Below are positions 1 through 34,681 of a DNA stretch of 34,681 nt, in pieces (within the stretch, counting starts at the first letter, position 1; each line of letters opens with the position of its first letter). Both the position numbers and the translations under genes were made by a program. This DNA comes from Candidatus Kuenenia stuttgartensis (GTDB lineage: Bacteria > Planctomycetota > Planctomycetia > Planctomycetales > Planctomycetaceae): contig CAMAWN010000042.1 of the NCBI GenBank assembly GCA_945861865.1, positions 1 to 34,681 on the forward strand, written 5' to 3'. A model generated the notes under the pieces. The model worked only from the letters and a program-made list of their open reading frames with translations. It did not search any database and was not told where the DNA came from.

Positions 1-713
1 TGCACGCAGACGGCCGTGTCGCCGAGCATGGTTTCGGGACGGGTGGTGCTGAAGGAAATGCGTTCGCCGGTGGGCTGCTCGGCATCGTCCACGACCGGAT
101 AACTGAACGTCCAAAAGTGCCCGGCGACGTCTTCGTGGAACACCTCGTCGTCGGCCACAGCCGTTTGCAGGTACGTGTCCCAGTTGACGAGCCGCTTGCC
201 GCGGTAGATCAGTCCGTCGCTGAAGAACTTGAAGAACGTGCGGCGGACGGCTCGCGAGCAGACATCATCGAGCGTGAATCGCACGCGCCGCCAATCGCAG
301 CTGGCTCCGAGCATTTTCTGCTGGCTGATGATCCGCTCTTCAAACTTGTCCTTCCATTTCCAGATGCGTTCGACGAGCGCCTCGCGGCCGACGTCGTGCC
401 GCGTCAGTTTCTCTTCTTCGAGCATCCGCCGCTCGACCACCGCCTGTGTCGCGATGCCGGCGTGATCGGTGCCGGGCATCCAGAGCGCCTCGTAGCCCTG
501 CATCCGCCGCCAGCGAGTCAGCAAATCCTGCAACGTGCCGTTGAGCGCGTGCCCCATGTGCAGCGCGCCGGTCACGTTCGGCAGCGGAATCATGATCGTG
601 TGCGGCTTCTTGTCCGGGTTCGGATTCGCGTCGAAATAGCCGCGTTCCTCCCAAAACGAAAACCACTTGGCTTGAGCCTCTTTCGGTTCGTACTGCTTGG
701 CAAGTTCGGTCAT
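1..713 (-). CDS. valS: Valine--tRNA ligase, N-terminal part (truncated by window edge)
   Basis: Cytoplasmic class I aminoacyl-tRNA synthetase that charges tRNA-Val. Reading the minus strand from the ATG at 711-713 gives an uninterrupted frame to the window edge (about 237 residues, the C-terminal three quarters missing). The class I signature appears as PNVTGALHMGHAL around residues 46-57, followed by the GTDHAGIATQ segment typical of ValRS and, near the window edge, TTRPETMLGDTAV, which marks the start of the editing (CP1) domain. These three motifs in this order and spacing are diagnostic of ValRS rather than IleRS or LeuRS. The start fits the usual N-terminus, which opens a few dozen residues before the HIGH motif. 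The next gene on the same strand (stop at 978) lies 264 bp upstream, so valS probably has its own promoter. Confidence 0.96.
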   Translation of the reverse strand, partial: MTELAKQYEPKEAQAKWFSFWEERGYFDANPNPDKKPHTIMIPLPNVTGALHMGHALNGTLQDLLTRWRRMQGYEALWMPGTDHAGIATQAVVERRMLEEEKLTRHDVGREALVERIWKWKDKFEERIISQQKMLGASCDWRRVRFTLDDVCSRAVRRTFFKFFSDGLIYRGKRLVNWDTYLQTAVADDEVFHEDVAGHFWTFSYPVVDDAEQPTGERISFSTTRPETMLGDTAVCV

Positions 714-925
714 GTGTCGTTGATTGTGGTGGGTGATTGAAAAAGTTTCCGTGAGTTTGGAGTGTCGCGAAGAGGCCGCAGCAAGTCACGCGCGGGAGCG
801 CAGCGGCCGACCAACATCGCGAATCTCTGCGAGAGAGAGAATTGGCAACTGGGGCTGCGACAGCATCGACGTCCCGGAAGCATGGGCGGATCGCGGAGTC
901 GAACTCCGCAGGCGGTCCAACAAGA

Positions 926-961
926 TGGCCCATCGAACGAGAAACAATGTCCGATGGGCCA
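926..961 (-). terminator. Perfect 10-bp hairpin downstream of the WxPGxW gene
   Basis: TGGCCCATCG at 926-935 is the exact reverse complement of CGATGGGCCA at 952-961, with a 16-nt loop. It lies 16 bp past the stop codon of the minus-strand gene that ends at 978. It has no clear U-tract, so it may be a factor-dependent terminator, an mRNA 3'-end stabiliser, or one of the dispersed palindromes seen elsewhere in the window. Confidence 0.5.
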
Positions 962-977
962 ACGGTTGAAGCTCGTT

Positions 978-3005
978 TTACTTTCCACCGCGTTTCGGCT
1001 TCTTGTCGCCATCGCTCTTTGGGGGAGGGTCGGAGCGTTTCGGAGGTTCGCTTTTGGAAGGTCTTGGTTGCTCAACTTTGGGCTGCACTTTCGGCGACTC
1101 CACTTTGGGTTGCTTCGGCGGTTCCACACGCGGCTGAACTTTGGGAGATTCGACCTTTGGTTGAACTTTCGACGGCTCGTTTTTTGGAAGATTCTTGGGA
1201 GATTCGACTTTCGGTGGATCTTTGGGAGAATCGACTCGCCGTGTCGATTTGGGATCAAACGGCCTGTTGGGATCGAACGGTTTGTTCTTCGGCTGCTCCT
1301 GTGGAGCTTGTCCGCCAACCGCCTGCCCAGTTTTGGGACGTTCCATTTTGGGAAGATCCTTGCGATCAATCGCTGCCGGAGCGGCGACTTGCGCGGGAGT
1401 CTTCGGTGCGTCGACGGCCAGCTTCCCGGTGGTCATCGTGGCTTTGGGAAGCTTGAGCGTTCCAACTCGCGTCGGCCGCTGGTCAGGCCCACTCTTGCCA
1501 TCCTGGTCGGTCACCTTCTTGCCCGGTTCGTCCGCCTTGAGCTTCACCGTTGATTCGGGCGACTTGCCGGTCTCTGCGGACTTTCCTTTGCCGGTGTCCG
1601 GCGGATCGACTTTTGAGCCGTCCGTCACCTTGCCCTTCAATTCCGGATTCAATCCGCCTTTGCCGACGTCCCTCCTGTCACCACGATCAGGATCCAACTT
1701 CGCGAACCTTTCGGACTTGGCTCGTTCACGAGTCAGGTCACGCAGTTGCTTCGATTCGCGAAACTGCAACTGCTTGTGATCTTGAGTGACCGGCTTCAAC
1801 GCAACGGGCCGATCGTGCTGCGTTGCGGCCGTCGCCAGCGTCTGACCCAGCAACGACTGCTGGCCGATCGGAGACGGCTTGTTGCCGAGGCGACTCGCGA
1901 ACTGCTGCTGATCGTGAAATGTTCGCCGCGGACGGTCATCCACATGGCTGTCGTAATGGGAATGCCAATGCGACATGCGGGCCGCGTAATCAAAGTGGTC
2001 GTGATGGCGATAATGGACGTTGTAGTGCGTCAGCAGCGGATCCCAATGACCTGCATGCGAATGCCAACGGGACCAAGGACTCAGCCCCAAGGTGACATAG
2101 CTGGGCCCGTAGTAATCGCCGAAGTAGTAGTGCGAATAGCGCGGTCGAACCCAGAAGTGAACCAGCAGCGGCGTGCTTTCGATCGCGCACCACGGCGAGT
2201 AATAATGCGTCGCATACCAGTTGTTGCGACGGAAAAAGACCGGTGCGAACAGTTGGCCGCGCGTCCCGATTCGATAGTCCCAGTATCCTGCGACGAACAA
2301 GCAACCGCTGGGGGTCCACACCCAATGAGCGGGCACCCAGACCCAATTCTCCTGATACGGATGCCAATAGCCCGGCCGCCAGCGATAGCCAGCATCGTTC
2401 CACATCCAGCATCCCGGAACCCAAAAGGAACTGTCGTTGGGAGGCGGCGTGTTCGGGCCGGTCTCCAATGATTCTGGAGGAGTGAGGCGGTAGGACAATT
2501 CGTCTTGCTGGTCTGGAACCCACAGACCGGAAACCCACTGCCAGTCGCCATCCGCATCTGTGTCCACCCAATAGCCAGGAATCCAACGCAACCCCGGAGG
2601 CAGCTTGCGCCAGATGCCGCTGACCCATAGGAAATTGTCGCGGTCGTCATCCCAGGCCCAATACCCTGGAATCCAGACGACGTTGTCTCCCTCCGGTTTG
2701 AAATCCGGAGCCACTTCCACGATGTCTTGCGGTGGCTTCCGAGGAACGATCAGCCCCGCTTCGGGATTATTCGCGAGCGGTTCGGCGAACGCTTCATGGA
2801 CCGGGCCGCGCGTCAAAACTTCGACGTCATCCTGCGACAATGCTTCGCTCGGGAGATCATCCATTGGTGGCGGAGGGGGCAGTTTCTCTTGAGCCAGCGA
2901 ACTCAGGACGATCATCGCCACGAGGCAAAGACCAGCCCCCAGCCGACCGATCGCCTGCCAGCCTCGTGATCTTTGTGCGAGTGGCGTTGGTTGATTGTCG
3001 AGCAT
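978..3005 (-). CDS. Secreted WxPGxW-repeat protein with His-rich and Pro/Lys-rich regions
   Basis: Function unknown; probably an exported or cell-envelope protein. The start at ATG 3003-3005 is chosen because AAGGAG lies 8 nt upstream; a longer frame to 3080 has no comparable ribosome binding site. The 675-residue product begins with a basic stretch and a hydrophobic signal-like segment (about residues 20-39), then a Pro-rich linker. Residues about 110-245 contain six or more copies of a W-[IV]-[PS]-G-x-W motif (WIPGYW, WVSGIW, WVPGCW, WRPGYW), as in the YXWXPGXW proteins common in planctomycetes. A His/Tyr/Trp-rich region (about 280-365) follows, then a long low-complexity tail rich in Lys, Pro, Asp and Gly with PKVESPKVQ-type repeats. 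The His-rich part could bind metal, but that is inference. It is divergent from the lipoprotein gene at 3340. Confidence 0.88.
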   Translation of the reverse strand: MLDNQPTPLAQRSRGWQAIGRLGAGLCLVAMIVLSSLAQEKLPPPPPMDDLPSEALSQDDVEVLTRGPVHEAFAEPLANNPEAGLIVPRKPPQDIVEVAPDFKPEGDNVVWIPGYWAWDDDRDNFLWVSGIWRKLPPGLRWIPGYWVDTDADGDWQWVSGLWVPDQQDELSYRLTPPESLETGPNTPPPNDSSFWVPGCWMWNDAGYRWRPGYWHPYQENWVWVPAHWVWTPSGCLFVAGYWDYRIGTRGQLFAPVFFRRNNWYATHYYSPWCAIESTPLLVHFWVRPRYSHYYFGDYYGPSYVTLGLSPWSRWHSHAGHWDPLLTHYNVHYRHHDHFDYAARMSHWHSHYDSHVDDRPRRTFHDQQQFASRLGNKPSPIGQQSLLGQTLATAATQHDRPVALKPVTQDHKQLQFRESKQLRDLTRERAKSERFAKLDPDRGDRRDVGKGGLNPELKGKVTDGSKVDPPDTGKGKSAETGKSPESTVKLKADEPGKKVTDQDGKSGPDQRPTRVGTLKLPKATMTTGKLAVDAPKTPAQVAAPAAIDRKDLPKMERPKTGQAVGGQAPQEQPKNKPFDPNRPFDPKSTRRVDSPKDPPKVESPKNLPKNEPSKVQPKVESPKVQPRVEPPKQPKVESPKVQPKVEQPRPSKSEPPKRSDPPPKSDGDKKPKRGGK
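1057..1215 (-). repeat. Degenerate tandem repeats encoding PKVE/PKVQ units
   Basis: The 3' part of the WxPGxW gene encodes imperfect five- to seven-residue units such as KVESPK and KVQPKVE. At the DNA level this appears as recurring 'ttcgacttt' and 'aactttggg' blocks with variable spacing. Such a tract is likely to vary in copy number between strains. Confidence 0.65.
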
Positions 3006-3339
3006 GTTAAAACTCCTTGAGTCGCGGTCGACGAGTTCTCCAATAGGAAATCGGATCGTCTCGGACGTCAACTCGGACAATTATGGTGCGGTCGGCGCCA
3101 ACCGGAAGACCAGCCCATTCATCCGCGAGATTTTCCAGGAATTTCCGGCAACCTCAGTTTTGCGGTTGGAAGTCTTGACCATCGCGTCACGCGACGGCAA
3201 CAGGCATGCAATGGGGCGGGACGAATCAGCGATCCTTGCCATCGCGCCTTTTCCAAACACCACGGAATTGCTGCAATGACTCACGACCCAACGGAGTTGG
3301 CCGACCGCTGAAAGCGAATTGGTTCACGGGAGTTCTTCG
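3006..3339. other. Divergent intergenic region (334 bp)
   Basis: Separates the minus-strand WxPGxW gene from the plus-strand lipoprotein gene. Short ORFs in it have no recognisable domains and no good ribosome binding sites. I see one candidate minus-strand promoter (listed separately) and no strong hairpin. The plus-strand promoter for the lipoprotein gene should also lie here, but I could not identify it. Confidence 0.5.
3043..3071 (-). promoter_or_regulatory. Candidate sigma70-type promoter for the WxPGxW gene
   Basis: On the minus strand TTGACG (3066-3071) and TCCTAT (3043-3048) are separated by 17 nt. The -35 box matches consensus at five of six positions; the -10 box is weak. Transcription would start about 30 nt before the ATG at 3005, which suits the AAGGAG ribosome binding site. 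Confidence 0.3.
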
Positions 3340-3762
3340 ATGCGACTGCTCGCCGGATTCTGTTTCTGGGGTTTGACGATCGTCTCGTTGACCGGTTGTG
3401 GAGCCAAATCGGAGCCTCGCCGAGTCGCGGTGCACGGTTCAGTGATCGTCGGCGACAAACTCGTGCCGGAAGCAACCGTTCGGTTTCTGCCAGAGGCCGG
3501 AAATGCTGGACCAGTGGCAATGACGAATGTTGTCGGCGGCTTGTACAACTTCACGAAGTTAGATGGTCCCTATCCCGGCAAGTACAAGGTGAGTGTGAAT
3601 CTGGAATTCAGCAGTCTGTCGAAAACCGCCAGCGACGATCCGAACGCTCCGCCGCCGCCGATGCAGTGGGAGCAGGAGATCACCATCCCTGACCAAGAAT
3701 CCGCAACGCATCACTTTCTTTGGAAAAGTCCCGAGGAACAAACCGCCGAATCAAAACCGTAG
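3340..3762 (+). CDS. Small secreted lipoprotein with carboxypeptidase-regulatory-like fold
   Basis: A 140-residue exported lipoprotein of unknown role. ATG 3340 is preferred over the in-frame TTG at 3319 because GGGAG lies 7 nt before it. The N-terminus has a hydrophobic signal peptide ending in a lipobox LTGC (lipidated Cys20). The mature part (GSVIVGDKLVPEATVRFLP ... GLYNFTKLDGPYPGKYKV) looks like the transthyretin/Ig-like 'carboxypeptidase regulatory-like' beta-sandwich that planctomycetes encode in many copies. It is often paired with a DUF1559 pseudopilin gene, as here (gene at 3868). The last codons run into a GTAG palindrome that supplies the stop codon. I infer a surface structural role. 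Confidence 0.88.
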   Translation: MRLLAGFCFWGLTIVSLTGCGAKSEPRRVAVHGSVIVGDKLVPEATVRFLPEAGNAGPVAMTNVVGGLYNFTKLDGPYPGKYKVSVNLEFSSLSKTASDDPNAPPPPMQWEQEITIPDQESATHHFLWKSPEEQTAESKP

Positions 3763-3783
3763 GTCAGCCTTTCTAGGCGGACT
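3759..3783 (+). repeat. GTAG-led imperfect palindrome containing the lipoprotein stop codon
   Basis: GTAGGTCAGCCT, a 4-nt loop, then AGGCGGACT form an imperfect hairpin; the TAG at 3760-3762 ends the lipoprotein gene. The sequence resembles an inverted, diverged copy of the perfect hairpin at 3815-3836, so both seem to belong to one dispersed family. Confidence 0.5.
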
Positions 3784-3814
3784 CATTTCGGAAACGACGT
3801 CAACCGGCTGTTCG

Positions 3815-3836
3815 GGTCAGGCTGGAAAGCCTGACC
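3815..3836. repeat. Perfect 9-bp hairpin, GGTCAGGCT / AGCCTGACC
   Basis: GGTCAGGCT at 3815-3823 pairs with AGCCTGACC at 3828-3836 around a GGAA tetraloop (GNRA type). It lies between the lipoprotein and DUF1559 genes, 31 bp before the latter's start, and could act as a processing or attenuation structure. I regard it as a member of a planctomycete dispersed palindrome family (GTCAGGCTTTCCAGCCTGAC in reverse orientation), from memory rather than a search. Confidence 0.6.
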
Positions 3837-3867
3837 GACGAAGAGTCGCGAGAGGTCCACGCGACTC

Positions 3868-4788
3868 ATGCCGTTTTTTTCTCGACGCTCTGCAAACGCT
3901 CGCCCAACCGGCTTCACGCTGATCGAACTGCTGGTGGTCATCGCGATCATCGGGATGCTCGTCGCGATCCTGCTGCCGGCCGTGCAGAACGCTCGCGAGG
4001 CCGCGCGGCGGACGCAGTGCAAGAACAATCTCAAGCAAATCGGCATCGGCCTGCACAACTACCACGACACCAACCGCTGCTTTCCGATGGGATCACACGT
4101 TCGGACATTCGCTTGGGGCAGTTTGTTGTCGCTGCTGCCGCACATCGAGCAACGTGCCGCGTTTCAAACGGTGGACTTCAACGCTCCGGATTGCTGTCTG
4201 TGGACAAAGCAGATGCAGGCCGCGAACAAGCCGGAACCGGCCAGCGTGCGGATCACGACCTACACCTGTCCGAGCGATCCACACTCCGGCCAAACGCTGC
4301 TCTCCGGCCCGATTGGACCGAACCCCGGGTCCGCCGATTGCGGCCTGCTGTACCCCGGCAACTATCTGGGAGTTTCCGGCGACACCGGCATCGGCTATCC
4401 GGCCTGCTTCTTCAGCATCACGGCGACCACTAAAGGCACCGGTATGATGTTCACACGCAGTTCGACTCGCATGGAGCATGTGAAAGACGGCACGTCGCAG
4501 ACTTTGTTTTTCGGCGAGCGCGGCTTGCCCAACGATCTCGGCTGGGGCTGGGTGATGTGCGGCGGTTCGGAATGCGAGCAATACCTCAGCCTGACAAACG
4601 GCTTGGTGCCGCCGCACGACATGCCAACCAATAGCATCACGGTCAGCAATTATTGGAGTTGGCATCTGGGCGGCGTCCACTTTCTACTGGTCGATGGCAG
4701 CGTGCGATTCCTGAGCCTCAACGTTTCGTACAACACGCTAAAAGCCCTGTCGACGAAATCGGCCAAAGACTTGGCCGGCGACTTTTGA
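3868..4788 (+). CDS. DUF1559 domain protein with prepilin-type N-terminus
   Basis: A 306-residue pseudopilin-like protein of the very large planctomycete DUF1559 family. Residues 15-40 are a type IV prepilin cleavage/methylation signal (GFTLIELLVVIAIIGMLVAI, with Gly15/Phe16 and Glu20), followed by the family hallmark NAREAARRTQCKNNLKQIG and LHNYHDTN. The C-terminus has the H-x9-DG-type motif (HFLLVDGSVRFL). It would be processed by a prepilin peptidase and anchored in the membrane; family members are thought to form surface or pseudopilus structures, but the function is not established. The small lipoprotein gene lies 105 bp upstream. Length is typical. Confidence 0.95.
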   Translation: MPFFSRRSANARPTGFTLIELLVVIAIIGMLVAILLPAVQNAREAARRTQCKNNLKQIGIGLHNYHDTNRCFPMGSHVRTFAWGSLLSLLPHIEQRAAFQTVDFNAPDCCLWTKQMQAANKPEPASVRITTYTCPSDPHSGQTLLSGPIGPNPGSADCGLLYPGNYLGVSGDTGIGYPACFFSITATTKGTGMMFTRSSTRMEHVKDGTSQTLFFGERGLPNDLGWGWVMCGGSECEQYLSLTNGLVPPHDMPTNSITVSNYWSWHLGGVHFLLVDGSVRFLSLNVSYNTLKALSTKSAKDLAGDF

Positions 4789-4897
4789 ACGACAGCCCCG
4801 GTTGTTCAGACACAACTCAAGAAGATTTCCTGACCCATCGGCATGACTTTTGCGCCGGCGAGTGAAGGAGTTTTGGACAGCCAACTGAGCCAGGAGC

Positions 4898-5166
4898 GGC
4901 GTGGTGTGCGAAGGGATTGCGGGAGAGTTGTTGGGAATGGATTTGGGAGACGAGCGTTTGAATCGTCGGAGCGTGAAGATCCTGGAAGCGTTGGCGGCAG
5001 ACCCTCAGGCGAGCGCCAATGGGGCGTGTGCGGGTGCGGGCGTGGGAACGTCTACGCTGACTGTTGTCACCAGCACGACGCTCGGTCAGAGTCCCAACGC
5101 AGAGTTTCGTCGGCCGCTGTCGCCCGAATCGTTTTCGAGTCCGCTAGAAGTCGGCGTCGCTCGCAG
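4898..5166 (+). pseudogene. Decayed IS4/Tn5-type transposase N-terminus
   Basis: The segment GELLGMDLGDERLNRRSVKI followed by LEALAADPQASANGACAG matches the N-terminal DNA-binding region of Tn5-like IS4-family transposases (GDERLNRR ... PxAS ... ACxGW). After the ACAG residues the expected W-x-E-T-x-AAYRFFDN segment is lost. The similarity seems to continue weakly in a different frame (CHQHDARSESQRRV resembling the PHxxATLERxR stretch), which implies an indel, and then stops. No catalytic DDE domain is present. It is probably the remnant of an insertion sequence that landed between the DUF1559 gene and the gene at 5316. No terminal inverted repeats were recognised. Confidence 0.6.
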
Positions 5167-5169
5167 CAC

Positions 5170-5219
5170 AACCGGCGTTCCGGCTCATCGGGACCGGCGG
5201 CTAGCGCCGTGCCGCTCAC
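5170..5219. repeat. Possible dispersed repeat next to the transposase remnant
   Basis: Contains GGCGGCTAGCGCCGTGCC followed by GCTCAC. I recall this GC-rich 'gctagccgcc' sequence as recurrent in planctomycete intergenic regions. Its position at the point where the transposase similarity ends suggests it truncated the remnant. There is only one copy in this window, so the repeat nature is not shown here. Confidence 0.3.
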
Positions 5220-5315
5220 TCGACTTGGTCCGGCAACGGATCTTCCGCGCCGAGTTGCTGAAGCAACTGTGCTCCGACCGAACGGACTGACGTGATGAAA
5301 CCATCGGAGTTACGA

Positions 5316-6842
5316 ATGCCGTGGATACGTGCCACCGTTTTGAGTTTCACCGTTGTAATGTCGTGGAACGTCGCCACTGCGTTGCCGGCGGAGAACGTCT
5401 TCGCGATTCGCGTGCTCGACGACCAAACCGGTCGGGGCGTGCCGCTGGTCGAATTGAAGACGGTGTCCAATCAGCGATTCATCACCGACTCGGCGGGCGT
5501 CGTAGCGATTCGCGAACCGGAGTTGTTCGGCCAGACGGTGTTCTTTCACGTCAACAGTCACGGCTATGAGTTCCCCAAAGATGGTTTTGGGTTCCGCGGC
5601 AAACAGCTCAAAGTCGAATCGGGCGGCGAGATGACACTGAAGATCAAACGGCTCAACATCGCCGAGCGGCTGTATCGCATCACCGGAGCGGGCATCTACG
5701 CGGACAGCGTGTTGCTCGGAGAAAAGTTGCCGATTGAGCAGCCGTTGCTGAATGCTCAAGTCTCTGGGTCGGATAGCGTCGTCACGGCGATCTATCGCGG
5801 TCGGCTGCATTGGTTTTGGGGAGACACGAATCGGCCGAAGTATCCGCTCGGCCTATTCCATGTTCCGGGGGCGACATCGCGATTGCCGAGCGACGGCGGA
5901 CTCGATCCAGCGGTCGGCGTGAACCTCGATTACTTTGTCGGCGACGACGGCTTCGCGAAGGCGATGTGCAAAATGCCCGGCGATGGCCCGACTTGGATCT
6001 TCGGCCTGACCGTGCTGCGAGATGCTGACGGCCGCGATCGAATGTTTTGTGGCTACATGAAAGTCCGCAACTTGTTGGAAGTCTACGAGCGCGGCATCGC
6101 TGAGTTCGACGATGAACGCCGCGAGTTCTTGCAGCGGCAGAAGTTTGACAAAGACGTGCCGCTGTACCCCGACGGACATCCGCTGCGGCACAAGGTCGAT
6201 GGGGTCGAGCACATCTACTTCAGCGAGGCCGCAGCCTTGACACGTGTCCGCGCGACGGTCGAAGCCTTTCGCGATCTCAGCCAGTACGAGGGCTTCAGTT
6301 GCCTCGTCCCCGGCGGACGCGAGAAGACACCACAAGTCGAACGGGACTCCGCCGGCAAAGTCGTCTGGGGTTGGAAGCGCGACACCGCTCCGATTCGCTG
6401 GTCGCTGCAAGAGAAGCTGCTCAAGAGCGGACAGCTCAAACCGGACGAAGCATGGCTGAAAATCACCGACACCGAGAGCGGCAAGCCAGTCATCGCTCAC
6501 GCCGGCTCGGTGACATGGAACGGGCATCGCCGCCGCTGGGTGTCCGTCTTCACGCAGCACTTCGGCTCATCGCTGCTGGGCGAGATTTGGTACTCGGAAG
6601 CGGATGCTCCCGAAGGCCCGTGGCGCAAGGCGACGAAGATCGTCACGCACGACAAATACAGCTTCTACAATCCCAAGCAGCATCCGTATTTCTCGGCCGG
6701 CCGGTTTCTGTTCTTCGAAGGAACTTACACCCACACGTTCTCCGGCAACACCGACCAGACGCCGCGCTACGACTACAACCAAATCATGTACCGCGTGGAT
6801 CTGGACGACCCGCGATTGAAGAACTCGCCGAGCGCGAATTGA
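5316..6842 (+). CDS. Secreted protein: regulatory-like Ig domain plus propeller-like domain
   Basis: Function not recognised with certainty. ATG 5316 is preferred because CGGAG ends 6 nt before it and it begins a clean signal peptide (MPWIRATVLSFTVVMSW, probable cleavage after ALPA); an earlier ATG at 5295 is also in frame. Residues about 25-105 (VFAIRVLDDQTGRGVPLVEL ... DSAGVVAI) look like a carboxypeptidase-regulatory-like beta-sandwich. The rest (508 residues in all) alternates Trp/Gly-rich strands such as GRLHWFWGDTN, DGPTWIFGL, WVSVFTQHFG and GEIWYSEADAPEGPW. This resembles five-bladed propellers of the GH43/GH32-like or DUF4185 type. The WYSEADAPEGPW segment is characteristic of such folds. 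A periplasmic role in polysaccharide handling is plausible but unproven. It converges with the DUF1080 gene, 9 bp away. Confidence 0.82.
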   Translation: MPWIRATVLSFTVVMSWNVATALPAENVFAIRVLDDQTGRGVPLVELKTVSNQRFITDSAGVVAIREPELFGQTVFFHVNSHGYEFPKDGFGFRGKQLKVESGGEMTLKIKRLNIAERLYRITGAGIYADSVLLGEKLPIEQPLLNAQVSGSDSVVTAIYRGRLHWFWGDTNRPKYPLGLFHVPGATSRLPSDGGLDPAVGVNLDYFVGDDGFAKAMCKMPGDGPTWIFGLTVLRDADGRDRMFCGYMKVRNLLEVYERGIAEFDDERREFLQRQKFDKDVPLYPDGHPLRHKVDGVEHIYFSEAAALTRVRATVEAFRDLSQYEGFSCLVPGGREKTPQVERDSAGKVVWGWKRDTAPIRWSLQEKLLKSGQLKPDEAWLKITDTESGKPVIAHAGSVTWNGHRRRWVSVFTQHFGSSLLGEIWYSEADAPEGPWRKATKIVTHDKYSFYNPKQHPYFSAGRFLFFEGTYTHTFSGNTDQTPRYDYNQIMYRVDLDDPRLKNSPSAN

Positions 6843-6851
6843 TGTGTGGAG

Positions 6852-8123
6852 TCACGGCAATTCGACCGCGCGCAGGTTGCGGAAGTCGAGGTTCGTCGTC
6901 GGGTCGTGCCCTTGCAGGCTGAGATGGCCCCCTTCGAGGCGCAAACCTTCGCGGGCATTGCCGCTCGCATGGGACTCACGTTCGTCGGTCCAGACAGTGA
7001 TGGGAATGCCGTTCACCCATGTGGCGAAGGTTGGGCCGCTGGCGACCAGTGTCAGCGTCGTCCATTCGCGATCGTTCGAGACGACGAACCGCGCGGCTTG
7101 GCGGCGGAAGATCGCGCCCGTGCCGAAGTCCGCCGGTTGAGTGCGGTCGCCATTCTTGATGCCGTTTTGAATTTGGAGTTCGTAGCCGGGATACGCTCCC
7201 TCTTTGCCCGGCAGACCTCGGAAGAAGATGCCGCTGTTGAGCGCGTCGCCGTTGGTCTTCACTTGAGCTTGCAGGACGAAGTTGGCGAACGTCGCTTCGG
7301 ACTCCCAATAGCCTTGGCCGTTGGTGACGTGGATCGCGCCGTCGAGCACCTCAAACTTGCTTTTCGATCCGGGCACCTCGCGCCAACCAGCGAGATCTTT
7401 GCCGTTGAACAATTCCTTGGTGCCGAGCGGCTTCACGAACACGTTGCGAAACTTGACCAGCCCGGAATTCATTTGCAGCCCGATCAACCCGGACTTCAAC
7501 GGCTTGTCGGTCTTGTCGGTGAAGTCGAGCACTTCTTCGCCGTCGAGTTTCACGACGACGCGCGACCCTTCGGCTCGGATGTGAAATGTCTTCCACGCCT
7601 CTTCGCCGGAGACTTCTTTCGTCGGCTTCTGCCGCTTCACGAAGCTGGCGGTGTTGAAGCCTTGCGGGTGCGTGTCGCAGATGTTGAGTTCGTAGCAATC
7701 GACTCCCGGATCGGTCGGCACTGTCGGCGTTCGCAGGAACACGCCGCTGTTGCCCCCCTTGGCCATCCAGAAGTCGCACCGCAGTTCGTAGTCCGCGAAT
7801 GGCACCGTTGTCAGCAGCAGTCCCGGCTTTGTCCCTTTGTCGGCGGTGATGACGCCATCGGCCACCGACCAATTCACGTCGCTGTTCGGTTTCCAGCCGA
7901 ACAGCGTCTCGCCGTCGAAGAGTTGAACCCAGCCGTCAGCGATCTCGTCGGCAGAGAGCAACGGCTTCGGTGGCTGCTTCACCGAAGGTCCCTTTGCGTC
8001 AGCAATCTTCTTTGCGGCGGTCTCCTTCGGTCCCGCCGCGCTGGCTGCCGACGGTTGTTCCACCTTGACGCAGGCTGCGACCAAGCTGACGAAACAGAGG
8101 GAAGCAATCGTCCACAATCGCAT
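6852..8123 (-). CDS. Lipoprotein with two DUF1080 (3-keto-disaccharide hydrolase) domains
   Basis: A 423-residue exported lipoprotein: signal peptide with lipobox LVAAC (Cys18), an Ala/Lys/Pro-rich linker to about residue 60, then two concanavalin-like DUF1080 domains. Domain 1 (about 62-235) has WVQLFDGETLFGWKP, the 'NSGVFLR' core and a YELNICDTHPQGF segment. Domain 2 (about 238-423) has ELFNGKDLAGW, 'NSGIFFRGLPG', YPGYELQIQNG and WNxxTL-type strands. DUF1080 members include 3-keto-glycoside hydrolases acting outside the cytoplasm on keto-sugars made by Gfo/Idh-type dehydrogenases, which makes this a candidate glycoside-processing enzyme. It lies 47 bp downstream of the P-type ATPase gene on the same strand, but a palindrome sits in the gap, so co-transcription is uncertain. 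Confidence 0.93.
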   Translation of the reverse strand: MRLWTIASLCFVSLVAACVKVEQPSAASAAGPKETAAKKIADAKGPSVKQPPKPLLSADEIADGWVQLFDGETLFGWKPNSDVNWSVADGVITADKGTKPGLLLTTVPFADYELRCDFWMAKGGNSGVFLRTPTVPTDPGVDCYELNICDTHPQGFNTASFVKRQKPTKEVSGEEAWKTFHIRAEGSRVVVKLDGEEVLDFTDKTDKPLKSGLIGLQMNSGLVKFRNVFVKPLGTKELFNGKDLAGWREVPGSKSKFEVLDGAIHVTNGQGYWESEATFANFVLQAQVKTNGDALNSGIFFRGLPGKEGAYPGYELQIQNGIKNGDRTQPADFGTGAIFRRQAARFVVSNDREWTTLTLVASGPTFATWVNGIPITVWTDERESHASGNAREGLRLEGGHLSLQGHDPTTNLDFRNLRAVELP

Positions 8124-8146
8124 GATCGACTCACTTGGTTGGTTAT

Positions 8147-8174
8147 GTAGGACGGGAAAGAGTGCCCGTCTTAC
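8147..8174 (-). repeat. GTAA-led palindrome containing the stop codon of the P-type ATPase gene
   Basis: On the plus strand GTAGGACGGG (8147-8156) pairs with CCCGTCTTAC (8165-8174), one G/A difference giving a G-U wobble, around an 8-nt loop. Read on the minus strand, the GTAAGACGGG arm contains the TAA (8171-8173) that ends the ATPase gene. The sequence resembles the longer palindrome at 17455-17524 (GGATGGGCACTCTTGCCCGT). Possible transcription terminator. Confidence 0.6.
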
Positions 8175-10507
8175 GGATGTACGTGGGGCACAAATCGTCT
8201 CAGTCGCAAACTGTTGGTCACGACCAGCACGCTGCTGGCGGACATCGCGGCCGCAGCGAAGCCCGGAGGCAGGATGATTGCGCCGAACGCCGAAAGCAAC
8301 CCGGACGCCAAGGGGATCGAGACCACGTTGTACGCGAATGCGAAGAACAGATTTTGGCGGATGATCCGCAGCGTGCGCCGAGCCAGTTCGATGGCGTGCG
8401 GTACGGCTCGTGGATCGCTGCCGACGAGCGTGACGTCAGCGGCTTCGATGGCAATGTCGGCTCCGGCCCCGATCGCGAATCCAACGTCGGCGACAGCGAG
8501 AGCGGGTGCGTCGTTGACTCCGTCGCCGATCATCGCAACTCGGCAGCCGGTCGCTTGCAGCGAGCGGACGACGTCGGCCTTCTCGCTCGGTAAGCGTTCG
8601 GCCTCGATCAGCGTGATGCCGAGCTTGTGCGCGACGTTTTGCACAACGGCCAATCGATCGCCGCTGATGAGGCCGGTGTCGATGTGCAGATGTCGCAGAG
8701 CCAGTGTCGCGGCGGACGCAGTCGGTCGCACTCGGTCTTCCGCGGCGAGAACGCCGAGAATTTGTTGGCCACATGCGACAAAAATGGGCGTGCGACTGAG
8801 CGATTCGATTCGTGCGGCAAGAGGTCGGAAGTGATCCCGTTTGGCAAGCGGGGGACGTGAATCCCCCGAGTCAGCCACGAGACTTCTCGGGGGACTCACG
8901 TCCGCTCGCCAATCTGGACCACGACTTCCGACCCCGTCGCATTCCAACCACCGCCAACTTCCAAGCAACACCGTTTCGCCACCGAGTTGGGCTTTCAATC
9001 CAAGGCCCGGTTCGGAATGCACTTGGTCCGGCATCGCGTCGAGCGGCACAGACTCTTGCTTCGCGAGTGCGACGACCGCTCGCGCGAGCGGATGATTCGA
9101 GACGGACGCGATCGTCGCCGCGACGCGCAACAGCTCGCAGCGAGAGACACTCTCCGATGGCAAGACCTCGACGATTTTCGGGCGGCCTTCGGTCAGTGTG
9201 CCGGTCTTGTCGAACAGTGCAATCTGCAACGACGCGGTTCGCTCCAAAGCCGCTCCGTCTTTGAAGAGCACTCCGAGTTCCGCACCCTTGCCCATTGCGA
9301 CCATCACGGCGGTCGGAGTTGCCAAGCCCAGAACACACGGGCAGGCGACGACCAGCACCGCGACCGCTCGCGAGATGGCCGTGTGAACGTCGATGTGATT
9401 CAGCCACCAGATCAACGTCACAGCGGCAATCGCCAGCACGATCGGCACGAAGATTCCAGCCACGCGATCCGCTAGTCGCGCGATCGGAGCTTTGCTCCCC
9501 TGAGCGTCTCGCACGAGCGCGGCGATGCGATGCAGCGTCATCTCATCACCAACCCGCTCGGTGCGGAAACGAAAGCTGCCCGATTGATTCACCGATCCGC
9601 CGAGCACTCGATCACCCGGTTGTTTGCGAACTGGCAGTGCTTCGCCGGTGAAGCTGCTCTCGTCGATCTCGGTGACGCCCGCCAAGACGACGCCATCCAC
9701 CGGGATGCGTTCGCCCGCGCGAACCAAGACGACGTCGCCAACCGCCACTTGATCGACCGGCAACTCGACTTCGCTTTCTTGAGTCAGCAGGTCTTGGGAG
9801 GACCGCAGCACATGCGCCGTTGGCGATTGCAGGTTCAACAGGTGGCCAATTGCGTCCGAGGCTTTGCGGCGCGCTCGCAGTTCCAATGTTCGGCCGAGCC
9901 GCACGAAGACAACGATCAGCACGGCGGCCGTGAAGTCCGAGCCGCACTGACCGCTCACGGCGGAATGTCCGACGTGGCTCCAGTCGGCTTTCAAAAGCTC
10001 CCCAAGCGACCACGCTCCGGCGAGATACGCGGAGCCAGCCCCCAAGGTAACCAGCACGTCCATGTCGAGCGCGGCGTGTCGTAGCGACCGAACAGCGTTG
10101 AAGAAGAACTCACGACCGCTCGTCAACAGCACCAACGTCGCCAACAACAGCATCCAAATTGGCGCGAGCGGCACGGACTCGACGAAGTACGCCAGCAGCA
10201 CAACGGCGAGCGCCGGCGCAGCGGGTCGAAGAAGCTCTTGAACTTGGAACGCGGCCAGCGGCGTCTGGACTTCGCCGCCGGATGTCAAATCGGCTGACGC
10301 CGGCAATTCGTTGGCGTGATAGCCGACCGCCTCGACCGCGCGAACGACATCTGGCTGATCGCCGTCGTGCTGCACGCGAGCTTCGTTCGTCGCCAAGTTG
10401 ACGGCGACGGCCACGACGCCGGGCAACTTGCCGATGGCGGTCTCGACACGCCCGACACAGGCGGCACAGTGCATCCCCTCGATCCGATAGCGCGCGGTGT
10501 GAGTCAT
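8171..10507 (-). CDS. copA: Heavy-metal (copper-type) P1B-ATPase with an in-frame palindromic insertion
   Basis: Inner-membrane ATPase predicted to export Cu+. ATG 10507 is chosen as the N-terminus of the metal-binding domain; the frame extends to a TTG at 10528, and neither start has a strong ribosome binding site. One HMA domain carries GMHCAAC (residues 11-17). Transmembrane helices, the actuator loop FTGEALPV, the transmembrane metal site CPC in VVACPCVLGLATP, the phosphorylation motif DKTGTLTEG, the SNHPLA motif of the N-domain and GDGVNDAPAL all follow in order, so the catalytic machinery is intact. CPC and the helix layout fit Cu+ rather than Zn2+ transport. Residues about 525-562 (GSRGPDWRADVSPP through PPLAKRDHF) have no counterpart in the family and are encoded by the palindromic element at 8823-8933. 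The total length is 778 residues. No adjacent copper regulator or chaperone gene was found. Confidence 0.95.
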   Translation of the reverse strand: MTHTARYRIEGMHCAACVGRVETAIGKLPGVVAVAVNLATNEARVQHDGDQPDVVRAVEAVGYHANELPASADLTSGGEVQTPLAAFQVQELLRPAAPALAVVLLAYFVESVPLAPIWMLLLATLVLLTSGREFFFNAVRSLRHAALDMDVLVTLGAGSAYLAGAWSLGELLKADWSHVGHSAVSGQCGSDFTAAVLIVVFVRLGRTLELRARRKASDAIGHLLNLQSPTAHVLRSSQDLLTQESEVELPVDQVAVGDVVLVRAGERIPVDGVVLAGVTEIDESSFTGEALPVRKQPGDRVLGGSVNQSGSFRFRTERVGDEMTLHRIAALVRDAQGSKAPIARLADRVAGIFVPIVLAIAAVTLIWWLNHIDVHTAISRAVAVLVVACPCVLGLATPTAVMVAMGKGAELGVLFKDGAALERTASLQIALFDKTGTLTEGRPKIVEVLPSESVSRCELLRVAATIASVSNHPLARAVVALAKQESVPLDAMPDQVHSEPGLGLKAQLGGETVLLGSWRWLECDGVGSRGPDWRADVSPPRSLVADSGDSRPPLAKRDHFRPLAARIESLSRTPIFVACGQQILGVLAAEDRVRPTASAATLALRHLHIDTGLISGDRLAVVQNVAHKLGITLIEAERLPSEKADVVRSLQATGCRVAMIGDGVNDAPALAVADVGFAIGAGADIAIEAADVTLVGSDPRAVPHAIELARRTLRIIRQNLFFAFAYNVVSIPLASGLLSAFGAIILPPGFAAAAMSASSVLVVTNSLRLRRFVPHVHP
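8823..8933. mobile_element. 111-bp palindromic element inserted in frame within the P-type ATPase gene
   Basis: The outer terminal inverted repeats are exact: GGTCGGAAGT (8823-8832) and ACTTCCGACC (8924-8933). Inside them, GGCAAGCGGGGGACGTGA followed by ATCCCCCGAG mirrors CTCGGGGGACTCACGTCC followed by GCTCGCC, with two substitutions and a 3-nt indel, so nearly the whole element folds on itself. Its length is 37 codons exactly and it has no stop in the host frame. The encoded segment sits between the GSWRWLECDG strand and the LAARIESL helix of the ATP-binding domain, where homologues have a short loop. It resembles the Rickettsia palindromic elements that insert inside genes. It has no ORF of its own and would have to be mobilised in trans. 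Confidence 0.85.
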
Positions 10508-10581
10508 GTTGATCGAGGATTTCTTCAAAAGCCGAGCGTGATTGTTGTCGACCGAGTTTGACCAGAGGCCGTTTCAAAACC

Positions 10582-10616
10582 GTAGCCACGTTCTGGCGAA
10601 CGTGGCTACTTTTTTT
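10582..10616 (+). terminator. Perfect 12-bp hairpin with seven Ts in the divergent region
   Basis: GTAGCCACGTTC (10582-10593), loop TGGC, GAACGTGGCTAC (10598-10609), then seven Ts (10610-10616) form a canonical intrinsic terminator in the plus direction. No plus-strand gene ends just upstream: the ATPase gene starts on the minus strand at 10507 and the enolase-family gene starts at 10687. It therefore either attenuates the enolase-family transcript, ends the 3' side of a lost gene (the codons before it read SKP-stop), or is a dispersed GTAG palindrome. Confidence 0.75.
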
Positions 10617-10686
10617 GGGCGAGCGAATTTCAGCATCGCATGTGACAAATTACAGTGGCCGACGCACGGTGGGGAGCGTGCTCGTG

Positions 10687-11850
10687 ATGTTGAAGATCGC
10701 TCGGCTGGAAACGTTTGTCATTGGCGATGGTCCGGATGTCGATCCCGACCGGGGAGGCATCGAGCCGCTCGCCTGCCTGCGCGTGCGAACCGACGACGGG
10801 CTGACCGGATTTTCCGAAGTCTTTCGTGTGCCTCCCGGAGTCGTGCAGGCGACCGTCAGCGGACCGGACACGCATTTCGGTCGGCTGCTGATCGGACAGG
10901 AGATCACGCATCCGGAACGGCTGTGGCAGCATATCTGGGATTCACTGATCCACACGAATCGCCGAGGCTGGGAGATCATCATTCTCGGCGCGTTGGATGT
11001 CGCGATCTGGGACATCTATGGGCAGTCGCTCGGCCAACCGGTGTGGCGATTGCTCGGCGGAAGTCAACGCGGGCCGTTTCAGACGCATGACGAAACGCGG
11101 AAGTCGAGCGTCGTGCCGTATTGCACGTTGGTTTCTGACGTCTGGGGTGGCGAGGCGATGATCGCTCAGCAGACGGATCGCGCTGCGCGGTTGCGCGACC
11201 TCGGCTATCGAGCGTTCAAAGTCGAGCCGATGATGTCCTCGCCGAAGGACGTCGTCGAGATGGCTCGCCGCGCAAGACAAGTGCTCGGCCCCGAACCGGC
11301 GCTGATGGTCGATGTCGGCTACTTGTTCAACGACGTGCCGATGGTCGCTCGCATCTGCCGCGAGTTGGAAGAGTTCGACATCTTTTTCTTCGAGACACCG
11401 TTCCCGGTCGATTCGCCGGAGCCGTATGCCCGACTCTCCGGGATGACGTCGATCCCGCTGGCGATGGGCGAGCACGGTGTCACGCGATGGGAATTTCTCG
11501 ACATGATGGATCGCGGCAAGGTCTCCGTCATGCAGCCGTACATGACGACTTGCGGCGGTCTGACCGAAGCGAAACGGATCGTTGATCTCGCCGTGCCGCG
11601 TGGAGCGTTGGTCTGTCCCGGAAATTGGTCCACGCAGATTCTCGGCGCGGCGTCGGTTCATTTGGCCGCGTACTCGGCAATCACGCCGTTCATTGAGTTC
11701 GCACCCGCCGAAGTCTTTGATTCGCCGCTGCGTCGAGAACTGCAAGAGGCCGGCTTCCCAGTGAAGAACGGCGCGATCGAGTTTCCGGATGTTCCAGGCA
11801 TCGGTTATCGGTTCCCCGAACATCTGGCCGCGAAGTACCGCGTGAAGTAG
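10687..11850 (+). CDS. Mandelate racemase/muconate lactonizing enzyme family protein (enolase superfamily)
   Basis: A cytoplasmic Mg2+-dependent enzyme that abstracts a proton alpha to a carboxylate, probably a sugar-acid dehydratase or racemase. ATG 10687 follows GGGGAG at 10671-10676; GTG codons at 10678 and 10684 are alternatives. The 387-residue protein has the N-terminal capping domain and a (beta/alpha)7 barrel with Lys178 (AFKVEP), metal ligands Asp209 (MVDVGY), Glu236 (FFETPFP) and Glu262 (AMGEHG). The usual His-Asp dyad is not conserved: the QPD position reads QPYMTTCGG and the PH position reads CPGNW. This limits the reactions it can perform, or another residue is used. It is the first gene of a plus-strand set with an MFS transporter and an M24-fold protein. 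Its stop codon lies in a palindrome. Confidence 0.92.
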   Translation: MLKIARLETFVIGDGPDVDPDRGGIEPLACLRVRTDDGLTGFSEVFRVPPGVVQATVSGPDTHFGRLLIGQEITHPERLWQHIWDSLIHTNRRGWEIIILGALDVAIWDIYGQSLGQPVWRLLGGSQRGPFQTHDETRKSSVVPYCTLVSDVWGGEAMIAQQTDRAARLRDLGYRAFKVEPMMSSPKDVVEMARRARQVLGPEPALMVDVGYLFNDVPMVARICRELEEFDIFFFETPFPVDSPEPYARLSGMTSIPLAMGEHGVTRWEFLDMMDRGKVSVMQPYMTTCGGLTEAKRIVDLAVPRGALVCPGNWSTQILGAASVHLAAYSAITPFIEFAPAEVFDSPLRRELQEAGFPVKNGAIEFPDVPGIGYRFPEHLAAKYRVK

Positions 11851-11896
11851 TCGAAGTCGTGAGACTTCGCCCCCGAACTCTCACGACTTCGACTAC
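11847..11896 (+). repeat. Perfect 18-bp palindrome providing the stop codon of the enolase-family gene
   Basis: GTAGTCGAAGTCGTGAGA (11847-11864) is the exact reverse complement of TCTCACGACTTCGACTAC (11879-11896); the loop is 14 nt. The TAG at 11848-11850 is the stop codon of the upstream gene. The MFS gene starts 34 bp after the palindrome. A stem this long with no U-tract would stall ribosomes or RNA polymerase only partially and could set the ratio of enzyme to transporter. It looks like a dispersed repeat captured at the 3' end of the gene. Confidence 0.85.
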
Positions 11897-11930
11897 GACC
11901 TTTGATGCGTCCCGAAGGAATAGAACATCC

Positions 11931-13187
11931 ATGACAAACACACCTGCCACGAGTTCACCATCCTCGTTCGATCGTTGGCGGATTGTGGTTCTGCTCATGG
12001 GATACACGGCGCTGGCGCACTTCAACCGTGAAGGGCTAGCGGTCGCTGGCAGTGAAGTCTTCATCAAAAAACTCGGCATCTCTGAAGTCGAAATGGGTTG
12101 GGTCTACACGTCATTTGGGATCGTTTACACGACTTTGATGTTGCCCGGTGGTTGGCTGGTCGACCGCTTTGGTTCGGCGAGAGTGTTGACGCTGCTCGGC
12201 CTGACCATGGGGATGGTCGTCGCGCTGACCGGGACGCTGACCTGGCTCAGCAACACTCCGGGAAGTCTGTTGATTGGACTTCTGTTGCTGCGTGGCTTAA
12301 CCGGTGCCTGCAGCGCGCCGCTGCATCCGGGAGCCGCACATGTCGCGTCCGATTTGATGCCCGATCGCCATCGAGCCACCGCGAATGGGATGCGCACGGC
12401 TGGAGCATTGATTGGCATCGCGTTCAGCTATCCGATCTTCGGATGGTTGATGGATACGCTCGGCTGGCCGTGGGCGTTTGTCGCGAGCGGTTCCGCGTTG
12501 ATCGCGTTTGGTGTGCTGTGGAAGAGCGTGGCGTCGCCGTCACTGCCGGCACCGCAACCATCGGCCTCAGCGGCGACGGCCGAGGACGATTCCCACGCGG
12601 CTTGGTTGCTGCTGAGAGATCACAATCTCTGGCTACTGTCGCTCAGTTATGCCGCCTACAGCTATCTCCAATACCTCTTTTTTTATTGGTTGGATTACTA
12701 CTTCAAGTCTGAGCTGCATGTGTCGGATGCCGACTCGCGGCGAGCCTCGTTCTACATTTTCTTGGCGATGGGAGCTGGCATGTCCATAGGCGGTCTCAGC
12801 ACCGGTGTCATGTGCAAGCGATTCGGGACGAATCACGGGCGGCGTTGCATCGTCATGACCGGCCTGATCCTGGGCGCGCTGTTCGCCCGGCTCGGCGTGC
12901 AGATGGAAGACTACTTGAGCGTTTCCCTATGCCTCGCGATCTCGATGGGTTTGTTGGGCATGTGCGAAGGGGTCTTCTGGACGACGGCGACCGACATCGG
13001 TGGCAAAGCCCGTGGCTTCTCCGGAGCGTTCCTGAACACCGTCGGCACCATTGGCGGCTTCATTGCACCGGTGCTCACACCATTCCTGGCCCAATCAATG
13101 GGTTGGCCCAACGCGATCTCCGTGGCCTGCGTCATCGCCGGCCTCGGCGGACTGATTTGGTTCTGGATCAAGTCGCCGCCAACGTAG
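11931..13187 (+). CDS. MFS transporter, anion:cation symporter (ACS)-like
   Basis: A 12-helix inner-membrane transporter. ATG 11931 is preferred over an upstream in-frame ATG (11859) because GAAGGA precedes it and the upstream part lies in the palindrome. The first helix region (RWRIVVLLMGYTALAHFNRE) matches the ACS pattern of hexuronate, glucarate and galactonate transporters. The loop 2-3 signature is present as GGWLVDRFGSARVLTLLG, and the second half begins after a polar loop near residue 205. The length of 418 residues is typical. Between an enolase-superfamily enzyme and an M24-fold hydrolase, it probably imports the carboxylated substrate of the pathway. The downstream gene begins 25 bp later, so the two are likely co-transcribed. 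Confidence 0.93.
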   Translation: MTNTPATSSPSSFDRWRIVVLLMGYTALAHFNREGLAVAGSEVFIKKLGISEVEMGWVYTSFGIVYTTLMLPGGWLVDRFGSARVLTLLGLTMGMVVALTGTLTWLSNTPGSLLIGLLLLRGLTGACSAPLHPGAAHVASDLMPDRHRATANGMRTAGALIGIAFSYPIFGWLMDTLGWPWAFVASGSALIAFGVLWKSVASPSLPAPQPSASAATAEDDSHAAWLLLRDHNLWLLSLSYAAYSYLQYLFFYWLDYYFKSELHVSDADSRRASFYIFLAMGAGMSIGGLSTGVMCKRFGTNHGRRCIVMTGLILGALFARLGVQMEDYLSVSLCLAISMGLLGMCEGVFWTTATDIGGKARGFSGAFLNTVGTIGGFIAPVLTPFLAQSMGWPNAISVACVIAGLGGLIWFWIKSPPT

Positions 13188-13212
13188 CCGTCATCGAAGA
13201 AACGGATCGCTC

Positions 13213-14370
13213 ATGTCCAAACACGATTTCTCCGCCGACGAATTCGCTTTCCGACGATCACGCGCGCGTGAAGCGATTGGTAATGCCGGGCTCGATTGGA
13301 TGCTGCTGTTTCATCCGGTGTCGATCCGTTGGCTGACGGGGACGGACGCGAAGAGTTATCAGGAGTTTCAATGCCTGTTAATCTCCGCCAAGCTTGGCCC
13401 AATCAGCGTGTTGACTCGCGATGGCGAGCGAAACGAATTTCTGGACGACGCTCTGGTCGATCAGCTTCAAACTTGGGGCGGCGGCGAACCGGAAGACCCG
13501 ATCGCGGCGCTCGCACAGTTGGCGGAAACACTCGGCGTGACGGGGACACGCATCGGCATGGAGGTGCCGGGGTACTACTTGCACCCGCATCACTACGTCC
13601 GGATCAAGCAACTCTTCGGCGAGTCGCTTGTGGCCGAGGCGACGAACTTGATTCACGACCTCACGCTGGTCAAATCGGCGACCGAGTTGTCGTACATCCG
13701 CGAAGCCAACCGCATCTCTGACTTGGCCATGACGAGATTCGCGGACTCACTGACCGCCGGCCGCAGTGAACTCGAATTGGCGGGTGAGGTCCATCACACA
13801 CTGCTGACCTCCGGCAGCGGTCTCGCGGCCAGCCCGATCAATCTCGTCTCCGGCGAACGCTCGAGCTTCAGCCACGGAGCGCCGACCGATCGACGGTTGC
13901 AGCGCGGCGACTTCGGCAACGTCGAATACGGAACGACCTTCAAACGCTACACCGCCACGATCGGTCGCCAGTTTGTCTTGGGTCAACCAACGCCACACAT
14001 GCGCGAGCTTTACGATCTCGTCCGCCGAGCCTCCGACGCCTGCATCTCCGAAATCCGTGCCGGTGTTCCTGCCGTGGTTCCGCACGAGGCGGCGAAGCGA
14101 GTGATCGCCAACGCCGGACTCGATTCCGCACGAGTCCACTTGTCGGGATACGGCCTCGCTCCCGGTTCGCCACCGACCTGGGCCGAACCGATCTACTTGT
14201 TCGGCGGCAGCACTTACACGCTTCAAGCCGGCATGGTGGTGACGGTCGAGCCGCCCGTTTTCATCGGCGCAGAGCGCCTGGGAGCTCGGATCATCGACAA
14301 CGTGCTCGTCACGCACGACGGTGCGGAACTGCTCTCCCGATTCAGCCGCGATTTGATCGTGACCGAGTGA
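13213..14370 (+). CDS. M24-fold (creatinase/Xaa-Pro peptidase-like) protein lacking metal ligands
   Basis: A cytoplasmic 'pita-bread' fold protein (385 residues): N-terminal creatinase domain to about residue 145, C-terminal M24 domain after it. The metal-site pattern of aminopeptidase P is largely replaced: the first Asp is Glu238 (NVEYG), the second Asp is Thr249 (YTATIGR), the GHG histidine is Tyr313 (SGYGLAPG), and the last Glu is Asp in IIDNVLV; only the Glu of VEPPVF is kept. Metal-free relatives such as creatinase hydrolyse C-N bonds without a metal, so this may be an amidinohydrolase- or ectoine-hydrolase-like enzyme rather than a peptidase. It follows the MFS gene by 25 bp. It converges with the cupin gene, 4 bp away. 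Confidence 0.9.
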   Translation: MSKHDFSADEFAFRRSRAREAIGNAGLDWMLLFHPVSIRWLTGTDAKSYQEFQCLLISAKLGPISVLTRDGERNEFLDDALVDQLQTWGGGEPEDPIAALAQLAETLGVTGTRIGMEVPGYYLHPHHYVRIKQLFGESLVAEATNLIHDLTLVKSATELSYIREANRISDLAMTRFADSLTAGRSELELAGEVHHTLLTSGSGLAASPINLVSGERSSFSHGAPTDRRLQRGDFGNVEYGTTFKRYTATIGRQFVLGQPTPHMRELYDLVRRASDACISEIRAGVPAVVPHEAAKRVIANAGLDSARVHLSGYGLAPGSPPTWAEPIYLFGGSTYTLQAGMVVTVEPPVFIGAERLGARIIDNVLVTHDGAELLSRFSRDLIVTE

Positions 14371-14374
14371 ACGC

Positions 14375-14743
14375 TCACAAGTTGAACGGTTCGGTGGTGC
14401 GCAGCGTGAAGAATTTGCGGACGTACTTCGGCACATGCCAGTACGTGGTCAGACCGCGCGGGAAATGAGCGACGTCCCCAGCCTTCAGCGTGTGCGTCGC
14501 GCCACCTTCTTCGCAGATCGTCACCTCCCCTTCGAGAATGCAGACGAACTCGTCCCACGCAAAGACCCACTGAAACTTGCCAGCCGTGCAGCTCCAAAAA
14601 CCGGACGACAACAATTTGTCCTGCGACTGAGTCAACACAGCACCGCAAGCGGTCGGCGTGCCTTCCTGAACCCAGCCCGGATCAATTGGCATCGGCGGCA
14701 ATTCGGCGGGCGTGTGTGCGGTGGGAATTTGTGGCTGGCTCAT
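14375..14743 (-). CDS. Cupin domain protein (Cupin_3/DUF861-like)
   Basis: A small (122-residue) cytoplasmic beta-barrel protein. ATG 14743 follows AGGAG at good spacing; an upstream GTG/ATG extension to 14800 lacks one. The cupin core runs from about residue 40 to 115: WSCTAGKFQWVFAWDEFVCI followed by LEGEVTI, then the second motif LKAGDVAHFPRGLTTYWHVP. The acidic and Trp-rich pattern is that of the Cupin_3 group, which includes ureidoglycine aminohydrolase-like proteins; only part of the usual histidine set is present. It starts 25 bp after the aminotransferase stop on the same strand, so the two are probably one transcript. Its substrate is unknown. Confidence 0.88.
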   Translation of the reverse strand: MSQPQIPTAHTPAELPPMPIDPGWVQEGTPTACGAVLTQSQDKLLSSGFWSCTAGKFQWVFAWDEFVCILEGEVTICEEGGATHTLKAGDVAHFPRGLTTYWHVPKYVRKFFTLRTTEPFNL

Positions 14744-14768
14744 GAGGTTCTCCTGGAGTTCGCGGGGG

Positions 14769-16154
14769 TTAGTTGAGAGGGAAAATGAGCTTCTCGTCAC
14801 GCAGCGCGATCACCGTCTGTTCAAAGACAGCTGTCGCGCGATCAATGCCGTCGGGCGTGTGCGCGGCACAAGTCAAGCCGCCGGTGGAACTCATGTTGTC
14901 CACGCCGCCGAATCGCATCCGCAGTTGATACTGCGCGATCAGCCGGCCCGGCATCCCTTTGAGCCGCGCGGCATCGGTCGTGTGCAAGTCGCGGCGCGAT
15001 CGAGCTTGCCGCACGCGGTCGAGGTCCGTTTCAAAATAGACGTGGAACGTCGAGGCCGGGCCATAAACGTATCCGGCGATCCCGTGTCGTTCGAGAACCG
15101 CGCCCCACCCGCTTCGCAGCCGGAGCGCGGCGGCGTCGGCTTGTGCGATGGCGGTGCCGTCGGCCACACGACGTAGCGCGACAATGCCGGCCGCAGCCGC
15201 AGTCGGCGAAGCGTTGAACGTGCCGAAGTGAACGACTCGCTGATGTCGGTCGTGATGCGGATCGCCCGTGATGTCGAAGACACGCATCACCGGCTCGCGA
15301 CCGGCGACCGCTCCGCCGGGCATCCCACCGGCCATGACTTTTGCGAGACAGCACAAGTCGGGAGTCACGCCGTACAACTTTTGCGCTCCACCGGAACTGA
15401 ATCGGAAACCGGTCACGACTTCATCGAAGATCAGCAACACACCGCGCCGCGCGGTCGCTTCACGCACGCCGCGCAGCCAATCCACGTCGATCGGCACTCG
15501 CCCCCACGACGCGCCGGACGGTTCGAGAATCACTGCCGCGATGTCGTTGTGCTTCGACAGCGTCTCGTCGAGCAGATTCAAATCTCCATCCGGGATCGTA
15601 ATCAGCCCTTGTCGAACATGCGGCGGCACACCGAGCGACCCATCCGCCTCAAATGGCGGCTGAAACCCATGCACCACGTCATCGTGCCAGCCGTGAAAGT
15701 GCCCCGCGAAGCGGAGAATGCGATTCCGGCCGGTCGAAGCACGCGCGATCCGCAACGCCAATTGAGTTGCCTCGGTTCCTGAGTTGGTGAATCGAACTCG
15801 TTCCGCGCACGGAATCAGCCGCTGCACCAATTCGGCCCATTCGATGTGCAGCGGATGATCGTTTCCAAAATGCGTCCCCAGCGCCGCAGTACGTACGATT
15901 GCTTCGACAACTTCGGGATCGGCATGTCCCAGCAACAACGCGCCGTTGCCCATCAAGAAGTCGATGTACTCATTTCCGTCAATGTCCCATTTGCGACCGC
16001 CGCTTCCGCGCCGAATGTAGATCGGCATCGGCAACGAATACCGCAGGTCATGCCCAACCGCTCCGGCCAACGTCTTCTTGGCCTGCTCAAACATCGCAGC
16101 ACTTTTCGGACGCCTCGCGGCGAAGGCTTCCATCAGGTTAGTCGAGGTTGACAT
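14769..16154 (-). CDS. Class III aminotransferase, glutamate-1-semialdehyde aminomutase-like
   Basis: A PLP-dependent cytoplasmic enzyme (461 residues). ATG 16154 is chosen because GGGAG lies 9 nt before it; an open frame continues to 16340 without family similarity. Motifs: WDIDGNEYIDFLMGNGALLLGH near the N-terminus, NSGTEATQLALRIARA for phosphate binding, HFHGWHDDV, the PLP-ring Asp244 in LIFDEVVTGFRF, and the Schiff-base lysine Lys272 in LAKVMAGGMPGG. It resembles GSA aminomutase/HemL-type proteins, but no haem-pathway gene lies nearby. With a cupin, DHDPS-like aldolase and oxidoreductase around it, a catabolic transaminase acting on an oxo-acid or semialdehyde is more likely. Divergent from the oxidoreductase gene at 16409, with a 254-bp gap. 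Confidence 0.93.
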   Translation of the reverse strand: MSTSTNLMEAFAARRPKSAAMFEQAKKTLAGAVGHDLRYSLPMPIYIRRGSGGRKWDIDGNEYIDFLMGNGALLLGHADPEVVEAIVRTAALGTHFGNDHPLHIEWAELVQRLIPCAERVRFTNSGTEATQLALRIARASTGRNRILRFAGHFHGWHDDVVHGFQPPFEADGSLGVPPHVRQGLITIPDGDLNLLDETLSKHNDIAAVILEPSGASWGRVPIDVDWLRGVREATARRGVLLIFDEVVTGFRFSSGGAQKLYGVTPDLCCLAKVMAGGMPGGAVAGREPVMRVFDITGDPHHDRHQRVVHFGTFNASPTAAAAGIVALRRVADGTAIAQADAAALRLRSGWGAVLERHGIAGYVYGPASTFHVYFETDLDRVRQARSRRDLHTTDAARLKGMPGRLIAQYQLRMRFGGVDNMSSTGGLTCAAHTPDGIDRATAVFEQTVIALRDEKLIFPLN

Positions 16155-16408
16155 GCGATCGTCTCCCTGGTGTGCTGCGGCTCGACGCAGCACACCATTC
16201 ATTCGCGGCTCAGCGGCTGCAAGAGTTAGTCGACCTTCGTCGTGAGGAATGCCCTTCTTTCTCGCGGCAAGTTCACGGCGAAATCTGTTGTTGATCGAAC
16301 TCCTGCTCCTACGATCGAATGGAGTGCGGTGTCGAGCCACCGCACTTGTATCTTGAGATTACAGGTTTCAAGCTAACTCTGCCCCAAAACTCTCACAACT
16401 GGCAAACC

Positions 16409-17455
16409 ATGAGTCACCCAACGTACCGCGCGGGAATCATCGGCTTGGGCTTCATCGGTGGCGGCGATCAAGTTTCTGGCGATCGTTTGGGACAGCGTGT
16501 GGAAGATCTCGACGGCAATCACCGTGAATCTCTGTCGAACCATCCGCGAGTGCAATTGGTCGCCGGCAGCAGCCGCGATGTCGGACGCTGCGAACGATTC
16601 GCTCAACGAACCAAAGCGCGGACGTACGTCGATTGGCGAGAGATGCTCGCGAGCGAAAAGCTGGACCTCGTCGGTGTCGCCTCGTTTGCGTCGAGCCACG
16701 CGGAGTTGGTCGTGGCCTGTGCCGAGAGCGGCGTGCGTGCGATCTTCTGCGAGAAGCCGATCGCGACTCGCTTGGCCGATGCCGAGCGGATGCTCGCGGC
16801 GTGTCGGCAGTCTGGGAGCTTGCTGGTCATCAATCACAATCGGCGGTTTCATCCGCACTTTCGCGAATTGCAACGTCGCATCGCGGCCGGCGAGTTGGGC
16901 GAACTCACTGGCGTCTGGCTGCAATGGGGAACCGGCCGGCTCGGCAACGTCGGCACGCATTTCATCGACGCCGCGATGATGCTGACCGGTCGAGTCGTCC
17001 GTGCGATCTCCGCCACGCTCGATCTGACCGGCCGACCCGATTGCCGAGGCTCAGAGTTTCGAGATCCAGGCGGCTGGGCGATGCTGAGGTTCGACGGCGG
17101 ACTGATCGGCCACGTCCATGCTCCCGACAATCCGGCCGGCCCGGCAGAGATTGTCGTGCAGGGAACGCTCGGCCGCGCCCGCGTTGCTGGCGGAGTCGCG
17201 GAGATTGAAACGTGGGCGGGAGTCCACGATGTCTTGGCGAATCCCTCGGCCGAGGCGGGCAATTCGATGGATCAAGCGGTGCGTGAAATTGTGGCTTGGT
17301 TGGACGACGGGACGCCAGTCGGTTGCTCGTCCGAAGAATCCCTGCGAACCTTGGAAGTCATCGTCGCCGGCCATGCCTCGCACACTCGGCAAACAACGTG
17401 GATCGAACTGCCGCTGGTTGGTATCGACCGCGACCGCGAAGTGCGGAGCGGATAG
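16409..17455 (+). CDS. Gfo/Idh/MocA family oxidoreductase
   Basis: A predicted NAD(P)-dependent sugar or sugar-alcohol dehydrogenase (348 residues). The start at ATG 16409 immediately precedes the Rossmann motif AGIIGLGFIGGGD; no strong ribosome binding site precedes it. The characteristic CEKPIATRLADAE motif, with its conserved Lys, lies at about residues 110-123, and NHNRRFHPHF follows. The C-terminal alpha/beta domain includes GTHFIDAAMML, a typical substrate-site His/Asp segment. No signal peptide or Tat motif is seen, unlike many planctomycete paralogues, so it acts in the cytoplasm. The aldolase gene follows after an 88-bp gap filled by a long palindrome. The two probably belong to one catabolic route. 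Confidence 0.93.
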   Translation: MSHPTYRAGIIGLGFIGGGDQVSGDRLGQRVEDLDGNHRESLSNHPRVQLVAGSSRDVGRCERFAQRTKARTYVDWREMLASEKLDLVGVASFASSHAELVVACAESGVRAIFCEKPIATRLADAERMLAACRQSGSLLVINHNRRFHPHFRELQRRIAAGELGELTGVWLQWGTGRLGNVGTHFIDAAMMLTGRVVRAISATLDLTGRPDCRGSEFRDPGGWAMLRFDGGLIGHVHAPDNPAGPAEIVVQGTLGRARVAGGVAEIETWAGVHDVLANPSAEAGNSMDQAVREIVAWLDDGTPVGCSSEESLRTLEVIVAGHASHTRQTTWIELPLVGIDRDREVRSG

Positions 17456-17524
17456 TCGTAGGATGGGCACTCTTGCCCGTCTCCCCATTTTCACAAGTCA
17501 AACGGGCGAGAGTGCCCATCCGAC
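17455..17524 (+). repeat. 70-bp near-perfect palindrome abutting the oxidoreductase stop codon
   Basis: The left arm GTCGTAGGATGGGCACTC (17455 on) continues with TTGCCCGT; the right arm ACGGGCGAGAGTGCCC continues with ATCCGAC, ending at 17524. The arms match over about 23 bp with one substitution and a 2-nt indel; the loop is about 20 nt. Its first base is the last base of the TAG stop (17453-17455). It resembles the shorter element at 8147-8174 (GTAGGACGGG...CCCGTC), indicating a family. Confidence 0.8.
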
Positions 17525-17543
17525 AAAATCAGGAGCCGGTTCC

Positions 17544-18485
17544 ATGCCAGACATCGCTGCCATCAAACGTACTCTTCGTGGTCCGATGATTCCGGTCATC
17601 ACGAATCTCAACCACGATTTGTCGATCGACCACGCCGCGATTCGCGAGAACGTGCGGTTCGTCATCGACCGTGGAGTCACCTGCGGTCAAGGCGTGCTGC
17701 TGGCCGTCGGAGCCGGCGGTGACTTTCCGATGCTGACACTCGACGAACGCAAAGCCGCCGCGAGGACGATCGTCGAAGCGGCAGCGGGCCAAGTGCCGGT
17801 CATCGTCGGTGCTCAGGACACGAACCCGAACGTCTCGATCGAGATGGCTCAGTGGGCCGAACAGATCGGGGCCGACGCGGTGCAGATGAGCGCGGGCTAC
17901 TACTACGCCTCCAGCGACGAGGACTGTCTGCGTTACTTCCAAGCCGTCCACGAGGCGACTACCCGCATCGGGCTGATGATCTACAACACACATTGGGAAG
18001 GCTACAACCTGTCGCTCGACCAAGTCGCTCGGCTGGCCGAATTGCCGCGCTGTGTGTCGCTGAAGTGGTCCACTCCCGACGGCGGATACAGCTATGTTCG
18101 CGGAGTTCACCGTTTCGCGGATCGGTTCGCCGTCGTCGACAATCAAGGTCTGGCCGTGATGAATCACATGCTCGGCGGCACCGGTTTCATCACGCATCTG
18201 GCGACGATCTGGCCGGAACATCAAGTCGAAATGTGGCAACGGCTGGAAGCCGGCGATTACGTGGCCGCTCAGCGAATGCAGACGGACGCCAAATGGCCGT
18301 GGAGCGACTTTCGTTCAAAGATGTGGGGCCGCACGGCTGCGGAAAGTCCAGTGGTCAAAGCCGCGTTGGAATTGTGTGGCCGGCCGGGAGGGCCGAATCG
18401 GCTGCCAACTCGATCACTGAATACGGAAGAGCGTGCGGAGTTGCGCGAACTGTTGAAACGGATCGGCGTGCCGACGGTGACGTAG
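17544..18485 (+). CDS. Dihydrodipicolinate synthase (DapA) family aldolase
   Basis: A cytoplasmic TIM-barrel class I aldolase (313 residues). ATG 17544 follows AGGAG by 8 nt. The Schiff-base lysine is Lys174 (CVSLKWSTPD), and the conserved tyrosine is Tyr147 (MIYNTHWEG, in place of YNxP). The substrate-carboxylate loop usually reading GTTGE appears as GAGGD (LAVGAGGDFPML). These departures from true DapA suggest a catabolic member (2-keto-3-deoxy sugar acid, hydroxyproline or N-acetylneuraminate type) rather than lysine biosynthesis. It lies downstream of the oxidoreductase and in the same block as two enzymes able to make 2-oxo acids. Its stop codon is inside a palindrome shared with the convergent gene. 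Confidence 0.93.
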   Translation: MPDIAAIKRTLRGPMIPVITNLNHDLSIDHAAIRENVRFVIDRGVTCGQGVLLAVGAGGDFPMLTLDERKAAARTIVEAAAGQVPVIVGAQDTNPNVSIEMAQWAEQIGADAVQMSAGYYYASSDEDCLRYFQAVHEATTRIGLMIYNTHWEGYNLSLDQVARLAELPRCVSLKWSTPDGGYSYVRGVHRFADRFAVVDNQGLAVMNHMLGGTGFITHLATIWPEHQVEMWQRLEAGDYVAAQRMQTDAKWPWSDFRSKMWGRTAAESPVVKAALELCGRPGGPNRLPTRSLNTEERAELRELLKRIGVPTVT

Positions 18486-18512
18486 ACCGGACGCCTACGT
18501 CTGGTCTACGTC
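18479..18512. terminator. Palindrome that gives stop codons to both convergent DHDPS-family genes
   Basis: GACGTAGACC (18479-18488) and GGTCTACGTC (18503-18512) are exact inverted repeats around a 14-nt loop. The left arm carries TAG (18483-18485), the stop of the plus-strand aldolase. The right arm carries CTA (18506-18508), which is TAG on the minus strand and the stop of the opposing gene. The hairpin can form in both transcripts and may act as a bidirectional terminator or mRNA end. No U-tract is present. Confidence 0.85.
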
Positions 18513-19432
18513 GGCATCCACCTTGGACATTTCGTGCGCACGAAATCCGCGAAGCGATGAAACGCGGCGTCGGTCGCACCGACGTACGGCGGCAGCAAGC
18601 GCAGTGGGAAGCGTTCGTCTTGGAGCTTCCACAGGACTTTGTCGTAGGCCGAGTCGATGTGCGCATTCGGGCCGACGGCAGCGATGAGTTCTTGGAAGAT
18701 CGCCGCGATTTCGGAATACCGCTCGATCAGCAGTGGCAGATCGCGACGACGTCCGGCCTCGAAGAACTCGGTGAGTGCCGTGGCATTCGAGGCCAACGAC
18801 GCCAGCAGACCGCACTCGCCGAGTTGGCTGGCGAAGAGGTATCCGACTTCGCCGGGAAAGTGTTGCAGTTGCGGCGACAGAGTCATCAGCCCGCGCAGCC
18901 GGTCCATCGAGTCGGTGCAGTTCTTCGTCCCGACGAAGTTCGGATGCGCCTCGGCCAGTTCGGCGTACAACTCCGGAGTGATCAGACGCTTGGTCCGCAG
19001 CAGGTTGTAGTGCACGAACTGACAATCGCGGTGAGCACCGCAGACCGCCTGAAAGAAAGCGCGGACCTCGTCATCGGTGAGCGCTCCCCAGCTTGGCAGC
19101 GAAATCTGGAAATGACGCGCGCCGATCTCGTGAGTGAGTTCGATTCGTTCGAGGATCGTCGGCAGCGACAAGCTGATGACGCCCACCATCGGCTCGGCAC
19201 CACCCGCCCGCATCGTGTCGTGGAAGACACGCGTGATCTGCTGGAACTGGCGATTGCTGACCGCGTGCCCTTCGCCAGCCGTGCCGAAGATGTAAAGGTG
19301 CCGAGTCGTCTTCAGCATTCGCTGCACTTCATCGACAAACAGGGACTCGAGGAACTCGTGGTTCTCGTCCCAGGGGACAACGCAAGTGCAGAGAATGCAG
19401 GCGGGGTAGCGTTTCATGGAGGGAACCCTCAT
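18506..19432 (-). CDS. Second DHDPS-family protein (divergent paralogue)
   Basis: A TIM-barrel aldolase-like protein of 308 residues. The start ATG (19430-19432) overlaps the TGA of the upstream gene by one base, indicating translational coupling; ATG 19417 is a possible shorter start. Schiff-base Lys170 (FVGTKNCTDS), Tyr142 (FVHYNLLRTKR) and the loop GTAGEGHAVS (about 50-59) identify the DapA superfamily, and the last loop is close to the canonical GTTGE. It is only distantly similar to the neighbouring aldolase at 17544. The WDENHEF segment near the N-terminus replaces the usual TPF. No transporter is attached to this operon, and the substrate is unknown. Its partner genes encode a jelly-roll-like protein and a PQQ-type propeller. 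Confidence 0.9.
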   Translation of the reverse strand: MRVPSMKRYPACILCTCVVPWDENHEFLESLFVDEVQRMLKTTRHLYIFGTAGEGHAVSNRQFQQITRVFHDTMRAGGAEPMVGVISLSLPTILERIELTHEIGARHFQISLPSWGALTDDEVRAFFQAVCGAHRDCQFVHYNLLRTKRLITPELYAELAEAHPNFVGTKNCTDSMDRLRGLMTLSPQLQHFPGEVGYLFASQLGECGLLASLASNATALTEFFEAGRRRDLPLLIERYSEIAAIFQELIAAVGPNAHIDSAYDKVLWKLQDERFPLRLLPPYVGATDAAFHRFADFVRTKCPRWMPT

Positions 19433-20127
19433 CAATTGGGAAACTCGATGCGAATCTCATCGAGCAAGACGTAACCTTCCGGCAGACGGCTGCGCCACAC
19501 GGGATAATCTTTCTCCGGCCGAAGTCGATGCGGATCGCCATCCAGTGGACCCATCGGAGCGATGTCCAGCGGATGTAGCACGAACAAGATGTCCGCGTTC
19601 GCGTCGCCGAGCACGGTCGCCAGTGGCGTGTGGCCGTAGTAGTCGACTCGGTCGTGGCGACTGCCGAGACACTTCCACTGTCGCTCGTCCGGCACGCAAA
19701 GCAGCGTTTGCTCCGACCATTCCGGAGTGACTCGAATCGGCTGACCGGTCAGTAGCCAGCCGGTGCAGATGCCGCCGTGAACTCCTTGGCAAAGCAGGTG
19801 CAGACAGGCCCCGCGATCGAGTAGCTCACCTTTCAATCGGAGCGTGATGCGCGCATTCGTGAAGTCCGTTCCGAACCCACCCGCGATGAACCGATTCGGC
19901 CCGGAAACCTCTCGCTGATGCTCACCCGGAGCACCTCGCGTCAGCAACAGATAGAGCAAGTGCAGATATCCGGCTCCGGGCGGCGCGTGGTTGTAGTCAA
20001 TCCACCACGGACTGCGCGAGACGGCGCAGCTCTCGCGAATCTCCAGCGGCTTCGGTCCCGCCGAGTTGCTGGTGTAGCCGAACCATCCGCCCGGCCCATC
20101 ATCAAAAGTCTCTCGATAAACACGCAT
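19432..20127 (-). CDS. Hypothetical protein, concanavalin-like beta-sandwich
   Basis: I do not recognise a named family. ATG 20127 is chosen; a GTG at 20139 lies directly after the AGGAG and is an alternative. The 231-residue protein has no signal peptide. It begins with RETFDDGPGGWFGY, the kind of 'F-D-D-x-x-G-W' opening seen in carbohydrate-binding and LamG-like jelly rolls. Later strands (FTNARITLRLKGELLDRGACLHLLCQG split by short turns, LPEGYVLLDEIRIEF at the C-terminus) also fit a beta-sandwich. Trp and His are frequent. The stop overlaps the start of the downstream DHDPS-like gene, so the two are made together. It may bind or sense the substrate of that enzyme; this is inference from coupling only. 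Confidence 0.8.
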   Translation of the reverse strand: MRVYRETFDDGPGGWFGYTSNSAGPKPLEIRESCAVSRSPWWIDYNHAPPGAGYLHLLYLLLTRGAPGEHQREVSGPNRFIAGGFGTDFTNARITLRLKGELLDRGACLHLLCQGVHGGICTGWLLTGQPIRVTPEWSEQTLLCVPDERQWKCLGSRHDRVDYYGHTPLATVLGDANADILFVLHPLDIAPMGPLDGDPHRLRPEKDYPVWRSRLPEGYVLLDEIRIEFPN

Positions 20128-20159
20128 GAAAGCGGTCACTCCTGAGCACGCGATGGCGT

Positions 20160-21710
20160 CTATTTCGCCACGCAGACCAACTTGGTTCGTGTCCGCAGGT
20201 AAATCCGACCGTCGGCGATGGCGGGAGTCCCGATCACTGGCTCGCCCATGTCGTTCGTGGCGAGCGTTTTTGGCTTCGGGCCATCCTCGATGACGACGAT
20301 GACTCCGTTCTGACCAGCCACATAGATCTTGCCGTCACCGTAAACCGGCGATGCGAGATAGCTCCCTTCGTTGCCGATGCGTTGACGCTGCCACAATGCT
20401 TCGCCGTTGGCGACATCGAAACCACTGGAGAACCCGCCGCTCTTGATGAGCGTGATGCGACCGTTCGCCACCAGCGGCGAGACCACATGGTCGGGTGCTT
20501 TGTTGACCTTCTTCCACAGCAAGTGTGACTTGCTGACATCGCCCGATCCGCCGCCGCGCACCGCTTGCAGCGAGGCTTCCTTTTGCGATTCGGTATCGAA
20601 CTTCTTCCAATCCTTTTCGTCCCCCGCGCGAGCCTGGCTGTCTTTCGCCAGCAGTCCGCCCTGGTTATTCGAGTCGAGGAATGCCTTGTCGATCTCGTCC
20701 CCTTCGAGCACTCCGTCTTTGTTGACGTCGCCGCGTTCGAACTTCTTCCAGAACGCTTCCGGGATCGGTGTGCCTTTTTGTTTGCGGCTTTGCTGGATCT
20801 CTTCGCGAGTGATCTTGCCGTCGCCGTTTGTGTCGGCAGTGGCTCGCCACTGGTACGAGATTCCGAAGCTCTCGACCGAGGTGTAGACGACTCCGTCGTG
20901 ACTGACCGGCGTCGTCTTGATGTTGCGGCAGAAGAGGTCGGCTGACCATTTTCGTTTGCCGGTGTTCGGGTCGTAGCCGATCAACTTACCGGTCCCGGCG
21001 ACAACTAACTCGCGGCCCTGTTTGGTTTCCACAACGACCGGATGTGAGTAGCTCACCGCCATGTCGCTGCGGTCGTCCTTCCAAATCTGATCGCCAGTCT
21101 TGCGGTTGAAGGCATAGATCGCGGGGCTGAGATCGTCGTCCTGGCAGAAGATCACTTTGTCCTCGAGCAACACCGGCGACATGCCGGCACCCCAATCAAA
21201 AATGAAGAACGGCTCCGGGATGTCACGCTTCCAAACGGACTTGCCGTCGCGGACGTCGAGAGCTGTCAGTCCCAAACGAGTGAAGTAGACGTAGACACGC
21301 TCGTCATCGGCCGCCGGCGTGGACGAGGCATAGCTGTTGGGGTCGGTGATCGTCGGCAGCGGTTCCTTGCCGGGATCGAACTCGCGTTTCCACAGCGGCT
21401 TGCCCGACGCGGCGTCGAAGCATGACACGACGAATTTCAACTCTTCCGGTTTTGAACCGACCATGCCCGATGTGAAGACTCGCCCAGCCGCGACGGTCGC
21501 CGAACCGATGCCATCACCGACTTCCGCCGACCATGCGACGTTCTTCGTCGCTGAGAATTCGGTCGGCAGCGGCTTCTTCGATGTCGAGACGCCACTGCAA
21601 TTCGGCCCGCGAAACTGCGGCCAATCTTCGGCGACTGACCAACTCGGCAGCAGCCAGAGCACGACGATGAGTCGCCAATCGAACGCAAAAAGTTTGTGAG
21701 CCGCACGCAT
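20160..21710 (-). CDS. Secreted PQQ-like beta-propeller protein with inserted EF-hand pair
   Basis: A 516-residue exported protein. ATG 21710 follows GGGAG; the signal peptide ends near residue 27 (WLLPSWSVA). The mature protein starts with the planctomycete hallmark DWPQFRGPNCSG and then runs through repeated PQQ-type strands (FDAASGKPLWKREF, LDVRDGKSVWKRD, FNRKTGDQIWKDD, YDPNTGKRKWSAD). In the middle, between propeller blades, sits a pair of EF-hand calcium loops: DTNGDGKITREE at about residue 288 and DVNKDGVLEGDE at about 328. The last blades (FDVANGEALWQRQR, GDGKIYVAGQNGV) complete the propeller. Such proteins are thought to be extracytoplasmic scaffolds, and PQQ binding is not implied. 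It is first of a three-gene minus-strand operon and divergent from the gene at 21816. Confidence 0.94.
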   Translation of the reverse strand: MRAAHKLFAFDWRLIVVLWLLPSWSVAEDWPQFRGPNCSGVSTSKKPLPTEFSATKNVAWSAEVGDGIGSATVAAGRVFTSGMVGSKPEELKFVVSCFDAASGKPLWKREFDPGKEPLPTITDPNSYASSTPAADDERVYVYFTRLGLTALDVRDGKSVWKRDIPEPFFIFDWGAGMSPVLLEDKVIFCQDDDLSPAIYAFNRKTGDQIWKDDRSDMAVSYSHPVVVETKQGRELVVAGTGKLIGYDPNTGKRKWSADLFCRNIKTTPVSHDGVVYTSVESFGISYQWRATADTNGDGKITREEIQQSRKQKGTPIPEAFWKKFERGDVNKDGVLEGDEIDKAFLDSNNQGGLLAKDSQARAGDEKDWKKFDTESQKEASLQAVRGGGSGDVSKSHLLWKKVNKAPDHVVSPLVANGRITLIKSGGFSSGFDVANGEALWQRQRIGNEGSYLASPVYGDGKIYVAGQNGVIVVIEDGPKPKTLATNDMGEPVIGTPAIADGRIYLRTRTKLVCVAK

Positions 21711-21815
21711 GATGACTCCCTCTCGTTTGCGATGGTCCGGGACTTCGATAATCATGACACCCGCATCTTCCAGCGTCGCTCTCAAAAAACAAAGTGTCCG
21801 TCCCAGGAGTCCACC

Positions 21816-23069
21816 ATGCCGAGCACTCTTCCACGTCGAGATTTCTTCGTTCACGCGGCAACGGCTGGATGCCTGGGAGCCACCAGTGGCTTCTTGGCCG
21901 ACGCCAATTCAAGAGCTGTCGCGGCCGACCCAAAACCCAGTTCGCTGACGATCACGAAGGTCGAGACGTTCGCCCTGCAGCACAAATTAGCCAAGGGAAT
22001 CGGCCCTTCGGTGGCGTTGGGCAACACGCGCGACGCGCTGCTGGTGAAGATCAGCACCGACAGCGGTCTCGTCGGCTGGGGCGAAACCGCTGATGTGGGC
22101 GGCACGCGCGGCATCATCGAGGGACATCTCAAAAATGTGCTGCTCGGCAAGAACCCGCTGGAACATCGCAAGCTGTGGCGCGAGTTGTGGGCTCCCAACT
22201 TCGGTGATGGCCGAGCGGTCGCGGGTTGCGACATCGCTCTGCACGACCTGCGAGGCAAGGCGCTGGGCCTGTCGATCGCCGATCTGTACGGCGGACGTCA
22301 GCGCGACAAGGTGATGGGCTACGCCGCCGCGATGAATTACACGGAAGGAGTCCGCCCGGAAGACCAACATCCTCCCGAAGCCGCCAAGTTGGCCAAGCAA
22401 GGCTTCCTGGCGATGAAGATTCGCACGGGCCGCTACGGCCACAAACGCGACCTCGCCGTCATGGAGAAAATTCGCGACGCCGTCGGTCCCGACGTGAAAC
22501 TGCTCACCGACGGCAACGGTGCGTTCACGCTCCCTCAAGCGGTCAAGTTCGGCAAGGAACTTGAAAAGCTCGACTTCTATTGCTTCGAGGAACCGCTGCC
22601 CCAGTCCCCGAACTACGCAGGCTACGATGAACTGACGAAGTCCTTGGACATCGCGGTGGCTGGCGGCGAGGTGCTCGATTCGAGAGCCACCGCGCGGGAC
22701 CACATCGTCAAACGCTCGTTCGACATCATCCAGGCCGACGTCTCGTTGTGCGGCGGGATTGCCGAAGTGCTCTTCATCTCCGAGATGGCTCGCCTGTTCG
22801 GCATTCAAGCGTTGCCGCACTGCTGGGCCGGAGCGATCGTCATCGCCGCCTCGCTGCAATTGAACTCTCTCTTGGCCCCGCACTTCCAAGGCTTCGCCAA
22901 CGGCGACGAGCCGATGATGGAATTCGATACCTACGAAAACCCGTTCCGCGACGAAATCATTGCCAAGAAGTTCGAGCTAAAAAACGGCTACTTCGACGTC
23001 CCCAACGGCCCTGGCCTCGGTATCGAGATCAATGAAGAGGTCATCCAGAAGTATCTGAAGAAGTCGTGA
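21816..23069 (+). CDS. Tat-exported mandelate racemase/MLE family enzyme
   Basis: An enolase-superfamily enzyme (417 residues) with a twin-arginine signal. ATG 21816 follows AGGAG by 6 nt. The N-terminus (PRRDFFVHAATAGCLGA) is a Tat signal peptide, cleaved near AVAADP. Catalytic residues are all present: Lys201 and Arg203 (AMKIRTG), metal ligands Asp232 (LLTDGNGAF), Glu258 (CFEEPLP) and Glu285 (AGGEVLD), and the dyad Asp308 (IQADVSLCGG) with His335 (LPHCWAGA). This is a canonical MR-subgroup site, unlike the paralogue at 10687. It is predicted to act in the periplasm as a sugar-acid dehydratase or epimerase. Divergent from the PQQ/EF-hand gene, with a 105-bp shared promoter region. Confidence 0.94.
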   Translation: MPSTLPRRDFFVHAATAGCLGATSGFLADANSRAVAADPKPSSLTITKVETFALQHKLAKGIGPSVALGNTRDALLVKISTDSGLVGWGETADVGGTRGIIEGHLKNVLLGKNPLEHRKLWRELWAPNFGDGRAVAGCDIALHDLRGKALGLSIADLYGGRQRDKVMGYAAAMNYTEGVRPEDQHPPEAAKLAKQGFLAMKIRTGRYGHKRDLAVMEKIRDAVGPDVKLLTDGNGAFTLPQAVKFGKELEKLDFYCFEEPLPQSPNYAGYDELTKSLDIAVAGGEVLDSRATARDHIVKRSFDIIQADVSLCGGIAEVLFISEMARLFGIQALPHCWAGAIVIAASLQLNSLLAPHFQGFANGDEPMMEFDTYENPFRDEIIAKKFELKNGYFDVPNGPGLGIEINEEVIQKYLKKS

Positions 23070-23097
23070 CACACTCACATTGATCAGCCGGAACGTA

Positions 23098-23118
23098 CGA
23101 CGCGAAGGAATCGCGTCG
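23098..23118. repeat. Perfect 8-bp hairpin downstream of the Tat-exported enzyme
   Basis: CGACGCGA (23098-23105), loop AGGAA, TCGCGTCG (23111-23118). It begins 29 bp past the stop codon at 23069 and may be the 3' end of that transcript. The remaining intergenic sequence to 23287 has no supported gene; a minus-strand reading has an open frame but no recognisable domain. Confidence 0.5.
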
Positions 23119-23287
23119 GGTTGAAGTGTTGCGGCACGGAGGTGTTTGATGTCTCGGAGTGAGTCGTCGAGTCTGGCGTCGATTGCGGGGAGCATGTTGA
23201 AGAGCTTCCAGATTCGCCGTTGTTGCAAAAGCTCGTTCGGCATTGACCTCGCTGTGAGCCGAGTCGGGAGGTGTCTGCACGAACGAA

Positions 23288-24520
23288 CTACGGATTGGGA
23301 CGTCCGCGGGACGGTTCCAACTGGAGATAGCGTTTGACGAACGCTTCGACGTTGATCGGACATTCCAGAGTGATTTTGGCATTCTCGAACTTGGTCCGCG
23401 TGCTCCGACTGCGATGCCACTCTTCGGCCGTAAGCTGTCCGTCGCTGTTGCGGTCCAGGTTGCGAAAGACCGAACGAGCAGTTTCCTCCGGGGTTTGGGA
23501 ATTTGGCAAGCCGTCAACATTGGACCTTGGCAAAGGGGGACCGATCTTGGCGTTCCAGGCTTGGAGTTGTTGTTCCGTTAAGACTGCCAGCAACTTTTCG
23601 TTCGAGCTCGTGTTGATTCGATTCGTTTCTTGCATCGACTTCGAAAAATCCAGCGTGCGGTCGCGCAGTTGATCGCCGATTGACAATAACTGTTTTCTGC
23701 GGTCGTCCATGACTTTTTGGATCGTCGCTCGCTGTTCAACAGTCAGTTTCAAATCCTGAGCCACTTCGTGAAGCACCAACGCCGTCGGTCCTTCACGCTG
23801 TAACAGCACTTGTTGCAACAGGGCCTTCTGCTCAGCAGTCAGCACTTTCTTGATCGCGTCTTCCGTTTGCTGACGTTGGAAGTCGCGACCGGTCAATTTT
23901 TCAATCTCTTTTTTCTGCTCAGGCGAGAGCTTCATGTGATCTTGCACGACGGACGAACGAATTTCGGCCGAGATCGACGGTGCCGGAGTCATCGGTGGAA
24001 ACTCAAACGCTCCCCAACCGGGCGGCCGAGTGCCAAGTCCGGCCGAGGGAGTGCCGCTCGTTTTCGCGCCGCCGCTCCCGAAGGTGCCGGAACCACGTCG
24101 ATCCGGCACGATGATCCGACAGTTGGGAAGCGACTTCTTCAGCGACTCTTGAGATTGGTCCGAAATGGCTCCCGCGGGCAAATTCAGCGATTGCAGTTGT
24201 GACAGCGACTTCAGCGTTTCCACCGTCGCGTCGTTGATTTTTGCGTTGTTCAACGACAGCAATTTGAGTTTCTTGAACACTTTCAAGTGCTGGAGATCGT
24301 CGTTCGTCAGGTCACGGCCACCAAGGATCTGTGTGACCTGATAATCGCCATCGATGAAAATCACCGACCCCTTCTCCGAGAACAAAGCGACCGCTTTCTT
24401 CTCGTCCGCGCTGGGAGACTTGGCCTCATCGCCTGCGACCAACGAGCGGGCAGCGAACGCGACGAGGAACACGCTTGCCGACATCAGTTTCCAGCCGGCC
24501 GAGTGAGGTTTGGCAGACAT
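23288..24520 (-). CDS. Secreted protein with LRR-like segment, helical region and C-terminal EF-hand
   Basis: Function unknown (410 residues). ATG 24520 follows GGAGG by 9 nt. A signal peptide (KLMSASVFLVAFAARSLVAG) is followed by one or two leucine-rich-like turns (LKVFKKLKLLSLNNAKI, LKSLSQLQSLNLPAGAI; about residues 75-125). A Gly/Pro-rich linker comes next, then a Gln/Lys-rich helical region (about 190-330) with LTxEQ-type motifs (KLSPEQKKEI, LTAEQKALL, LTVEQRATI, LTEQQLQAW) reminiscent of Spy/CpxP-like or heavy-metal-resistance helical repeats. Near the C-terminus lies one EF-hand loop (DRNSDGQLTAEEW, about 354-366). It is exported and probably calcium-binding. It lies 150 bp downstream of the Trx7/PDZ gene on the same strand. 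Confidence 0.86.
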   Translation of the reverse strand: MSAKPHSAGWKLMSASVFLVAFAARSLVAGDEAKSPSADEKKAVALFSEKGSVIFIDGDYQVTQILGGRDLTNDDLQHLKVFKKLKLLSLNNAKINDATVETLKSLSQLQSLNLPAGAISDQSQESLKKSLPNCRIIVPDRRGSGTFGSGGAKTSGTPSAGLGTRPPGWGAFEFPPMTPAPSISAEIRSSVVQDHMKLSPEQKKEIEKLTGRDFQRQQTEDAIKKVLTAEQKALLQQVLLQREGPTALVLHEVAQDLKLTVEQRATIQKVMDDRRKQLLSIGDQLRDRTLDFSKSMQETNRINTSSNEKLLAVLTEQQLQAWNAKIGPPLPRSNVDGLPNSQTPEETARSVFRNLDRNSDGQLTAEEWHRSRSTRTKFENAKITLECPINVEAFVKRYLQLEPSRGRPNP

Positions 24521-24670
24521 GACCAGAACCTCCAATAATGGAAGGTACGCAAACGACTCGCGATGCGAACGCTGAATGGACAGAAGAGTGTTCGGCACGG
24601 AAGCGAGATAGGAATCACGGCTCGAAGGAACCGATTTCCGGTCAGTCAGCTAGAACAGCGGACGACATTA

Positions 24671-25990
24671 TTACTGTTGAGCCAACGGAAGTTCCAGTGT
24701 CTTCGAGCCTCGCAGGACGGTCACTTTGATCAAATCCGACGGGCGTTTGGTTTGCAGGAGCTTGGCAATTAACCCAGATTCGGTGAGTGGCGAGCGGTCG
24801 CCGTCGATCGCGATCAAAACGTCGTCCTTCAGAAATCCCGCCCGTTTCGCGACTGCGTGATCGTTGTATTGCCCGACGTGTTTCACCAGCAGTGCGAGTT
24901 GATCGTTGGGCAGTTTTCGTTCGCGCCGCAAGTCTTCGGGCAGCGACTCCAACCGCAAGCCTCCCAGCGTCATCCGCCGCAAGTCCCACGAGGTCGCCCG
25001 CCACGAGATGTCGTCACGCTGCCGCCAACCCTTGGCGAGCATCAGTGTCAGCGATTGCTTCTGGCCGTCCCGCAAGACCTCCGCTTTCAACTTGTCGGTC
25101 TCACTTGCGTGATGCAGAACCCATTGCACGTCCGCGATCGACAACAGCGGTTGACCGGAGAGCGTCACGAGTTCGTCGTCGGCGCGAAAGCCACTTTGTT
25201 CTGCCGCCGATCCGGCCGTGACCTGTTTAACCTTGGCCTTCTCTTTCGGATCGAGAATCAGCCCTAAGGCTTTGGGGTTCGGATACGGGTACAAAACTTT
25301 GTCCGAAATCGGTTTCTCGGTCGATCGAGCCACGAACCGCAACGCCTCGCCGACTTGATGACAGTGGATGCAGCTCTGCACCACCTTCCCTTCGTAGTCG
25401 AGCTTCGCACCGTACTTCCCTTTGAACGATGGGAATTGCTCCGGCACCTTGACGTCCGAAGTCGGTCCGCGCTTCGCCGTCAGCGCGGCCTTGTTGTTTG
25501 GAAACCGAGCGTGCAATTCCAACGCTCCGCTGATCGCTTTGGAAAAACCTTCGAGCGAGACATCGTCCTTCGATTCCGTCTGGTGCGATCGCGTGCCATA
25601 CCGGCCGTAGATCGTCATATCGGCATTCAAGAAAAACGCCGCCCACGACTGGTCGTAATCGAACTGAAATTGCGACAAGTCCATCCCGTTCGCATGGACA
25701 ATCCGCACGCAGACGAACTTGTCGAGCAACTCGCGAATGCGAGGATCACGCTGCACAACATCTTCGTCAAGCTGAGCACACGCTTCGCAGGGGATGCAGC
25801 GAAAGACAACCAGAAGCGGCTTCTTGGATTCCTTCGCCCGTTCGATCCCGTTCGGCAGGTCGTTGTAGATCCAATAGCCGTCCCCTTCGACTCGCTGCTT
25901 GTCACCTCGGACTTTTGTCTCTCGGTCAGCAGCGAGCATCGCGGTCGTGGATACCAAAATGAGCAGCACTGCGAGCGTCATTGTTTTCAT
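24671..25990 (-). CDS. Trx7/PDZ domain protein (Cys form) with CxxCH motif
   Basis: An exported 439-residue protein. ATG 25990 follows GGAG; the signal peptide ends near residue 21 (MLAAD). A thioredoxin-like domain (about 35-165) carries Cys65, Cys68 and Cys71 in FRCIPCEAC. A SCIHCHQ segment (Cys207, Cys210, His211) could attach c-type haem or act as a redox pair. Two PDZ-like domains follow (about 245-315 and 340-439; GSAAEQSGFRADDEL, VAKRAGFLKDDVLIAIDGD). This matches the architecture annotated as 'Trx7/PDZ domain-containing (seleno)protein', in which some members use selenocysteine; here every position is Cys. A periplasmic thiol-redox or metal-reduction role is likely. It starts 42 bp after the last gene of the MNIO operon and may be its fifth member. 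Confidence 0.88.
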   Translation of the reverse strand: MKTMTLAVLLILVSTTAMLAADRETKVRGDKQRVEGDGYWIYNDLPNGIERAKESKKPLLVVFRCIPCEACAQLDEDVVQRDPRIRELLDKFVCVRIVHANGMDLSQFQFDYDQSWAAFFLNADMTIYGRYGTRSHQTESKDDVSLEGFSKAISGALELHARFPNNKAALTAKRGPTSDVKVPEQFPSFKGKYGAKLDYEGKVVQSCIHCHQVGEALRFVARSTEKPISDKVLYPYPNPKALGLILDPKEKAKVKQVTAGSAAEQSGFRADDELVTLSGQPLLSIADVQWVLHHASETDKLKAEVLRDGQKQSLTLMLAKGWRQRDDISWRATSWDLRRMTLGGLRLESLPEDLRRERKLPNDQLALLVKHVGQYNDHAVAKRAGFLKDDVLIAIDGDRSPLTESGLIAKLLQTKRPSDLIKVTVLRGSKTLELPLAQQ

Positions 25991-26032
25991 GCGGTTCTCC
26001 ACATTTCGAAGTGATGGATGAGGTCTCGCGAA

Positions 26033-26521
26033 TCACCAGCCGAGACGGACTGTGAACCAGCGTTCGCCGATTCTCGGCCATCGCAAAGCGATCACCAGCC
26101 GGCGCGGTTGAGTCAGCCAAGCGAATTTGATGGTTGCCCACCGTCGAGGATGCAAGCCATCCCGAGATCGTACAAATCGGACATCGACCGCCAGCGTTTG
26201 CAGCCGAACAGCCTCAGAAAGCCAGCCACGCTGACGCGTCCAATTGGCGAATCCTCGGCCATCAGCCAGTGGGCCGCCGTGCCTTGGTTGGGGAGTCGTC
26301 TCGGCATACGCGGCGAATTGTTCTGGAAACTCCAATCCAAGATGGCGAGCCAATGTCGGCCAGGCTCGAGCAACGCTGCGGCAACGCTTTCGCAACAGCG
26401 ATTCCGTGGCAACGTGCAGATGCTCGGCATCGAAGCCCACAGGGATGGCTCCGTCGCTCACCAGCGCAGAGACAACTGCCGCCTGTTGGGTCGCCAGCCG
26501 ACTTCTCGCTGCCGCGGACAT
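26033..26521 (-). CDS. Small partner protein of DUF692 (SCO6045-type)
   Basis: A 162-residue cytoplasmic protein without a signal peptide. ATG 26521 begins 1 bp after the DUF692 stop, with GAGGAG positioned inside the end of the upstream gene. The first 75 residues (RLATQQAAVVSALVSDG, VPxGFDA-like segment, LLRKRCRSVARAWPTLARHLG, FPEQFAAYA) match from memory the small proteins adjacent to DUF692 and TIGR04222 genes in actinobacteria. The pattern is also loosely like the DUF2063 partners (HvfC/BufC/TglI type) of other MNIOs, which deliver the peptide substrate to the iron enzyme. The C-terminal 40 residues are basic and Trp/Arg-rich. I infer a substrate-recognition role. Family naming should be checked by profile search. 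Confidence 0.78.
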   Translation of the reverse strand: MSAAARSRLATQQAAVVSALVSDGAIPVGFDAEHLHVATESLLRKRCRSVARAWPTLARHLGLEFPEQFAAYAETTPQPRHGGPLADGRGFANWTRQRGWLSEAVRLQTLAVDVRFVRSRDGLHPRRWATIKFAWLTQPRRLVIALRWPRIGERWFTVRLGW

Positions 26522-26522
26522 G

Positions 26523-27401
26523 TCAGCTCCTCGAGGTGGTTGCCAATTGCGATTCCCGAATCAACGACGTCCGCCGTTCGGCTCCGAGAGATATCGCAGC
26601 GGCGATCCGATCAAGTTCACGATTTAGACCGTTCGGCGTCGGGAAGTCGTCATCGCGTTCCAGCATGATGCCCGGCACCGAAGTTCGGGCACACAATTCG
26701 GACACCAAATCAAGCACGCCTGCAGGAATGTCGTGAGCGTGTGTGTCGTGGTAGACGCCGCCACGCTCGATGCCGCCGGCCACATGCACATACGCGATGC
26801 GATCCAGCGGGAGTTGACCGAAAAACTCCAACGCATCTCCGCCATGATTCCGAACGTTCGCGTACACATTCTCCAAATCGAGCAGCAGCAGAGCGTCGGT
26901 TCGTTCCAGAATCTCGGTCACGAAGGCCGCCTCATCCAGTTCAGGATCGGGCCAATTGAAGAGCGTGGCGATGTTCTCCAAAGCCAGGGGCACCGGCAGC
27001 ACGCGCTGAGCTTGTCGCACGTTTTCGACCACGACATCCACGGCCTCGCGAGTCCGAGGCAACGGCAACAAGTGCCCGGACTCGTGGCCTCCGGCCCGCA
27101 CGAACGCCAGGTGTTCGCTGACCAGCGGCGCATTGACCCGCTCGGCCAGTCGAGCCAAATGATCGAGACGTCCACGATCGAGCGGCTCGGCACCTCCCAA
27201 CGACAGCGAGACTCCGTGAGGAATGACGATCACGCCACGTCGTCGGAGTTGCTCGATCGGCTCAGGAAGCGGAGCATCTGTCGCGATGTCTTCGGCAACA
27301 ACTTCGACAAAACCGAGGTCATGGCGACGATCGATCGACAGCGCCAGTTCCGGACGCCAACCGATCCCCAGCCCCAATGGTGAAACTCGCAACGAGGTCA
27401 T
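26523..27401 (-). CDS. DUF692 / MNIO family multinuclear non-haem iron oxidative enzyme
   Basis: A cytoplasmic TIM-barrel oxygenase of 292 residues. ATG 27401 overlaps the TGA of the upstream TIGR04222 gene (ATGA), so translation is coupled; an in-frame upstream extension lies in the Cys-tail coding region and is rejected. Family landmarks are in place: GLGIGWRPELA (about 10-20), His62 (IPHGVSLSLGG), His97 (VSEHLAF), Glu142 (ALENIATLF), Asp175 and Asn178 (LLDLENVYAN), His206 (YVHVAGG), the Asp219/His221/His223 group (HDTHAHDIP) and Glu248 (MLERDDDF). These are the iron ligands and active-site residues of MbnB-, TglH- and BufB-type enzymes, which oxidise cysteines in peptides to oxazolones, thiolate products or related heterocycles. 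The membrane protein encoded just upstream offers a Cys-rich C-terminal tail as a likely substrate. Confidence 0.95.
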   Translation of the reverse strand: MTSLRVSPLGLGIGWRPELALSIDRRHDLGFVEVVAEDIATDAPLPEPIEQLRRRGVIVIPHGVSLSLGGAEPLDRGRLDHLARLAERVNAPLVSEHLAFVRAGGHESGHLLPLPRTREAVDVVVENVRQAQRVLPVPLALENIATLFNWPDPELDEAAFVTEILERTDALLLLDLENVYANVRNHGGDALEFFGQLPLDRIAYVHVAGGIERGGVYHDTHAHDIPAGVLDLVSELCARTSVPGIMLERDDDFPTPNGLNRELDRIAAAISLGAERRTSLIRESQLATTSRS

Positions 27402-28294
27402 CCCCCACAGCCTCCACAACCGCCGCCTCCGCATCCGCCACCACAACTACTTCCACTTCCGCCACAACTGCTGCCGCAACTGCCTCCGCTGGAGCTTGCC
27501 TGCGGAGGCGGTCGCAGAGTGAGAACCAAATGCGACAGCGGCCCCTCGGTGAGGATGCTCACCCCGAACAAGCCGACCGCCAGAAGCAAGTCACCACTGG
27601 TTAGTTGGCTGGAATCGCGCGCTGCGCTGACGATCAAGGCCGCATTCTCGGACTTCAATCGGGCCAACAAATGATCTCCACGCCGGCTGCGTTGGACTTT
27701 TCGGCCGAGGACTGCCAGGCCAATGACCACGGTGGCGACACAGGCAAACATCAAGAACACCACCGGCCTCCCACGCGAAATCCCGACACCAATCTTGAAC
27801 ACACCCAAGAGCGGAACACACAGAAAGAGCAGCAGTGGCAACAGTCGCGCGAGCCACGCATCGCCGTCGCTCACGATCAATCCAAGTTCTTGAAGCTGTC
27901 GTTTCAACGGCTTCATCGCCGGCGCGATCTGTTCTCGAACCGTCGCGACTTCGACGCCGGACTCGGCATCTCCGATGGCTTCGTGAATGGCTTGTTCGAC
28001 AGCGGCCGGTTGCTTCGGGAGCGGGCCTGTGCTGCGTGTCAGAGTTCGTTTCGTGGCACTCGCCGTCAGCACATCTCGTTGAACCATTCGAGCAATCGCA
28101 GCGTCGAAAGTACCGGCCTCGGCCCCCGCCAAATACGTTACTTCGTACGGCGAAAGTTCACTCGCCTCCGCACCGACGTCCGTGGCGGGAGTGCGAAGCC
28201 ACCATCGCAACGCGAAGCCTGCCGGCAAAACGAGCGCCGCCAGCACAAAATAAAACACCATGAACTGCGGTCCGGTCAAGTTGAGTGGATTCAT
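27398..28294 (-). CDS. TIGR04222-type membrane protein with Gly/Ser/Cys-only C-terminal tail
   Basis: A 298-residue membrane protein. ATG 28294 overlaps the TGA of the preceding gene (ATGA). Transmembrane segments are predicted at about 11-30, 150-170 and 176-197. The region between TM1 and TM2 (LSPYEVTYLAGAEAGTFDAAIARM) carries the 'YEVAYLxGG' signature of the TIGR04222 domain. After about residue 265 the sequence contains only Ser, Gly and Cys, with cysteines at 273, 277, 284, 288, 293 and 296 and ending CGGCGG. The tail is not a known metal-binding fold and resembles a RiPP core region. TIGR04222 proteins recur next to DUF692 genes in actinobacteria and elsewhere. I infer that the tail is the MNIO substrate, remaining tethered to the membrane for metal binding or redox. 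The tail's coding sequence runs directly into the DUF692 start. Confidence 0.9.
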   Translation of the reverse strand: MNPLNLTGPQFMVFYFVLAALVLPAGFALRWWLRTPATDVGAEASELSPYEVTYLAGAEAGTFDAAIARMVQRDVLTASATKRTLTRSTGPLPKQPAAVEQAIHEAIGDAESGVEVATVREQIAPAMKPLKRQLQELGLIVSDGDAWLARLLPLLLFLCVPLLGVFKIGVGISRGRPVVFLMFACVATVVIGLAVLGRKVQRSRRGDHLLARLKSENAALIVSAARDSSQLTSGDLLLAVGLFGVSILTEGPLSHLVLTLRPPPQASSSGGSCGSSCGGSGSSCGGGCGGGGCGGCGG

Positions 28295-29043
28295 GGAAGC
28301 GGCCCTTTCATCCGATCCACCACCTCGACAATCAGCGTCAGTGACTCCAGTGCCCCACGACACAGTTCCACGATGTTGCCGGGGGCTTGTGAGTCGTGAC
28401 GGAGGGCCGCCAACTCCGACAATAATTCGCGATTCAAACCGAACTCTACAGCGGCCGTTTCGAAAATCGTCGCCGACCGATCATCCCCAGGAATCGGTTT
28501 GCCAACCAACTGCAGCAACGCGGCCAGTTCCAACGCCAACGGTCGAACCACTGTGGTCAGCGCGCGAGCCAACATCGTCGAGTCATCAATCGCCGCGAGA
28601 TAGCGCCGCCTGAGTCGCATCAGCATATTCCGCAACTCTTGCTCGATCCGCAGACGAACATGTTCGCGAGACACGTCGATCCCAGAAAATGGATTCTCTC
28701 CGAACAGCACGACGTGGTGCGATTTGATGTCGAGGAACTTTGTCGGAAAGACTTCGGCGGCACGAACGGCCTCGTCAGAAGTCAGCACCAGCGGTTCGAC
28801 AGCCGCCGCCCGCCAGGCTTTCTTGAGCGCCGGAGCGATTGCCGAAAGCGCACTCGGAGTCGCATCTCGCAACAGCACGACGACATTGGCATCGCTCTTG
28901 CCCGGCCGATACCGACCGCGTGCCAGCCCCCCGTACAGAATCAATCCGGCGAAGTTGTTCCCAGCGGCAGCCGTCAGGTCCACTTTCAACTGATCCAGCG
29001 CCGCGCTGATGCTGGGGGGGACCGCAGACAACGAATCAGGCAT
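28291..29043 (-). CDS. Nucleotidyltransferase-fold protein, first gene of the MNIO operon
   Basis: A cytoplasmic protein of 250 residues. ATG 29043 follows GGGAGG by 4 nt; an upstream extension to 29115 crosses the leader palindrome. Residues about 33-60 (LILYGGLARGRYRPGKSD then ANVVVLL) match the Pol-beta/MNT nucleotidyltransferase hairpin GSxARG...SDxDxxV, with Asp51 kept and the second acidic residue replaced by Asn53. The C-terminal part (about 115-245) is all-helical, like the substrate-binding helices of MNT/HEPN-linked proteins. The D-x-N change may abolish or alter metal binding, although this variant seems to be a recurrent subgroup. Its ATGA overlap with the TIGR04222 gene shows it belongs to the operon. 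A regulatory or tail-modifying (for example nucleotidylating) role is conceivable. Confidence 0.86.
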   Translation of the reverse strand: MPDSLSAVPPSISAALDQLKVDLTAAAGNNFAGLILYGGLARGRYRPGKSDANVVVLLRDATPSALSAIAPALKKAWRAAAVEPLVLTSDEAVRAAEVFPTKFLDIKSHHVVLFGENPFSGIDVSREHVRLRIEQELRNMLMRLRRRYLAAIDDSTMLARALTTVVRPLALELAALLQLVGKPIPGDDRSATIFETAAVEFGLNRELLSELAALRHDSQAPGNIVELCRGALESLTLIVEVVDRMKGPLP

Positions 29044-29089
29044 GACACCTCCCTCAAGCCACCGATGCCGAACGTGAAATCTGCAAACG

Positions 29090-29109
29090 CGAGTGCCACT
29101 CGGCACTCG
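29090..29109. promoter_or_regulatory. Perfect palindrome in the leader of the MNIO operon
   Basis: CGAGTGCC (29090-29097), ACTC, GGCACTCG (29102-29109) is an exact 8-bp inverted repeat centred about 57 nt upstream of the ATG at 29043. Position and symmetry fit an operator for a dimeric repressor, or a short mRNA hairpin. No regulator gene lies in the operon. Confidence 0.35.
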
Positions 29110-29130
29110 GATCAATCAGGCAGGGATTGC

Positions 29131-29165
29131 AAAACGCCCCGCCGAACTCAGGTTTCGGCGGGGCG
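29131..29165 (-). terminator. Intrinsic terminator of the molybdenum hydroxylase operon
   Basis: On the minus strand a perfect 12-bp GC-rich stem, CGCCCCGCCGAA (29154-29165 complement) with TTCGGCGGGGCG (29135-29146 complement), encloses a 7-nt loop and is followed by TTTT. It lies 38 bp after the stop of the FAD-subunit gene (29204). It separates that operon from the MNIO operon, whose start is 88 bp further on, so the MNIO operon should have its own promoter in that gap. Confidence 0.85.
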
Positions 29166-29203
29166 ATCTCGATGGCGCGGAACAGTGAGCCGTTGAGGAC
29201 TGA

Positions 29204-30229
29204 CTACAAAATTTCGCCGAGTTGATTCGTGGCTTTGAGCAACGCTCGCTTCACCGCCGTCTCCGCCATCTGAACTTTGTAGTCGTTGTGGCTGAGTGGC
29301 GTCGCTTTCGCGAGAGCCATGCGGCCGGCAGTTTCGGCGATGTCTGCAGTCAGCGGTTGACCGACCAGCCACTTGGCCGCTTCGTGAGCGACCCACGGAG
29401 TCGGTGCCACATGACCGAGCACGATCTTCGCGTTCCGAACAATGCCACCATCGATGCCGAGGCAGCACGCGGCACTGGCTTGCGGTTGATCGAGTCCGCA
29501 GAGTTCCAAGACTTCATAGGTCGCGCTGCGTGTGTCGCTCGCGGCCGGCAGCCACACATGCGTGATGAGCTGACCTGGCTTGAGCACCGTCACACCTTGC
29601 GAGTTCACCTTCGGCGTCTGGAAGAAGTAATCGAGCGGCAACCATTCTTCCTTCGGGGCAATGGCATCGGCTCCCTCGCTCGCGCTTCGGGCTAGTGTGA
29701 CAAGTCTCACTTTCGCATCCCACGCGATTGTGGACGGGGCGAAACGTGAGGCACTGACGAACTTTGCCGGGCCGCTGTTGCCGAGGATGGCGTGGTAGCG
29801 GTTGTCGCCGGTGGCGACGAGCGATTCACCGTCTTGCATCGCCAGCAGACCGTGGCCGTTGCGGAAGTACCAGCAGTGCGGAAGCTGGCACAGGTCTCCG
29901 GCCAGCGTGCCGTTCGCCGTGATCTGGATGGCTCGAATGCCTTCGATCACGTCGATCAGCGAGCGGTAGTCGGCGGCCAGCGCGTGCTCGTGGATTTCGT
30001 CGAGCGTCGTGTTCGCGCCGATCAACACTCCGCCGTCGTGTGGCTTGATGCCTCGCCACGCCGCAACGTTTTTGATGTCCACGACGCGAGCCGGTTGGAT
30101 CACATCGCGTTTGAGCAGATTCATCAGGTCGGTCCCGCCGGCCAGGACCGTGGTATTGCCGCCGTGTTCGGCGAGCAGTTCCAGCGCTTCGGCCTCGGTT
30201 TCCGGACGAGCGTATTCAAAGGATCGCAT
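29204..30229 (-). CDS. Molybdenum hydroxylase FAD-binding subunit (xanthine dehydrogenase/CoxM-like)
   Basis: The FAD subunit (341 residues) passes electrons from the Fe-S subunit to an acceptor. ATG 30229 follows GAGG. It has the PCMH-type FAD motif LAGGTDLMNLLKRDV near residue 30, a second FAD segment ANGTLAGDLCQLPHCWYFR at about 104-122, and the C-terminal CO-dehydrogenase flavoprotein domain. The AGDLCQ..HCWYFRNG form, with a long His-Cys stretch, is as in 4-hydroxybenzoyl-CoA reductase-like and aldehyde-oxidoreductase relatives. Between AWDAKVRLV and WLPLDYFF there are about 12 extra residues (TLARSASEGADAIA) encoded by a probable dispersed repeat at 29661-29700. It is third in an S-L-M operon, 56 bp after the large-subunit stop. 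Confidence 0.94.
   Translation of the reverse strand: MRSFEYARPETEAEALELLAEHGGNTTVLAGGTDLMNLLKRDVIQPARVVDIKNVAAWRGIKPHDGGVLIGANTTLDEIHEHALAADYRSLIDVIEGIRAIQITANGTLAGDLCQLPHCWYFRNGHGLLAMQDGESLVATGDNRYHAILGNSGPAKFVSASRFAPSTIAWDAKVRLVTLARSASEGADAIAPKEEWLPLDYFFQTPKVNSQGVTVLKPGQLITHVWLPAASDTRSATYEVLELCGLDQPQASAACCLGIDGGIVRNAKIVLGHVAPTPWVAHEAAKWLVGQPLTADIAETAGRMALAKATPLSHNDYKVQMAETAVKRALLKATNQLGEIL
29661..29700 (-). repeat. 'LARSASEG' dispersed repeat inside the FAD-subunit gene
   Basis: On the minus strand the sequence CTAGCCCGAAGCGCGAGC, then GAGGGAGC, encodes LARSASEG in the host frame. I know this string from many planctomycete ORFs (another reading frame gives SPKRERG), where it marks a dispersed repeat. 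Family members have a short turn at this position, so it appears as an in-frame insertion of about 12-13 codons. Only one copy is present in the window, so the repeat assignment rests on recall. Confidence 0.55.
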
Positions 30230-30285
30230 GGTTTGACCTCACGTTGAGGGAATGGATTGAAAAGAGTGTTTCCACCGAATCGAGG

Positions 30286-32451
30286 TTACGCCTTCGCCGC
30301 TTTGAGTGCATCGAGCACTCGCTTCGGCGTGAGCGGAATCGTCGGCACGCGGACTCCGGTGGCGTTCGCGACCGCGTTGCTGATAGCAGCTCCGCAGGCG
30401 ATGACCGGAGGTTCGCCGAGACCGATGACGCCTCGTTCGTATTCGCTGTCCGGTTGGTACATCTCGACGATCAACTCGCCGATGTCGCCGAGACGTGGAA
30501 GCTTGTAGTTCTCCAGGGCGGCGTTGATGTAGCGGCCGGTATTGTTGTCGAGAATTTGTACCTCGGTCAACGAGTATGCGATACCCATAATCAAGCCGCC
30601 GTAGACTTGGCTCTTGGCGGTCAGCAGGTCCACGATCAGCCCGCAGTCTTGGACGGCGACGAATTGATTCATGCGGACGATGCCGGTCTTGATGTCGACC
30701 GAGACATCTGCCATCTGCACGCCGCCGACTTGCTCGCTGGTCAGGCCGTCGTCCTTCGGGCCTTCGCCTTGAGTCTCGATGCCCATCTGGCCGAGCAGTC
30801 CGCACGCGGCTTTCCAGGTGCAGACTTCTTTGTCGCCGGACCAAATCTTTCCGCCCTTGGCCTTCAGCGAGTTGCCGTCGACTTTGTGCTTCTCGGCGAC
30901 CACGTCAAACAGCTTGCCGAGTGCAGCGATTGCGGCGCGGCGATTCGGGCCGGAAGTGCCGCCGATGGTCGTGCTGCCGCCAGACGGGCCGGAGCGTGGA
31001 TAAACGCTCGAACCGTAGCGGACCTTCACGGCGTCGAGCGTGATGCCGAACGTTTCGGCGAGCACCATCGCGATCGTGGTGCGCGTGCCGGTGCCGATGT
31101 CCTGCGTGCCACTGAGCGACTCGACGCTGCCGTCCGGATTGATGCGAACGGTGCAAGTCCCGGCGTGTGCGCGGCCACCCCAAGTGTGGATGGCCATGCC
31201 GAGTCCGCGCTTGATGTCACCATCGCCACCTTTGCCGTGCGGGTGCCACTTCTTCGACCAACCGATGAGTTCGGCCGCTCGTTTGATTTCGGCAACGTAG
31301 GTCGCCTGCAACTTCTCGGGCGTCTTGTCGATGTTGGCCAGGAACACATCGACCGCGCTCTTGCCGAGCTTGGCCGCGATGTCGTCGATCGCCGTGTCGG
31401 TCAACGCACAGAGTTGCGGGTGCGGCGGAGCACGCCACGCTCGGTCGGGACCGGCGTTGGTCATCAAGCCGGTGGCCTTGCGATTGCGGTTGTCGAAGTC
31501 GAAGACGTACGGGAACTGCGCGAGATTGATCGTGCCGCCCTTCATGCCTCCGTTCGTGCCCCAGTGATGGCTGTCCCAGGCGACGATCTTGCCGTCCTTG
31601 TCGGCGGCGATCGTGACGTCGGCGAAACCGCTCGGCCGAGTGCCGGCGATCTTGAGTTCCGTCGCGCGATCGAGCATCAACCGCACGGGACGGCCGGTCT
31701 CTTTGGACATCTTCGCGGCGGCGACGCCCCAATCGTCGGCGGCGAACTTCGAGCCGAAGCCGCCTCCCACGAATTGGCAGAGCACCGTCACGTCGGCCGC
31801 ATCGACCGAGATGTTGTGTTGCTTTTGCAATTCGCTGACGAAGTTCGCCGGCGTGCCGCTGACGTTTTGCGTCGAGTGATTGACGATCAGTTTGCCGTCT
31901 TCCCAGCGAGTGCAGGAGCCGTGCGTTTCGAGGCACATGTGGCTGATCGTCGCGATGCCGTAGCTCCCCTTGTGAACCACGGCGGCCGTCTTGAGTGCGG
32001 CCTCGACGTCACCCTTGGTGTTGTTGCCGAGATCTTTGGTTCGCTTGGCGGCCTCGGCCCCCTTCAGGTCGTCTTCATCGACGAAGTGTTCCATCGCATC
32101 GAAGGTGAACTTGATGGCTCGCACGCCGTCTTCGGCTTGCTCCTGTCGTTCGGCGGCGACGGCTGCGACCAGCGCGCCGTCCCATTGCAGTTCGTCACCT
32201 TCTTTGACGAAGGCGTGGACCGCTTTCACGCCGGGGACTTTCAGGGCTTCGGAGAGGTCCAGCGATTTGACCTTGCCGGCTCCACCTTTGAAGCTCAGCA
32301 CTTTGGCAAAGAGGCACCCCTTCGGGTTGGCATCGGCCGCGTACTTCGCCGCTCCGGAGGCTTTGTCGATGCCGTCCAGACGCGTGATTTCTTTGCCGAG
32401 ATAGACGTTGTCCTTGCGAGGCCCCCAGGCCACTTTGAGTTCAGTCGCCAT
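30286..32451 (-). CDS. Molybdenum hydroxylase large (Mo-cofactor) subunit
   Basis: The catalytic subunit (721 residues) of a xanthine dehydrogenase/aldehyde oxidase-type enzyme, binding molybdopterin-cytosine or -guanine dinucleotide. ATG 32451 follows GGGAGG and lies 2 bp after the small-subunit stop. The N-terminal 'a/b hammerhead' domain starts at ITRLDGIDKASGAAKYAAD. The Mo-binding domain has QFVGGGFGSKF, the RAWRAPPHPQ loop (usually RGPG), GTQDIGTGTRT and the catalytic glutamate in GLGEPPVI near the C-terminus. It has no signal peptide of its own, so export would need the Tat signal of its Fe-S partner. The substrate could be an aldehyde, a purine or another N-heterocycle; the changed loop argues against assigning CO dehydrogenase. 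Confidence 0.95.
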   Translation of the reverse strand: MATELKVAWGPRKDNVYLGKEITRLDGIDKASGAAKYAADANPKGCLFAKVLSFKGGAGKVKSLDLSEALKVPGVKAVHAFVKEGDELQWDGALVAAVAAERQEQAEDGVRAIKFTFDAMEHFVDEDDLKGAEAAKRTKDLGNNTKGDVEAALKTAAVVHKGSYGIATISHMCLETHGSCTRWEDGKLIVNHSTQNVSGTPANFVSELQKQHNISVDAADVTVLCQFVGGGFGSKFAADDWGVAAAKMSKETGRPVRLMLDRATELKIAGTRPSGFADVTIAADKDGKIVAWDSHHWGTNGGMKGGTINLAQFPYVFDFDNRNRKATGLMTNAGPDRAWRAPPHPQLCALTDTAIDDIAAKLGKSAVDVFLANIDKTPEKLQATYVAEIKRAAELIGWSKKWHPHGKGGDGDIKRGLGMAIHTWGGRAHAGTCTVRINPDGSVESLSGTQDIGTGTRTTIAMVLAETFGITLDAVKVRYGSSVYPRSGPSGGSTTIGGTSGPNRRAAIAALGKLFDVVAEKHKVDGNSLKAKGGKIWSGDKEVCTWKAACGLLGQMGIETQGEGPKDDGLTSEQVGGVQMADVSVDIKTGIVRMNQFVAVQDCGLIVDLLTAKSQVYGGLIMGIAYSLTEVQILDNNTGRYINAALENYKLPRLGDIGELIVEMYQPDSEYERGVIGLGEPPVIACGAAISNAVANATGVRVPTIPLTPKRVLDALKAAKA

Positions 32452-32453
32452 GA

Positions 32454-33083
32454 TTACTTGCCTCCCTTCTTCGTCACGAGTTCCATCGCACAGGCGGTGA
32501 TGCCGACGTACGTGCCGCAGCGGCAGATGTTCCCGCCGAGCCCATTGCGAACTTGGGCGAGCGTCGCGCCTGGGTTCTTGTCGCAGAAGGCTTTCGTGGC
32601 CATCACGAAGCCTGGCGTGCAGAAGCCGCATTGCGAGGCGTCATGCTTCACGAAGCCCGCGACGACTGGATCGTTGGCCGCCAGCGACTCGATGGTCGTG
32701 ACTTTCTTGCCGACGCATTCGATCGCCAAGCGGCTGCAAGCGTAGGTCGGCTTGCCGTCGATGAGCACGGTGCAGGCTCCGCAGTTGGTCGTGTCGCAGA
32801 CGTCCTTGCAGCCGGTGAGGTTCAGGTCGTCGCGGAGCGTGTCGAGCAATGTGACTCGCGGTTCCAACGACAGCTTGTGGTCTTTGCCGTTGACGCGGAG
32901 TGTCACGTCCTGCGCTTTGGCGGACGCGACATTCTTTTTGGTGGCGTCTTGAGCGGTGGCTCCGTGGTCGCTGGTGGCCAGCGCGGTGACGGCGACAGCC
33001 GCTCCGGAGCCTCGCAAGAAATCACGGCGATTGACGCCGGAGCCATTCTCTTGCGGAATGGTCTCTTCACGGGGGTCTCGCAT
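32454..33083 (-). CDS. Molybdenum hydroxylase [2Fe-2S] subunit with Tat signal
   Basis: A 209-residue iron-sulphur subunit. ATG 33083 follows GGGAG. The N-terminus has an unusual twin-arginine signal (VNRRDFLRGSGAAVAVTAL, cleaved near GATAQD), so the folded enzyme should be exported, carrying the large subunit as a passenger. The plant-type [2Fe-2S] domain reads CDTTNCGAC ... YAC, and the C-terminal helical [2Fe-2S] domain reads QCGFCTPG ... NICRCGTY, giving the full eight-cysteine set. An extra Cys in TGCKDVC precedes the first cluster. First gene of the operon; its promoter lies in the 33084-33414 gap. Confidence 0.95.
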   Translation of the reverse strand: MRDPREETIPQENGSGVNRRDFLRGSGAAVAVTALATSDHGATAQDATKKNVASAKAQDVTLRVNGKDHKLSLEPRVTLLDTLRDDLNLTGCKDVCDTTNCGACTVLIDGKPTYACSRLAIECVGKKVTTIESLAANDPVVAGFVKHDASQCGFCTPGFVMATKAFCDKNPGATLAQVRNGLGGNICRCGTYVGITACAMELVTKKGGK

Positions 33084-33414
33084 CTGGTTCTCCCTCTACA
33101 GTGGTTGCGAAACGATGACCGGGTCGCGGGCCGAAACTGTCGGACGAAAACGAGCAGATCAAAACGAGCAACTTCGCAGAGACGCGAAGCGGTCAGGCCG
33201 AAACTCCCAACCCACGACGTGCGGAACGCGGGGGATGATAGCCACCGCGCAAAGCATCACAACGAACCGATGCGAAATTTCGGCGCGGAATCTCCTTTCG
33301 AAGCGGGGGGCCGCGCGCGGACCGCTGGCGATGGCGAACCGATCGTTGCATAATGGGGACGCGACCGGATGCCCCGTGGCGAGCCAAGCCACGCCGAGTG
33401 GAGAGGCCCCCCGC
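33084..33414. other. Divergent intergenic region (331 bp)
   Basis: Between the Fe-S subunit gene (minus) and the Mrr region (plus). It is GC-rich and has no supported gene. TTGCATAATGG near 33346-33356 could contain a -10 element for the plus strand, and GTGGC...GCCAC near 33376-33392 can form a short hairpin. Minus-strand promoter elements were not identified. Confidence 0.4.
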
Positions 33415-33495
33415 ATGAACCAGCCACTGCGACTGGCGCGCGAGGCAGGTTACTCTTTCGGCGAAAGCCCAAGCTTCGTGTACGAGATTAGGTAA
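33415..33495 (+). CDS. Tiny ORF upstream of mrr (possible leader peptide)
   Basis: ATG 33415 has a good ribosome binding site (GGAGAGG, 8 nt upstream) and encodes 26 residues ending in SPSFVYEIR, stop TAA. The Mrr start follows 12 bp later, so translation of one could influence the other. No similarity is recognised. It could also be the end of an eroded gene. Confidence 0.3.
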   Translation: MNQPLRLAREAGYSFGESPSFVYEIR

Positions 33496-33507
33496 TTGGA
33501 GAACCCA

Positions 33508-34434
33508 ATGGCCGTACCCGGATATCAAGAGTTCATGCTTCCGCTCCTGCGAATCGCAGGCGATGCCAACGAGCACTCCGTCGTTGAGGCGATGGCCACA
33601 CTCGCGGTGCAGATGAAGATTAGCGATGAGGATCGGGAGGCGCTCTTGCCCAGCGGAACACAGACGCAGTTCTCCAACCGTGTCGGGTGGGCGGTGACGT
33701 ATTTAACCAAGAGCATGCTCATCGAGAAGACCGGTCGCGGACGCTTCAAGATCACACCTCGGGGTGTGGATGTTTTGAAGAACAGCCCGGCCCGCATCGA
33801 CAACAAGTTCCTGGAGCAATTCCCGGAGTACCAAGCCTTCAAGACAAAGAAGAAGGAGAAGCTCGCATCGGTCGGCGGTACGAAAGACGGCGACGCTGGG
33901 GTCGCGGATCCGGTCATCACGCCCGATGAGCAACTCGAGCTGGCTTACAACGAACTGCGCGAGACGCTGGCCGACGATCTGTTGCACCGCGTGCGCGCGG
34001 GAACTCCGAAATTCTTTGAGAAGTTGGTTGTCGAGCTGCTCGTGGCGATGGGCTACGGCGGCTCGCGGGAGGACGCGGCCCAGGTCGTGGGCAAGAGCGG
34101 CGACGGTGGCATTGACGGTGTCATCAAGGAGGACCGCTTGGGGCTGGACATGGTCTATGTCCAGGCGAAGCGGGTCGAGAGTGGCATCGGCCCGGGCGCA
34201 ATCCGCGAGTTCGTCGGCTCTCTCGGCGAGCACAAGGCTAACAAGGGCGTATTCATTACCAGTGGCGACTTCACCTCGGGGGCGAGGGATGCCGCCGCGA
34301 AGGCGCACTCGCGCATCGTGCTCATCGATGGCGAGCAACTTGCGGAGTTTATGATTGACCACGGCGTGGGAGTCACCGTTCACCAGACCTATACGGTCAA
34401 GAAGCTCGACAGTGATTATTTCGAGGGGGTCTAA
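33508..34434 (+). CDS. mrr: Mrr-type restriction endonuclease
   Basis: A 308-residue DNA-cleaving enzyme that attacks modified foreign DNA. ATG 33508 follows GGAG at 7 nt; a TTG at 33496 is in frame but lies over the ribosome binding site. The N-terminal winged-helix (Mrr_N, about residues 5-90) includes FSNRVGWAVTYLTKSMLIEK and the GRGRFKITPRG hairpin. A charged linker (KTKKKEKL) follows, then the PD-(D/E)xK-type Mrr catalytic domain (about 160-290). Its motifs are FFEKLVVELLVAMGYGG, Asp203 in GDGGIDGVI and Gln219-Ala-Lys221 in VYVQAKR, and it ends with GVFITSGDFTSGA. All catalytic residues are present. No methyltransferase is adjacent, which fits a type IV (modification-dependent) enzyme. 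Synonymous choice and amino-acid composition look somewhat unlike the neighbouring operons, so acquisition by transfer is plausible. Confidence 0.95.
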   Translation: MAVPGYQEFMLPLLRIAGDANEHSVVEAMATLAVQMKISDEDREALLPSGTQTQFSNRVGWAVTYLTKSMLIEKTGRGRFKITPRGVDVLKNSPARIDNKFLEQFPEYQAFKTKKKEKLASVGGTKDGDAGVADPVITPDEQLELAYNELRETLADDLLHRVRAGTPKFFEKLVVELLVAMGYGGSREDAAQVVGKSGDGGIDGVIKEDRLGLDMVYVQAKRVESGIGPGAIREFVGSLGEHKANKGVFITSGDFTSGARDAAAKAHSRIVLIDGEQLAEFMIDHGVGVTVHQTYTVKKLDSDYFEGV

Positions 34435-34455
34435 CGCTGAAATTGCAGTCGGCGA

Positions 34456-34575
34456 GTGGCTGAGACTGAGCATCCCGACGACATCCAGAACGTGAACTTC
34501 CAGAAGGCCAAGAAAGAGGTCACCAAACAGCGGACCAAAGACCTGTTCGAGGAGGTGGCGGAGGAAACCGAGTGA
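34456..34575 (+). CDS. Short charged ORF after mrr
   Basis: GTG 34456 encodes 39 residues (ETEHPDDIQNVNFQKAKKEV then TKQRTKDLFEEVAEETE), strongly charged and predicted helical. It begins 21 bp after the mrr stop. No ribosome binding site of note and no recognised family; it may be the 3' remnant of a larger gene or a small accessory protein. The TGA is followed by the palindrome at 34611. Confidence 0.35.
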   Translation: MAETEHPDDIQNVNFQKAKKEVTKQRTKDLFEEVAEETE

Positions 34576-34610
34576 GCGAGTGCGCATCTCTTCAACTGGT
34601 CGCCGGCCAA

Positions 34611-34670
34611 CCAGCACGACGCGCCAGCGAGTGGTGCTGGAAGAAACCCCTCGCTGGCGCGTCGGGCTGG
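34611..34670. repeat. 60-nt palindrome, about 20-bp stem with one mismatch
   Basis: CCAGC, one unpaired base, then CGACGCGCCAGCGAG (34617-34631) pairs with CTCGCTGGCGCGTCG (34650-34664), one base, then GCTGG (34666-34670). The loop is 18 nt. It follows the small ORF after mrr and probably ends that transcript. I recall this 'CGCCAGCGAG' unit as a dispersed repeat in planctomycete genomes, but did not verify it. Confidence 0.8.
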
Positions 34671-34681
34671 TCTCGATCGCG

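Follow-up and report, generated by a model that had tools for sequence, protein, structure and literature searches.

Clusters that encode a TIGR04222 protein, an MNIO (DUF692, PF05114) and a PME-type 2 partner have been published, with a Pirellula member shown, and the tail of the TIGR04222 protein was proposed to be the substrate of the MNIO (Antoine et al. 2025, PMC12452194, in the passages available to us). According to the same passages, a C-proximal cysteine is absent from more than one in four TIGR04222 proteins. The product of the bufferin and oxazolin systems is a copper-binding thiooxazole (passages of PMC12452194 and PMC13419390).

Here we describe a related operon of Candidatus Kuenenia stuttgartensis (assembly GCA_945861865.1, contig CAMAWN010000042.1); the whole stretch of DNA analysed, 34,681 nt, is referred to as the window. 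The operon occupies 29043-26033 on the minus strand, and its features are:

28291..29043, minus strand: gene 1, nucleotidyltransferase-like, 250 aa, with an ANT/KNTase-type fold and a degenerate metal site (ORF, AlphaFold2, Foldseek)
28885..28932, minus strand: residues 38-53 of gene 1, GG...D51-A-N53 (alignment of 91 family rows)
27398..28294, minus strand: gene 2, TIGR04222 membrane protein, 298 aa, with 4 candidate membrane segments (TIGR04222 profile match)
27401..27496, minus strand: C-terminal tail of gene 2, 32 residues, presumed substrate (composition, and tails compared in 49 carriers)
26523..27401, minus strand: gene 3, MNIO (DUF692, PF05114), 292 aa (Pfam match, kept ligand-type residues)
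26033..26521, minus strand: gene 4, probable MNIO partner, 162 aa, with a predicted helical N-terminal domain and a short beta part (AlphaFold2, Foldseek)

The first-pass annotation had described four coupled genes, and the ORF coordinates confirm it: ATGA overlaps join gene 1 to gene 2 and gene 2 to gene 3, and a 1-bp gap precedes gene 4. With frames counted from their first start codon, gene 1 and the Cys-tail gene overlap by 4 bp in 7 of 13 relatives measured, and since the gene order also recurs in other genomes, the four-gene arrangement is not due to chance.

Based on our data we consider it probable that the operon yields a membrane-anchored, cysteine-modified tail and that gene 1 has a non-catalytic role. 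Gene 2 provides the membrane scaffold that ends in a tail of Cys-Gly repeats, and the MNIO of gene 3 together with gene 4 would oxidise the tail cysteines, most likely to 5-thiooxazole-type rings that may bind copper, both by analogy with the bufferins and oxazolin. The gene 1 product, a soluble protein in which the canonical two-Asp site is lost, would stand outside the oxidation chemistry and would most likely assist Gly-tailed membrane proteins as a non-catalytic adaptor or chaperone.

Gene 2 matches TIGR04222 at 149.4 bits (NCBIfam cut-off 43), and its last 32 residues are all Gly, Ser or Cys, with six cysteines each followed by Gly. In 31 tails of MNIO context, Gly follows Cys in 167 of 179 cases (Gly background 0.66) and precedes it in only 116. 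The tail is constant and its carrier variable, being a TIGR04222 protein, a zinc-ribbon-like protein with about four helices, or one or two helices of 67-87 aa; at L044, L046 and L050 Cys-tail genes occur as tandem pairs. In most cassettes read the Cys-tail gene stands immediately before the MNIO, the exceptions among the loci of MNIO context being L065, where the MNIO lies upstream of gene 1 and the carrier, L086, where the carriers follow gene 1, L119, where another frame separates carrier and MNIO, and L080 and L087, in which no carrier was seen. Cysteine tails are lacking in the TIGR04222 proteins of L152, L153, L155 and L170. No MNIO adjoins nine of the order's TIGR04222 Cys-tail loci that we read, nor L165, L166 and L168 of the phylum sample, so such a tail can occur with no modifier gene at its side. 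The TPM tails beside gene 1 are Gly-rich and Cys-poor, and since the called frames of the TPM proteins at L120 and L130 (next to gene 1) and at L055 show no Gly tail, such a tail is not universal in the TPM context. Judged by hydropathy and the positive-inside rule, tails of the TIGR04222 type would lie mostly outside and those of the zinc-ribbon-like type mostly inside, with disagreement among criteria and carriers; a second count gave no clear side or the opposite one, the TPM type being more often outside and three minimal carriers inside. The published prediction, in the passages available, is periplasmic. The proposal of the first-pass annotation that the membrane-protein tail is the MNIO substrate is supported as a likely reading; it is not new, having been put forward for TIGR04222 in the passages of PMC12452194 cited above.

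Gene 3 scores 274.9 bits against PF05114 (Pfam cut-off 25), 198.1 against the BufB equivalog model (cut-off 310) and 181.3 against that of HvfB (cut-off 360), and as the latter two are under cut-off it belongs to neither equivalog. In a set of 35 MNIO sequences taken from the loci retrieved, the ligand-type residues H62, H97, E142, D175 and N178 are found in all and H206, D219, H221 and E248 in 34, which bears out the earlier description of an MNIO with the expected metal-ligand residues; those other than N178, D219 and H221 we take to be iron ligands. N178, D219 and H221 correspond, as matched by the family motif with HvfB itself left out of the alignment, to N175, D242 and H244 of HvfB, the site-3 residues required for activity (PMC13419390, passages available). 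Gene 4 has no match in Pfam or NCBIfam, and as a profile search of PDB sequences with the partner gave nothing relevant, it was compared by fold. Its AlphaFold2 model (pLDDT 71.9) gave weak Foldseek matches in the PDB with TM <=0.38, 3dee (NGO1945) at rank 1 (E 0.31) and MbnC (7dz9_C) at rank 9 (E 0.80). Thirteen partner sequences gave one sub-threshold DUF2063 match (0.0086) and two matches to PF07746 LigA (best 3.7e-6). PME-type 2 partners have no DUF2063 signature yet are related in structure to NGO1945 or TglI; gene 4 is probably of this type.

The AlphaFold2 model of gene 1 (pLDDT 94.7) matched 33 chains in Foldseek with E<=0.001, every one a nucleotidyltransferase (best E 2.5e-6; TM up to 0.63, 6p01, ANT-4), and the predicted fold is of the Pol-beta nucleotidyltransferase type. 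By sequence, PF01909 (NTP_transf_2) scores 17.6 bits, under the 21-bit Pfam gathering cut-off, and matches 38 of 77 gene-1 family members at E<=0.01; a profile search of PDB sequences listed unrelated proteins first and weak nucleotidyltransferase matches after them. The nucleotidyltransferase fold named in the first-pass annotation thus stands on the predicted structure, whereas the D-x-D motif is broken: at position 53 of D51-A-N53, which we take to be the canonical two-Asp metal site of nucleotidyltransferases, Asn replaces the second Asp. The family keeps a conserved core, and the G-[GS] loop and D51 remain in the Kuenenia protein. In relatives of TPM/LemA context Asn53 is present in 52 of 52 and D51 in 48 of 52; in those of MNIO context D51 is found in 3 and D53 in 2 of 15. 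D51 is absent from all 11 further rows (set A1), and a full D-x-D occurs in one of the 91 aligned rows, that of L065, also of MNIO context; a second relative of that context, L064, has D at position 53. Solved fold relatives were mutated at a D-x-D pair (HalB D21A/D23A, MntA D39E/D41E, according to the structure titles), indicating that D-x-D is the pair thought to count.

A role of the operon in antiphage defence was considered and rejected, as PADLOC gave gene 1 only weak PDC-S09 matches (2.5e-6, 25.7 bits, residues 10-62; 1.6e-4); genes 2-4 had no PADLOC match.

Relatives of gene 1 are shared between several settings. Among the best 80, TPM and/or LemA genes adjoin 52, an MNIO adjoins 15, and a TIGR04222 Cys-tail protein with a radical SAM/SPASM enzyme and no MNIO adjoins 3. 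At L064, counted as MNIO context, the MNIO is masked by an overlapping frame. In the gene-1 tree a single change parts the Cys-tail from the TPM/LemA contexts, and three changes are required between MNIO and radical SAM/SPASM contexts, gene 1 and the tail being kept. Two of the radical SAM enzymes have as best NCBIfam models SbtM (153.6 bits) and ACGX (136) at L061, and ACGX (130.8) and SbtM (113.3) at L083, far under the cut-offs of 350 for SbtM and 400 for ACGX, and are not members of either family.

According to the first-pass annotation, failure of the four genes to co-occur outside this genome would have spoken against it; our survey found the cassette in other genomes of the order, in the phylum, and in Myxococcota and Verrucomicrobiota. 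The MNIO loci of the order that we read are those adjoining TIGR04222 or gene 1, together with a few that score similarly (L139-L141) and the two others of the window genome (L142, L143). The succession of gene 1, Cys-tail carrier(s) and MNIO is present in eight genomes out of 150 from the order, the window genome counted, at nine loci; gene 1 is in pieces in one of these and the partner is labelled in eight. It is present in three further genomes (L158-L160) of the 18 TIGR04222-positive ones in the 392-genome phylum sample. The MNIO of L158 is a fusion that includes a partner-like part. Gene 1 lies directly upstream of TIGR04222 in 7 of the 18 positive genomes, the matches being 48-231 bp apart, and six of the seven are outside the family of the window organism. 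Gene 1 is not nearby in the TIGR04222-MNIO or Cys-tail-MNIO loci L137, L138, L139, L167 and L169, and in genome G143 it resides away from the cassette (L042 vs L139). Literature searches found no paper on a nucleotidyltransferase beside an MNIO, in line, as far as they reach, with the earlier remark that this association is undescribed, and none tying TPM/LemA operons to a nucleotidyltransferase; a search on SbtM gave unrelated papers.

These data bear on three other explanations. It is unlikely that the cysteines of the tail stay unoxidised, the unmodified tail binding metal directly or being crosslinked, and that some other, unseen peptide is the target of the MNIO. TIGR04222 Cys-tail proteins without an adjacent MNIO are indeed common among the loci read, and the published proportion of TIGR04222 proteins without a C-proximal cysteine, over a quarter in the passages of PMC12452194, agrees with such a reading, but the position of the Cys-tail gene directly before the MNIO outside the exceptional loci L065, L086, L119, L080 and L087, its tandem copies and the replacement of the MNIO by radical SAM enzymes nearest to the SbtM/ACGX models argue for the tail as substrate. 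That gene 1 is merely a bystander, carried by chance or through past linkage to TPM/LemA genes, seems very unlikely; cassettes that lack it and its separate location in G143 would suit a passenger, whereas its retained core and its recurrence upstream of TIGR04222, mostly outside the window's family, would not.

We also find it rather improbable that gene 1 has nucleotidyltransferase activity and turns the system on or off through adenylylation of a small molecule, of the MNIO or of gene 2. The ANT/AAD(9)/KNTase fold, the G-[GS] loop, the D51 kept in the window and in most TPM/LemA-context members and the intact motif of L065 speak for activity, yet Asn53 in the window and throughout the TPM/LemA context, the scarcity of both aspartates in the MNIO context, the absence of D51 from set A1 and the choice of this pair for mutation in HalB and MntA speak against it. 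Because all but one of the 91 rows have lost D-x-D, we lowered our estimate for an active enzyme; gene 1 could still bind nucleotide or catalyse through other residues.

With a modified tail and a non-catalytic gene 1 as the preferred reading, we tentatively suggest, at somewhat less than even confidence, that this widespread dead-nucleotidyltransferase family is a dedicated partner of Gly-tailed membrane proteins, that one branch serves the tails of TPM proteins, often with LemA, which have almost no Cys, while in the other branch the tails gained Cys-Gly and are modified, and that MNIO and radical SAM enzymes, as well as carriers, are interchangeable. If true, the peptide chemistry of MNIOs reaches protein tails tethered to the membrane and accompanied by a non-enzymatic partner that recurs, the use of an MNIO or a radical SAM enzyme on the same type of tail is a natural experiment on the chemistry each installs, and an entry point to the TPM/LemA operons is gained.

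Among known systems, the bufferins and oxazolin (BufB/HvfB type) share with this operon a PF05114 MNIO and a partner acting on cysteine; their precursors carry Sec signal peptides, whereas the Kuenenia carrier is a membrane protein, and gene 4, unlike the partners of that type, has no DUF2063 match. The radical SAM/SPASM peptide maturases SbtM and ACGX provide the nearest models of two radical SAM enzymes that replace the MNIO, which differ in having gene 1 and a TIGR04222 Cys-tail protein as neighbours. Nucleotidyltransferases of the ANT/AAD(9)/AadA/KNTase type, HalB and MntA share the overall fold of gene 1, and several such models match members of the family weakly by profile (E<=0.01), in as many as 26 of the 77; the gene-1 family differs in mostly lacking D-x-D and in its place in membrane-tail operons. 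The clusters of PMC12452194, in the passages available, are the closest to genes 2-4, with a TIGR04222 protein bearing a Cys/Gly/Ser C-terminal tail, an adjacent MNIO and a small non-DUF2063 partner. The main text of that paper does not mention nucleotidyltransferase, zinc, LemA or TPM, and the passages found do not name radical SAM as a neighbour of TIGR04222; what our analysis adds is the gene-1 family, the radical SAM context and carriers that are zinc-ribbon-like or consist of one or two helices.

All four minus-strand genes that the first-pass annotation had proposed as a coupled operon were found in the positions it assigned, joined as it had described by two ATGA overlaps and one 1-bp gap:

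29043-28291 (-), gene 1, nucleotidyltransferase-like protein
28294-27398 (-), gene 2, TIGR04222 membrane protein, 149.4 bits against a cut-off of 43
27401-26523 (-), gene 3, MNIO (PF05114), 274.9 bits
26521-26033 (-), gene 4, partner

Gene 2 ends in a 32-residue tail composed only of Gly, Ser and Cys, six of the residues being Cys. At 24671-25990 (-), 42 bp past gene 4, lies the gene of a Trx7/PDZ (seleno)protein, which scores 411.3 bits against NF041199 (cut-off 300); no such label was seen beside the cassettes (gene 1, tailed carrier and modifying enzyme) of the neighbourhood surveys in which the NF041199 protein was a query.

Gene 1 scores 17.6 bits against the Pfam nucleotidyltransferase model, under the cut-off of 21. 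When its AlphaFold2 model (77 input sequences, pLDDT 94.7) was compared with the PDB by Foldseek, 33 of 33 chains with E<=0.001 were nucleotidyltransferases (TM at most 0.63), including AAD(9), AadA, ANT types, HalB and KNTase. The fold assigned by the first-pass annotation is supported by the model. In a family alignment of 91 rows, a few of which duplicate one genome, gene 1 of the window carries G38-G39 and D51-x-N53. In the TPM/LemA context, G-S together with Asn53 is seen in 52 of 52 rows, and D51 in 48; the 15 rows of MNIO context retain G38 in 14, D51 in three and D53 in two, and D51 is found in none of 11 further rows taken from alignment A1. A full D-x-D occurs in a single row of the 91, the MNIO-context L065, and conservation peaks away from the metal site, in an FP-K/E-F stretch and a helix starting near residue 126. 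As judged from the predicted structure and the alignment, gene 1 has a nucleotidyltransferase fold that lacks the canonical metal site, and its family is apparently one of non-catalytic partners.

A neighbourhood survey of the kind outlined in the first-pass annotation found gene 1, a Cys-tail gene and an MNIO together in genomes beyond that of the window. Gene 1 is matched in 15 of 150 genomes of the window's order and precedes a Cys-tail gene and an MNIO in eight genomes (the window's, G103, G064, G080, G142, G115, G017 and G027) at nine loci, G115 holding two, with gene 1 fragmented in one copy; the partner is labelled at all of these loci except that of G064. It adjoins a TPM-type protein in four order genomes (G045, G006, G009 and, by eye, G019), is located away from the genome's own cassette in G143, and is detected only as a fragment in G093 and G133. 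Of the 12 Cys-tail MNIO loci read, which are part of the order sample's MNIO loci, nine adjoin gene 1 and three do not (L137, L138, L139). In the phylum sample TIGR04222 is above cut-off in 18 of 392 genomes, seven of which have gene 1 directly upstream of it. An MNIO follows in four of the seven (window, L158, L159, L160), a radical SAM enzyme lies upstream of gene 1 in L157, and the G354 locus ends at a contig edge, another contig of that genome (L171) carrying a TIGR04222 end, MNIO and partner. The seventh, L161, is degenerate, with a shortened TIGR04222 and no MNIO found at the locus. Degenerate cassettes are also seen at L174 (MNIO split over two frames) and L044 (gene 1 fragmented), and at L158 the MNIO frame (3470-4642, -) continues into partner-like sequence, an apparent fusion.

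Scanning one genome per species (84,980 species) gave 384 gene-1 relatives, the best 80 of which were read. Among these 80, 52 have TPM and/or LemA context, 15 MNIO context (14 labelled, plus L064) and three a radical SAM enzyme with TIGR04222; L084 has TIGR04222 at a contig end, L077, where no frame was called at a contig end, has a TIGR04222 protein beside a radical SAM gene, and eight are without these contexts, several near contig ends (e.g. L057, L071, L081). Pfam checks of representative neighbours gave TPM (PF04536), LemA (PF04011) and Radical_SAM with SPASM. The TPM - nucleotidyltransferase-like - LemA set spans many phyla (52 of L057-L136, the best 80 of 384), and literature searches found no paper joining a nucleotidyltransferase to either the LemA family or the TPM domain.

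On gene-1 trees (quick, 99 rows; careful, 94 rows) a single change separates the TPM/LemA context from those with a Cys tail (beside an MNIO, beside a radical SAM enzyme, or with only the carrier); the 11 and 10 rows whose context is different or unknown, placed in both parts, are set aside in the counts. Within the Cys-tail rows of the careful tree, MNIO and radical SAM contexts require three changes, and a test done after the quick tree was seen rejects grouping the four radical SAM rows as one clade (p-AU 5.9e-7). The closest models to these radical SAM enzymes are the SbtM and ACGX maturases, whose cut-offs they miss by far. The pattern is most naturally read as exchange of the modifying enzyme around a lasting tail and gene 1, in trees that give no direction of gain or loss.

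The tail is constant and the carrier variable. Beside gene 1 and an MNIO the carrier may be TIGR04222, a protein with a zinc-ribbon-like arrangement of N-terminal Cys and, in most cases, around four membrane segments (L044-L047, L050, L072 and others; that of L047 has no family match in a profile search), or little more than a membrane helix or two and the tail, as in the 67-87-residue Verrucomicrobia proteins with one or two helices (L086, L119). Carriers stand in tandem in L044, L046 and L050. In 31 tails of MNIO loci Gly follows 167 of 179 Cys (not last) and precedes 116 (Gly background 0.66); in five radical SAM tails it follows 24 of 27 and precedes 27 of 27 (0.78). For the 13 tails whose locus shows neither enzyme, namely 12 plus L084, which is cut by a contig end, Gly follows 63 of 72 and precedes 69 of 72 (0.80). 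No p-value is attached to these counts because the rows are related. The group with neither enzyme includes tails of 500-600 aa TIGR04222 proteins in nine order genomes (L144-L151, L154), with no MNIO labelled within the 6-10 kb read. Gly-tailed TPM proteins in the gene-order listing lack Cys in their last 30 residues, with an exception in L102; TPM proteins of L120 and L130 have no Gly tail. Near the L050 cassette, a protein of 398 aa encoded on the opposite strand (9201-10397, +) has no Pfam match and ends in GGGCGGGCGGCGGGD; it may represent another type of Cys-tail carrier.

Gene 3 is nearest to BufB and HvfB, yet under both equivalog cut-offs. It retains ligand-type residues, in agreement with the first-pass annotation, and by family motif its N, D and H match HvfB N175, D242 and H244, each described as required for activity in PMC13419390. 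The window's genome encodes two further MNIOs, L142 (C237, 189.7 bits) and L143 (C104, 186.5 bits), with lower family scores and neighbours that differ from those of the operon. Gene 4 has no match among Pfam or NCBIfam families. Its model (pLDDT 71.9) weakly resembles two MNIO partners, NGO1945 (3dee), the first Foldseek match in the PDB, and MbnC, at rank 9, both with weak E-values. Across 13 partner sequences, DUF2063 was matched once, below threshold, and PF07746 (LigA) twice. On its model, gene 4 would fit PME-type 2, the partner class without DUF2063.

We propose that the MNIO and its partner would most likely oxidise Cys-Gly units of the tail, the products probably being copper-binding 5-thiooxazoles by analogy with bufferins and oxazolin. 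Given its genomic context and lost metal site, gene 1 would most likely bind or escort the tailed membrane protein rather than transfer nucleotides. Against this stand Cys-tail TIGR04222 proteins without an adjoining MNIO and cassettes without gene 1. In addition, the DNA of G133, a genome of the same genus (L043, L156), matches window 28810-33285 at 89.5% and ends within gene 1, and this 91% complete genome has neither a TIGR04222 nor an MNIO match, which suggests loss of the operon in that genome and makes the system appear dispensable.

A literature search found no paper combining an MNIO with a nucleotidyltransferase, while the pairing of DUF692 with a nucleotidyltransferase gave one listed paper. 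The main text of PMC12452194 mentions no nucleotidyltransferase, LemA, TPM or zinc, and none of its four uses of 'radical' falls within the TIGR04222 section. That text does report gene neighbourhoods in which TIGR04222 proteins accompany MNIOs and PME-type 2 partners. It shows Cys-rich C-terminal tails, that of a Pirellula staleyi protein among them, and puts the tail forward as what the MNIO acts on, modification of a TIGR04222 protein being a proposal there; the membrane-tail substrate suggested in the first-pass annotation is therefore already in print. The operon is accordingly a variant of a published type, to which the main addition is the apparently non-catalytic partner family of gene 1.
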